A stretch of 47,862 nt of DNA from Halorubrum halophilum (GTDB lineage Archaea > Halobacteriota > Halobacteria > Halobacteriales > Haloferacaceae): NCBI RefSeq assembly GCF_000739595.1, contig NZ_BBJP01000017.1, forward strand, positions 1 through 47,862, in the 5' to 3' direction. Shown piece by piece: positions 1 to 47,862 of this stretch; the stretch's first letter is position 1, and each line of letters starts with the position of its first letter. The translations under genes were made by a program, and so were the position numbers. The notes below the pieces were generated by a model. That model saw only the letters and a list, made by a program, of their open reading frames with translations. It was not told the origin of the DNA and made no database searches.

Positions 1-63
1 GGGTCCCCCCCCCCCCCCCCCCCCCCCCGGGGGGGGTTTTCGCCCCCCCCCGCCCACCCCCCC
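1..63. repeat. Homopolymer C/G tract at window edge
   Basis: Positions 5-28 are 24 consecutive C, followed by eight G (29-36), four T and further C-rich sequence up to the first start codon. Nothing else in the window has a comparable homopolymer. It may be an assembly or contig-end artefact, or a true C/G tract just before the first gene. Confidence 0.8.
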
Positions 64-67
64 GCCA

Positions 68-973
68 ATGGCCCCCGCCGAAGACGACATCTCGATCGAG
101 GAGAAGCGCGTGTACGCCGGGACGGCGGGCCGCACCGACGCGTACGTCGCCACCGAGAGCGGCGTCGTCCGGGTGGCGCTCTCGGCCGACAAGGTCGGCG
201 CGTTCGACATGGTCGCCCGCGAGCCCGCCCGCGATGTCGCGGTCCTCGCCCGCGACGACGGTCCGGATCTCGTCGGGATCGCGACCGCGGACGGCCTGCA
301 CGTCGCCGTCGTCGGTGACGATCCCGAGTTCGAGCCCGCCGACCCGGCCGGCTCGAAACCGCTCGTCGCCGTCGGCGTCTACGACGACGCGTTCCTCGCA
401 GCGCGCGATGACGGCGAGATCAGCCGCATCGAGGTCGGTAACGGCGTCGCAGATCCGGAAGCGATCTCGATCGGAACCGTCTCGCAGCCGCGTGCGATCG
501 ATGGCCCCCTCGTTGCGGCCGTGGACGGAGTCTATCAGATCTCCGGGAGCGACAGTGCGAACGAGTCCGACACTCTCACCTCCGTCGGCCTCGACGACGC
601 CCGCGACGTGGCGGGAGCGGGGATGCCCCTCGCGGCGACCGCAGCCGGCGTCTACTGGCTGGGGAACGGCTGGATGACGGCGCTGGAGGGCGACGCCACC
701 GCGGCCGCCGCCGACGGCGACGGCCACGCGATGGCGGTCGTCGACGGCGACCTGGTGGTCCACGAGAGCGACGTCGACGGGTGGGACACCGAGACGTGGA
801 CCGCGGCGGACCTCCCGGTCGACGAGGAGCCGGTCGCGCTCGGCTACGGTCCCGGCGTATCGGTGGCCGTGACTGACGCCGGCACCCTCTGCGTCGACGC
901 CGGCGACGGTTGGCGTCACCAAGTCGTCGGCGTGCGGGGAGTGGCCGGCGTCGCGCTCGCAGTCGTGGAGTGA
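68..973 (+). CDS. HVO_0234-type beta-propeller protein
   Basis: 301-residue acidic protein with no membrane segment or signal peptide. It is built of repeating short beta-strand patterns, for example ESGVVRVAL, DDGEISRIEV, AAGVYWL and DAGTLCVD, each followed by DG or GD turns, as expected of a propeller fold. It resembles the conserved haloarchaeal family named after Haloferax HVO_0234, whose function is not known. The start is the first ATG after the C-rich tract and puts IEEKRVYAG near the N-terminus. It converges with katG; the 27 bp between them are too short for an extra gene. The family call comes from memory of the sequence pattern. Confidence 0.7.
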   Translation: MAPAEDDISIEEKRVYAGTAGRTDAYVATESGVVRVALSADKVGAFDMVAREPARDVAVLARDDGPDLVGIATADGLHVAVVGDDPEFEPADPAGSKPLVAVGVYDDAFLAARDDGEISRIEVGNGVADPEAISIGTVSQPRAIDGPLVAAVDGVYQISGSDSANESDTLTSVGLDDARDVAGAGMPLAATAAGVYWLGNGWMTALEGDATAAAADGDGHAMAVVDGDLVVHESDVDGWDTETWTAADLPVDEEPVALGYGPGVSVAVTDAGTLCVDAGDGWRHQVVGVRGVAGVALAVVE

Positions 974-1000
974 GAAAGTGAAAACCGCTACTGCTCGACT

Positions 1001-3468
<2,468 letters not shown>

Positions 3469-3864
3469 TTATTCCCCGTCGGCACGCGGGTCGAACTCCC
3501 CGCGTCGGATCCCCGATCTGACGGGGTCGTGTTCCGCGTCGGTCGGCGGCGGCGCGGTGACGAGCGACGCCTCCAGTCGCTCTCCGTCGCTCGCCCTCAC
3601 GCCGCGCGCGGTCCCCGCCTCCACGACGACGACGTCGCCGGGTCCGACCGATCGCTCCGTCTCGCCTTCCCGGACGGTGCCGGAGCCGGAGCGAACCGTG
3701 ATCGCCACGTCGCTGTCCGGCGCGTGGACCGGGATGAACTGCCCCGGCTCGAAGTAGCCGCAGACGACCTTCATCCGGTCGCTCCGGAACACCTCGCTGG
3801 TCGAGAACCGCTCGTCGTCGTAGTCGCGCTCGGCGTCGAAGTCGGTCGCCGGCACGTCACTCAC
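3469..3864 (-). CDS. Small cupin-domain protein
   Basis: 131-residue single-domain cupin. The beta-barrel core runs from GYFEPGQFIPVHAPDSD through VRSGSGTVREGE to VGPGDVVVVEAGTARGV, with the usual two-motif spacing. Motif 1 keeps one His (PVHAPDSD) but not the full His-x-His pair, so metal binding is uncertain. The start is a GTG at 3864 preceded by a GGAGGG Shine-Dalgarno-like stretch. It is divergent from the DUF2249 gene with 160 bp between starts. The palindrome near 3978 lies about 110 bp from this start, so shared control is possible but less clear than for its neighbours. Confidence 0.75.
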   Translation of the reverse strand: MSDVPATDFDAERDYDDERFSTSEVFRSDRMKVVCGYFEPGQFIPVHAPDSDVAITVRSGSGTVREGETERSVGPGDVVVVEAGTARGVRASDGERLEASLVTAPPPTDAEHDPVRSGIRRGEFDPRADGE

Positions 3865-3971
3865 CCCTCCTGACGGTCGGTGTGCGGTAGTCCCTGTCGA
3901 TGCCTGTCGGCAGATCGGATGCGGTATCGATCACGGTCGAGCGTTGGCGGCCCGCGGGCGAGTGCGTGTCC

Positions 3972-3985
3972 CCGAACGTATTCGG
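3972..3985. promoter_or_regulatory. Palindromic operator, copy a (CCGAA-N4-TTCGG)
   Basis: CCGAACGTATTCGG, centred 46.5 bp before the ATG of the DUF2249 gene at 4025. The identical 14-mer recurs at 4706-4719 and a close relative at 4748-4757, each at nearly the same distance from a start. The position is right for an activator just upstream of the basal promoter of a leaderless transcript. The shape resembles the CGAA-N4-TTCG element I recall from haloarchaeal denitrification promoters (NarO); that link is inference. Confidence 0.7.
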
Positions 3986-4024
3986 CTCAACACGGAATCC
4001 GCCACGTCCCGACTCTCCGATCGC

Positions 4025-4258
4025 ATGCCGAAACTCGACGTCCGCGAGATCCCGCCGGTGAATCGCCACGACAAGATCCACGACGAGTTCGACGAGATGG
4101 ATCCGGGCGAGACGCTCACGATCGTCAACGACCACGAACCGAAGCCGCTGTACTACGAGATGGCGGCCGAGGTCTCCGCGTTCGACGAGGAGGCGTACGA
4201 GGTGCGGCAGAACGCGCCCGACGAGTTCGTTGCGGAGTTCCCGAAGACGGAGGTTTGA
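4025..4258 (+). CDS. DUF2249 domain protein
   Basis: 77-residue protein consisting of one DUF2249 (SirA/TusA-like alpha-beta) domain: LDVREIPPVNRHDKIHDEFD, then LDxMxPGE-like MDPGETLTIVNDHEP and LYYEMAAE. DUF2249 proteins are common beside nitric-oxide, nitrite and hemerythrin genes in archaea and bacteria, but their molecular role is not settled. The ATG at 4025 is chosen over upstream in-frame codons because it gives the standard N-terminus and places the palindrome at 3972-3985 at the same distance as in the neighbours. It is not part of an operon: the next gene downstream is on the other strand. Confidence 0.85.
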   Translation: MPKLDVREIPPVNRHDKIHDEFDEMDPGETLTIVNDHEPKPLYYEMAAEVSAFDEEAYEVRQNAPDEFVAEFPKTEV

Positions 4259-4297
4259 GGCCGTTACCGGGACGCGAACGCGTTTTTGAGATCGAAG

Positions 4298-4669
4298 CTA
4301 CGCCTCGCCGAGGTCGAACAGTCGACGGATCGCCCGCGTTCGCATTCGGTCCCGCTCTTCCGGCCGCTCGATCCGGGCCGCCTGCTCCAGCGTCTGCTCC
4401 GGCGCTGCGGTCAGTTCCTCGACGAGCGCGGACCCGAGATCTCGGACGATCTCGCGCTGCTCCTCGGTGAGGTCGCCGCGTGCGTCGAGCGCCGAGATCG
4501 CCTCGTCGACCTCGTGCCGTTCGATCTCGTCGGTTCGACGGCGGAGCCGCCTCCGGAGTCGCTCCGGATCGAGAGGCGGGTCGGATCGCTCCAGATCGAG
4601 AGGCGGGTCGGATCGGTCTGGCTCCGACTCGGACCGGGCGACGGTCCCTTCGGACCGGTCGGTGCTCAT
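4298..4669 (-). CDS. Stand-alone GlutR dimerisation-like domain protein
   Basis: 123-residue soluble protein. Residues 40-123 look like the C-terminal helical dimerisation domain of glutamyl-tRNA reductase (HemA): RLRRRTDEIERHEVDEAI, LTEEQREIVRDLGSALVEEL, APEQTLEQAA and the end RAIRRLFDLG. The catalytic and NADPH domains of HemA are absent. The N-terminal 35 residues are low-complexity and hold a direct repeat (RSDPPLDLE, RSDPPLDPE). The start at 4669 (MSTDRSEG) leaves a 129-bp divergent spacer to the globin gene with one palindrome for each direction. A role in regulating haem synthesis together with the globin is inference. Confidence 0.7.
   Translation of the reverse strand: MSTDRSEGTVARSESEPDRSDPPLDLERSDPPLDPERLRRRLRRRTDEIERHEVDEAISALDARGDLTEEQREIVRDLGSALVEELTAAPEQTLEQAARIERPEERDRMRTRAIRRLFDLGEA
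4567..4615. repeat. 22-bp tandem duplication inside coding sequence
   Basis: The same 22 bases occur at 4567-4588 and 4594-4615 (period 27 bp) and encode the repeated RSDPPLD segment of the stand-alone GlutR-type protein. The period is a multiple of three, so the frame is kept. Confidence 0.85.
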
Positions 4670-4705
4670 ACCCGAGGGTCGGTCGGCGCAGGGGAGTGTG
4701 TTCTC

Positions 4706-4719
4706 CCGAACGTATTCGG
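4706..4719. promoter_or_regulatory. Palindromic operator, copy b (CCGAA-N4-TTCGG)
   Basis: The 14-mer CCGAACGTATTCGG, identical to copy a, centred 43.5 bp before the start of the minus-strand gene at 4669. Confidence 0.7.
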
Positions 4720-4745
4720 CGGGTGATCGGGTCCCACGAACACCC

Positions 4746-4763
4746 CCGAACATGTTCTTTCGG
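4746..4763. promoter_or_regulatory. Palindromic operator, copy c
   Basis: CCGAACATGTTCTTTCGG. The core GAACATGTTC (4748-4757) is a perfect palindrome centred 46.5 bp before the globin ATG at 4799, exactly the offset of copy a. There is no good TATA box between the site and the start, which fits an activator-dependent promoter. Confidence 0.65.
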
Positions 4764-4798
4764 TAGGGTCTTCCGTCGGAACGAAGTGTACCGATCCG

Positions 4799-5164
4799 AT
4801 GCCCGATTCCCAGTCGATCTACGCAGACATCGGTGGCCGAGAGGCCGTCGAAGCCGTCGTCTCGGACTTCTACGACCGCGTCTTCGACGATCCGGTCCTT
4901 GAACCGTACTTCGAGGGCGTCGACCGCGAGGCGCTGTACGCCCACCAAGTCCAGTTCATCAGCGCGGTCGCCGGCGGCCCGGTCTCCTACGAGGGCGCGG
5001 ACATGCGGGCGGCCCACGAGGGGATGGGAATCACCGAGGAGGCGTTCGGGCGGGTCGCGACCTTCCTCGCGGAGGCGCTCAGAGAGCACGGCGTCGATGA
5101 GGAGAACGTCGAGACGATTCTCGATGAGGTCGGCGCGCTCGAACCGGACGTGGTCGGCCAGTAG
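4799..5164 (+). CDS. Truncated haemoglobin, group I
   Basis: 121-residue truncated (2-on-2) globin of the TrHbN type. It begins with the family's IYADIGG motif, has Tyr25 in DFYDRVFDD at the B10 position, Gln50 near the E7 position and the proximal His73 in MRAAHEGMGI. Group I truncated globins bind oxygen and nitric oxide and often act as NO dioxygenases. Length is normal and the ATG gives the expected N-terminus. Its promoter shares a palindrome with the DUF2249 and GlutR-type genes, which suggests control by low oxygen or nitrogen oxides (inference). Confidence 0.93.
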   Translation: MPDSQSIYADIGGREAVEAVVSDFYDRVFDDPVLEPYFEGVDREALYAHQVQFISAVAGGPVSYEGADMRAAHEGMGITEEAFGRVATFLAEALREHGVDEENVETILDEVGALEPDVVGQ

Positions 5165-5230
5165 GCGGCTTCGGTCGTCCATCTCGGTGATCCGACGGGT
5201 TCCGTGCGCCTCGTCGGAGGCCTGCGAGGA

Positions 5231-5270
5231 GTTGACATCCTCCCCGCCCTTCAGGGCGGGGCTTTCGCCT
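5231..5270 (-). mobile_element. Solo right end of an IS200/IS605-type element
   Basis: Contains TTGACATCC followed by the hairpin CCCCGCCCT-TC-AGGGCGGGG (5242-5261). Read on the minus strand this is the typical right end of haloarchaeal TnpB-type elements (hairpin then AGGATGTCAA), and the same design flanks the tnpB gene at 43.9-45.4 kb. No tnpB or left end is attached here, so it is a remnant. It may act as a terminator for the gene upstream. Confidence 0.65.
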
Positions 5271-5316
5271 TGTAACGTGCATAACTACTTGGCCCATTGT
5301 CACAGATAGGACGTGT

Positions 5317-5715
5317 ATGGGAGGACCAGAAAACGCGCCTGCTCGACAAGCCCCCGAGGGGACGGGAAACCCTCCACCGCGGTTAGCGGAGGATCGGTTC
5401 TATCGGGCGCTTACTTCGCTTCATCGCCGACGGCTGCTCTATTACTTGCTCGAACACGAGGAACGCACCGTCGAGGAGATCGCGTCCGTCCTCAGCGGCT
5501 GGGAAGCCACGACGACGGGGACGATGTACACGTCGGAGGACCGATCGGCGATCCGCCTCCAGCTCCTGCACAGCCACTTGCCGCAACTCGCGGACGCGGG
5601 ACTGATAGAGTACGACTCGAACGGTGACACCGTCCGTCTCGAATCGCTCCATCCGCGGGTCGCGCAGGTCATCAGGCAGAGCGTCGAGGCTGAACGGTCC
5701 GACGAGTCAGCGTGA
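5317..5715 (+). CDS. Winged-helix HTH protein (DUF7344-like)
   Basis: 132-residue putative transcription regulator. After a proline-rich N-terminus, residues 25-125 form a winged helix: RFYRALTSLHRRRLLYYLLE, RTVEEIASVLSG, IRLQLLHSHLPQLADAGL and the wing IEYDSNGDTVRLE. This matches the haloarchaeal DUF7344 type of ArsR-like domain. Its TGA stop overlaps the GTG start of the DICT gene by 4 bp (GTGA), so the two are translationally coupled, and the HTH protein may be the output of the DICT sensor. No metal-binding cysteines are seen. Confidence 0.85.
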   Translation: MGGPENAPARQAPEGTGNPPPRLAEDRFYRALTSLHRRRLLYYLLEHEERTVEEIASVLSGWEATTTGTMYTSEDRSAIRLQLLHSHLPQLADAGLIEYDSNGDTVRLESLHPRVAQVIRQSVEAERSDESA

Positions 5716-6416
5716 CGCCCGGCTCCCTCCTCTCCGGGTTTCGGAGAGAGCGGCATCGGGTGATCGTCTACAGGAGCGGTGACCGACTCGACATCGAGAC
5801 GTGGCTCGCCGACCACGGCGTCGCCGTCGAGTCGCGATCGCTTCCGGCGGGCGGCCCGAGCCCCTTCATCGAGATCGAAATCGACGGGGAGGTAACGGGC
5901 ATCATCGGCGTCGACGCGGTCGAGATGCTACTCGAATCGCCGATCCGTCGTCCGGGCGACCGAGACGAGATATCCGAGGGGTACCGAGCGCTCTTCGCGA
6001 TATTCGATCGGACGGTGTTTTCCGGGATGGATCGTCGGGAGCTCCTCGCGGTCAGTCGCGAGATCGAAGACCGCGCCTTTCGGGTCGGAGCGGGAACCCT
6101 GTCCGTGAGTTTTCAGCGGGCCTCGGCGTTCGAGTCCCAGTCGGAGGTTTATCGGGCCCTCGGCACCGAGACCGCCCTCGATGTCCGCGTGTACGGCGTC
6201 GAGGACTGGACGCCGTCGGGGGTCCCCGGGATCACCTATCACGCCGACGTGGAGGCGAGGCTCGACCCCTACTGGGTCATGGCGTACGACGGCGGCCCGG
6301 ACGAGGATCAGGCCTGCGGCCTGGTCGCCGAGGAGAACGCGGACGGGTACACCGGGTTCTGGACGAACGACCCGGCCACCGTCGAGGACATCTCGACGGC
6401 GTTCACTGTGGCCTAA
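5712..6416 (+). CDS. DICT sensory domain protein
   Basis: 234-residue soluble protein with the DICT sensory domain: DxEIEDRAFRVG-like region (SREIEDRAFRVGAGTLSVSFQ), EVYRALGTETALDVRVYGVEDW, and the C-terminal WVMAYDGGPDEDQACGLVAEE with GFWTNDPATV. DICT domains are found near signalling proteins and have been linked to light or redox sensing. The start is a GTG inside the stop of the upstream HTH gene, so the pair forms one operon. The first 80 residues resemble a small N-terminal domain often found with haloarchaeal DICT proteins. Confidence 0.85.
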   Translation: MTPGSLLSGFRRERHRVIVYRSGDRLDIETWLADHGVAVESRSLPAGGPSPFIEIEIDGEVTGIIGVDAVEMLLESPIRRPGDRDEISEGYRALFAIFDRTVFSGMDRRELLAVSREIEDRAFRVGAGTLSVSFQRASAFESQSEVYRALGTETALDVRVYGVEDWTPSGVPGITYHADVEARLDPYWVMAYDGGPDEDQACGLVAEENADGYTGFWTNDPATVEDISTAFTVA

Positions 6417-6512
6417 TCCGGGCTGGAACTCGGCCACCGGACGGCCGGAACCCGAGCGCCTCGGGTCGCGGCCGACATGCACACTCAAGTCCCCGCCGCG
6501 AGAGGTGCCGCC

Positions 6513-7823
6513 ATGGACACCGAACGGTTTCTGTTCGTCTCCGCGGACGCCGCGCTGATCACGGACCTCGCGTGGCAGGTCCACCGCGAGGGCCACGACG
6601 TGAAGTACTACATCGAGGCCGAGAGCGACCGGGAGATCGGCGACGGCTTCGTCCCCAAGACCGACGACTGGCGCGCCGAGGTTGAGTGGGCCGACGTGAT
6701 CGTCTTCGACGACATCTGGGTCGGTTCCGACATCGGCACGGGGGAACTCGCCCAGGAACTCCGCGAGAAAGGGAAAGCCGTCGTCGGCGGGACGCCGAAC
6801 ACCGATCACCTCGAAGAGGACCGAGGATACGCGATGGAGATCCTCGAAGACCACGGCGTGAACACCGTCGAACACCACATCTTCGACAGTTTCGACGCGG
6901 GGATACAGCACGTCCAAGAGAACCCTGCACCGTACGTGATCAAACCGCTCGGCGAAGTCCAGAACGTCAAGCGCTTACTGTACGTCGGGAACGAGGACGA
7001 CGGCAGCGACGTGGTCGACGTGCTGAAGGCGTACAAGAAGGCGTGGGGCCACCGGATGAAGGGCTTCCAGCTTCAGCGGAAGGTCGAGGGCGTCGAGATC
7101 GCGATCTGCGGGTTCTTCAACGGGAACGAGTTCATCGATCAGGTTAACTTCAATTTCGAGCACAAGAAATTATTCCCGGGAAACATCGGTCCTTCGACCG
7201 GCGAGATGGGGACCTCGATGTTCTGGGCGGGTCAGAACAAGCTGTTCAAAGAGACGTTCGGGAAGATCGAGGGCTGGCTCGCCGACGAGGGGTACGTCGG
7301 GAGCATCGACATCAACTGCATCGTCAACGAGAATGGGATCTACCCGCTGGAGTTCACGCCGCGGTTCGGGTACCCGACGATCGCGTTACAGGAAGAGTCG
7401 ATCGAGTCGTCCACCGGTCGGTTCTTCGCCGACCTCGCGCGCGGCAACGAGCCCGCGGTCGACGTTCACAACGGATACCAAATCGCCGTGCGAGTCGTCC
7501 TCCCGCCGTTCCCGTTCGACGACGAGAAGACGTACGACGAGAACTCGCGGAACGCGGCCGTGGTGTTCGAAACGGAGAGTCGGGAAGGCATTCATCTCGA
7601 AGACGCGAAGCAGGTCGACGGCCAGTGGCGCGCCGCCGGCGACAACGGGATGCCCATCGTCGTGACCGGCAAGGGCGAGACGATGCAGGCCGCGCGCGAG
7701 CAGGCGTACGACCGGATCGACGACATCGTGATGCCCAACATGTACTACCGCGACGACATCGGCGAGCGCTGGGTCGACGGCGACGGCGATCGGCTGCAAG
7801 CGTGGGGCTACCTCGGACCGTGA
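6513..7823 (+). CDS. PurD-like ATP-grasp ligase
   Basis: 436-residue ATP-grasp protein related to phosphoribosylamine-glycine ligase. The N-terminal part (MDTERFLFVSADAALITDLAWQ) is a Rossmann-like subdomain. The ATP-grasp core includes YVIKPLGE, GVEIAICGFFNG, GPSTGEMG and the metal-binding region SIDINCIVNENGIYPLEFTPRFGYP. Full purD acts in purine synthesis, but this haloarchaeal form differs from standard PurD near the substrate site, so the substrate is uncertain. I chose the ATG at 6513 over one 36 bp upstream because it begins directly at the fold. The gene stands alone; repeat copy 1 starts at its stop codon. Confidence 0.75.
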   Translation: MDTERFLFVSADAALITDLAWQVHREGHDVKYYIEAESDREIGDGFVPKTDDWRAEVEWADVIVFDDIWVGSDIGTGELAQELREKGKAVVGGTPNTDHLEEDRGYAMEILEDHGVNTVEHHIFDSFDAGIQHVQENPAPYVIKPLGEVQNVKRLLYVGNEDDGSDVVDVLKAYKKAWGHRMKGFQLQRKVEGVEIAICGFFNGNEFIDQVNFNFEHKKLFPGNIGPSTGEMGTSMFWAGQNKLFKETFGKIEGWLADEGYVGSIDINCIVNENGIYPLEFTPRFGYPTIALQEESIESSTGRFFADLARGNEPAVDVHNGYQIAVRVVLPPFPFDDEKTYDENSRNAAVVFETESREGIHLEDAKQVDGQWRAAGDNGMPIVVTGKGETMQAAREQAYDRIDDIVMPNMYYRDDIGERWVDGDGDRLQAWGYLGP

Positions 7824-8277
7824 TCGATAGCGGGAGTAGGTGAATCAGTGCGGTTGATCGGTTGTTTATAAGTGACCAAGTGGTGTTGCTGTCGGCTGTT
7901 TATAAGTAGAAGATGGATCTGCGGTGAACACCTCCAAAGCCCCAGCCGAGAGGGCGGCGCAGGCGACGTAAGCACTGGAAGGAGCGAGTGCAACGAGCGA
8001 CTGAAGCGCGCAGCGAGCGTGCGCCGCCCTCTCGGCTGCCCCTTTGAGACCCACCCGCCGTACCGCAACCGCAGCCTCACGCCTCCCCAGCCTCGTCGGC
8101 CGCCCTCCGCGTTGCTCCGGGCGACCGACTCCCTCGCGCGGCGCTCCTCGCGCCCGTTGGGCGCTCGGAGGCGCGCGCCACCGCACAGCCGCGTTCATTT
8201 ATAAGTGATCGCCGAAGTGGTTCACGGTCATTTAAATATCGCGCTGCCGCCACCGATCTGCGTCACGCACTCCCGCC
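7823..8277 (+). repeat. Dispersed three-hairpin repeat, copy 1 (full length, inverted loop)
   Basis: Fills the 568-bp gap between genes. From left: GATCGATAGCGGGAGTA box, two TTTATAA boxes (7865-7871 and 7899-7905), GTGAACACC box at 7924, then CAAAG-CCC and stem 1 (arms 7943-7961 and 8020-8038, 19 bp, perfect), CCC-CTTTG. Stem 2 follows (8095-8105 with 8119-8129), then a third GC hairpin, a 3-prime TTTATAAGTGATCG box at 8198, and a tail ending CCACCGATCTGC that is shared with copy 2. The 58-bp segment between the stem-1 arms (7962-8019) is in reverse orientation relative to the other copies. The open frames here are not kept between copies, so I treat it as non-coding. Confidence 0.85.
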
Positions 8278-8391
8278 ATCGCTCGCGCGATCAGACCGAG
8301 GAACCGCGAGGTGAGTGACGCCGGCCGACGCGTCTCGATCGACGGGCGCCCCTCCACGGCCTTTTAACGATCGGGGCCCACTACTCGCGGT

Positions 8392-8961
8392 ATGGCGAAG
8401 TACTCGACGGGCGGTGGCGGCGGCGGCGACGACGGCGACGCCTGCGAGCTCTGCGGGCGCGAGACCACAGACCTCGGGCGGGCCACGGTCGCCGGGGCGA
8501 AGCTCCTCGTCTGCTCCGACTGCCGCCCCCACGACGACGCCGGCAACGCTCCGAGCGGGCACGGCGGATCGAGGTCGGGCGGGAGCCAGGGCGGCAGCTC
8601 GGGCGGCAGCCCCGGCGGCGCGAGCGCCGACTCGAGCGGCCCGGAGAGCCGGAAGAAGGAGCTCGCCCGCAAGCAGGCGAAGATGTACGACTCCGCGACG
8701 GGCGACTCAAAGCACTGGGAGGAGGGCGGGACCAACTACGAGTCCGACCGGCTCCCGTACCTCGTCTCCGGCTACGGCGAGACGGTCTCCGAGGCCCGGC
8801 AGGACGCCGGGCTCACCGTCGAGGAGCTGGCCGAGGAGCTCGACGTCGACGAGGACGACCTGTTCGCAGTCGAGGACGGACGGGCCGCGACCGCCAACGT
8901 GGGCGGCTCCGTCGTCCGCGCCCTCGAAGAGCGACTCGGTGTGGATATCGTCGACGAGTAG
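8392..8961 (+). CDS. Archaeal multiprotein bridging factor MBF1
   Basis: 189-residue MBF1 homologue. It has an N-terminal zinc ribbon with four Cys (CELC at 18-21, CSDC at 41-44), a Gly/Ser-rich linker (about 55-85) and a C-terminal Cro-type helix-turn-helix (GETVSEARQDAGLTVEELA, then DLFAVEDGRA). In archaea MBF1 associates with ribosomes and may act in translation or transcription. The linker is unusually rich in Gly and Ser compared with the rest of this proteome. The 8-bp gap to the halocyanin gene suggests co-transcription, although the two have no obvious functional link. Confidence 0.88.
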   Translation: MAKYSTGGGGGGDDGDACELCGRETTDLGRATVAGAKLLVCSDCRPHDDAGNAPSGHGGSRSGGSQGGSSGGSPGGASADSSGPESRKKELARKQAKMYDSATGDSKHWEEGGTNYESDRLPYLVSGYGETVSEARQDAGLTVEELAEELDVDEDDLFAVEDGRAATANVGGSVVRALEERLGVDIVDE

Positions 8962-8969
8962 TCCGAGCG

Positions 8970-9953
8970 ATGTCGCGAACGCCCTCCACCTCCCGCCGCC
9001 GCGCGCTGGCGCTGGCGGCCGGGGGAACGCTCGGAACGCTCGCCGGCTGTCTCGGCTCGTTCGACCCGACCGGTGAGGACGGGAGCGACGGCGACGGCTC
9101 CGACGACGAGTTCACCGACACGACCGACGCCCCCGAGCCGGAGTACGGCCACTGGTTCGCTGGCGGCGTCGACTACGCCGGGACGGTCGACCGGCGCGGC
9201 GAGGACGAGGTCGCGATCACGGTCGGCGCCGGCGACGGCTTCCGGTTCGACCCGGCGGCGGTGTGGGTGGACTACGACACGACGGTCCGCTGGGAGTGGG
9301 CCGGCGACGCCGGCCTGCACGACGTGGTGACCTATGACGGTCCCGCGGCGATCGAGTCGGAACTCACCGACGAGGCGGCCCACGAGTACGCGGTCACCGT
9401 GACCGAGGCCGACGAGGGGATCACCCGGTACTCCTGTCGTCCCCATCAGGCGATCGGGGAACAGGGGGCGCTCGTCGTCGGCCCGGAGATCGAGTCGTAC
9501 GTCACGGAGTACGACACGACTCCCGTCGACTACGGCGACTGGTTCGCGGAGACGCCGGCCGCGTCGGGAACGCCGGGCGTCGCGGAGACGGAGAGCCCGC
9601 TCCGGCGGGACGCGGTCACCGTCCGCGTCGGCGGTCCCGGAGGGTACGACCCGGAAGCAGGCGAGTGGGAGACGGCGCCCGTCTACGACACCCCCGCGCT
9701 CCGGGTGACGCCCGGGACGACCGTCAGGTGGCGCTGGATCCCCGGCGCGGGCGAACACAGCATCGTCGCCGAGGACGGCTCGTTCGAGAGCGACCTCGTC
9801 GCCGTCGAGGCCGCCGCTTCCCCCGACGAACAGGAGGACGAGCACGTCTTCGAGCACACCTTCGAGGAGCCGGGAATCCACGAGTACGCGTGCGAACGCC
9901 ACCGCGACGACGGGATGCGCGGCGCGGTCGTCGTGGTCGCGTCGCGGTACTGA
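8970..9953 (+). CDS. Two-domain halocyanin-like lipoprotein
   Basis: 327-residue exported blue-copper protein. The N-terminus has a twin-arginine signal (TSRRRALALAAGG) and lipobox LAGC with Cys27 as lipid anchor, then an acidic linker. Two cupredoxin domains follow. Domain 2 has the full copper set His263, Cys308, His311, Met316 (YACERHRDDGMRG). Domain 1 has His117, Cys156 and His159, but the Met position holds Glu164 (RPHQAIGEQGA). Halocyanins carry electrons at the outer membrane face. Each domain is preceded by a similar YGxWF stretch (residues 59-63 and 188-192), showing internal duplication. Confidence 0.9.
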   Translation: MSRTPSTSRRRALALAAGGTLGTLAGCLGSFDPTGEDGSDGDGSDDEFTDTTDAPEPEYGHWFAGGVDYAGTVDRRGEDEVAITVGAGDGFRFDPAAVWVDYDTTVRWEWAGDAGLHDVVTYDGPAAIESELTDEAAHEYAVTVTEADEGITRYSCRPHQAIGEQGALVVGPEIESYVTEYDTTPVDYGDWFAETPAASGTPGVAETESPLRRDAVTVRVGGPGGYDPEAGEWETAPVYDTPALRVTPGTTVRWRWIPGAGEHSIVAEDGSFESDLVAVEAAASPDEQEDEHVFEHTFEEPGIHEYACERHRDDGMRGAVVVVASRY

Positions 9954-10037
9954 CGCGGCGGGGAGCACCGGTCCGACCGTAAGCTGCCCCGACTGCGAGC
10001 CGAAACGACCAATTCCGCGGCGGTCCACCGTCGGGTA

Positions 10038-11282
10038 ATGAAGGCGATCAAGGACAGCGTCCACGGCCACGTCCGGCTCGGCGACCTCGCGGCCGAGCTG
10101 GTCGACACGCCCGCCTTTCAGCGGCTTCGGCACATCAAACAGCTGTCCACCGTCCGGCTGGTGTACCCCTCCGCGAACCACACTCGCTTCGAGCACTCCC
10201 TCGGCGTCTACCACCTCGCGCGCGGCGCGATAGACGGGCTGGGCCTCGACGACGACACCGCCGACCACGTCCGCGCGGCGGCGCTCCTCCACGACGTGGG
10301 CCATGGCCCCTACGGCCACCAGACCGAGGGGATCATCCGGCGCGCGACGGGCCGCGACCACGACGACATCGCGTGGCTCCTGACCGACGCCGACCGCGAG
10401 GTGTGCCAAGTCCTCGAACGCAACGGGCTGGACCCGGAGCGCGTCGCCTCGCTGATCGCGGGAGAGGGCGGGCTGGGCGCGCTCGTCTCGGGCGAACTGG
10501 ACGTGGACCGGATGGACTACCTCGTGCGCGACGCCCACCACACCGGCGTCCCGTACGGCACGGTCGACACCGGCCGGCTCGTCAACGAGCTCCGGCTCGC
10601 GGGGGACGATCGGTCTGGCAGGTCGGGCGGGACCGCCGGATCCCCGCCGGTCGACCCCGAGAACGCCGAACTGGTGCTCGCGGAGGGGAACGTCCCGACC
10701 GCCGAGAGCCTGCTCGTCGCCCGGTCGCTGATGAACGCCGTCGTCTACCGCCACCACGTCTCGCGGGTCGCCGGCGCGATGCTGGAGCGCGCCTGCGAGC
10801 GCTACCTCGATCGGACGGACACCGACGCGACCGATTTCCGCCGGATGGCCGACCACGACCTCCTCGTCGCGCTCCGCGAGGAGGTCCCCGCGCTCGGGGA
10901 GCGGATCGAGCGCCGCGACCTCTACAAGCGGGCGGTGTGGGTCGGGCTGGAGGACGTGCCGGCGGGCACCGTCGACGCCGGCCACGGCGAGGAGCGCGCG
11001 GCCGAACGCGAGATCGCCGCGGCGGTCGGGCTCGACCGCGACGCGGTCGTCGTCGACGTGCCCTCTCGTCCCGGCCTGAAGGAGTCCGGCTCGACCGTCG
11101 TCGTCGACGGCGTCCCGCAGCGGCTGGAGGACGCCTCCGAGCTGGTGGCAGGGCTACGAAGCGCCGAGCGCCGCCGCTGGACGCTCGGGGTCTACTGCCC
11201 GGCCGAGCACGTCGACGCGGTCGGCGAGGCGGCGCGCGACGCCCTCGGGCTCCGCGGTGCGGGAGGCGGCGCGCGGACGTAG
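10038..11282 (+). CDS. HD-domain phosphohydrolase, paralogue 1
   Basis: 414-residue HD-superfamily protein of the dGTPase/SAMHD-like type. The N-terminus IKDSVHGHVRL is typical. Metal ligands are in HTRFEHSLGVYHLA, the HD pair in LLHDVGHGPYGH, and ELDVDRMDYLVRDAHHTG. The C-terminal half is helical. Substrate unknown; relatives hydrolyse dNTPs or act on nucleotides. It is the same length as, and closely similar to, the gene at 13236-14480, from which it is separated by uspA and a TnpB element, so the two arose by duplication. It is 85 bp after halocyanin and convergent with uspA. Confidence 0.9.
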   Translation: MKAIKDSVHGHVRLGDLAAELVDTPAFQRLRHIKQLSTVRLVYPSANHTRFEHSLGVYHLARGAIDGLGLDDDTADHVRAAALLHDVGHGPYGHQTEGIIRRATGRDHDDIAWLLTDADREVCQVLERNGLDPERVASLIAGEGGLGALVSGELDVDRMDYLVRDAHHTGVPYGTVDTGRLVNELRLAGDDRSGRSGGTAGSPPVDPENAELVLAEGNVPTAESLLVARSLMNAVVYRHHVSRVAGAMLERACERYLDRTDTDATDFRRMADHDLLVALREEVPALGERIERRDLYKRAVWVGLEDVPAGTVDAGHGEERAAEREIAAAVGLDRDAVVVDVPSRPGLKESGSTVVVDGVPQRLEDASELVAGLRSAERRRWTLGVYCPAEHVDAVGEAARDALGLRGAGGGART

Positions 11283-11308
11283 CGGCTCAGTCGTCGCGCG
11301 GACGTAGT

Positions 11309-11719
11309 TCAGTCGCTTTTCGGCGCCGGAACCGCGAACACCGGCCGGTCGGCCCCCAGAATCACGTCTTGGGTCACGCTCCCGAAGACCGCCTTGCCGG
11401 TCGGGCGTCGCTTCCGGCCGGAGACGCAGATCGCGTCCGCGTCGACGTCGGCCGCGGCCGCGAGCAGCTCGTCGGAGGGATCGCCGCTCGCCTCGTAGTG
11501 GACGCAGCTGATCCCGGCCTCCTCGAGGATCTCGCGGGCGCGCCGCACCGCCGATATCTGGTGGACTGAGGCGCCTTCGGGGTTATCCTGAAACACGTGA
11601 CACAGGTGCGCGGTCACCGCCCCCTCCTCCGTCGGGAGGTCCGCGATCGCTTCCGCCTGCGCGACCGCACGGTCGTCTTCCGCGTTGTCGATGCCGATGA
11701 GCACGTCGTACATGGTCAT
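11309..11719 (-). CDS. Universal stress protein, UspA family
   Basis: 136-residue single UspA domain. It starts YDVLIGIDNAEDDRAVAQAEAI and contains VTAHLCHVF, an ATP-binding-type G-x2-G-x9-G-like region (VSGRKRRPTGKAVFGSVTQDVI) and the final strand RPVFAVPAP. UspA proteins are cytoplasmic, often bind ATP and respond to stress. Two in-frame ATGs exist (11719 and 11713); the second leaves the usual MYDVLIGID start. A TnpB element lies directly upstream and separates this gene from a TATA box at 13127-13132. Confidence 0.9.
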   Translation of the reverse strand: MTMYDVLIGIDNAEDDRAVAQAEAIADLPTEEGAVTAHLCHVFQDNPEGASVHQISAVRRAREILEEAGISCVHYEASGDPSDELLAAAADVDADAICVSGRKRRPTGKAVFGSVTQDVILGADRPVFAVPAPKSD

Positions 11720-11738
11720 CCGTTCGATTACCGGACGT

Positions 11739-13112
11739 TTGAATGTTTACCTCGCGCACGGTGGCGCGGGGAATCCTGCTCTCACGAGGGCAGGCTTCCT
11801 GTTTCGATGACGTGACTTGCAGACACAGACTCAAACTGAGTTGTGTCCGTAGCGGCCACAGTCTCTACAGGCGTTGATTCGGGCCATCCCAGCCCTAGTT
11901 CAGAAAAGCCTCTCTGCAAGACGTTCATCGCCGCATTCGCGTCCCTATCTGTCTCAAACCCACACGCCGGACACGAATGGTCCCTGACCCAGATCGGCTT
12001 CGCTGTCTCCACACCACACGACGCGCACTCCTTTGTCGTCCCTCTTGCCTCGATCTGAACGACGTGAGCCCCGTAGAGGTCGGCTTTGTATTCGAGAAGC
12101 GTGATGAACTGTCTCCACGCCACATCTTGCTTGTTTCGAGCGTTCTCGTCGCCCTGAAGCATACTCTGGATGTTTAGGTCTTCCACGAACACTGCGTCGT
12201 ACTCTCTTACGAGCCACGTCGTAATCTTGTGCTGGTAGTCAAGCACCTTCCGGCGAATGTGGCGTTTGATCGTGGCGACCCTCTGGCGTTGTCGCTCGTA
12301 GTTGTTCGATCCGTGTTGCTTCCGCGAGAGTTTGCGTTGCTCGCGGCGAAGACGCTCGTAGTCGTCTTCGAGATCAAGCCACTCTACGGTTTTGCCATCC
12401 GATGTGTGGATGTAGTTCTGGATGCCGAGGTCGATCCCAACGCTGTTGCTCGCGTCCAGCGAGTCTACGTCGGGTTTCTCGGGCAAGTTGGCGTCGTCAG
12501 TTTCCAGACCGAAGGAGACGAACCACTCGCCAGTCGTCTCTTTTTTGATCGTGACCTCTTTGATCGTGGCGTGGTCAGGAATCCGACGAGAGTACCGGAT
12601 TTTCACCCACCCGATTTTGCTGAAGCGCACGTATGCGTACTTGTCGTGGCCCCCCTTTTCATCGAGGTCAAAACCAGACTGGTTGTACGTCACGCTTCGG
12701 TACTCGGTAGGTGATTGTCGTTTGAGCCGACCAACGTTGTACCCTTTCTCTTCCTTTTTACGAAGGTTCGAGAGGTTACGGTGGAAACGAGCGACGGTGG
12801 CTTGTGCGGCTTTCGAGTACAATTCACCGAACACCGGCCACTTGCGTTTCCACGTGGGGAGTTTGTTGTTCTGGTCGTACTCGTTCGGTTTGTCGTCCTC
12901 GGGACTGTTCGTGTAGTCCCAGCGGACGTGGTTGTAGAGTTGGCGATGAACGTCTAGATGGTATTCCAGATCAGCCGCTACCTCTTGTGTCGGGTAGGCG
13001 TGGTAGCGGTGACTGTATTCCATCGCTGTCTGCTAATCATCGATATATTCATTTAATGGTTTGTGTCACGAGTTGTCGGCTTCATCCCCGACCACGGTGG
13101 GTCGAGGTATTC
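11739..13112 (-). mobile_element. IS1341/TnpB-type element 1 (no tnpA)
   Basis: Carries tnpB (11782-13023) but no TnpA transposase. The left end (13081-13112, minus-strand sense GAATACC, hairpin, GGGATGAA) has the same layout as the left end of element 2. The right end has a hairpin CGCGC-ACGGTG-GCGCG (11753-11768) and a second imperfect one at 11775-11794 overlapping the tnpB stop, where a guide (omega) RNA would end. The limits are estimated from these shared ends. It lies between uspA and the second HD gene. Confidence 0.75.
11782..13023 (-). CDS. tnpB: TnpB RNA-guided nuclease, element 1
   Basis: 413-residue IS1341-type TnpB. It has an N-terminal helical domain, then a RuvC nuclease with all three acidic residues: Asp198 (VGIDLGI), Glu281 (VFVEDLNI) and Asp361 (DRDANAA). 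The zinc ribbon uses Cys333, Cys336, Cys351 and Cys354. TnpB proteins are programmed by an RNA from the element's right end and cut DNA at the empty donor site. The gene appears intact. No partner tnpA is present, so movement would need a TnpA elsewhere. The first 28 residues match haloarchaeal TnpB starts. Confidence 0.93.
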   Translation of the reverse strand: MEYSHRYHAYPTQEVAADLEYHLDVHRQLYNHVRWDYTNSPEDDKPNEYDQNNKLPTWKRKWPVFGELYSKAAQATVARFHRNLSNLRKKEEKGYNVGRLKRQSPTEYRSVTYNQSGFDLDEKGGHDKYAYVRFSKIGWVKIRYSRRIPDHATIKEVTIKKETTGEWFVSFGLETDDANLPEKPDVDSLDASNSVGIDLGIQNYIHTSDGKTVEWLDLEDDYERLRREQRKLSRKQHGSNNYERQRQRVATIKRHIRRKVLDYQHKITTWLVREYDAVFVEDLNIQSMLQGDENARNKQDVAWRQFITLLEYKADLYGAHVVQIEARGTTKECASCGVETAKPIWVRDHSCPACGFETDRDANAAMNVLQRGFSELGLGWPESTPVETVAATDTTQFESVSASHVIETGSLPS

Positions 13113-13124
13113 GTCTCGCGGACC

Positions 13125-13134
13125 GGTATAAATC
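13125..13134 (-). promoter_or_regulatory. TATA box, probable ancestral uspA promoter
   Basis: On the minus strand this reads GATTTATACC, a good haloarchaeal TATA box, only about 13 bp outside the left end of element 1. If element 1 were removed, it would lie about 33 bp before the uspA start. It may now drive tnpB instead, with a leader of roughly 80 nt. Confidence 0.5.
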
Positions 13135-13235
13135 GTGCCGGCCGTTCCAAATTTCGGCAACGGTCCGGATTCCGGTAGATTGGACGTTTTCGACGACGCA
13201 CGCCGCTTTTATCCCGTGCCGACGAACGTCGGCGC

Positions 13236-14480
13236 ATGATCACGGTCAAGGACACCGTCCACGACCACATCGAGATCGACGGCGTCGCCGCCGATCTCCT
13301 CGACACCCCCGCCGTCCAGCGCCTCCGCCACGTCAAACAGCTCGGCACGGTCCAGCTCGTCTACCCCTCCGCGAACCACACCCGGTTCGAGCACTCGCTC
13401 GGCGTCTACCACCTCGCCAGCCGGGCGCTCGACCACCTCGGGATCGAGGGGAAACGCGCGGACCGGATCGAGGCGGCGGCCATGCTCCACGACGTGGGGC
13501 ACGGCCCGTTCAGCCACAACCTGGAGTCGCTCACGCATCGCCGCACGGGGAAGTACCACGACGACGTGGACGAACTGCTCGCGACCGGCGCGGTGGGTGA
13601 GGTGCTCCGCGACCACGACCTCGACCCCGACCGGATCGCCGGGCTCGTCGCGGGCGAGGGGCCGTACGGCGGGCTCGTCTCGGGCGAACTCGACGTGGAC
13701 CGGATGGACTACCTCGTGCGCGACGCCTACCACACCGGGGTCCCGTACGGCACCATCGACACCGAGCGGTTCGTCCGGGAGCTGACGTTCGTCGACGCCG
13801 GCACCGGCGAGAACGAGCTCGTCCTGGACGAGGGGAACGTCCAGACGGCCGAGAGCCTCCTGCTCGCTCGCGCGCTGATGAACCCGGTCGTCTACACCCA
13901 CCACGTCGCGCGCATCTCGAAGGCGATGTTGCGCCGGGCCGCGAGCGACCTCCTCGACGCGACGCCGACGACCGCGGCAGAGCTCCGACGGATGGACGAC
14001 CACGACTTCCTCGCAGCGATCCGGAGCTGCCCGGAGACGACCGATCTCTCCCGGCGCTACGACGAGCGCGACCTCTACAAGCTCGCGGTGTGGGCCGAGT
14101 ACGACGACGTCCCCGAGCGCGTCCACGAGGCCGACCACGACGCCGAGACCGAACTGGAGCGCGAGATCGCCGAGGAGGCCGGCGTCGCCCGCCAGCACGT
14201 GATCCTCGACGTCCCCCCCGAGCCGTCGATGCGGGAGTCGACCGCGCGCGTCACCGTCAACGGCGAGGTGCGCCGGTTGGAGCGCCAGTCCCCGCTCGTC
14301 TCCGCGCTCCGGACCGCCCAGCGCAACCAGTGGCGACTCGGCGTGTACGCTCCCCGACCCGCGACCGACCGCGTCGGTCGCGCCGCCGCCGACGTGCTCG
14401 GCCTCGACCCCGACGGGCTCGTCGCGGAGGTGCGCGGCGCGATGCCGACGACGCTCGACGAATTCCACGACGGGACGTGA
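13236..14480 (+). CDS. HD-domain phosphohydrolase, paralogue 2
   Basis: 414-residue HD-superfamily protein, closely similar along its whole length to the gene at 10038-11282. Motifs: VKDTVHDHIEID at the start, HTRFEHSLGVYHLA, MLHDVGHGPFSH with the HD pair, and ELDVDRMDYLVRDAYHTG. Expected to hydrolyse a nucleotide-type phosphate in the cytoplasm; the substrate is unknown. Compared with paralogue 1 it lacks the Gly/Ser-rich insert near residues 193-205. The amidohydrolase gene follows 55 bp downstream on the same strand. Confidence 0.9.
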   Translation: MITVKDTVHDHIEIDGVAADLLDTPAVQRLRHVKQLGTVQLVYPSANHTRFEHSLGVYHLASRALDHLGIEGKRADRIEAAAMLHDVGHGPFSHNLESLTHRRTGKYHDDVDELLATGAVGEVLRDHDLDPDRIAGLVAGEGPYGGLVSGELDVDRMDYLVRDAYHTGVPYGTIDTERFVRELTFVDAGTGENELVLDEGNVQTAESLLLARALMNPVVYTHHVARISKAMLRRAASDLLDATPTTAAELRRMDDHDFLAAIRSCPETTDLSRRYDERDLYKLAVWAEYDDVPERVHEADHDAETELEREIAEEAGVARQHVILDVPPEPSMRESTARVTVNGEVRRLERQSPLVSALRTAQRNQWRLGVYAPRPATDRVGRAAADVLGLDPDGLVAEVRGAMPTTLDEFHDGT

Positions 14481-14535
14481 TCGAGGGGCCGATCCCTGTC
14501 GTGACCTTTTACTCCGGCGCCGGCGACCCGCGAGT

Positions 14536-15600
14536 ATGAACCTTGAGGGGACCGTTCTGATCGGTCCGGAGTTCGAGCCGGTCGAAGGCCGGGTCGTCGT
14601 CGCCGACGGTGAGATCGTCCGGATCGAGGAGGAGTCGGTCGAGAGCGACGACGTGATCCTCCCGGCGTTCGTCAACGCCCACACCCACATCGGCGACTCG
14701 ATCGCCAAGGAGGCCGGCGAGGGGCTCTCGCTCGACGAGCTGGTCGCGCCGCCGGACGGGCTCAAACACCGGCTCCTGCGCGAGGCGAGCCGCGAGGAGA
14801 AGGTCGGCGCGATGGCGCGGAGCCTCCGGTACATGGAGTCGACCGGGACCGGCACCTTCCTCGAGTTCCGCGAGGGCGGCGTCGAGGGGGTCGCCGCGCT
14901 CCGGGACGCGGTCGCGGGCGAGGGCGTCGACTTCGGCGAGCGGGCCATCGAGCCGGTCGTGTTCGGCCGCGACGACCCGGACGTGCTCGCGGTCGCCGAG
15001 GGGTACGGCGCCTCCGGCGCCCGCGACGCCGACTTCGACGCCGTGCGCTCGGAGGCCCGCGAGGCCGACAAGCTGTTCGGGATCCACGCCGGCGAGCGCG
15101 ACGCCGACGACATCAACGCCGCGATGGATCTGGACCCCGACTTCCTCGTCCACATGGTCCACGCCGAGGGGATCCACCTCGAACGCCTCGAGGACCGCGG
15201 GACGCCCGTGGTCGTCTGCCCGCGCTCGAACCTCGTGACCAACGTCGGCGTGCCGCCGATCCGCGACCTCGCCGAGCGGACGACCGTCGCGCTCGGCACC
15301 GACAACGTCATGCTCGACTCGCCGTCGATGTTCCGCGAGATGGAGTTCGCCGCGAAGCTCTCCGATCTCCCCGCCCGAGAGATCCTGCGGATGGCGACGG
15401 TGAACGGCGCGCAAATCGCGGGGCTGAACCGCGGCGTGGTCGAGCCCGGCGCGGACGCGGACCTGCTCGCCCTCGACGGCGACTCCGACAACCTCGCCGG
15501 CGCGCACGACCTCGTCCGCGCGATCGTCAGGCGCGCCGGCGCGGCGGACGTGTCCCGCGTCGTGATCGGCGGCGAGCCGGCCGGGAGAGAAACGGTTTAG
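14536..15600 (+). CDS. Amidohydrolase-superfamily protein
   Basis: 354-residue metal-dependent hydrolase of the cytosine deaminase/chlorohydrolase type. Metal ligands are visible in order: the HxH pair His49 and His51 in FVNAHTHIGD, a His in FGIHAGER, His in VHMVHAEGI, and the Asp in LGTDNVML. The composite beta-sandwich is formed by the N-terminal 45 residues and the C-terminal VEPGADADLLAL. Members deaminate purines, pyrimidines or S-adenosylhomocysteine; the substrate cannot be read here. It is shorter than most family members (about 400-450 residues). Thymidine kinase follows 24 bp downstream, so a nucleoside role is plausible. Confidence 0.88.
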   Translation: MNLEGTVLIGPEFEPVEGRVVVADGEIVRIEEESVESDDVILPAFVNAHTHIGDSIAKEAGEGLSLDELVAPPDGLKHRLLREASREEKVGAMARSLRYMESTGTGTFLEFREGGVEGVAALRDAVAGEGVDFGERAIEPVVFGRDDPDVLAVAEGYGASGARDADFDAVRSEAREADKLFGIHAGERDADDINAAMDLDPDFLVHMVHAEGIHLERLEDRGTPVVVCPRSNLVTNVGVPPIRDLAERTTVALGTDNVMLDSPSMFREMEFAAKLSDLPAREILRMATVNGAQIAGLNRGVVEPGADADLLALDGDSDNLAGAHDLVRAIVRRAGAADVSRVVIGGEPAGRETV

Positions 15601-15624
15601 TCGCTGGCTCGTTCCCGTCAGGGC

Positions 15625-16251
15625 ATGCACGCGATCACTCGATCCGGCTGGATCGAGGTCATTTCGGGGTCGATGTTCTCGGGGAAGACGGAGGAGCTGC
15701 TCCGGCGCCTCCGGCGTTCGGAGATCGCCGGCCAGTCCGTCGCGGTGTACAAGCCGGCCGTCGACGACCGCTATGGCGAGACGACCATCGGGAGCCACAA
15801 CGGTCGGCAGTGGGAGGCGACCGTCGTCGACAACGAGGGCGACGGCCCCCTCGCGATCCTCGACGACGACCCGTACCCCGAGGTGGTCGCGATCGACGAG
15901 GCGAACTTCTTCTCCGACGCCTTAGTGGACGTGTGTAACGCGTTAGCGGACAACGGGACGCGCGTGATCGTCTCCGGCACCGACCAGACGTTCCGCGGCG
16001 AGCCGTTCGAGCCCCTCCCGGAGCTGATGGCGACCGCCGAGTACGTCGACAAGCTGCAGGCGATCTGCTCGCAGTGCGGCGAGCCCGCCTCCCGGAACCA
16101 GCGGCTCATCGAGGGCGAGCCGGCCCACGTCGACGACCCGACGATCCTCGTCGGCGCCGAGGAGTCCTACGAGGCGCGGTGCCGCGACTGCCACGTGTTG
16201 CGGACCGGCGAGCGCTCGGAAGCGGAGCGGGCGTACCTGACCGACGACTGA
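15625..16251 (+). CDS. tdk: Thymidine kinase
   Basis: 208-residue type II thymidine kinase, which phosphorylates thymidine with ATP for salvage. The P-loop is GSMFSGKT (15-22). The Walker B-like motif is AIDEANFF, and the lasso region is FRGEPFEPLPELMATAEYVDKLQAICSQC (the final SQC begins the zinc knuckle). Zinc ligands are the CSQC pair and a second pair in CRDCH. Length is normal. The ATG is preceded by the amidohydrolase stop 24 bp upstream; the two are probably co-transcribed. Confidence 0.95.
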   Translation: MHAITRSGWIEVISGSMFSGKTEELLRRLRRSEIAGQSVAVYKPAVDDRYGETTIGSHNGRQWEATVVDNEGDGPLAILDDDPYPEVVAIDEANFFSDALVDVCNALADNGTRVIVSGTDQTFRGEPFEPLPELMATAEYVDKLQAICSQCGEPASRNQRLIEGEPAHVDDPTILVGAEESYEARCRDCHVLRTGERSEAERAYLTDD

Positions 16252-16273
16252 CGGGATCGGCGGAGGAGGATTC

Positions 16274-17455
16274 CTACCGCTCGTCGGTCGCACGACGGTA
16301 GGCCCACAGGTGTCCGTGCCCCTCCGGTAAGTCGACGGGGCGGTACGTCCGCAGGAGGACGCGGCCGTCGGCGAGGGCGATCCGCTCGTCGTCGACGGGC
16401 TGTCGCGCGCCGACGATCGCTTCGATCCGTTCGACGAACGACTCGGGGTCGTCGAACAGCTCGCTCATCTCGACGGCGAACTCCGCGCAGTCGCGACCGA
16501 TCGCCGCGGCCGGGTCCCCGCCGAGTTCGAAGAGGTCGTACAGGCGGCGGTTGACGCGGAGGACCCGCCTGTCCGCGTCCTCGGCGAGCACCCCGACCGG
16601 GAGCGTGTCGAGCACGGTCGACAGGACCGCGTTCGTTCGCTCGACCTCCTGCTTTCGGTCCGTTCGCTCGGTGACGTCCTCGAACTGCGAGAAGACGCGG
16701 ATCACCTCGCCGTCGCCGTCGGTCACGACCTGGTTGTGCCACGCGCAACGGATCCGCTCGCCGTCCGCGCGCACGTTCTCGTTGACGCTCCGGTAGCCGC
16801 CCTTATCGGAGAGGAGCCCCCGTTCGACCGCCGCGACGTGGCGGTGGAGCTCCTCGGGGACGAAGCGCAGCCACGTCCCGCCGACCAGCTCCGACTCCGA
16901 GTAACCGAGGATCTCCTCGGCGGCCGGGTTGGCACGGACGATCCGAAACGCCTCGTCGTACTCGATCGTGCCGAGCGGCGACTGCTCGATGAACCGCGAG
17001 AGCCGCTCTTGACTCGCCGCCAGCGCCGCCCGCGAGCGGGACTGATCGACCGCGTTCCGGACCCGGTTCGCGAGCACCGTGTACTGGTCGGTCCCCGAGC
17101 GCTTCTGGATGTAGTCGGTGACGCCGGCGGAGATCGCCTCGCTGGCGATCTCCTCGCTCCCCTTCCCGGTGAACAGGACGAACGGCACCGTCCGGTCGCG
17201 CTCGCGGACGCGTTCGAGGAAGGCCAGCCCGTCCGTGTCGGGCATCTCGTAGTCGCTGACAACGCAGTCGATCGACCCGGACTCGACCGCCTCGAGCGCG
17301 GCGTCTACGTCCGTCTCCGAGCGAACCTCGAACGCGTCGTCGATGCGTTCGAGGTAGGTCGCTACCAGATCGAGGAACGCCGGCTCGTCGTCGACGTGCA
17401 ACACTCGGACGACCGATTCGCGATCCTCGTGCGGACGGAAGACCCGATCCGACAT
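16274..17455 (-). CDS. Response regulator with two PAS domains
   Basis: 393-residue signalling protein. Residues 16-135 are a receiver domain: acidic pair in LHVDDEP, phospho-acceptor Asp68 in CVVSDYEMP, then VLFTGKGSEE. A first PAS domain follows (about 150-265, FIEQSPLGTIEYD to VFSQFEDVTERTDRK) and a second (about 270-385, VLDTLPVGVLAED to WAYRRATD). There is no histidine kinase, HTH or cyclase output, so it probably passes signals by protein contact, as many haloarchaeal REC-PAS proteins do. Repeat copy 2 lies upstream. The start has no strong alternative, since VVRVLHVDDEP must be kept. Confidence 0.9.
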   Translation of the reverse strand: MSDRVFRPHEDRESVVRVLHVDDEPAFLDLVATYLERIDDAFEVRSETDVDAALEAVESGSIDCVVSDYEMPDTDGLAFLERVRERDRTVPFVLFTGKGSEEIASEAISAGVTDYIQKRSGTDQYTVLANRVRNAVDQSRSRAALAASQERLSRFIEQSPLGTIEYDEAFRIVRANPAAEEILGYSESELVGGTWLRFVPEELHRHVAAVERGLLSDKGGYRSVNENVRADGERIRCAWHNQVVTDGDGEVIRVFSQFEDVTERTDRKQEVERTNAVLSTVLDTLPVGVLAEDADRRVLRVNRRLYDLFELGGDPAAAIGRDCAEFAVEMSELFDDPESFVERIEAIVGARQPVDDERIALADGRVLLRTYRPVDLPEGHGHLWAYRRATDER

Positions 17456-17563
17456 TGCGATACACTACCACGACATCGTGGAAATACGTTCGGGTGGCTC
17501 CGCGGACAGTCTCCGCTCCAGAATTTTCGGTCCGAAACGGTCGGTCAATGCGGGCCGCTTCTT

Positions 17564-18013
17564 GATCGATAGCGGGAGTATGTGTACCAATTCGGTTGAT
17601 CGGCTGTTTATACGTGATCGAGTGGTGTTGCTGTCGGCTGTTTATACGTGATCGACGACTCTGTGGTGAACACCTCCAAAGCCCCAGCCGGCGAGGCGGG
17701 CGCACGCTCGCTGCGCTCCTCACTCGGTCGCTCACGCTGTTCGCTCCCTCGTTGTGGTGCTTGCGTCGCCTGCGCCCGCCTCGTCGGCTGCCCCTTTGAG
17801 TCCCGCCCGACCGCACGGCACCGCAGCCTCACCCCTCCCCAGCCTCGTCGCTCGCTTCGCTCGCGACTCCCTCGCGCGGTGCCATTCGCGGCCCTCCGGG
17901 CCGCTCACGGGCACGCGCCACCGCACACCTCTTTATAAGCGATCGTCGCTGTCGCTCATGTCTTTTTAAACACTAGATCGCCGCCACCGATCTGCAACAC
18001 CCACTTCCCGACA
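17564..18013 (+). repeat. Dispersed three-hairpin repeat, copy 2 (full length)
   Basis: Fills most of the gap 17456-18123. Same order as copy 1: GATCGATAGCGGGAGTA box at 17564, TTTATAC boxes at 17607 and 17641, GTGAACACC at 17666, stem 1 (17685-17704 with 17771-17790, 20 bp with one G-T pair), flanking CAAAG-CCC and CCC-CTTTG, a weaker stem 2 (GTCGC with GCGAC), stem 3 (GCGGCCC-TCC-GGGCCGC, 17888-17904), 3-prime TTTATAAGCGATCG at 17932 and the CCACCGATCTGC tail. A 96-codon open frame crosses it but is not conserved in the other copies. The remaining 17456-17563 is the upstream region of the REC-PAS gene. Confidence 0.85.
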
Positions 18014-18123
18014 TCGCGCACAGCTGTGTCCGTACTGATCGCTACGGGGCCGGAGTATCGGTAGCTGTGGACTTCAACAGCGCCGTCCGGACGAATTCGC
18101 GTTCGGACCCGCAGATCTCCTCG

Positions 18124-18387
18124 TCACGCGGCGACGGCGTCGCCGTTGGGAGCCGCTTCGTCGACCGCCTCGTCGTCGTCGGCTGTCGCCACCCGGTACA
18201 GCCCGACGAGCGCGGCGAGCACGATCACCGCGCCCTCGGCACGCGTAGCGACGTACACCCACTGACGCGGCTCCGCCTCCCCGGCGTTGCGGTACATCGC
18301 CTTCGTCCACGCGCGCACGATCGCTTGCGGGACGAGCGTTTGGACCAGTCCACCGATACCGGCGACCAACAGCAGCAGGGCCTTCAT
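18124..18387 (-). CDS. Small membrane protein
   Basis: 87-residue protein with two predicted membrane helices (KALLLLVAGIGGLVQTLV, residues 2-19, and EGAVIVLAALVGLYRVA, about 53-69) and an acidic C-terminal tail. Function unknown. The start at 18387 (MKALLLL) is chosen over an upstream in-frame ATG because GGAGGT lies directly before it and it begins at the hydrophobic segment. It is co-directional with the regulator-like gene 75 bp upstream. Confidence 0.75.
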   Translation of the reverse strand: MKALLLLVAGIGGLVQTLVPQAIVRAWTKAMYRNAGEAEPRQWVYVATRAEGAVIVLAALVGLYRVATADDDEAVDEAAPNGDAVAA

Positions 18388-18462
18388 ACCTCCCCTTCGG
18401 GGGGTACGTGCAAAAACGATGCGGCGCGCGGTCACGCCGGCGCGATTCGCGCCCAGAGCGTG

Positions 18463-19011
18463 TCACACCGGCTCGGCCGCCGAGAGGTAGCGCCGGCAGG
18501 TGTCGGCCGCCCACTCGCGGACCGCTGGCGCGTCCGACCACAGCAGCGCGGCGAGCCCCCGCTCGTCGAAGAGACCGACGCCGGCGCGGTCGCCGACGAG
18601 GAGCACCCCGATTCGTGAGTCGCCGCTGTGGCGGTACGCCTCGACGCCGTGGTCGGCGAGGATCGACCGGATCACGGCACCCGAGGGGCCGGTGAGCCGG
18701 TTCGCGGCCCGCCCGGTGAAGACGAGTCGTATCGTCCTGCTGTCGGCGCCTTCGTTATCGATATCTTCGATCGACCCGACATCGCCGCCGTTCCCCAGCA
18801 GCCGCCGCGCGAGGGAGGGATCGGCGCGAGGCACCACCCCGACGACGGAGTTACCCGCGCCGACGAGCGCGGGGATCCGGGCCGCCGGTCCGGGGTCGTC
18901 GCCGCGCTCGGCGAGGTCGGAATCGCCATCGAGGAGGGCACCGCCGTCGCCGTCGACCGCTTCGGCAACCAGTTCCCGGAGAACCGATCCGGGCGTGTCG
19001 CCGTCACTCAT
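18463..19011 (-). CDS. Haloarchaeal regulator-like protein, function unknown
   Basis: 182-residue acidic protein. I recognise no catalytic motif. The layout (short N-terminal helix SVLRELVAEAVD, an alpha-beta middle with VVGVVPRADPSLARRLL, then RIGVLLVGDRAGVGLFDERG and a C-terminal helix with WAADTCRRYL) recalls the sensor part of haloarchaeal TbsP/TrmB-like regulators, but the HTH is missing, so this is a weak guess. The start MSDGDTPG at 19011 overlaps the stop of the upstream methyltransferase by 8 bp, so they are coupled. Confidence 0.6.
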   Translation of the reverse strand: MSDGDTPGSVLRELVAEAVDGDGGALLDGDSDLAERGDDPGPAARIPALVGAGNSVVGVVPRADPSLARRLLGNGGDVGSIEDIDNEGADSRTIRLVFTGRAANRLTGPSGAVIRSILADHGVEAYRHSGDSRIGVLLVGDRAGVGLFDERGLAALLWSDAPAVREWAADTCRRYLSAAEPV

Positions 19012-19654
19012 CTGTTCGCTGCGCGACCCCCTCATCGCCCCCGTCGCCCTCGTCCGGACGAGGCGGGTACGTCTGCCGCCCGCCGTGCGATCGCCGCGCG
19101 AGCAGCCGAGCGGTCGCGCGGCGGCGGTCGCCCGGGCGCTCCTCGGTCGTCTCGTCGTAGTACAAGACGGTCAGCCCCAGCCCGGCGCGGAGGAGCTCGT
19201 TGGCGGCGTAGCGGTACCGGTCGTCGCTCGGACCCGAGGGCGTCGCGTCGGCCGACCGCAGGTGCCCCTCGACGAACAGGTAGCCCCCGGGCGCGAGCGA
19301 CTCGGTCAGGTCGGCGAACCGGTCGAGCGCGTGGAAGAAGCTCATCGCGACCACCTCGTACGTCTCGGTCGGGAAGCCGTACGTCGAGGCGTCGGCCTGA
19401 ATCGTCTCGATCCGGTCGGCGACTCCGCACTCGGCGGCGCGCTCGCGAACGATGGAGAGCCCCTCGCGGGAGGCGTCGAGGGCGTCGACCGCGTAGCCGG
19501 CCTCCGCGAGGTAGACCGCGTTGCGTCCGGTTCCGGCGGCCACGTCGAGCGCGCGGCCGTCGGGGATCGCGGGCTCGTACGAGCGCAGGACGGCGGACGG
19601 CTCCGGGGCGCGGGGGTAGTCGCCGGACGCGAAGCGGTCGTCCCAGTCGGTCAT
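19004..19654 (-). CDS. SAM-dependent methyltransferase (class I)
   Basis: 216-residue small-molecule type methyltransferase. Motif I is LDVAAGTGR (36-44), followed by DALDASREGL (motif II acid), the adenine-binding region QADASTYGFP and motif IV VVAMSFFHALDRF. It resembles TehB/UbiE-like enzymes; the acceptor is unknown. The start at 19654 (MTDWDDRFASGDYPR) matches the common WDxRFxxGxxP opening, so upstream in-frame starts are rejected. It overlaps the next gene by 8 bp. The divergent neighbour is the CinA-type gene 60 bp away. Confidence 0.85.
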   Translation of the reverse strand: MTDWDDRFASGDYPRAPEPSAVLRSYEPAIPDGRALDVAAGTGRNAVYLAEAGYAVDALDASREGLSIVRERAAECGVADRIETIQADASTYGFPTETYEVVAMSFFHALDRFADLTESLAPGGYLFVEGHLRSADATPSGPSDDRYRYAANELLRAGLGLTVLYYDETTEERPGDRRRATARLLARRSHGGRQTYPPRPDEGDGGDEGVAQRTDE

Positions 19655-19714
19655 ACCGGCGCTTGCGGCGCGGCGAGCGTAAACCCCACGGGCGTGAGGG
19701 CTCACAGCGAGGAC

Positions 19715-20278
19715 ATGGACGAAAGCGGGAGCGGGGAGGAGATCGGCGAAACGGAAGAGATCGACGAGTCGGCGCCGATCGAGGAGACGCTCGGCGACCT
19801 GTTGACCGAACGCGGGGAGACCCTCGCGACCGCGGAGTCGCTGACGGGAGGGCTCGTCGGGTCGCGCGTGACCGACGCCCCGGGAGCGAGCGCCTACTTC
19901 GACCGCGGGTTCGTGACCTACGCGTACGACGCCAAACGCGAGCTGCTCGGGGTGTCCCGCGAGTCACTCGACGCCGAGGGCGCCGTGAGCGCGCCGGTCG
20001 CCGAGCAGATGGCGGCGGGTGCGCGCGACCGTGCCGACACGACGTGGGGGGTCGCCACGACTGGAATCGCCGGGCCGGACGGCGGCACCGAGGAAAAACC
20101 GGTGGGGCTCGTGTACGTGGGCGTGGCCCACGCCGCGCCGTGGGGGACCGAAGAGTCGTTCGTCCGCACGGAGCGGGTCGTCCTCGACGGCGACCGTTCG
20201 ACGGTGAAACGGAAGGCGGTCGACACCGCGCTGGACGCGCTCGTCCGAACAGTTCGCGAGATCGACGCCGGGGAGTGA
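19715..20278 (+). CDS. CinA C-terminal family protein (NMN amidohydrolase type)
   Basis: 187-residue protein equal to the C-terminal domain of CinA. After an acidic 22-residue extension it has LGDLLTERGETLATAESLTG, GFVTYAYDAKRELLGV and ATTGIAGPDGGTEEKPVGLVY, the hallmark motifs. In bacteria this domain is a nicotinamide mononucleotide deamidase (PncC); archaeal members are assumed to be similar. The ATG at 19715 is used; a GTG 21 bp upstream is possible but would add only seven residues. Confidence 0.9.
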   Translation: MDESGSGEEIGETEEIDESAPIEETLGDLLTERGETLATAESLTGGLVGSRVTDAPGASAYFDRGFVTYAYDAKRELLGVSRESLDAEGAVSAPVAEQMAAGARDRADTTWGVATTGIAGPDGGTEEKPVGLVYVGVAHAAPWGTEESFVRTERVVLDGDRSTVKRKAVDTALDALVRTVREIDAGE

Positions 20279-20317
20279 CGCGGTCGGCTCGGCGGAAGGC
20301 CGAGTCGGTCGCACCGC

Positions 20318-20521
20318 TCAATCGATGTACGCGTGCCCGACGACGGCGACGAGCAGGGCGCCGACGACGATCCACGCGAGCGGCTCGACGGCGAGCAGCC
20401 GGATCGGACGGGCCACAGACTCGTCGAAGCCGAACAGCGCCCCCGCCGACAGCGCGCCCGCGAACACGAGCGCGACGACGACGCCGGAAACGCCCAGAAG
20501 CAGGGTTTCGGTCCGGTCCAT
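20318..20521 (-). CDS. Small two-helix membrane protein
   Basis: 67-residue protein made almost only of two membrane helices (LLLGVSGVVVALVFAGALS, about 7-25, and PLAWIVVGALLVAVVGHAY, about 47-65) joined by a short loop with FDESVARP. Function unknown; conserved small proteins of this type occur in haloarchaea. The start at 20521 is set by the TATA box at 20541-20550, 20 bp upstream, which predicts a nearly leaderless transcript. Confidence 0.75.
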   Translation of the reverse strand: MDRTETLLLGVSGVVVALVFAGALSAGALFGFDESVARPIRLLAVEPLAWIVVGALLVAVVGHAYID

Positions 20522-20540
20522 ATCACGGATCCGCGAGGGA

Positions 20541-20550
20541 TGTATATAAG
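20541..20550 (-). promoter_or_regulatory. TATA box of the small membrane protein gene
   Basis: Minus-strand CTTATATACA, 19-20 bp before the ATG at 20521, as expected for a haloarchaeal leaderless promoter. Confidence 0.65.
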
Positions 20551-20593
20551 CGGATCTCCGCGGCTCTTCGATCCCACGTCGTTCCGTCAGAAG

Positions 20594-20667
20594 AGCCAGG
20601 GCAGGGATTTGAACCCCGGAAGTCTCGATTACAAGTCGAGTGCATGAACCGCCCATGCTCCCCTGGC
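20594..20667 (-). tRNA. tRNA-Thr (UGU)
   Basis: A 74-nt cloverleaf on the minus strand. The acceptor stem is GCCAGGG with CCCTGGC, the D stem GCAT with ATGC, the anticodon stem CTCGA with TCGAG and loop CTTGTAA (anticodon TGT, Thr), the T stem CGGGG with CCCTG and T loop TTCAAAT. The variable loop has five bases and the discriminator is T. CCA is not encoded, which is normal for archaea, and no intron is seen. Confidence 0.95.
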
Positions 20668-20751
20668 GCAGGCGGGCGTACTCGGTCCTCCTATGAGTGC
20701 GTGTCGCTTTCCGCGAAGGTCACCCAACGTGGCGGCGACGCCGTGTCGCGG

Positions 20752-21267
20752 TCAGTCGCTCGCGTTGCCGCCGTCGCCGTCGCCGTCGCCCGCCGCCAGC
20801 GACTTCGTCAGCTCCACGCGGTGCGGCTCGTATCCCTGTTCCGCGTAGAACTCGCGGGCGCGATCGTTGGCCGCGAGCGCCTCCAAGGCGACGGTCTCTG
20901 CGCCTGCCTCGCGGAGGGCTCGCTCGGCCGCCTCCAGCAGGTCGGCGCCGACACCCTCATCGCGACGCTTGGGAACGACGAACAGATTGCTCACGATACC
21001 CCGTGTTCGCTCGCGCTCGTAGCCGCCGTGGTCAAGCTCGAACCCGACGAACCCGACCGGCTCGTCGTCGCCGTCGCGCGCGAGGAAGAGTTCACCGGTG
21101 ACGACGGAGCGTGCGACCCATTCGCGGACCGTCTCGCGGTTCCCCTCAGCGAGCAGCGTCGACCCGTGTTCCCGCTGCCCCTCGGCGAGCGCGATCCACA
21201 GGTCTGTGACCGGGTCGACGTCGTCGGCGGTGGCGGGCGTGACGCGCACGCTGTCGCTGTCGGCCAT
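20752..21267 (-). CDS. GNAT-family N-acetyltransferase
   Basis: 171-residue GNAT protein. Motif A, the acetyl-CoA pyrophosphate loop, is RRDEGVGADLLEAAE in the order VSNLFVVPKRRDEGVGADLL. Motif B is VALEALAANDRAREFYAEQGYEPHR, typical of the family (the AREFYxxxGY motif). The N-terminal VRVTPATADDVDPVTDLW is also standard. The acceptor is unknown. The C-terminus has a Gly/Asp-rich tail. It is transcribed toward the tRNA-Thr gene on the same strand and ends about 85 bp from it. Confidence 0.9.
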   Translation of the reverse strand: MADSDSVRVTPATADDVDPVTDLWIALAEGQREHGSTLLAEGNRETVREWVARSVVTGELFLARDGDDEPVGFVGFELDHGGYERERTRGIVSNLFVVPKRRDEGVGADLLEAAERALREAGAETVALEALAANDRAREFYAEQGYEPHRVELTKSLAAGDGDGDGGNASD

Positions 21268-21340
21268 TCGATCGGCCTTCGGCGCGCTGGGCGTTTGAGC
21301 CTACCGGCGGCCGAACCGTGCGGTTCCTCGCGTCGCCGAA

Positions 21341-21973
21341 TCACACCTCGCGGCACTCGGGGCAAACCGCCTGCCCGTTCGCGCTCACGAGGTCGGGGAC
21401 GAGCGCCCCGCAGCTCTCGCAGACGCCCTGGGTCGGCGAGCCGGACGCGTCGGTGGAGGACGCCTCCACGGCGGGATCGACGCCGCCGTCAGACCCCAGC
21501 ATCGCCGCGTCGCCGCGTCGGGGGTCGCCGGTCGTGTCCTCGTCGCCGATGGGGTCGCGGGCGCCGTTCCCGGTCCGAGGGGCGCCCGCGGCGAGCACGT
21601 CGCCCGCGGTGACCACTCCGACCGCCTCGCCGTCCTCGACGGCGACGACCCGGTCGACACCCTCCGCGACGAGTCGCTCCTCGACGGCGGCCAGCGCGTC
21701 GTCGGGCGCGGCCGTCGGGAGCGGCGGTCCCATGACCGCGCCGACCGTGAGCCCGCGGTCGTCGTCGTCGCCAGATCCGACCTCCGCGTCGAGGAGCGCG
21801 CTGAGGGCGTCCCGACAGCCCAACCGCCCGACTGACTCGCCGCCCCGGAGGACGACGAGGCAGTTCGTCCCCTCGTCGACTAACAGCGCCGCCGCGTCGC
21901 GCAACGGGTCCGACTCGCTCACGCCGAGGAACTCGCGGTGCATCACGTCGCGAACCGTGGTGTCTGTTCGCAT
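21341..21973 (-). CDS. CBS-domain protein with C-terminal zinc ribbon
   Basis: 210-residue protein. A CBS pair occupies residues 1-130: TTVRDVMHREFLGVSESD, NCLVVLRGGESVGRLGCRDAL, LTVGAVMGPPLPTAAPDD, DRVVAVEDGEAVGVVTAGDVL. A disordered acidic linker follows, and then a zinc ribbon with CESC and CPEC near the end. CBS pairs bind adenosine nucleotides and regulate partners. The zinc ribbon may mediate contacts with nucleic acid or protein. The partner is unknown. Confidence 0.9.
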   Translation of the reverse strand: MRTDTTVRDVMHREFLGVSESDPLRDAAALLVDEGTNCLVVLRGGESVGRLGCRDALSALLDAEVGSGDDDDRGLTVGAVMGPPLPTAAPDDALAAVEERLVAEGVDRVVAVEDGEAVGVVTAGDVLAAGAPRTGNGARDPIGDEDTTGDPRRGDAAMLGSDGGVDPAVEASSTDASGSPTQGVCESCGALVPDLVSANGQAVCPECREV

Positions 21974-22189
21974 GACACGTGATTCCGCAGCAAACGGCTA
22001 AAAGGTGCCCCCGGTATCGTTATACGTATTCCCCGCGTAGGCAGCCGGTCGGTCCAGAAACGCGGAAGACCCCGAGAGATCGGAGCCTCCTCGCTGGAGC
22101 CCCCTCGCCTGAGGCCCTCAGCGACTGAGGCTCGTACATGACGACAACGAAAAGGAGCCTTCAAACCCTCTGGCGCCCGAGCCGGGAGT

Positions 22190-22885
22190 ATGACCATTCC
22201 CTCGTTCGTGATCGGGATCGCGGGGGGGACCGGCGCCGGGAAGACGACCGTTTCCCGGCTCGTGACCCGCGATCTCGGCGACAGCGTCACCCGCATCCCG
22301 CTGGACAACTACTACGAGGACCTCTCGCACCTCGATTTCGAAGAGCGCCAGTCGGTCAACTACGACCACCCCTCGGCGTTCGAGTGGGAACTGCTCAGAG
22401 AACACCTCGAAGCCCTGCTGGAGGGGCAGTCGGTGCAGATGCCGCAGTACGACTTCGAGATCCACAACCGGAAAGACGAGCGCGTCGAGGTCGAACCGAC
22501 CGACGTCATCGTGCTTGAAGGAATCCTCTCGCTGTACGACGAGGAGATAAACGACATGATGGACCTCCGGCTGTTCGTCGAGACCGACGCCGACGTGCGG
22601 ATCCTCCGCCGGATCCGCCGGGACGTGATCGACCGCGGCCGCGACCTCGAAGGAGTCATCGATCAGTACCTCTCGACGGTGAAGCCGATGCACGAGCAGT
22701 TCATCGAGCCCTCGAAGAAACACGCCGACGTGATCATCCCGGAGGGCGCGAACAGCGTCGCGGTGAACCTCTTAGAGGAGAAGCTCCGCGCGGAGGTCGA
22801 AGGCGACGCCGTCCGAAGTTGGGAACGCGGGAGTCTGGAGGAAGAACTCGGCGAGAAACGCTCGCTCGACATGGACGACGACTGA
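22190..22885 (+). CDS. udk: Uridine kinase
   Basis: 231-residue uridine/cytidine kinase of the pyrimidine salvage pathway. Walker A is GGTGAGKT (12-19). Substrate and lid motifs are LDNYYEDLSHLDFEERQSVN, HPSAFEWELL, PQYDFEIHNRK and VLEGILSLYDEEIND, then DADVRILRRIRRDVIDRGRD. All family motifs are present and the length is normal. The 188-bp spacer upstream has no gene. Together with the thymidine kinase 6 kb away it shows an active nucleoside salvage capacity. Confidence 0.95.
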   Translation: MTIPSFVIGIAGGTGAGKTTVSRLVTRDLGDSVTRIPLDNYYEDLSHLDFEERQSVNYDHPSAFEWELLREHLEALLEGQSVQMPQYDFEIHNRKDERVEVEPTDVIVLEGILSLYDEEINDMMDLRLFVETDADVRILRRIRRDVIDRGRDLEGVIDQYLSTVKPMHEQFIEPSKKHADVIIPEGANSVAVNLLEEKLRAEVEGDAVRSWERGSLEEELGEKRSLDMDDD

Positions 22886-22919
22886 GGGGACCGGATCCGT
22901 CGCGAGAGTCGACGCGGCC

Positions 22920-23450
22920 TCACTCCACAGTCGGCAGGTCCGCCCGGCTCCCCTTCGGGACCACCGAGCGCAACTCGTCGTAGAGGTACAGTCCAACACC
23001 GATCGGCGCTTCCCCACCAGCTATCTCGTGGGTCGCGATCAGGTACCCCCAGTCGCCGTCCCACTCGGGGAGGTCCTGGTCGTCGCCGGCCATGAAGGTG
23101 ACAGCCTGCTCGGGATCCAGCTCGATCACGTTCGTCGTCGCGAGACCCCCGAACCGGGTGGCCGCACGGCTCGTCGGCTTCCAGTGCTCCTGTCGCGTTC
23201 GGAGGAAGGTCATCCCGATCGCCTCCACCTCGCTGGGGTCGGTCGCCTCGCCGTTGAATATCCAGACCTTGCCCGCGCCCTTCTCCCAGAAGCTGTACTC
23301 CTCGAAGACGCTCGGCCCGATCCCGAACCGCTCGTCCCACCAGTCGAGGACCTCGCGCCGACTCGCGCGGCCCTCAACCTCGCGGTCGGCAGGTGTCTCG
23401 GGAAGGCGGTCGAACTGCTGGCCGTCGTTGGTCGGGGCGTCGTCGGTCAC
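22920..23450 (-). CDS. Partner domain of NSUN-type RNA methyltransferase
   Basis: 176-residue protein. The start is a GTG at 23450 that overlaps the stop of the upstream methyltransferase by 4 bp (GTGA), giving coupled translation. Residues 30-85 (DWWDERFGIGPSVFEEYSFWEKGAGKVWIFN) resemble the RNA-binding C-terminal region that is fused to NSUN enzymes in other archaea. The rest is a compact alpha-beta fold without catalytic motifs. Likely role: RNA-binding partner of the methyltransferase (inference from overlap and similarity). Confidence 0.7.
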   Translation of the reverse strand: MTDDAPTNDGQQFDRLPETPADREVEGRASRREVLDWWDERFGIGPSVFEEYSFWEKGAGKVWIFNGEATDPSEVEAIGMTFLRTRQEHWKPTSRAATRFGGLATTNVIELDPEQAVTFMAGDDQDLPEWDGDWGYLIATHEIAGGEAPIGVGLYLYDELRSVVPKGSRADLPTVE

Positions 23451-24379
23451 GCTCCGACACCCGTGTTCCCGGTCCCGCCCACGCGCAGTTTCGCGCAGAA
23501 GAACCCTCCCGTGTCGTTGTGGTGCGGGTAGACGCGGTGCGCGCGCGTCACCGACTCGTCGTACGTCTCGCCCTCCCACTCCGTAACGCCGGGGGCCGTG
23601 TCGAGCGGGAGGTCGAAGTCGACGATCTCGCAGTCCTCAGCCTCCAAGACGTGGTCGAGCACCGCCTCGTTCTCCTCGGGCGCGAACGTACAGGTGGAGT
23701 AAACGACGGTGCCGCCGGGGCGGGTCGCCTGCACGGCGCGCGCGAGGATCCCCTTCTGGATCCCGGCGACGGCGTGGACGTGCTCGAGGGTCCACTGGTC
23801 GACCACGTCCGGGTTCTTGCGACAGGTTCCCTCGCACGAGCAGGGGGCGTCGACGAGGGCGCGGTCGAACTCGTCGAACGCGAGCGGTTTCGTCGAGAAG
23901 TTGCGCGCGTCCTGGTTCGTGACGATCGCGTTCGTGATCCCGAGGCGCTCGGCGTTGTGCCGGAGCGCGGAGAGCCGCCCGAGGTTGTTGTCGTTGGCGA
24001 CGACGGTCCCCTCGTCGTCCATCGCGTCGGCGATCTGGGTGGTCTTGCTGCCGGGCGCCGCGCAGGCGTCCCAGACGCGCTCGCCGGGCTGCGGGTCGAG
24101 CGCGAGCCCCGGCAAGACGGAGACCTCCTCCTGCCCGTGGGTCCAGCCGTGGACGTACGGCCAGTTCCCGCCGGGGTTGCCGTCCGGGAGCCGAAAGAGC
24201 CCGTCGTGCCAGTCGACGGGCTCGTAGGCCACTCCCTCGTCGTCGAAGGCCTCGCGGACGTGGGCCGGCGAGGCCGCCATCTCGTTCACGCGGACGACCG
24301 ACGGCAGCGGCCGGTCGCAGGCCGCGCGGAACGCCGCCACGTCGTCGACGAGCGGCTCGTACCGCTCTAACGGATTCAT
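23447..24379 (-). CDS. tRNA/rRNA cytosine-C5 methyltransferase (NOL1/NOP2/Sun)
   Basis: 310-residue m5C RNA methyltransferase. The SAM-binding motif is VWDACAAPGSKTTQIADAM. The two catalytic cysteines are in DAPCSCEGTCRKNP and YSTCTFAPEENEA, as required for the family mechanism. The N-terminal 100 residues form the usual RNA-binding lead (VVRVNEMAASPAHVREAFDDEG). The start MNPLERYEPL at 24379 is chosen over longer in-frame reading, which would run into the divergent promoter. The target base is not determined by sequence. It forms an operon with the overlapping partner gene. Confidence 0.9.
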   Translation of the reverse strand: MNPLERYEPLVDDVAAFRAACDRPLPSVVRVNEMAASPAHVREAFDDEGVAYEPVDWHDGLFRLPDGNPGGNWPYVHGWTHGQEEVSVLPGLALDPQPGERVWDACAAPGSKTTQIADAMDDEGTVVANDNNLGRLSALRHNAERLGITNAIVTNQDARNFSTKPLAFDEFDRALVDAPCSCEGTCRKNPDVVDQWTLEHVHAVAGIQKGILARAVQATRPGGTVVYSTCTFAPEENEAVLDHVLEAEDCEIVDFDLPLDTAPGVTEWEGETYDESVTRAHRVYPHHNDTGGFFCAKLRVGGTGNTGVGA

Positions 24380-24494
24380 GCCGCCTCTTGCGTGCCGGCC
24401 CGTTAGTCGGTTTCGGGACGGGGACGGTCGAACGCCGCGCGCGATCGGCTCGCCCCGCCCTACCTTTAGGTCGACGGCGAGAGTACACGAACGC

Positions 24495-25235
24495 ATGACA
24501 CGCATCTCCGTCGTCGACGACGAGATCTCGCTGGACGAGCCGACGCTGGTGGAGGGGTTCCCCGGGGTCGGGCTCGTCGGCAAGATCGCGACCGATCACA
24601 TGATCGAGACCCACGAGATGGACCACTACGCGAACGTCCACTGCGACGGGCTCCCGCGGGTGGCCGTCTACCGCGAGGACGACCGGGCGGTGACGACGCC
24701 CGTGCGGCTGTACGCCGACGAGGCGCACGACCTCGTCGCGATCCGCAGCGACGTGCCGGTGAACCCGAGCGCCGCGACCGAGGTCGCCGGCTGTCTGGAG
24801 AGCTGGTTCGCGGAGACCGCGGTGTTCCCGATTTTCCTCTCCGGGCTCGGCCGCGAGAAGGACGAGACGCCGCCCGACCTGTACGGGATCGCGACCGGAA
24901 ACGGCGGCGAGGCGCTCGACCGCGCCGACGTCGGGGATCCGCCCGAAGCTGGACTTGTCTCCGGGCCGACGGGCGCGATGCTCGCGGAAGCCCTAGAGCA
25001 CGACCGCGACGCCGTCGGGCTCGTTGTCGAGTCCGATCCGCAGTTCCCCGACCCCGAAGCCGCGCGCATCCTCATTCAGAAGGGGATCGACCCGATCGCG
25101 GGGACCGAGACGCCGACCGACGGGCTCGTCGACCAGGCGAGCGAGATCCGCGAGGCGAAACAGGCGTTCGCGAAGCGGATGCAGGAGGCGACCGAGGAGA
25201 GCTCGCAGGCGGAGCCGCTGAAGATGTTCCAGTAG
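24495..25235 (+). CDS. PAC2-family proteasome-assembly-chaperone-like protein
   Basis: 246-residue PAC2 family protein. The signature is LVEGFPGVGLVGKIATDHMIE near the N-terminus, followed by VRLYADEAHDLVAIRSDVPV, PIFLSGLGREKDE and GIATGNGG. Residues 210-246 are a charged helix. Eukaryotic relatives help assemble the proteasome; archaeal members are thought to be chaperones, but this is not shown. The start at 24495 gives the normal N-terminus. Confidence 0.88.
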   Translation: MTRISVVDDEISLDEPTLVEGFPGVGLVGKIATDHMIETHEMDHYANVHCDGLPRVAVYREDDRAVTTPVRLYADEAHDLVAIRSDVPVNPSAATEVAGCLESWFAETAVFPIFLSGLGREKDETPPDLYGIATGNGGEALDRADVGDPPEAGLVSGPTGAMLAEALEHDRDAVGLVVESDPQFPDPEAARILIQKGIDPIAGTETPTDGLVDQASEIREAKQAFAKRMQEATEESSQAEPLKMFQ

Positions 25236-25266
25236 GTCCGGGACCCGCCTTCCCGGGAACGGCCCG

Positions 25267-26610
25267 TCAGTCGTCCCCTTCCAACTCGTCGAGGATCGGT
25301 CGGTACTTGAGCTGGACCTCGTCCCACTCGCGGTCGGGGTCGGAGTCGGCGACGAGGCCGACGCCGGCGAAGAGGGTCGCGCGGCTGGGCGTCGCCACCG
25401 CGGACCGGATCGCCACCGCGAACGCGCCGTTGCCGGCGGCGTCGATCCAGCCGACCGGCGCGGCGTACCAGCCGCGGTCGAACGGCTCCGTGTCGTGGAT
25501 CGTCTCGAGCGCGCGGTCCGGCGGGAGCCCGCCGACCGCGGGGGTGGGGTGAAGCGCTTCGACGAGTTCGAGGACGTGGCGGTCCGCGCTCAGCTCGGCC
25601 GTGATCGGGGTGTGGAGGTGCTGGACCGTGGCGAGCCGCCGAACGCGACGCTCGCCGGCGGAGATGGAGGCCGCGAAGGGCTCCAGCTGCTCGCGGACGG
25701 TCTCGGCGACGAGCTCGTGCTCGTGGACGTTCTTCGCGTCGTCCAGCAGCTCCTGCGCGAGCCACTCGTCCTCGGCGGGCGTCTCCCCACGGCCGGTCGT
25801 CCCCGCGAGCGCGTCGGTCTCGACGGTGCGGCCGCGCAGCGCGACCAGCCGCTCCGGGGTCGCGCCGAAGAAGGCGCTCCCGCCGGCGTCCGGCTCGAAG
25901 TAGTAGCGGTGGCAGTCCGGGTACTTCTCCGCGAGCCGGTCGAGCGTCGCCGCCCGGGGGAACTCTGCGGCGAGGTCGGTCTCCAGCGCCTGCGCGAGCA
26001 CCACCTTCTGCAGGTCGCCGCCGCGGATCCGGTCGACCGCGGCCTCGACGCTCTCGCGCCACGCCTCGCGACTCGTCGTGCGGCGGGTCGCGGCGATCCC
26101 GGGTCGCGGCGGGCGGTCCCCTGTCGAGAGCCCCGCGAGTCCCGAGAGCCGGTCGCGCTCCTCGGCGAGTCGCTCCTCGACCGCGTCCGGGTCGGCGTCG
26201 TCGCCGACCGCGTTCACGGTGAGCCACGCGCCGTTGTCCGCGAACGTGACCTGCACGCGCGGGAGGACGAACCGAGCCTCGGGGAACGGTCCCCAGGGGT
26301 CTCCCTCGCACCCGCCCTCGTGGAATGCGAACCCGCCGAACAATCGGGGGCGGGCGGCCTCCGTCCCGGCGTGGACGTCGCCGGAGTCGAACAGGTCGTC
26401 GGCGCCGGCCCGGATCTCGGCGAATCGGTCCGGGCCGCTCGCGGTCAGCGTCGCGGCCGCGCCGCTGGCGAGCACGAGAGCATCGTCCGGAGCGTTCCAC
26501 ATCGTCCGCGGCGCCGAGAGGGCGTCGAACGCCGCCGCGAACGCGGGCGCGTCGATCCCGGCCGTGCGGCTTACGAGGGTCGTCGCCGGGGACGAGCGCA
26601 CCCGTTCCAT
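25267..26610 (-). CDS. menF: Isochorismate synthase (MenF type)
   Basis: 447-residue chorismate-binding enzyme that converts chorismate to isochorismate, the first committed step of menaquinone synthesis in the cytoplasm. The C-terminal half has the conserved DLQKVVLAQALE, YYFEPDAGGSAFFGATPERLVAL, ALAGTTGRGETPAEDE, VQHLHTPITAEL, LHPTPAVGGLP and GWYAAPVGWIDAAGNGAFAVAIRS. The N-terminal 150 residues are the usual poorly conserved sandwich. The enzyme is complete. No other men genes are in the window, so it is separated from the rest of the pathway here. Confidence 0.93.
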   Translation of the reverse strand: MERVRSSPATTLVSRTAGIDAPAFAAAFDALSAPRTMWNAPDDALVLASGAAATLTASGPDRFAEIRAGADDLFDSGDVHAGTEAARPRLFGGFAFHEGGCEGDPWGPFPEARFVLPRVQVTFADNGAWLTVNAVGDDADPDAVEERLAEERDRLSGLAGLSTGDRPPRPGIAATRRTTSREAWRESVEAAVDRIRGGDLQKVVLAQALETDLAAEFPRAATLDRLAEKYPDCHRYYFEPDAGGSAFFGATPERLVALRGRTVETDALAGTTGRGETPAEDEWLAQELLDDAKNVHEHELVAETVREQLEPFAASISAGERRVRRLATVQHLHTPITAELSADRHVLELVEALHPTPAVGGLPPDRALETIHDTEPFDRGWYAAPVGWIDAAGNGAFAVAIRSAVATPSRATLFAGVGLVADSDPDREWDEVQLKYRPILDELEGDD

Positions 26611-26683
26611 TGCGGTTAGATCGGGTCCGGGGAACCTTTATCCTGACTATCCCGGGTACCGGCGGACGAGCGAGTGTTCGGTC

Positions 26684-26703
26684 GAGCCCTCGGACGAGGG
26701 CTC
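26684..26703. terminator. Hairpin at the 3-prime end of the oxidoreductase gene
   Basis: GAGCCCTCG-GA-CGAGGGCTC, a perfect 9-bp stem overlapping the stop codon of the minus-strand gene at 26702. No T-run follows, so terminator function is a guess. Confidence 0.4.
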
Positions 26704-27373
26704 AGCTGTAGCGCTCCTCGTTCCACGGGTTCGCGGTGTCGCTGTAGCCGCGCTTCTCCCAGTAGCCGAGCTCCTTCTCCGTCAGGAACTCGACGCCGGA
26801 GACCCACTTCGCTCCTTTATAAGCGTACTTGTGCGGCGTGACGACGCGGATCGGACCGCCGTGGTCGGCGGGGAGGTCGTCGCCGTCGAACCCGTAGGCG
26901 AACAACACGCCCTCGCGGGTGCACTCTTCGAGGGAGAGGTTCGTCGTGTAGCCGTCGAGCGCGTGGAAGAGGACGTGGTCGGCGTCGTCTCGCACGCCCG
27001 AGCGCTCGACGAGTTCACCAAACTCGACCCCGGTGAACGCGCAGTCGAACTTGCTCCAGCCGGTCACGCAGTGAAAGTCCTGGCGCTGAGTCACCGACGG
27101 GAGGTCGCGGAACCCCGAGAGAGAGTACGAGAGCGGCTCCTCGACCGCGCCCCAGACCTCGAACTCGAACGTCTCCGAATCCCACGAGGGCGTCCCGCTC
27201 TTCGAGAGCACCGGAAACCGATCGGTCTCGCGCTGTCCCGGCGGGAGCCTGTCGTCTCCGAACTCGCGGTAGAGACCGGTGAGATCCTCGATCGCGTCGG
27301 TTTCCGCGGCGTCGACGTCGGTGGCGTCCGTGTCCGCGCGGGCGTCGGCGTCGGACGCGCCGGCTTCGGTCAT
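26702..27373 (-). CDS. Sulfite-oxidase-like molybdopterin oxidoreductase
   Basis: 223-residue soluble protein with the oxidoreductase molybdopterin-binding domain of the SuoX/YedY/MsrP type. The molybdenum-ligating cysteine is Cys102 in DFHCVTGWSKFD. Other motifs are GWSxF-type WSKFDCAFTGVEFGEL, GYTTNLSLEE, GGPIRVVTPHKYAYKGAKWV and the end LGYWEKRGYS. The first 30 residues are an Asp/Ala-rich extension without a Tat motif, so it is probably cytoplasmic, unlike YedY. The substrate is unknown. Confidence 0.9.
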   Translation of the reverse strand: MTEAGASDADARADTDATDVDAAETDAIEDLTGLYREFGDDRLPPGQRETDRFPVLSKSGTPSWDSETFEFEVWGAVEEPLSYSLSGFRDLPSVTQRQDFHCVTGWSKFDCAFTGVEFGELVERSGVRDDADHVLFHALDGYTTNLSLEECTREGVLFAYGFDGDDLPADHGGPIRVVTPHKYAYKGAKWVSGVEFLTEKELGYWEKRGYSDTANPWNEERYS

Positions 27374-27451
27374 GACCTCCCGTACGTCCCGGCGTCACCT
27401 ATGGATGTCGCTCTCCGATGACGAGCGACGATCGCAGAAAGGAAAATGGCC

Positions 27452-27506
27452 CTCAAACATATTGAATGTCGATCACAAAATATGATATTCAAAATAAATG
27501 TTTGAG
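27452..27506. repeat. AT-rich inverted repeat
   Basis: CTCAAACAT (27452-27460) pairs with ATGTTTGAG (27498-27506), and the inner TTGAAT (27462-27467) pairs with ATTCAA (27487-27492). It lies in an AT-rich island between two divergent genes (starts 27373 and 27608). Confidence 0.7.
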
Positions 27507-27572
27507 AAGCCAAAAGTAAGATTTCAATAACGCCCGAAATCGGTTTCTAATAGCCGTAGCATCGACGCCACA

Positions 27573-27580
27573 TTTATATA
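27573..27580 (+). promoter_or_regulatory. TATA box of the RHH gene
   Basis: TTTATATA, 27 bp before the ATG at 27608; the spacing fits a leaderless or very short-leader transcript. Confidence 0.65.
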
Positions 27581-27607
27581 CCCATTGCCATTACTCCCGG
27601 ACAGGAA

Positions 27608-27823
27608 ATGCCACAAGTAGAGATTACCGTGCCGGAGCATCTGGAGATGCAGATCGCTCAGATGGTCGAGCAGGGGGAGTTTCTCAACCGCGAGGAAGCG
27701 GTCGAAGAGCTCCTGTCGACGGGGATAAAGGCGTTCAAGACGAGCGGTCCGCGAGACGACGAGGACTCCAGCGGGTTCGAAGACGAGGGCATGATGGGCC
27801 ACGAGGACGAGTACGTCTTCTGA
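27608..27823 (+). CDS. Ribbon-helix-helix (CopG-like) regulator
   Basis: 71-residue protein. Residues 1-45 are a ribbon-helix-helix DNA-binding fold: strand PQVEITVPE, helix HLEMQIAQMVEQGEF, then NREEAVEELLSTGIKAF. The C-terminal 25 residues are acidic and probably disordered (DDEDSSGFEDEG). No toxin gene is adjacent, so it is more likely a stand-alone regulator than an antitoxin. A clear TATA box precedes it and an AT-rich inverted repeat lies 100-150 bp upstream, possibly its own operator. Confidence 0.85.
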   Translation: MPQVEITVPEHLEMQIAQMVEQGEFLNREEAVEELLSTGIKAFKTSGPRDDEDSSGFEDEGMMGHEDEYVF

Positions 27824-28087
27824 GGAGCAGGTCTCGCCACTTCGTCACGGCGGATTCAACTACCCAACCGATACCCTCGCCGTTTCCGGGGCTGCGTCGC
27901 CGCGTTCCCGCACCGTTCTCGGATCGCCCTGCGACGTTCCCGGAGCGTCCCCGCTCTGTTCCCCGATCGCCCCGCGCCGTCCCCGATTCGTTCCGCTTTG
28001 TTTTGGGACCCACGAGTTGAAACGCTACAGAGCTGTGCGTATACCCCTCAACAACGCTTAAAGGGCATACGGCCCGTAGCAAGGGGC

Positions 28088-28366
28088 ATGCACAAAGACG
28101 AGCTCCTCGAACTTCACGAACAGATGGTGACGATCATGGAGCACTTCCGCAACCACGAGACCGTGGACGGCTCGCTTTTCGACCCGTACGACGAGCTCGA
28201 CGTCGATCCCTCCCACGTCCACAAATCGAAGAGCGAACACAAACACGCCGTGTTCGTCCTCGGCAACGCCCTCGCGAACGCGATGAGCGAAGACGAGTTC
28301 TCTCCCGCCGGCCGCGTCGGCAAGCGAATGGAGGAGCTCGCCGACGACGCCGAAAACAAGATCTGA
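28088..28366 (+). CDS. UPF0058 family protein
   Basis: 92-residue helical protein of the archaeal UPF0058 family: MHKDELLELHEQMVTIMEHF, then DPSHVHKSKSEHKHAVFVLGNALA. The cluster of His residues suggests metal binding. The function is not known. The start at 28088 is the first ATG with the family N-terminus. The 264 bp upstream (27824-28087) contain a degenerate series of CGTTCCCG-like and CGATCGCC-like units but no gene. Confidence 0.88.
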   Translation: MHKDELLELHEQMVTIMEHFRNHETVDGSLFDPYDELDVDPSHVHKSKSEHKHAVFVLGNALANAMSEDEFSPAGRVGKRMEELADDAENKI

Positions 28367-28459
28367 GCCGGCGACCGCGTCGGATACCGGACCCCCTCGC
28401 GCTCTTGACCCGGGCGGCGACCCGGGAACGCTTAAGCGCCCGGCACCCTCCCCACCCAC

Positions 28460-30331
28460 ATGGTCGCGGAGGCGCTCTCGTCCGACGCCGCTCACCTCGT
28501 CGCCGGCGGCGTCCTCGTCGCCGTCGCGGTCGCGGTCGTGTATCAGACCGACAAGCCGAGAGGCGCGTGGACGCGGGCGCTTCGCTCCCGGTTCCTCCTC
28601 GGCGTCCCGTGGGGGACCCTCGTCGCGGTCGCCGCGGTCGTCGCCGTCTACCTGTTCGTGCAAAGCGGACTCGAGAACCCGGACCGTCCCGTCGTGATCC
28701 CGTTCCGATCGTGGTCGTACTTCTACCCCGAGGGGATGCTCTGGTCCGGGTTCGCGCACTCCGGGCGGGGGCACATCACCGGGAACCTCCTGTCGACGCT
28801 CGTCGCCGGCTCGCTCGCCGAGTACGCCTACGGACACTTCCCCGGCGGCCGCGACATCGACGACGGGACCGAGGCGGGGACCGGAACAGTTCGGTCGGCG
28901 TTGCCGTCGATCGGAGCGCTTCTCGAGTCACCTCCGACTGTCGCGTCGGTCCGGGAGTCGCTCGCGATGGGCGCGTTCTCACGTGACTCGTTCTCCCGCG
29001 GCTCGCTCTCCCGCGAATCGCTCGCCACGAACCCCTACGCCCGGGCGTTCGTCGTCGTTCCGGGGGCGATGCTGTCGTTCGGCCTCCTCTCGTCGCTGTT
29101 CGCGCTCGGGCCGGTGATCGGCTTCTCGGGCGTGGTGTTCGCGCTCTGGGGGTTCGCGCTCGTCTTCTACCCGATCACGACGATCGCCGCGCTCACCGGA
29201 GCGAGGCTGGTGAACGTGGCCTACGAGGCGCTTCGGAACCCGGTCGTCGTCTCGGAGGCGAGCGGCTCGTACGGGGCGCCGAGCTGGGCGAACATCGCGA
29301 TACAGGGCCACGCGATCGGACTGATCGGCGGGATTCTCGCCGCGGTGTGGCTCGTCCGACGCCGCCGGAGCGCGGGCGTCGCGTGGATCGACCGGACCGG
29401 CGCGCAATCGCGGACGAGCGCGCTGGTCGCGTTCGGCGCGGTCCTGCTGTTCGGGGCGTCTCGCCGGCTCTGGGCCGTCTACTGGTACCTCGGGAACGAG
29501 CGGTACGAGATGTACCGCGCGGTCGGGCTCGGCCTGCTGGCGGTCCTCGCGGCGATCGTCGCGCTCGCGGTCGCCGGACGCGACGAGCCGATTCGGCCGG
29601 GACTGGCCGTTCCGGAGCCGGAGACGGTCAGGGGGTGGATCCGGTCCGCGACGCCCGCGGCGGTCGGCCTGCTGCTGCTCGTCTCGGCGCTCGCGGTCGT
29701 GGCCGGGCCGGGAATCGGTCCGAACCTCGTCGCCGTCGACGACGAGGAGCTTCCGGGCGACCCGGTCGAGGTCGAGGGGTATCAGGTGACGTACGCCGAG
29801 AACGTCGAGAACCGGGCGGTGAGCGTCGTCGACGTGGAGGCGTTCGGTCGGTCGACGACCGTCAACACCTCCGGGGTGATCGTGGCGAACGCCGACCGGG
29901 AGATATGGACCGCGGCGGTCTCGAAGGGGAACCTCGCCTTCTGGGGGTACCGCGCGGTCGACGTGGGCGGGACCGGCTGGCGCGAGACCGTCTGGGTCCA
30001 GCGCACCGGTTGGGTGGCGGCGAACGGCGGCCCGACCTACCGGGTCGACGCGGTGCGCGACGAGACACGCTCGACGCTGTTCACGAGCGAGCCGGCACAC
30101 GCCGAACCTCGGATCGACGGCCGGAACGTCACGGTCGCCGCCGTCGAGGACGGGTTCGAACTGCGCGTCGATGGCGAGGGAGAGAGCGAAACGGCCCCGC
30201 TTCCGGCGGCGAACGAGTCGGTGACGCTGCGGGGAGTCACGTTCGTCCAGAAGCGCGACGCGGTGTTCGCAGTCCGGGGGGAGACGCGGGTGCGGATCGC
30301 GGAGCGGGAGACGTACGAGGGGCGGCAGTGA
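28460..30331 (+). CDS. Rhomboid-family intramembrane serine protease with large C-terminal domain
   Basis: 623-residue membrane protein. Rhomboid features are the HxxxN motif GHITGN (His105, Asn109), catalytic Ser223 in GFSGVVFALWG and catalytic His284 in IQGHAIGLIGG. There are about eight membrane helices up to residue 415. A loop at 130-195 carries a Ser-Arg-rich degenerate repeat (FSRDSFSRGSLSRESLA). Residues 420-623 form an extracellular-type beta-rich domain (VEVEGYQVTYAENVENRAVS to RVRIAERETYE), much longer than in typical rhomboids. Substrates are unknown; in haloarchaea, rhomboids have been linked to glycoprotein processing. Confidence 0.9.
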   Translation: MVAEALSSDAAHLVAGGVLVAVAVAVVYQTDKPRGAWTRALRSRFLLGVPWGTLVAVAAVVAVYLFVQSGLENPDRPVVIPFRSWSYFYPEGMLWSGFAHSGRGHITGNLLSTLVAGSLAEYAYGHFPGGRDIDDGTEAGTGTVRSALPSIGALLESPPTVASVRESLAMGAFSRDSFSRGSLSRESLATNPYARAFVVVPGAMLSFGLLSSLFALGPVIGFSGVVFALWGFALVFYPITTIAALTGARLVNVAYEALRNPVVVSEASGSYGAPSWANIAIQGHAIGLIGGILAAVWLVRRRRSAGVAWIDRTGAQSRTSALVAFGAVLLFGASRRLWAVYWYLGNERYEMYRAVGLGLLAVLAAIVALAVAGRDEPIRPGLAVPEPETVRGWIRSATPAAVGLLLLVSALAVVAGPGIGPNLVAVDDEELPGDPVEVEGYQVTYAENVENRAVSVVDVEAFGRSTTVNTSGVIVANADREIWTAAVSKGNLAFWGYRAVDVGGTGWRETVWVQRTGWVAANGGPTYRVDAVRDETRSTLFTSEPAHAEPRIDGRNVTVAAVEDGFELRVDGEGESETAPLPAANESVTLRGVTFVQKRDAVFAVRGETRVRIAERETYEGRQ

Positions 30332-30425
30332 GGGCAGGCCGATCGCGGGGGGCGCGGAGGGCTGCCCGGGACACACCGCCCCGACCGCAACGATTACCCC
30401 CGGCCGACCCCACGATACCGTAGCC

Positions 30426-32840
30426 GTGGAGGACGCTATCGAGTGGCTGCGGAACCGGCCGTTCTACGAGGGGCAGATCGCGGAGCACCGCCGTCTGCCC
30501 GCCCGAGAGCCGGCGTACCGCGAGGTCGACCTCGCGTCCCGGATGGCCGACGCGCTCGCGAAAGACGGAATCGACCGGCTCTACCGCCACCAGGTCGAGG
30601 CGATCGAGGCGGTCCGCGACGGCGACGACGCCGTCCTCGCCACCGAGACCGCGAGCGGGAAGTCGCTGGCGTACACCGTCCCGGCCTTCGAGGCCGCGAT
30701 GGATCACGGGGGGAGAACGCTCTATATCGGCCCCCAGAACGCGCTGATCGCGGACCAGGAGGAGAGCCTGAGCGACCTCGCTCACGGGCTCGGCTTCGGC
30801 AGCGGCGTCTCCGTCGAGTCGTACACCGGCCGGCTCTCGCGGAGCGAGAAGCGGGAGGTGCGCGACCGCGAGCCGACCGTGTTGCTGTCGAACCCGGACA
30901 TGCTCCACTACGCCCTGTTACCGTACGCTGGGCGCCTCTGGGACTGGTTCTTCTCGTCGCTGGAGTACGTCGTGATCGACGAGGTCCACAGCTACCGCGG
31001 GGTGTTCGGCTCGCAGGTCGCGCTGACCCTGCGCCGGCTCGCGCGGACCTGCGAGCGGTTCGGGTCGAGCCCGCAGTTCGTCTGCTGTTCGGCGACGATC
31101 AACAATCCCGTCGAGCACGTCGCGACCGTGACCGGCCGCGACCCGGAGGGGATCACTCTGGTCGACGAGGACACGTCGGGGAGGGGGCCGCGGGACTGGG
31201 TGCTGTGGAACCCGCCGGAGTACGACGACGACTGGCAGGAGCGCGGGAGTGGCCGTCGAAAGTCGAGCCACACGGAGAGCAAGCGACTCTTCTGCGACCT
31301 CGTCACCGCGGGCCAACAGACGCTGGCGTTCACGCGCGCCAGACAGACCGCTGAGCAGTACGCGACCGACAGCGCGAGCGACCTCCGGGAGCGGGGCGAG
31401 CGCGACCTCGCCGGGAAGGTCGGCGCGTATCAGGCGGCCCTGACCGACGACCGGCGCCGCGAGATCGAGGCCGATCTCCACGCCGGCGACCTCCGGGGCG
31501 TCTGGTCGACGAGCGCCCTCGAACTCGGCGTCGACGTGGGGGGACTCGATGCCGTGATCCTCGACGGCTACCCCGGGACGCGGATGTCGGCGTTCCAGCG
31601 CGCGGGGCGCGCGGGCCGCGGCGACGACCCCGCCCTCGTGGTGATGGTCGGCGGAGAGGACCAGCTCGACCAGTACCTCATGCGCAACCCGAGCGACTTC
31701 TTCGACGCGCCGCCGGAGGACGCGATCTGCGACCCGGAGAACGGCCAGCTCATGCCCGGCCACGTCGCCTGCGCGGCCGACGAGAGCTGGCTCTCGCCCG
31801 GCGACGAGCGCTTCTTCGGCGAGCCGTTCCCCAGCGTCGTCGCGGATCTGACCGAGGAGGGGGTCTTGGACCGGCGGGAGGTCGCCGACGGGACTCGGTG
31901 GACGCACGCGGGGTCGTCGAGCCCGCAGCAGTCGGTGAGCCTGCGGACCGCGGGGGACCGCGAGGTCGACCTGATCGACTCTTCGCGCGGCGAGACGGTC
32001 GCCTCGCTCGGCTTCGGCGACGCCCTCCGGGACGCACATCCCGGCGCGATCTACCACCAGCAGGGCCGGACCTACGAGGTGACGGACCTGGACCTCGACC
32101 GCGACGTGGCCGAGCTGCAGTCGTCGTGGGCTGACTACTACACCCAGCCGCTCACCGAGAAGGACATCGTCGTGAACGACGACCTCGCGGAGCGGGAACT
32201 CTCCGCCCGCCCCGACGTGCCGGTCCGGTTCGCCGACGTGACGGTCACGGAGCAGATAACGGGGTTCGTCCGGAAGGACGCCAAGACCGGCGAGTCGCTC
32301 GGCGAGTCGACGCTGGACCTCCCGGAGACGACGCTGCGGACGAAGGCGCTGTACTTCCCGGTGCCCGCGGACGTCGAGTCGGAAATGCGGGCGATCGGGG
32401 GTCAGAGTGGGAATGACGGCGGCAGAGAGGGGACAGACGACGCGGAGGCGACGACCGACGGCGGGGAGAGCGCGCCGGGCGGTGAACACGCCTTCAACGG
32501 CGGGATCCACGCGGCCGAGCACGGGCTCATCTCGCTGTTCCCCTTCCACCTGCTCTGCGACCGCGCCGACGTGGGCGGCATCTCGACGCCGTACCACCCC
32601 CACACCGACGCGCCCGCGGTGTTCGTCTACGACGGCCATCCCGGCGGCGTCGGGCTCACGCGGCGCGGCCACGAGCGGATCGAGGAGCTGATGGCCCGCA
32701 CGGCCCGTCTGATCGACACCTGCGACTGCGAGGGCGGCTGCCCGGCCTGCGTCCAGTCGCCCCACTGCGGCAACGCCAACGAACCGCTGGCGAAGGCGCC
32801 GGCGGTGCGGCTGTTGGAGGCGCTGACGACCGACGGATAG
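30426..32840 (+). CDS. MrfA/YprA-like superfamily 2 helicase
   Basis: 804-residue DNA helicase. Motif I is TETASGKS (73-80), motif II DEVH (185-188), motif III SAT (222-224). The second RecA domain has WSTSALELGVDVGG and FQRAGRAGRG. The C-terminal DUF1998 region ends in a cysteine cluster (Cys766, 768, 772, 775, 781; CDCEGGCPACVQSPHCGN) that coordinates zinc in this family. Bacillus MrfA repairs mitomycin damage with the exonuclease MrfB; no mrfB is next to it here. A variable acidic insert lies near 660-690. The start is GTG. Confidence 0.92.
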   Translation: MEDAIEWLRNRPFYEGQIAEHRRLPAREPAYREVDLASRMADALAKDGIDRLYRHQVEAIEAVRDGDDAVLATETASGKSLAYTVPAFEAAMDHGGRTLYIGPQNALIADQEESLSDLAHGLGFGSGVSVESYTGRLSRSEKREVRDREPTVLLSNPDMLHYALLPYAGRLWDWFFSSLEYVVIDEVHSYRGVFGSQVALTLRRLARTCERFGSSPQFVCCSATINNPVEHVATVTGRDPEGITLVDEDTSGRGPRDWVLWNPPEYDDDWQERGSGRRKSSHTESKRLFCDLVTAGQQTLAFTRARQTAEQYATDSASDLRERGERDLAGKVGAYQAALTDDRRREIEADLHAGDLRGVWSTSALELGVDVGGLDAVILDGYPGTRMSAFQRAGRAGRGDDPALVVMVGGEDQLDQYLMRNPSDFFDAPPEDAICDPENGQLMPGHVACAADESWLSPGDERFFGEPFPSVVADLTEEGVLDRREVADGTRWTHAGSSSPQQSVSLRTAGDREVDLIDSSRGETVASLGFGDALRDAHPGAIYHQQGRTYEVTDLDLDRDVAELQSSWADYYTQPLTEKDIVVNDDLAERELSARPDVPVRFADVTVTEQITGFVRKDAKTGESLGESTLDLPETTLRTKALYFPVPADVESEMRAIGGQSGNDGGREGTDDAEATTDGGESAPGGEHAFNGGIHAAEHGLISLFPFHLLCDRADVGGISTPYHPHTDAPAVFVYDGHPGGVGLTRRGHERIEELMARTARLIDTCDCEGGCPACVQSPHCGNANEPLAKAPAVRLLEALTTDG

Positions 32841-32877
32841 GCGCAAGCGACTTGCCATCTCCGCGTGACTTTGACTC

Positions 32878-33324
32878 ATGGCGCTCGACCTCGACGACGC
32901 GGCGGATCCCGCCGCCCGGGCGATGGAGTGGCTGGTGTTGGGGGCGGCGTACTTCCTGCTGATCCTCTTTCTCATCGGCGTGTTCGATCTGTTTATCTCC
33001 CTCTATCAGCTGATCGTCGCGGGCGATTTCACCGACCCCGTCGCGGTGGTGGGGCTGCTCGACAGCGTCCTGCTCCTGTTGGTCATCGTCGAGGTCCACC
33101 GGACGCTCGTGGCGTACGCGCGGGGCCAGCCCGTCCTCCGAATCGTCGTGAGCGCCGCGATCATCGCCGCCGCCCGGCGCGTGATCAGCTATCGGCTCGA
33201 GGATTACGCCACGGGGGAAGAGGCGCTGCTCGCGGCGGTCGCTATCGGCGCGCTGGTGCTGGCGCTCACGGTCGCGTACTTTCTCCTCGATCGCGTGAGC
33301 GTCCCGGGGCGTCCCGAACTCTGA
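32878..33324 (+). CDS. PsiE-like membrane protein
   Basis: 148-residue protein with four predicted membrane helices (about 20-40, 58-74, 88-102, 118-138). It resembles the phosphate-starvation-inducible PsiE family: the segment VGLLDSVLLLLVIVEVHRTLVAY is the characteristic second helix with a charged edge. The function is unclear even in bacteria. It lies 37 bp after the helicase and 39 bp before the photolyase on the same strand, so the three may be one transcript. Confidence 0.85.
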   Translation: MALDLDDAADPAARAMEWLVLGAAYFLLILFLIGVFDLFISLYQLIVAGDFTDPVAVVGLLDSVLLLLVIVEVHRTLVAYARGQPVLRIVVSAAIIAAARRVISYRLEDYATGEEALLAAVAIGALVLALTVAYFLLDRVSVPGRPEL

Positions 33325-33363
33325 TCCCGGTGCTTTCACGGTCGTCGCACCCGTGCAGATCCC

Positions 33364-34875
33364 ATGGAGCTGTTCTGGCACCGGCGGGACCTCAGGGTCG
33401 CCGACAACGTCGGGCTCGCGGCCGCGACCGGGACCGGCGAGGAGGGCGCAGACGGGGGACCTGCCGCGCCCGTCTTCGTCTTCGACCCCGACGTTCTCGA
33501 CCACGCGAGCGACGTGCGGGTCCGTCGCCTGCTCGACGGGCTGGCCGCGCTGCGCGACGACTATCGCGAGCGCGGGAGCGACCTGCTCGTCGCCCGCGGC
33601 GACCCCGAGGCGGTCCTCCCGCGGCTCGCGGCCGCGCTCGACGCCGACCGCGTCGTCTGGAACCGCGACTACTCCGGACTCGCTCGCGAGCGCGACGCGG
33701 GCGTGCGGCGCGCGCTCGACGCGGTCGACGTGGAGCGCGAGGCCCACCACGACGCGGTCCTCCACGACCCCGACGCGATCCGGACGAACGCCGGCGACCC
33801 GTACTCGGTGTACAGCTACTACTGGAAGAAGTGGACCGACCGAACGAAGGACGATCCGGCACCCGCTCCGACCGCCCACGGTCTCGCCGACGCTGACCGG
33901 CTCGCGGACGCGGCGTCGGCGCTCGACGCGCTCGACATGGCCGACGGCGCGGTCACCGACGGCGGCGTCGGTTGGCTCCCGTCTCCCGCGGACCTCGGCT
34001 TCGCGGAGCCGGACGCCGAGGTCGGTCCCGCCGGCACCGCGGCGGCCCGCGACCGCCTCGACGACTTCCTCGACGAGGCGGTTTTCGCCTACGAGGCCGA
34101 GCGCGACTACCCGGCCCGGGAGGCGACCTCGCGACTCTCTGCGTTCCTGAAGTACGGCGAGATCGGCGTCCGAGAGGCGTACGCGGCCACCGAGGAGGCG
34201 ATGGCCGAGGCGGAGTCGGACGCGCGGCCCGACGACGCCCCCGAGCAGGTGGAGGAGTTCCAGCAGCAGCTGGCGTGGCGTGAGTTCTACGCGCAGGTCC
34301 TCTTCCACAACCCCGAGGTGGTGACGGAGAACTACAAGGCGTACGAGGAGGGGATCGCGTGGCGCGACGACCCCGACGAGATCGCGGCGTGGAAGCGCGG
34401 CGAGACGGGCTACCCCATCGTCGACGCCGGGATGCGCCAGCTCCGCGAGGAGGCGTTCATGCACAACCGCGTGCGGATGATCGTCGCCTCCTTCCTCACG
34501 AAGGACCTGCTCGCGGACTGGCGGCACGGGTACGACCACTTCCGGGACAAACTGGCCGACCACGACACCGCCAACGACAACGGCGGGTGGCAGTGGGCGG
34601 CCTCGACCGGGACCGACGCGCAGCCGTACTTCCGCATCTTCAACCCGATGACGCAGGGGGAGCGCTACGATCCCGAGGCTGAGTACATCACGGAGTACGT
34701 CCCGGAGCTGCGGGGCCTCGACGCCGACCTCATCCACGAGTGGCACGAGCTGTCGCCCACCCAGCGCGCGAACGCGGCGCCCGACTACCCGGCGCCGATC
34801 GTCGACCACTCGGAGCGGCGCGAGGAGGCGTTAGCGATGTACAAGCGGGCGCGCGGCGAGGACCCGGACGAATAA
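33364..34875 (+). CDS. phr: Deoxyribodipyrimidine photolyase (cryptochrome/photolyase class I)
   Basis: 503-residue photolyase that uses light to split UV-induced pyrimidine dimers. The N-terminal antenna domain starts LFWHRRDLRVADNVGL. The C-terminal FAD domain contains FLKYGEIGVREAY, QLAWREFYAQVLFHNPEV, YPIVDAGMRQLREEAFMHNRVRMIVASFLTKDLL, DNNGGWQWAASTG-like (DNGGWQWAASTGTDAQPYF) and FNPMTQGERYDPEAEYI, typical of class I CPD enzymes. All FAD-binding segments are present. Light repair suits a surface-brine organism. Repeat copy 3 lies directly downstream. Confidence 0.95.
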   Translation: MELFWHRRDLRVADNVGLAAATGTGEEGADGGPAAPVFVFDPDVLDHASDVRVRRLLDGLAALRDDYRERGSDLLVARGDPEAVLPRLAAALDADRVVWNRDYSGLARERDAGVRRALDAVDVEREAHHDAVLHDPDAIRTNAGDPYSVYSYYWKKWTDRTKDDPAPAPTAHGLADADRLADAASALDALDMADGAVTDGGVGWLPSPADLGFAEPDAEVGPAGTAAARDRLDDFLDEAVFAYEAERDYPAREATSRLSAFLKYGEIGVREAYAATEEAMAEAESDARPDDAPEQVEEFQQQLAWREFYAQVLFHNPEVVTENYKAYEEGIAWRDDPDEIAAWKRGETGYPIVDAGMRQLREEAFMHNRVRMIVASFLTKDLLADWRHGYDHFRDKLADHDTANDNGGWQWAASTGTDAQPYFRIFNPMTQGERYDPEAEYITEYVPELRGLDADLIHEWHELSPTQRANAAPDYPAPIVDHSERREEALAMYKRARGEDPDE

Positions 34876-34907
34876 GCGGGTGGCAATGAACTCGGAGACG
34901 TTGTGAC

Positions 34908-35165
34908 GGCGACCACCTCCAAAGCCCCAGCCGTGAGGCGGACGCACGCTCGTTGCGCGCTTCAGTCGCTCGCTTCGCTCGCTCCCTTCAGTGCTTACGT
35001 CGCCTGCGTCCGCCTCACGGCTGCCCCTTTGATTCCCACCCCGCACCGCAGCCTCACACCTCCCCAGCCTCGCCGCTCGCTTCGCTCGCGGCGTCCCTCG
35101 CGCGTGCGACTCGCGCCCTGCGGGCGCTCGTCGGCACGCGCCACCGCACCGCCGATCCAATTTAA
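34908..35165 (+). repeat. Dispersed three-hairpin repeat, copy 3 (no promoter)
   Basis: Fills the 286-bp gap between photolyase and decarboxylase genes. It contains CAAAG-CCC, stem 1 (34928-34946 with 35005-35023, 19 bp, perfect, sequence different from other copies), CCC-CTTTG, stem 2 (GCCGC with GCGGC) and stem 3 (GCGCCC-TGC-GGGCGC). The upstream TTTATAA boxes of copies 1, 2, 4 and 5 are missing, and the 3-prime TATA box is reduced to ATTTAAAA. Confidence 0.85.
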
Positions 35166-36160
35166 AACAGCGCCTCGTTCTCGTCGAGGACGCGCGCCGG
35201 CCCGCCCACCTCCCACACGTCGGTGTCGATACCGATCTCGGCGATCCGGCTCTCCACTTCGTCGACGTGGTCGGCGAGGGTGTTCACGTACACCGACGCG
35301 CCGGTGTCCGTCGAGAAGTAGACGGGGACCCCCTCGTCCCGGAGTTCGCGGACCGCGTTGAACACGGCGATCGTCTCGGGCTGCCAGTACACCCAGCCCG
35401 ACGGGCCAGTCATCGTGGTCGCGGTGAGCGACAGCGAGTCGTGTTCGGCCGTCTCGAAGATCCGGTCGAAGTCGCCCTCGCGCAGCGCGTCGGTCATCTC
35501 GACCAGCTGGTCCTGGACGTGGGCGGTCCGCGCCTGCATCATGTGGCTCGCGGCGGCCTCACGGTGGGCCTCCTCGGTCTCTTTATAAGCCGGAACGTGC
35601 GCGGCGACGATCCGCAGGTCCTCCTCGGGGTCGAACCCGTCCTCGCTCACGCCCACGTCGAGGCGGGCGGAGCGGCAGTCCTCGTCGTTGAGCCCGGCGT
35701 CGAGCCGCGAGTACGCGCCGGTGACCGCGCGGGCCGCCGAGGAGGAGCCGCGGCGGGCGACCGTGGAGACCTCGGGGAGGGTCAGATCGAGGCCGGCGGC
35801 CTCGGTGAGCGCGAGCGCGGCGGCCGCGAACCCCGACGACGACGAGCCGAAGCCGATGTTCGACGGGAAGGAGTTCTCGCTCTCCAGCCGGACCGCGGCG
35901 TCGACGCCGGCCAGCTCGCGGACGTGCTCGACGACCATGTCGATGCGCTCGGCGGCGCGCCCGTCGACTTCCTCGTCGCCGATGACGTAGGTGTCCTCGC
36001 TCGCGTCGGGCTGCCACTCGACCGTCGTCGTCGTCGCGGTCGGGGCGGTACAGAGGCTGATGCTGTCGTGGTACGGGAGCCGAAGCTTCTCGTCGCGCAT
36101 CCCGTGGTACTTGACGAGCCCCTGGATCGGGTGGGCTCGCGCGGTGGCCTTCTCGGTCAT
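35162..36160 (-). CDS. mvaD: Phosphomevalonate / diphosphomevalonate decarboxylase
   Basis: 332-residue GHMP-kinase-fold decarboxylase of the mevalonate pathway, which makes isoprenoid precursors for archaeal lipids. Conserved segments are GLVKYHGMRDEKLRLPYHDSIS, the ATP loop NIGFGSSSSGFAAAALAL (101-118) and ARRGSSSAARAVTGAYSRLD. In Haloferax the corresponding enzyme was shown to decarboxylate phosphomevalonate, working with isopentenyl phosphate kinase, so that substrate is more likely here than the diphosphate. The last codons overlap the end of repeat copy 3. Confidence 0.88.
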   Translation of the reverse strand: MTEKATARAHPIQGLVKYHGMRDEKLRLPYHDSISLCTAPTATTTTVEWQPDASEDTYVIGDEEVDGRAAERIDMVVEHVRELAGVDAAVRLESENSFPSNIGFGSSSSGFAAAALALTEAAGLDLTLPEVSTVARRGSSSAARAVTGAYSRLDAGLNDEDCRSARLDVGVSEDGFDPEEDLRIVAAHVPAYKETEEAHREAAASHMMQARTAHVQDQLVEMTDALREGDFDRIFETAEHDSLSLTATTMTGPSGWVYWQPETIAVFNAVRELRDEGVPVYFSTDTGASVYVNTLADHVDEVESRIAEIGIDTDVWEVGGPARVLDENEALF

Positions 36161-36235
36161 ACCTCGGGAAGCGTCCGGCGGGGGATTAGTCGTTGCGATG
36201 AGTGGGAGGAAAGGTGCGGGATCGCCGTGGAACGC

Positions 36236-36628
36236 TCAGTACGTCTCGACGTCGAGGCCGTCGATGCGCTCGAAGTGATCGCGATTGCGGGTCACGACCG
36301 GCTCGTCGTTCAACAACGCGGTCGCACCGATGATACAGTCTTCCCTGTCGATCTCTTCGCCGCAAGCACGGAGCGAGCCAGAAATCTTTCCGGCTTTTCG
36401 CATCACAGTCTCGTCGGCGGCGACCGCGTGGCGCGTGTCGAGTACGTCGAGAATGGCTTGTCGGCGGTCCTCGGGGGCGTTCAGCTGTGGAACCGCCTCG
36501 TACAGTTCGAGTACCGTTATCGAGGAGATCTTTTCCGGGCGATTCTCTCGCTCGATGAGATCGAGGTATCGGACTGCGTCCCGATCGTCATGTAGAACGT
36601 CGATGATGAACGTCGTGTCCTCGATCAT
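36236..36628 (-). CDS. vapC: VapC-type PIN-domain toxin
   Basis: 130-residue PIN-domain ribonuclease. Acidic active-site residues are expected in FIIDVLHDD (N-terminal Asp), SITVLELYEAVPQL (Glu), DREDCIIGATALL (Asp) and VVTRNRDHFERI (Asp), all visible in order. It is likely a toxin that cuts RNA, held inactive by the antitoxin encoded by the overlapping gene at 36625. The 4-bp overlap ensures coupled synthesis. The length is standard. Confidence 0.92.
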   Translation of the reverse strand: MIEDTTFIIDVLHDDRDAVRYLDLIERENRPEKISSITVLELYEAVPQLNAPEDRRQAILDVLDTRHAVAADETVMRKAGKISGSLRACGEEIDREDCIIGATALLNDEPVVTRNRDHFERIDGLDVETY

Positions 36629-36867
36629 TCGACGTCCCGTACATCTGCGTCGATCTGGTCGCGCCGGTCGCGAGAACGAGACCGCCCCTCCTCGACGAGC
36701 GATTCGAGTTCGTCGGCTTCGCCCTCCGAAAGGATCCCGGCGACCTCAGTCCACGACCGCTCACCGGCGATCCGCTTGACCACGTCGGAAAACGACTCTC
36801 CCTCCCGCTTGTGCGATTTGAGCCGCTCGTAGGCCTCCTCGTCGAGCGAGATCGTTTTCGTCGACAT
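36625..36867 (-). CDS. vapB: VapB-type antitoxin
   Basis: 80-residue antitoxin. The N-terminal part TKTISLDEEAYERLKSHKREGESFSDVV is a ribbon-helix-helix/AbrB-like DNA-binding module of the archaeal VapB (DUF217-like) type. The C-terminal helix (SEGEADELESLVEEGRSRSRDRRDQI) would wrap the toxin. It overlaps vapC by 4 bp. Upstream are a TATA box (36891-36899) and an inverted repeat likely to be the autoregulatory operator. Confidence 0.9.
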   Translation of the reverse strand: MSTKTISLDEEAYERLKSHKREGESFSDVVKRIAGERSWTEVAGILSEGEADELESLVEEGRSRSRDRRDQIDADVRDVE

Positions 36868-36872
36868 TACAG

Positions 36873-36899
36873 TACACAGTTACGTGTGTATATTTATAA
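36873..36899 (-). promoter_or_regulatory. vapBC promoter and operator
   Basis: TACACA-GTTACG-TGTGTA (36873-36890) is an 18-bp inverted repeat that directly abuts the minus-strand TATA box TTTATAAATA (36890-36899). It starts 6 bp before the vapB ATG and covers the expected transcription start, a typical place for antitoxin autorepression. Confidence 0.6.
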
Positions 36900-36943
36900 A
36901 TCTCAGCGCCGAGATCGAGGTTACGACCCAACAGCAGGTCACT

Positions 36944-37144
36944 CTACGCTGATTCACGGACTAGCAGATAAATCACGACGACCAACAGCATCACGTCCAA
37001 CCCCGCGATCACCGTCAGCGGAGTGCCGAATCTCCACTGCCACGCCCAGTCGCTGCCTCTGTCCTTCGCGTCTTTATATATCCCGTCTTTTCGCGTATTC
37101 CATTCAGTCGCCACGACGGACACGCGCGTTATATTCAGCAGCAC
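36944..37144 (-). CDS. Possible small membrane protein
   Basis: 66-residue open frame with a GTG start. The C-terminal part (LTVIAGLDVMLLVVVIYLLV) is a clear membrane helix, and the N-terminal part is charged and tryptophan-rich (GSDWAWQWRF). It lies in a lower-GC island where random long frames are less likely, which supports it, but an overlapping plus-strand frame exists and no relatives are known to me. Confidence 0.4.
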   Translation of the reverse strand: MLLNITRVSVVATEWNTRKDGIYKDAKDRGSDWAWQWRFGTPLTVIAGLDVMLLVVVIYLLVRESA

Positions 37145-37258
37145 CGTCGCTAACTACTCGAACTCTGTCAACAGCTGCGTGGCCGATATAAAATATCTAT
37201 ACAGCATAGCTAATTAATGACACAACCGTTTTATCAAATCCGTAAATTGTAATTTTTG

Positions 37259-38130
37259 ATGGATGTCCGTCGTACCCTCCTCGGAAACCCCGACGCACGC
37301 CACCGTCTTGCTGGCACCATCGTTATCTCGTTCGTCCTCCTGTTTTTCCTATATGCTACCTACTGGCGGGGGACCTACGCTGATACCGGGGTAACCACCC
37401 AGTCCAGTGCCATACACGCAGTCACTCCAAGATCCCATGACATCGGACACGCTTATGCCGGCGCTATCTTATACCTCCCCGCAGCGTTGCTCGCTGTTGT
37501 TGTCCACTATCACGGTGGCGCCGTACTGTACACGCTCGCAGCGGCGCCCGTCCTACCAGTCGCGTCGGCACTCGCACGCAGGGTTTTCAGCCCGCAGCCA
37601 GACGTATTGGAAGCCGACGTTCTTCGTGTGACACTTGCGACCCATCTCCGTCTCAGCTTCGCTTTCGGCGCTCTTGCCATTGTGATTGGGTCGCTGTCCC
37701 GCTACTGGGCGCCACCGAACGAACGTTCGCTGTCAGAACGCTTCCTCGGCTCGTCGGAGGACCGCCACAGAGCGCTGGTTGTCATTATCACTGCCGGCGT
37801 TCTCGCGGCCACATTGATGCCTTGGTTTCACGGACTATACCAGCATACCAGCCATTCACGTTCGCCGTATTCGGCGCTCCAGTCGCGGCGGTCGTCTACT
37901 TGTACTCTCACGGGATTGTACTTGCGTGGCTCGGCAACGCGGCGGTAGTTCTCGGGTACTCCGTCGCATTTGTACTAACGGGCGCACCCCTTGACTACGT
38001 CCTTGATCCCGTCTTCTTCGTTCCCGCACTCATGACCGCAGCCGCACTTGGATCACTTGGTGTGGGTGCCGCTATCGTCTTCAGAGAATTATACGCAATT
38101 TTCAGCCGTCGTGTTAACACGGAGTCATAA
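37259..38130 (+). pseudogene. Membrane protein gene broken by an 8-bp tandem duplication
   Basis: Two overlapping frames encode the first part (about 195 codons, five or six membrane helices, starting MDVRRTLLGNPDARHRL) and the last part (about 90 codons, FTFAVFGAPVAAVVYLY to FSRRVNTES). At 37837-37852 the sequence ATACCAGC occurs twice in tandem. Removing one copy joins GLYQ directly to PFTFAVFGAP in a single 287-codon frame, so the break is a recent 8-bp duplication. The function is unknown. GC content and codon use are lower than in the neighbours, suggesting acquired DNA. The in-frame ATG at 37259 is preferred to the TTG before it. Confidence 0.8.
37837..37852. repeat. 8-bp tandem duplication causing a frameshift
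   Basis: ATACCAGC at 37837-37844 is repeated at 37845-37852. Deletion of one unit restores the reading frame of the membrane gene. Confidence 0.9.
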
Positions 38131-38584
38131 TCACCCAGAAGGGTGTCTGGGGACTCTCAGCCCACTTTCAGACCCACTGTGCTGGGAAGCTGTTCCCTTG
38201 TTTTGAGACGGGTGATTCCGGCCGTCTCATGCCTGAAAAGTCAAGTCGTTCGACAGCCGAAGTAGCGCCCGTCGAATCCAAGTGGAGGTGTTCGCTTGGT
38301 TTCCAGACACCTTGGTTTCTGCATCGATTCTTTCGCTGCGGCTCTGTTGAAATCCTCTTCTTCAGACATATTCTCGCCTGAAACAGTCGGTCGACAAACA
38401 GCCTGTAGTGACCACATTCCGTCAGGATGTATCACTTACTAAGGATTTCAATAGAGCCAAAAAACCGATATCGAGAAATCAACCGAGATCGGATAATTCA
38501 CCGCTCCCTCATCCGCTTCCGTCCCCGCGACGGCGACGCGATCGAGGGGAACCCTTTTTGACCGGCCGGCGGGTACTCCGCGCC
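38131..38584. other. Gene-free island with mobile-element remnant
   Basis: 454 bp between the broken membrane gene and the ferredoxin gene. It contains the inverted-repeat-bounded segment 38340-38458. A 64-codon minus-strand frame (38241-38435) crosses the inverted repeat and has no recognisable domain, so I do not call it a gene. The ferredoxin promoter must lie in the last 100 bp. Confidence 0.6.
38340..38458. mobile_element. MITE-like remnant with 16-bp terminal inverted repeats
   Basis: GGCTCTGTTGAAATCC (38340-38355) and GGATTTCAATAGAGCC (38443-38458) are inverted repeats with one mismatch, 119 bp from end to end. The termini look like those of haloarchaeal IS elements (IS6-like ends are my closest recollection). 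There is no transposase and no flanking target duplication, so this may be a deletion derivative. Confidence 0.6.
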
Positions 38585-38929
38585 ATGACCGAGTACACCG
38601 TCGAGTTCGTCGGCACCGGCGAGACGATCGAGGTGGCCGACACGGAGACGATCCTCAGCTCCTGTATCGAGGAGGGGATCGCTCAGGAGTACTCCTGTCG
38701 CGTCGGGATGTGTCTCGCCTGCTCAGCGGCGATCGTCGAGGGGGAGGTGACACAGCCGGCGGCCCGCGGGCTCACCGACGAGGAGGCCGAGGAGTACGCG
38801 CTCACCTGCATGGCGCGGCCGCAGTCCGACCTGAAGCTCGATCGGGGCAAGTACCCGCCGAGCATCGAGGACGACGCGGCGACGGACGCGACCGAGACGG
38901 ATGCCGACGGCGCAGCCGCAGACGACTGA
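38585..38929 (+). CDS. 2Fe-2S ferredoxin
   Basis: 114-residue plant-type [2Fe-2S] ferredoxin. The cluster ligands are Cys38, Cys43, Cys46 (SCRVGMCLAC) and Cys75 (ALTCMARP). It is a soluble electron carrier; in haloarchaea such proteins serve 2-oxoacid oxidoreductases and other redox enzymes. The C-terminal 20 residues are acidic. It lacks the large acidic N-terminal insertion of the main halobacterial ferredoxin, so it is a secondary type. The ATG at 38585 gives the fold's normal start MTEYTVEFVG. Confidence 0.92.
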   Translation: MTEYTVEFVGTGETIEVADTETILSSCIEEGIAQEYSCRVGMCLACSAAIVEGEVTQPAARGLTDEEAEEYALTCMARPQSDLKLDRGKYPPSIEDDAATDATETDADGAAADD

Positions 38930-39021
38930 TACGTGACGTGCGTACGGGACGTTCTTTTTAAGCGAAATACGGACTGGTGAGAGAGAGAATCACCCGTTTC
39001 CAAGTCGTTGACGGCGGGGCG

Positions 39022-39062
39022 ACGGTGAACGCCGCCAAAGCCACAGCCCCGTTTACTTATAA
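39022..39062 (+). repeat. Dispersed repeat, mini copy (5-prime box only)
   Basis: GTGAACGCCGCCAAAGCC followed by ACAG and, 10 bp later, ACTTATAAG. It is the 5-prime box of the large repeats joined directly to a TATA-like 3-prime box, with the hairpins missing. A second unit of this kind is at 46525-46560. Confidence 0.6.
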
Positions 39063-39094
39063 GGGAACATTCGCCTCCGGTCTGATCGCCCGCG

Positions 39095-40045
39095 TCACGC
39101 GCTCGGCAGTTTGATCGCCTCGCCGTCGGCGTAGACGGTCGGGTTCCGGAGGATCCCGTCGAGGTGGATCGGAGCGTCGGTCTCGCCGCCGATCCCGGCG
39201 TTGTCGCCGATCGCGATGTGGACCGTGCCGCCCGCCTTCTCGTCGAGGAGGACGGAGCCGACGAGTTCGTCGACGCCGACGTTCGTCCCGATCCCCAGTT
39301 CCGCGAGGTTGAACGCGGCGTCGCCGACCGACTCGGCTGCGGTCTCGATCTCCTCGCGGACGGCCTCGTCGCTGACGGACGTGACGAACCCGTCTTCGAC
39401 CTCGAACACCAGCTCCTTCCCCTTCCCGAGCAGCCCGTGGGGCATCATCGTCCCGTCGACGACGTAGGTGCCCGTCGCGGTTTCGGGCGCGACGAACACC
39501 TCGCCGGCCGGCAGGTTCGAGAAGTCGCCGGGCTCGTGGACCATCCCGGTGTCCGCGAGCCACTCGCGGTCGCCGATCCCGAACGTGATGTCGGTGCCCG
39601 CGGGCGAGGTCACCCGGACCTCGTCGGCGTCGACGACCCGCGCGAGCACCTCGTCGCAGGCGTCGTCGATCGCGGCGTAGTCGGCGTCGAGTCCGGTGGT
39701 GAACACGTCCTCGGTAATTCCGGGGAGCGTCGCGCCGCGCGCCCCGGCGTCGCAGGCGGCTCCGCGAGCGCGGGTGTGGCTCAGGCTCTTCGTCGTCGGC
39801 GCGAGGAAGACGTCGCTCTCGGCCATCGCGGCCCCGACCGGCGCGGGCGGCTCGGTGCCGTGCTGGTCCGCCGGCGGGTACCGCAGGATCGTTGCGTCGG
39901 CCGTGACCGCGCTCGCGGCCTCGTAGAGCGCCTCGCCGATGCGCTCGCGTTTCTCGTCGGTGACGACGACCACGGACTCGTCCGGCGCGACGCACAGGCA
40001 CTGCTCAACGGCGGTCTCGGCGGCATCGGCAAGCTCGCTCGACAT
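39095..40045 (-). CDS. Aminopeptidase, M29 / leucyl aminopeptidase family
   Basis: 316-residue cytoplasmic metallopeptidase-fold protein. Conserved features are RVTSPAGTDITFGIG, NLPAGEVFVAPE, then GIGTNVGVDELVGSVLLDEKAGGTVHIAIGDN and a final PIHLDGILRNPTVYADGE. The family includes bacterial thermophilic aminopeptidases and the dioxygenase NicX; a peptidase role is more likely but unproven. Here the GTNVG and HIAIG motifs are intact. The start MSSELADAAE at 40045 is used rather than the upstream Arg-rich in-frame extension. Confidence 0.85.
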   Translation of the reverse strand: MSSELADAAETAVEQCLCVAPDESVVVVTDEKRERIGEALYEAASAVTADATILRYPPADQHGTEPPAPVGAAMAESDVFLAPTTKSLSHTRARGAACDAGARGATLPGITEDVFTTGLDADYAAIDDACDEVLARVVDADEVRVTSPAGTDITFGIGDREWLADTGMVHEPGDFSNLPAGEVFVAPETATGTYVVDGTMMPHGLLGKGKELVFEVEDGFVTSVSDEAVREEIETAAESVGDAAFNLAELGIGTNVGVDELVGSVLLDEKAGGTVHIAIGDNAGIGGETDAPIHLDGILRNPTVYADGEAIKLPSA

Positions 40046-40136
40046 ATCCGCCGATCGGCGGCGACGGACGTTAGTCCTTCCCATCGGCGACTAATTTATT
40101 CCGTTTCGAAATTCAGTTTCATCTCGGCGGGGCGCG

Positions 40137-40171
40137 AATTAACTGACCGATTACTCTCGGCGTAGTTAATT
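40137..40171. promoter_or_regulatory. Inverted repeat and TrmB-like site upstream of gap
   Basis: AATTAACT (40137-40144) and AGTTAATT (40164-40171) are perfect inverted repeats 19 bp apart. Between and over them lies TACTC-N7-AGTT (40152-40167), one base from the TACTC-N7-8-AGTA form of the Halobacterium TrmB motif. It is 57-72 bp before the gap ATG. Control by TrmB is inference. Confidence 0.45.
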
Positions 40172-40223
40172 TCTGATTGCATCACTCGAAAACATTATGC
40201 TGTTCCCCGAGCGACCGTGACCC

Positions 40224-41288
40224 ATGACACGCGTGGGCGTCAACGGGTACGGGACGATCGGGAAACGCGTCGCGGACGCGGTCGCGGCCCAGCCCGACAT
40301 GGAACTCGTCGGCGTGACGAAGACGAGCCCGGACTACGGCGCCGAGGCCGCGCTCCGCCGCGGCTACGACCTGTACGCAGCGCTCGACGACCGAGCCGCC
40401 GCGTTCGAGGACGCCGGCCTCGGCGTGGCGGGGACCCTCGGCGACCTCCTCGACGCGGTCGACGTGGTCGTCGACTGCGCGCCCTCCGGGGTCGGCGAGC
40501 GCAACCGCCCGACCTACGAGGCCCACGACACGCCCGCGATCTACCAGGGCGGCGAGGACGCCGCGATCGCGGACGCCTCCTTTAACGCCCGCGCCAGCGC
40601 GGAGATCCGCGACGCCGACTCGCTCCGCGTCGTCTCCTGTAACACGACCGGACTCTCGCGGCTGCTCGCTCCCCTCGACGAGGCGTACGGCGTGGAGAAG
40701 GCCCGGGTGACCCTCGTCCGGCGCGGCGGCGACCCGAGCGAGACCGACCGCGGCCCGATAAACGACGTGGTGCCGGACCCGGCGACGGTCCCCTCGCACC
40801 ACGGCCCCGACGTGAACGAGATCCTCCCAGATGTCTCGGTCGACACGGCCGCGCTGAAGGCGCCGGTCACCGGCATGCACACCCACAGCGTCAACGTCAC
40901 GCTCGAACGGGAGCCGACGACGGCCGAAGTGCGCGAGCTGCTCCGCGGCGAGACGCGGCTGTTCCTGATCCCCGAGGGCGCCGGCATCGACGGCGCCGGG
41001 ACCCTGAAGGACTACGCGTCCGACCTCGGGCGGGCTCGCGGCGACTTCTGGGAGAACTGCGTCTGGGAGGAGTCGATAAGCGTCGAGGGGCGAGATCTGT
41101 ACCTGTTCCAGAACGTCCACCAGGAGGCCGATGTGGTGCCCGAGAACGTCGACGCGATCCGTGAACTGACGACGGACGTCTCCCGAGAGGAATCGATGGC
41201 GCGGACGAACGAGGCGCTCGGCGTCGGACTCGACAGCCTGCTGTCCGACGGCGGATCTCCCCGGGATCAGGTCGCCGCGGACGACTGA
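40224..41288 (+). CDS. gap: Glyceraldehyde-3-phosphate dehydrogenase, archaeal type II
   Basis: 354-residue phosphorylating GAPDH of the archaeal type. The coenzyme fold is [18 protein letters not shown]. The catalytic Cys139 is in [12 protein letters not shown]. Substrate-site segments include the [14 protein letters not shown] region and [13 protein letters not shown]. It has the usual type II C-terminal half. In haloarchaea that also have a bacterial GAPDH, the type II enzyme serves gluconeogenesis. Its promoter region has a strong inverted repeat and a near match to the TrmB motif, fitting sugar-dependent control. Confidence 0.93.
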
Positions 41289-41315
41289 TCGTGCGGTTTG
41301 CCGTCCGCTCTCGTC

Positions 41316-41492
41316 TCACTCGGCGGGCGTCGTCACGAGGAACGTGCGCCCGCCGCGGTGTTCGAGGTGGACCTCACTTCCCTGCACGCGGTTCAGCCGC
41401 ACGCGGTCGGCGATCCGATCGGTCCGACACTCGGTGACGTCGACGCGGGTCGGCGTCGCGTATCGAGGTTGCTCGTGGCTCGTCGCGCTCAT
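41316..41492 (-). CDS. Small conserved haloarchaeal protein
   Basis: 58-residue protein (MSATSHEQPRYATPTRV to LEHRGGRTFLVTTPAE), probably all beta. I do not recognise a family. The start at 41492 is supported by a TATA-like CTTATAGGGG about 25 bp upstream on the minus strand. It converges with the GAPDH gene 27 bp away. Confidence 0.7.
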   Translation of the reverse strand: MSATSHEQPRYATPTRVDVTECRTDRIADRVRLNRVQGSEVHLEHRGGRTFLVTTPAE

Positions 41493-41604
41493 ACCCCTAC
41501 CGAGGGACGGAACGCCCCTATAAGCGAGCCATCCGCGGAGTGAAAGTGAAAGTAGAGCCGTTACCGGTGTGAGCACAGGGATACACCGACCGCTTCCGCA
41601 CGGG

Positions 41605-41904
41605 CTACCGCCGGAGTCCCGCTTCCTCGTCGCCCTCGACGAACCACACGGTGAAGTAGTCGTAGCCGCCGTAGGCGGCGTCGAGCGCGCCCAGCCACCA
41701 GTTCCATCGCTCGGCGATCGAGGAGCCGTCGGGCGCGTCTTCGAGGTGGTCGATCACGCCGGGCACGGTGAGGGCGTGCCCGCGGTCTCGGGAGGGTCGC
41801 CCCGAGTCGGCGAGATCGCGGGCCGCCCGGGCGACCGCCCGCCGCTCGGCCTCGGTCCCGCCGAACTCCGACTCAAGGGCCTTCTCCAGACGCTGTCGGT
41901 CCAT
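41605..41904 (-). CDS. Uncharacterised haloarchaeal protein
   Basis: 99-residue soluble, probably alpha-helical protein (RLEKALESEFGGTEAERRAV, then SIAERWNWWLGALDAAYGGYDYF). The Trp/Tyr-rich middle and the ending VWFVEGDEEAGL are distinctive, but I know no function. There is 94 bp to the membrane-protein gene upstream and 112 bp to the small protein gene downstream, all on the minus strand. Confidence 0.7.
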   Translation of the reverse strand: MDRQRLEKALESEFGGTEAERRAVARAARDLADSGRPSRDRGHALTVPGVIDHLEDAPDGSSIAERWNWWLGALDAAYGGYDYFTVWFVEGDEEAGLRR

Positions 41905-41998
41905 GGTCGGACCTACGAGGCCCGACTATATGAGTCGCGTGGTAGGGGGTGGCACGTCCGGTGTCGACGACGGACCGAATTCTCGCCGCTATCGGGCG

Positions 41999-43018
41999 TC
42001 ACAGTCGGGCCGCGAGCGCGAGGAAGAGGAGACTGAACGGCGCCGTCAGGAGCGCTAACAGGATCCCGGCCGCCGGCTCGCCGGCCGCGAGGGCCATCGC
42101 GAGGCCGACGACGAGCGAGGCGGAACCCACGATCGCGAGAATGACGCGCTCCGGGACACTGGCTCGGTCGGGTCCGTCGCTCCGCGCGAGCGTCGCGCCC
42201 AGTTTCCGCTCGACCTCGTCGGCGAGGTCGCTCGGGACGAACAGCCACGGTGTCGAGCGATACCAGGCGTTCCCGCGGTACGCGAGGAGGAAGACGGTCG
42301 TCCACGGGAGGTCGATCCGACGCGTCCGGACTACGGACCCGAGGTCGTCCGAGCGCGTCCGGTCGTGGCTCCGGGAGGTACGCTCGATCGTCTCGGCTGC
42401 GGGATCGAGCCGCAGGTCGGTCCCGCCCGAGCCCGCGATCACTGGGAAGAGCGTGGCGAACGCGAGGAGTAACGGCGCGAACGCCGAGAACACCGATAGC
42501 GTTTCGGGAAACGGACCCGGTCCCATCGCGGCGACCCCGACAGCGACGACGGCGCCCGCCCCGGCGAGCGTCCAGCCGAGTCGGAGCCCCGAGAGGTCGA
42601 ACGAGTAGTCGCCGAACTGCGACCGGAGCTCTCGACGGCGCTCCGGAGAGGTCTGATCGTACGCCACGATCCAGTAGAACAGCGACATCGGGCCGCCGAC
42701 GAGGAGGAGGACGAGCAGCGCCCACGTCGACGCCGGCGGGCCGCCGCCTCCGAACAGCGAGGTGCCGCCCCCGATCACCGAGACGACGATCCCGGCAGCG
42801 ACGAACAGCAGCGCCGCGAGGACGAGCACGCCCACAGTCGCGCTCGCGCCGAACGCCAGCGACCGCAGCCGCTCGAAGCGGACCGGGCCCCACTCGACGG
42901 GAGCCATGTCGGGATCGGCGTCAGGGAGCGCGGCGGAGTCGCCCGCGGAATCCGCGCCGCGGTCCCGGTCCGCCGACGACTGGGTCTCGTCGATCGCTGT
43001 GCTGGACTCGGAGGGCAT
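41999..43018 (-). CDS. Multi-pass membrane protein, function unknown
   Basis: 339-residue protein. The first 40 residues are acidic and Ser/Asp-rich. Two membrane helices follow (about 57-82 and 99-117), then two more (about 146-165 and 170-195), a soluble beta segment with RTRRIDLPWTTVFLLAYRG and FVPSDLADEVERKLGA, and a final pair (about 287-308 and 314-337). The middle resembles a PH-like or DUF6498-like haloarchaeal module, but I am not sure. The ATG at 43018 is used; a GTG two codons upstream is equally possible. Confidence 0.7.
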   Translation of the reverse strand: MPSESSTAIDETQSSADRDRGADSAGDSAALPDADPDMAPVEWGPVRFERLRSLAFGASATVGVLVLAALLFVAAGIVVSVIGGGTSLFGGGGPPASTWALLVLLLVGGPMSLFYWIVAYDQTSPERRRELRSQFGDYSFDLSGLRLGWTLAGAGAVVAVGVAAMGPGPFPETLSVFSAFAPLLLAFATLFPVIAGSGGTDLRLDPAAETIERTSRSHDRTRSDDLGSVVRTRRIDLPWTTVFLLAYRGNAWYRSTPWLFVPSDLADEVERKLGATLARSDGPDRASVPERVILAIVGSASLVVGLAMALAAGEPAAGILLALLTAPFSLLFLALAARL

Positions 43019-43140
43019 GAGCACTTGTTGGGGCAGAGAGGGCTTAAATTCCGGTCGTCGCGGCGGTCGGTAAATGGATGTCGGCGGATCCGGTCTCCTC
43101 GCATTCGCGTGTTCGAATCCTGAACGGACGCGACGGCGAG

Positions 43141-43148
43141 TATTTATC
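43141..43148 (+). promoter_or_regulatory. TATA box of the DUF5518-like gene
   Basis: TATTTATC, 22 bp before the ATG at 43171, typical for a leaderless haloarchaeal transcript. Confidence 0.6.
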
Positions 43149-43170
43149 TCGGCGACGGGTACGGAGGAGT

Positions 43171-43533
43171 ATGACTGACTGGCGCGCCGTCGGCTACGGG
43201 TTCGTCGTGACGCTGATCGCCGGGCTCCTCGCGACGTTCGCCCCGGTCGTCGGCCACATCGGCGCGGGGTTGATCGGCGGATTCGTCGCCGGCTACGTCG
43301 CCGGCGGCGGGCTGCTCTCGGGGACGTGGCACGGCCTGCTCGCCGGCTCCGTGAGCGGAGTCGTCGTCACCCTCATTCTGGCCGCGTTCGGTGGACTCGT
43401 GGGACTGGTCGGTGGTCCCGTCGGCAGTCTGCTCGGCGGTGCCGGCGTGTTGGTGGTCGGGTTGTTCGTAACGTTCCTGTTCGCGATCGACTCGGCGCTC
43501 GCGGGCGCGATCGGCGGGGTGCTCGGGGACTGA
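43171..43533 (+). CDS. DUF5518-like membrane protein
   Basis: 120-residue Gly/Val/Leu-rich protein with four membrane helices separated by short glycine turns (GYGFVVTLIAGLLATFAP, GLIGGFVAGYVAGGG, VSGVVVTLILAAFGGLVGL, GVLVVGLFVTFLFAID). This is the pattern of the haloarchaeal DUF5518 family, whose function is unknown. The start is set by the TATA box 22 bp upstream. Confidence 0.8.
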   Translation: MTDWRAVGYGFVVTLIAGLLATFAPVVGHIGAGLIGGFVAGYVAGGGLLSGTWHGLLAGSVSGVVVTLILAAFGGLVGLVGGPVGSLLGGAGVLVVGLFVTFLFAIDSALAGAIGGVLGD

Positions 43534-43555
43534 GTCGGATTTTCTGACTTCATCG

Positions 43556-43880
43556 ATGGTGGATCGACGGGTGGAGTGTACCGATTGGCGCGTGCCTGCG
43601 AGGCCGCTTCGCGGCCGAGCAGCACCGCGCGAGGGAGTCGGTCGCCCGGAGCAACGCGGAGGGCGACCGACGAGGCTGGGGAGGTGTGAGGCTGCGGTTG
43701 CTGTGCGGTGCGATCGGGCGGGACTCAAAGGGGCAGTCGCGAGGTGGGCGCAGGCGATGTAAGCACTGGAAGGAGCGAACGGAGTGAGCGACTGAAGCGC
43801 GCAGCGAGCGTGCGCCCACCTCGCGACTGGGGCTTTGGCGGTGTTCGCTGTCGATCCGCTGCCTGATACTTATAAATGGA
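43556..43880 (-). repeat. Dispersed three-hairpin repeat, copy 4 (minus orientation)
   Basis: Fills most of the gap 43534-43981. On the minus strand: TTTATAA (43870-43876), GCGAACACC box at 43848, stem 1 (43734-43752 with 43811-43829, 19 bp, perfect) with outer CAAAG and CTTTG, stem 2 (GTCGGTCGCCC with GGGCGACCGAC) and stem 3 (GGCCGC-GAA-GCGGCC). The right end of TnpB element 2 begins 54 bp beyond its promoter side. Confidence 0.85.
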
Positions 43881-43933
43881 GAGCTAGCGTTTCAGTAGAG
43901 TTCACTACCGGACCGCGGTCAACTACGTATAAT

Positions 43934-45376
43934 TGACATCCTCCTCCGGCTAAAGCCGGAGGAATCCCGAGCGTTGGGATATTAAGGTTTGCAGTCTCCC
44001 TGTTCTTTCGTGTTGAACGACCCGCTCTCGCGGTCGAACAGGAAGACTCCGGGCTGTGCCAACCAGCCGTTACTCATATCCCCTGTCGGGGGACTCTGAG
44101 TTATCTTTCGCCGGATATTCACCGCACCGTTCGCGTCCGCGTTCATCGTCGTCTCGCACGACGAACAGACGTACAGACCGCGCTCCACACGATTCGAGTC
44201 ACGAATCTGCCCGCAACACGAACACGTTTTGCTCGTGTTCTCCTCATTCACACGGTCAACAAGGATACCGTGTTCCTCGGCTTTGTATTCAAGGAGACGG
44301 GCGAAGCGGTCAAACTCCCAGCCGTGGAGTTTCTTGTTCCCCGACGCACCCCAGTTCCGCGAGTCGCCGTTCTCGTCTTCGCGGATGTCGCTAAGATCGC
44401 CAACTGCTATCTTCCCGATACCTTCTTCGACACACCGCTCAACGATGTGTTTGCTGAGGGTCTGGAGGAAGTGATCTTTGCGTCGGGAGAGTTTTTGCCG
44501 AGCCTTCCGCGCACGCTTCGACGGGCCGTTCTCGCCTTCGGTCTGATACTCCTCTCGGGTGAAGTAGTGTTTGTCCTCTTTCAGCACGTTCCCCGGATAC
44601 AGTTCACTCGCGCCATCTTCGTAGTCGATGGTGAGATAGTTGCTGATACCGAGGTCGATCCCTGCTGTCTTGTCGCCGGGTGCGTCTTTGACTGGGATCT
44701 TTTTCTTACAGACGAGGTGTAGCTCCCACTTGTCACCGTTCCAGGCGGCACGCACCTGCTGGATGTTCTCAACTTCTACGTCGGGTCGGGTTTCGTACTC
44801 CGCGAGAATGAAGTCAGACCGACTCTCTTTCAGGTTGAAGCCTTTCGAGAGACGGAGTTGACCGTGCTTCGTGTCGTGCTTGATGGCTCGTTTCTTCCAC
44901 GTGACGGTGGAGCGCGGGTGTCGGTCGCCACGTTTCCGGTAGCCCGGTGGGTTGTTGCCATCGTCGGAGTTGTACCAGCCGGTGAACGCCTCAGCAAGTT
45001 CTTCGAGAACTCGCTGACTTGACTGCGAATGGAGGTCACTGTAGCGTTCGTGGTCTTTCAGCTCCGATTTGAGTTCAGCTTCGCCGGGTATCTCACCGGT
45101 TTCGTCCCACCGTTGTTGGATGTGGTAGCGTCCGACGTTCCACAGTTTCGAGGCGGAGAACCCGCACTGGTCGAGGTCGTCACGAACCTGTTGGTGGTTC
45201 GTGATGCGTGCGACGTAGGTGCGGGTCGTCTCCAGCATCGGACTGTGTTCATAATACGTTATAAGAGAATAAGTATTAAAATCAACGACCGGACGTGGAA
45301 TATCCGGTTGGAACGTTGTCGGTGGATTATCGGTCAGAGTGTCAGATTCATCCCGCGCCTAAAGGCGCGGGTATTC
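43934..45376 (-). mobile_element. IS1341/TnpB-type element 2 (no tnpA)
   Basis: Both ends are visible. The right end is TTGACATCC with hairpin CCTCCGGC-TAAA-GCCGGAGG (43944-43963). The left end is hairpin CCCGCGCC-TAAA-GGCGCGGG (45352-45371) followed by TATTC. The single gene is tnpB; no tnpA is present. It sits between repeat copy 4 and the 3-prime end of the peroxiredoxin gene, 33 bp from its stop. Confidence 0.85.
43982..45238 (-). CDS. tnpB: TnpB-family protein with altered RuvC-II motif, element 2
   Basis: 418-residue TnpB homologue. RuvC-I Asp195 (AGIDLGI) and RuvC-III Asp368 (MNADANGAVNI) are present, as is the zinc ribbon (Cys339, 342, 358, 361). At the RuvC-II position, where TnpB has V-E-D-L, this protein has VGDL (Gly280), so the standard catalytic Glu is missing. 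Nearby acids (Glu287, Glu289, Glu308) could substitute in a rearranged site. Otherwise the gene is complete. I recall the VGDL form from other haloarchaeal copies, so it is likely a lineage feature rather than a fresh mutation. Confidence 0.92.
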   Translation of the reverse strand: MLETTRTYVARITNHQQVRDDLDQCGFSASKLWNVGRYHIQQRWDETGEIPGEAELKSELKDHERYSDLHSQSSQRVLEELAEAFTGWYNSDDGNNPPGYRKRGDRHPRSTVTWKKRAIKHDTKHGQLRLSKGFNLKESRSDFILAEYETRPDVEVENIQQVRAAWNGDKWELHLVCKKKIPVKDAPGDKTAGIDLGISNYLTIDYEDGASELYPGNVLKEDKHYFTREEYQTEGENGPSKRARKARQKLSRRKDHFLQTLSKHIVERCVEEGIGKIAVGDLSDIREDENGDSRNWGASGNKKLHGWEFDRFARLLEYKAEEHGILVDRVNEENTSKTCSCCGQIRDSNRVERGLYVCSSCETTMNADANGAVNIRRKITQSPPTGDMSNGWLAQPGVFLFDRESGSFNTKEQGDCKP

Positions 45377-45409
45377 TCCTTGCTCTCTATAATGCCGATC
45401 AACGACGTC

Positions 45410-45883
45410 TTACGCGCTTTCGACCGCGTCGAGGACGGCGTCGTAGTCCGGCTCGTTGGTCGGGTCGTCGGCGACCCAGTCGTAGACGACTTCGCCCTCG
45501 TCGTCGAGCACGAACACGGCGCGGTTCGCGATCCCGTAGAGGCCCAGATCCGCGATGTCCATCTCCAGCCCGTACGCCCGGATCGCGTCGCCGCCCATGT
45601 CGCTCACGAGGTCGAACTCGATCCCGTGCTCCTCGCGGAACGCGCCCTGCGAGAACGGGGAGTCGGCGCTGACGCCAAAGATCGTTCCGCCCGCGTCCTC
45701 GAACTCGGCGGCGCGCTCCTGGAACGCCACCATCTCGTTCGTGCACGGGGGCGTGAACGCGCCCGGGAAGAAGGCGAGCACGACCGGCCCGTCGCCGATG
45801 TGGTCGTCGAGATCGAACGGTTCGTGGTCGCTCGTGCCGATCGTCGCGGTGAACGTGGGTGCGGCGTCGCCTGTGGATACCAT
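45410..45883 (-). CDS. Peroxiredoxin (AhpC/TSA family)
   Basis: 157-residue thioredoxin-fold peroxidase that reduces hydroperoxides. The peroxidatic cysteine is Cys47 in FPGAFTPPCTNEM. Other family features are VLAFFPGAFTP, TIFGVSADSPFSQGAF and FDLVSDMGGDAIRAYG. There is no second cysteine, so it works as a 1-Cys enzyme and needs an outside thiol. The start at 45883 (MVSTGDAAPTF) is the family start. With KatG it gives the cell peroxide defence. TnpB element 2 sits just beyond its 3-prime end. Confidence 0.92.
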   Translation of the reverse strand: MVSTGDAAPTFTATIGTSDHEPFDLDDHIGDGPVVLAFFPGAFTPPCTNEMVAFQERAAEFEDAGGTIFGVSADSPFSQGAFREEHGIEFDLVSDMGGDAIRAYGLEMDIADLGLYGIANRAVFVLDDEGEVVYDWVADDPTNEPDYDAVLDAVESA

Positions 45884-45975
45884 CGCTCCGTGATACGTGC
45901 GAGTCACGCAAAAGGCTTGTCGCGCCCGCGTTCGGTTCCGGTATCGACTCCCCCGTTCCCGTAACGCTCGACGGG

Positions 45976-46479
45976 CTACTCCCGATCGAGGTACTCCTGC
46001 TGGATCGCGACGATCTCAGCGGAGTCGTCGCAGTCCGCGTACCGCCGAAGGGGTTCCTCGTTGAGGTCGAGGAACGTCTCGCCCCACGTGAACTTCGCCA
46101 TGATCCGCTCGGCGTGGTCGGGCTCGCCGAGGATCGCGAGCGCGGCCGCGAACGCTTCGACCGTGGTGAGTTGCATCGGTCGCCCGAAGTTCACGGGATT
46201 GGCGGCGACGAGGTACGGGAGCGCGCGGTGCTCGCCCGGGAGACTGAACATCTTCTCGCCCGCCGACTCCCACGAGCAGTCGAGCGCGACCAAGGCGTTC
46301 TCTTCGGCGAGGTCGGCGTCCGCGGGCGAGAGCGCGCGCTCCGCGTGAGGGTTGAGCACGACGCCGTAGGGCGTGGCGCGGTCCGAGCGGTGCAGCTCCG
46401 CGAGGTCGAACCGCGCGAGCTTCCGCGCCGTGCACTTGTCGGGGTCGTCGTCTCCCTCGTACCGGACGTGCAGATCCAC
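45976..46479 (-). CDS. tsr3: Tsr3-type rRNA aminocarboxypropyltransferase (DUF367)
   Basis: 167-residue protein homologous to Tsr3, which transfers an aminocarboxypropyl group from SAM to a hypermodified uridine of small-subunit rRNA. Recognised segments are [78 protein letters not shown] and [16 protein letters not shown]. The start is GTG at 46479, with the TATA box at 46502-46508 22 bp upstream, so the transcript is nearly leaderless. The same TATA box can serve the repeat unit on the other strand. Confidence 0.9.
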
Positions 46480-46501
46480 ACGTACAAGATTGGCTGTTTC
46501 G

Positions 46502-46508
46502 TTTATAA
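46502..46508. promoter_or_regulatory. Bidirectional TATA box for tsr3 and a mini repeat
   Basis: TTTATAA reads as TTATAAA on the other strand. It is 22 bp before the GTG of tsr3 (minus) and 16 bp before the GGGGACACC box of the mini repeat (plus). Confidence 0.55.
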
Positions 46509-46524
46509 GGTGTGCGGAGCGTCA

Positions 46525-46560
46525 GGGGACACCGCCAAAGCCACAGTCGCTTGTTTATAA
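46525..46560 (+). repeat. Dispersed repeat, mini copy
   Basis: GGGGACACCGCCAAAGCC followed by ACAGTCGC, then TTTATAA at 46554. It has the 5-prime box and the TATA box but no hairpins, like 39022-39062. It lies directly before the large copy 5, so two units are in tandem. Confidence 0.6.
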
Positions 46561-46915
46561 ACGGTTGACAGCGGATCGACGGTGAACACCGCCAAAGCCC
46601 CAGTCGCGACGACTCGCGTGACTCGCTGCGGTCCTCAGTCGCTCGTTTCACTCGCTCCTTCCGGTCCTTGCTTCGTCAAGCTTCGTCCTCGCGACTGCCC
46701 CTTTGAGTCCCGCCCGATCGCACCGCACAGCACCTCACGCCTCCCCAGCCTCGTCGGTCGCCCTCCGCGTTGCTCCGGGCGACCGACTCCAGCGAGGGAC
46801 CGAAGGTCCCTCTGGCAGCCGGCGCGTAGCGCCGGCGACCTCGCGCGGCGCACCTCGCGCCCGAGGGGCGCTCGGAGGCGCGCGCCACAGCAATTCGGTT
46901 TATAAGTGATCGTCG
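46561..46915 (+). repeat. Dispersed three-hairpin repeat, copy 5
   Basis: Fills most of the gap 46480-47014. GTGAACACC at 46582 lies 21 bp after a TTTATAA box (46554). CAAAG-CCC is followed by stem 1 with a 9-bp perfect end (46601-46609 with 46689-46697) and an imperfect inner part, then CCC-CTTTG, stem 2 (GTCGGTCGCCC with GGGCGACCGAC) and an insert of two extra hairpins (AGGGACC-GAA-GGTCCCT, 46795-46811; GCCGGCGC-GTA-GCGCCGGC, 46818-46836). It ends with TTTATAAGTGATCG. The remaining 46916-47014 is the upstream region of cofE. Confidence 0.85.
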
Positions 46916-47014
46916 CCGACCATGCCGAACCCACCTTCTCATCCTTAGAGCCCGATACCGTCAAACCGGCCCGGTACCGGCGGGGTTTTTCCTCGTCGCA
47001 ACCCACTCGTTCGT

Positions 47015-47770
47015 ATGGAGCTGTTCGCCGTCCCGGACCTCCCGGAGATCCGGGAGGGAGACGACCTGGCGGCCATGATCGACGAGCGCGTCGACCTCCG
47101 CGCGGACGACGTGGTCGTCGTCGCCAGCACCGTCGTCTCCAAGGCGGAGGGCCGTGTCTTCGACCTCTCGGACTTCCCGGCGAGCGAGCGCGCGGAGGCG
47201 GTCGCCGACCGGCTCGCGGAGATCTCGGGCGAGGAGAAGGACCCGCGCTTCGCGCAGGCCGTCATCGAGGAGTCGACGGAGCTGATCATGGAGGCGCCGT
47301 TCCTCCTCACCGCGACCCGCTTCGGCCACATCGGCGTCAACGCCGGGATCGACCGGTCGAACGTCCCCGACGGCGACCTGCTGCTGCTCCCGGAGCGCCC
47401 CACCGAGAGCGCGGAACGAGTCCGCAAGGGGATCGCGGCCGACCGCGTCGTCGTCAGCGACACCTGCGGCCGCCCGTTCCGACACGGCCAGCGCGGAGTC
47501 GCGATCGGGTGGGCCGGCCTCCCGGCGAGCCGCGACTGGCGCGGCGAGCGCGACCGCGACGGCCGTGAGATGGGCGTCACCGTCCAGAACGTGATCGACG
47601 AGCTCGCGTCCGCGGCGAACCTCGTCGCCGGCGAGGGCGACGGCGGCACCCCGGTCGTCGTCGTCCGCGACTGGGCGTTCGGCGACCACGACGGCTCGGA
47701 CAACCACTTCCGCGAGCCGGAGGGCGACTTCGTCCGGCAGGCGCTGCGGGAGTGGACCTTCGACGAATAA
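47015..47770 (+). CDS. cofE: Coenzyme F420-0:L-glutamate ligase
   Basis: 251-residue GTP-dependent ligase that adds glutamate to F420-0. Typical segments are LFAVPDLPEIREGDDLAAMI, DVVVVASTVVSKAEGRV, then HIGVNAGIDRSNVPDGDLLLLPERP and VSDTCGRPFRHGQRGVAIGWAGL, and VIDELASAANLVAGEGDGGTPVV with the metal-binding Asp/Glu residues. All conserved blocks are present. The mer gene starts 2 bp after its stop, so the two F420 genes form one operon. Confidence 0.95.
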   Translation: MELFAVPDLPEIREGDDLAAMIDERVDLRADDVVVVASTVVSKAEGRVFDLSDFPASERAEAVADRLAEISGEEKDPRFAQAVIEESTELIMEAPFLLTATRFGHIGVNAGIDRSNVPDGDLLLLPERPTESAERVRKGIAADRVVVSDTCGRPFRHGQRGVAIGWAGLPASRDWRGERDRDGREMGVTVQNVIDELASAANLVAGEGDGGTPVVVVRDWAFGDHDGSDNHFREPEGDFVRQALREWTFDE

Positions 47771-47772
47771 CC

Positions 47773-47862
47773 ATGCTCGGCATCGAACTCACCCCCGAAC
47801 ACGACCTGCACCGCCTCGTCGAACTCGGCGTCCGCGCCGAGGACGCCGGCTACGACGCCGTC
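47773..47862 (+). CDS. mer: F420-dependent methylene-tetrahydromethanopterin reductase-like, partial
   Basis: The first 30 codons (MLGIELTPEH and VRAEDAGYDAV) match the start of bacterial-luciferase-type F420-dependent reductases, specifically Mer, before the window ends. In haloarchaea the enzyme is thought to act on a folate-type C1 carrier. It lies 2 bp after cofE. Only the N-terminal strand and helix can be seen, so a different F420-dependent luciferase-like enzyme is possible. Confidence 0.75.
   Translation, partial: MLGIELTPEHDLHRLVELGVRAEDAGYDAV

Follow-up and report, generated by a model that had tools for sequence, protein, structure and literature searches.

Three genes and three palindromes at the locus

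We analysed a stretch of 47,862 nucleotides from Halorubrum halophilum (the window), in which a DUF2249 gene, a GlutR-like gene and a truncated haemoglobin (globin) gene are each preceded by a palindrome (table 1). The preliminary description had reported two identical 14-mers and one variant at 46.5, 43.5 and 46.5 bp, and direct reading of the window bore this out. In the globin copy, positions 4746-4757 read CCGAACATGTTC; a T replaces the last G of the 14-mer and GAACATGTTC is still kept.

Table 1. Genes and palindromes at the locus. Positions refer to the window; distances run from the centre of the palindrome.
Feature	Position (strand)	Location relative to genes	Basis
Cupin gene	3469-3864 (-)	divergent from DUF2249 gene; palindrome 114.5 bp away	PF07883
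Palindrome 1, CCGAACGTATTCGG	3972-3985	centre 3978.5, 46.5 bp before DUF2249 ATG at 4025 (+)	direct read
DUF2249 protein, 77 aa, DrpA type	4025-4258 (+)		PF10006 E 1e-23
Stand-alone GluTR (HemA) C-terminal dimerisation-domain protein, 123 aa	4298-4669 (-)		PF00745 E 3e-7, HemA-tail identity, helical hairpin model
Palindrome 2, CCGAACGTATTCGG (identical 14-mer)	4706-4719	centre 4712.5, 43.5 bp before GlutR-like ATG at 4669 (-)	direct read
Palindrome 3, CCGAACATGTTCTT (core GAACATGTTC)	4746-4759	centre 4752.5, 46.5 bp before globin ATG at 4799 (+)	direct read
Truncated haemoglobin (Bac_globin, cyanoglobin type), 121 aa	4799-5164 (+)		PF01152 E 1e-22, alignment

Domain searches recovered the families proposed earlier (PF10006, PF00745 and PF01152), with 83.2 bits for the DUF2249 protein against a cut-off of 29.5 and 80.8 bits, above cut-off, for the globin. 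The invariant columns of the globin alignment include F24, Y25 and H73, which we take to be haem-pocket residues. The suggested haem, oxygen and nitric oxide theme is supported; the GlutR-type gene does not encode an enzyme but a free-standing HemA C-terminal domain (see below). Elsewhere in the genome, a DUF2249-cupin fusion gene (L075:3705-4247, contig C23 of G000) carries a palindrome 45.5 bp upstream. Together with the divergent DUF2249 and cupin neighbours of the window, this fusion suggests a common function. The window cupin gene is probably a functional partner of DUF2249, and its use of the palindrome is only putative.

Two features lie at the edges of the cluster. A KatG catalase-peroxidase gene (window 1001-3142) adjoins it, as it also does in the relative G018 (L255), the called KatG start in that relative having CCGGACGCGTTCGG 47.5 bp upstream; no such site was seen in the window. 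On the 3' side of the globin gene, TTGACATCCTCCCCGCCCTTCAGGGCGGGGCTTTCGCC (window 5231-5275) resembles the end hairpin of an IS200/IS605-type element, with no transposase seen beside it.

The palindromes keep their distance from the start codon in relatives

We compared the promoters of orthologous genes. Among the best 30 loci of relatives, the DUF2249 palindrome was found 45.5-47.5 bp upstream of the gene in all 29 that were readable, which comprise two paralogous groups and two families. For the GlutR-like gene, all 11 loci that combine a promoter of its own with a readable start have the palindrome at exactly 43.5 bp, and three of them have no globin palindrome alongside; in operons with this gene in second place, the palindrome precedes the first gene. 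These counts exclude loci cut by contig ends, and some GlutR-like starts in L111-L125 are uncertain (frames open upstream, GTG starts). Codon-based gene calling overlooked the GlutR-like gene and does not work in relatives of lower GC content, in which starts were taken from homology or from the longest frame.

Upstream of the globin, CCGAACATGTTCTT was found at 45.5-46.5 bp in all Halorubrum orthologues, and all 12 core columns are at least 90% identical in 11 Halorubrum/Halolamina promoters. The third, imperfect copy is not a decayed one: all Halorubrum/Halolamina orthologues of the globin gene are preceded by precisely this form. The palindrome also occupies the same globin-promoter position in other haloarchaeal genera. 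In a non-redundant set of 64 haloarchaeal globin promoters, the palindrome lay at 44.5-47.5 bp with two mismatches or fewer in 33 and was lacking in about half, compared with means of 1.0 (maximum 4) in shuffles and 1.7 (maximum 6) in other position windows. The consensus of these 33 promoters, CGAACATGTTCG, equals the published Haloferax mediterranei motif CGAAYATDKTYG.

In each promoter set the palindrome core is better conserved than the rest, with mean column identities of 92% versus 73% for DUF2249, 100% versus 72% for the globin and 95% versus 67% for the GlutR-like gene. The assignment of one copy to each gene also proved right: GlutR-like genes without a globin retain only the -43.5 copy, and distant globins only the -46.5 copy. 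Across several haloarchaeal families, the palindrome thus stands at a fixed distance just upstream of the promoter, 43.5-47.5 bp from the ATG in orthologues, the exceptions being nirK and nor. Its consensus is CCGAACATGTTCGG, that is, CGAAY-RY-RTTCG.

Site positions in the genome are not random

The loose core CGAAN4TTCG occurs 207 times in the 3.68-Mb genome and twice in the window, where 1.7 occurrences are expected, which is not significant by itself. The finding therefore rests on the extended sequence and on position. CCGAAN4TTCGG, for which the preliminary description had proposed a genome scan, occurs 17 times in 3.68 Mb, and its reversed control not at all. The exact 14-mer was found three times, the third copy lying upstream of nirK, with about 0.07 expected per genome on both strands. 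For CGAAYRYRTTCG, 8 of 27 sites fall 38-49 bp before a start where 0.33 are expected (P ~8e-10, assuming about 3700 genes and counting the GlutR-like start, which was added from homology). The positions of CGAAYRYRTTCG relative to starts are thus strongly non-random. Many CGAACGCGTTCG sites fall within genes; these were treated as coding noise and left out.

We considered whether the likeness of the three sites could be chance, or a duplicated promoter segment without regulatory meaning. The abundance of the 12-mer core and its lack of excess in the window would fit such an origin, but the flanks around the three window sites are unrelated, the distance is conserved over several haloarchaeal families and the genomic positions are far from random. 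A meaningless resemblance is therefore scarcely credible, and the three-site pattern is not chance.

The same element precedes nirK, a nitric oxide reductase gene and further accessory genes

We then examined which other genes of the genome carry the element. The identical 14-mer precedes nirK (TIGR02376, 397 bits; cut-off 296) at C103:~40140-40141, 139.5 bp from the called start. Another palindrome lies at C91:162686, 137.5 bp from the called start of a NorB-type nitric oxide reductase gene and 38.5 or 44.5 bp, according to the start chosen, upstream of a divergent ThiS-like gene. Two facing copies, each at 44.5 bp, precede a DUF2249 operon and the COX1-like gene divergent from it. The palindrome is also found 42.5 bp upstream of a UbiA-like reading frame; for the divergent SirR-type gene, whose start we re-assigned and regard as probable, CCGAACATGTTC lies 43.5 bp upstream. 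For a Polyketide_cyc2 gene the distance from the called start is 105.5 bp. Spacing of 43-47 bp is therefore true of accessory genes and not of all members, with nirK, the NorB-type gene and the Polyketide_cyc2 gene having more distant sites. TATA-like elements in these promoters are weak.

These results support the shared regulon proposed in the preliminary description, though not its small size: the window genes belong to a genome-wide NirK/Nor set that includes four DUF2249 genes (the window one among them), the COX1-like gene and the SirR-type gene. A search for sites at nar, nir and nor genes had likewise been proposed. They are present at nirK and at the NorB-type gene, while no narG scored over the cut-off in the genome search and no nar operon with an adjacent narO was found. 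With no NarG over the cut-off, the organism appears to be a partial denitrifier of the NirK+Nor type, which is frequent among haloarchaea (PMC8400030).

Several of these loci have additional features. An operon of a TIGR04031 protein and its partner, a TIGR04347 pseudo-radical-SAM protein (NirJ/AhbC-like; L035:4463-6075, contig C101 of G000), has CCGAACACGTTCGG 69.5 bp upstream and is possibly a further haem-related member of the regulon. The UbiA/CtaB-like frame beside nirK (L031:6724-7161, contig C103 of G000) has 145 aa compared with 453 aa in the relative G031 (L254:14919-16277), a difference probably due to gene breakage or to faulty assembly in this genome. Locus L254 (4358-5437) also encodes a 359-aa protein of four DUF2249 domains, with a palindrome upstream and an HTH_10 regulator beside it.

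The palindrome is the published haloarchaeal denitrification element

The preliminary description had noted a resemblance to the CGAA-N4-TTCG element of denitrification promoters, and we found sequence identity with the published element: the window sites match CGAA-N4-TTCG and CGAAYATDKTYG. In Haloferax volcanii, such a palindrome is reported at denitrification genes and ahbD, and at nirK it is essential for promoter activity and anaerobic activation (PMC5746218, citing Hattori 2016). Our set has the same core, carries it at nirK and nitric oxide reductase genes and likewise includes haem-synthesis genes. It differs in the extended form CCGAA..TTCGG, in the position 43-47 bp before the start codons of accessory genes and in the absence of a nar operon.

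In H. mediterranei, the semi-palindrome is described in 82-83 promoter regions (PMC10062603, PMC11218638). Mutating it in the nor and nos promoters lowered their activity, and a truncated haemoglobin gene also has the palindrome upstream (PMC10062603). During denitrification, cyanoglobin was induced with a log2FC of 4.16, as were all four DUF2249 genes (3.2 to 8.7), several of which have the motif (PMC11218638). Targets shared with our genome are DUF2249 genes, cyanoglobin, nirK and nor, together with a bacterio-opsin-activator-type regulator; unlike in the window genes, the motif lies 66-79 nt before the ATG of nirK, nor and nos (PMC10062603, PMC11218638). A more distant parallel is offered by DrpA and DrpB of Thermus, which function in nitrate respiration (cited in PMC11218638) and have in common with the window protein the DUF2249 domain and the link to nitrogen-oxide respiration. 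This likeness lies at the level of the domain, and no NarG was found in the Halorubrum genome.

As both the motif and the induction are on record for DUF2249 and globin genes, the window genes fall into a known kind of regulon, which is real, already known and not small. What is new is the stand-alone HemA dimerisation domain as a constant member beside DUF2249, and the genus-wide fixed spacing. We found no mention of the HemA-tail protein in the main text of the reports on the H. mediterranei motif (PMC10062603, PMC11218638). The Haloferax denitrification palindrome thus emerges as a class-wide element with tight spacing, so that regulon members become readable from sequence in uncultured haloarchaea.

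The palindrome as a probable activator site

Since the site is conserved across many species and present at nirK and nitric oxide reductase genes, the three window genes are most likely members of the set already known for low oxygen and denitrification. Taken as a whole, the evidence is best explained by the palindrome being an activator site of the haloarchaeal anoxia/denitrification regulon, an explanation in which we have high confidence. On this proposal, a protein of the helix-turn-helix type, acting as a dimer and most likely belonging to the BAT/HTH_10 family represented beside nirK and DUF2249 genes, would bind just upstream of the BRE/TATA of presumed leaderless promoters. A drop in oxygen or the arrival of nitrogen oxides would lead it to recruit the general factors, so that it would activate rather than repress. 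NirK and nitric oxide reductase would then be co-expressed with NO/haem accessory proteins in NarG-less Halorubrum. The truncated haemoglobin may scavenge or buffer NO and O2, the DUF2249 proteins could act in N-oxide sensing or at a metal centre, and the free-standing HemA domain may pair with HemA to tune haem synthesis.

Alternatively, a repressor such as the SirR/DtxR-type protein of the nirK cluster could use the palindrome as its operator, coupling the genes to iron rather than to oxygen and nitrogen oxides. The nirK cluster does encode a Fe_dep_repress protein whose own gene carries a palindrome, the SirR-type regulator of H. mediterranei is the most induced regulator in denitrification (PMC11218638), and a haem and iron theme would fit such an operator. 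The decrease of Haloferax promoter activity upon mutation of the palindrome (PMC10062603) is, however, what is expected of an activator site, as is the location just upstream of the core promoter, and nirK and halocyanins are copper proteins. We therefore regard a repressor operator as very unlikely and retain the activator site.

BAT-type regulators are favoured over NarO

Published work lists the regulator of this motif as unknown (PMC11218638). Twenty HTH_10 proteins are encoded in the genome. Two BAT-type members with 58% mutual identity are linked to the regulon, one adjoining nirK (L031:7417-8076) and one in the DUF2249 cluster of contig C76. Relatives of these two are encoded about 1-10 kb from DUF2249 genes in many genomes and adjoin a second globin in G011, G031, G040 and G044. 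Co-occurrence of BAT regulator and DUF2249 is only moderate (27/5/8/7, P 0.03).

Another candidate for the bound factor is a NarO/DmsR-type regulator with an N-terminal CXnCXCX7C oxygen sensor, this pattern reportedly being Hattori's criterion of 2016 for the NarO type. One DmsR_N+HTH_10 protein has exactly this pattern, and its gene (C101:17503-18105, L035:3504-4106) lies close to a CCGAACACGTTCGG site. Denitrification in H. volcanii is under NarO control (cited in PMC11218638). Proteins of the C101 type are, however, present in many Halorubrum genomes without a DUF2249 gene and missing from several that have one, and the C101 gene was not seen next to DUF2249, globin or nirK genes. Furthermore, narO is reported as not found in H. 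mediterranei (PMC10062603, PMC11218638), which has both motif and regulation. We consider a NarO/DmsR-type factor rather unlikely, and the NarO link drawn in the preliminary description is a lead and not a result. Because H. mediterranei lacks narO, narG is absent here and the DmsR_N-type protein is widespread without the targets, we favour the nirK- and DUF2249-linked HTH_10/BAT regulators as better candidates. This sets the motif apart from NarO and points to a factor for a question that the literature leaves open.

A free-standing HemA dimerisation domain

Over 73 aa, the GlutR-like protein shares 48% identity with the tail of the HemA encoded in the same genome, the full-length gene of which is on contig C12. 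It scored over the PF00745 cut-off, matching only positions 27-99 of the dimerisation domain, and showed neither the catalytic nor the NADPH-binding domain. Judged by its domain content, it is a free-standing HemA C-terminal domain and not an enzyme. Plant GluTR chains were the first matches to a profile built from the window protein with its orthologues, a 105-residue GluTR fragment (4yvq) being at the top. In the structure model, which is of good confidence for residues 31-100, a long helical hairpin is accompanied by a short helix. Foldseek returned no significant match for this model (best E 2.1), and both top matches were GluTR; the HemA-tail homology therefore rests on sequence.

In plants, the GluTR dimerisation domain is the docking site of the inhibitor FLU (PDB 4yvq; PMC4726326). 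The window protein differs in being free-standing, without catalytic or NADPH-binding domains, and in lying under the denitrification palindrome. A copy of the enzyme's dimerisation part placed under the denitrification switch suggests control of haem synthesis through mixed dimers. We tentatively propose, as a possibility that falls short of a probable one, that the protein is a dedicated haem-synthesis regulator under the anoxia/nitrogen-oxide palindrome, which would form mixed dimers with HemA or capture another HemA-binding factor and thereby reset ALA and haem flux in denitrification. If so, the HemA tail would be an archaeal counterpart of plant FLU-type GluTR control made from the enzyme's own tail. 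The regulon thus gains a testable candidate haem-control protein. In Halorubrum, all stand-alone copies (E < 1e-13) are either separated from a DUF2249 gene by about 1 kb at most or part of a cluster of AhpC/TSA, DUF2249, SirR-type and copper-oxidase genes.
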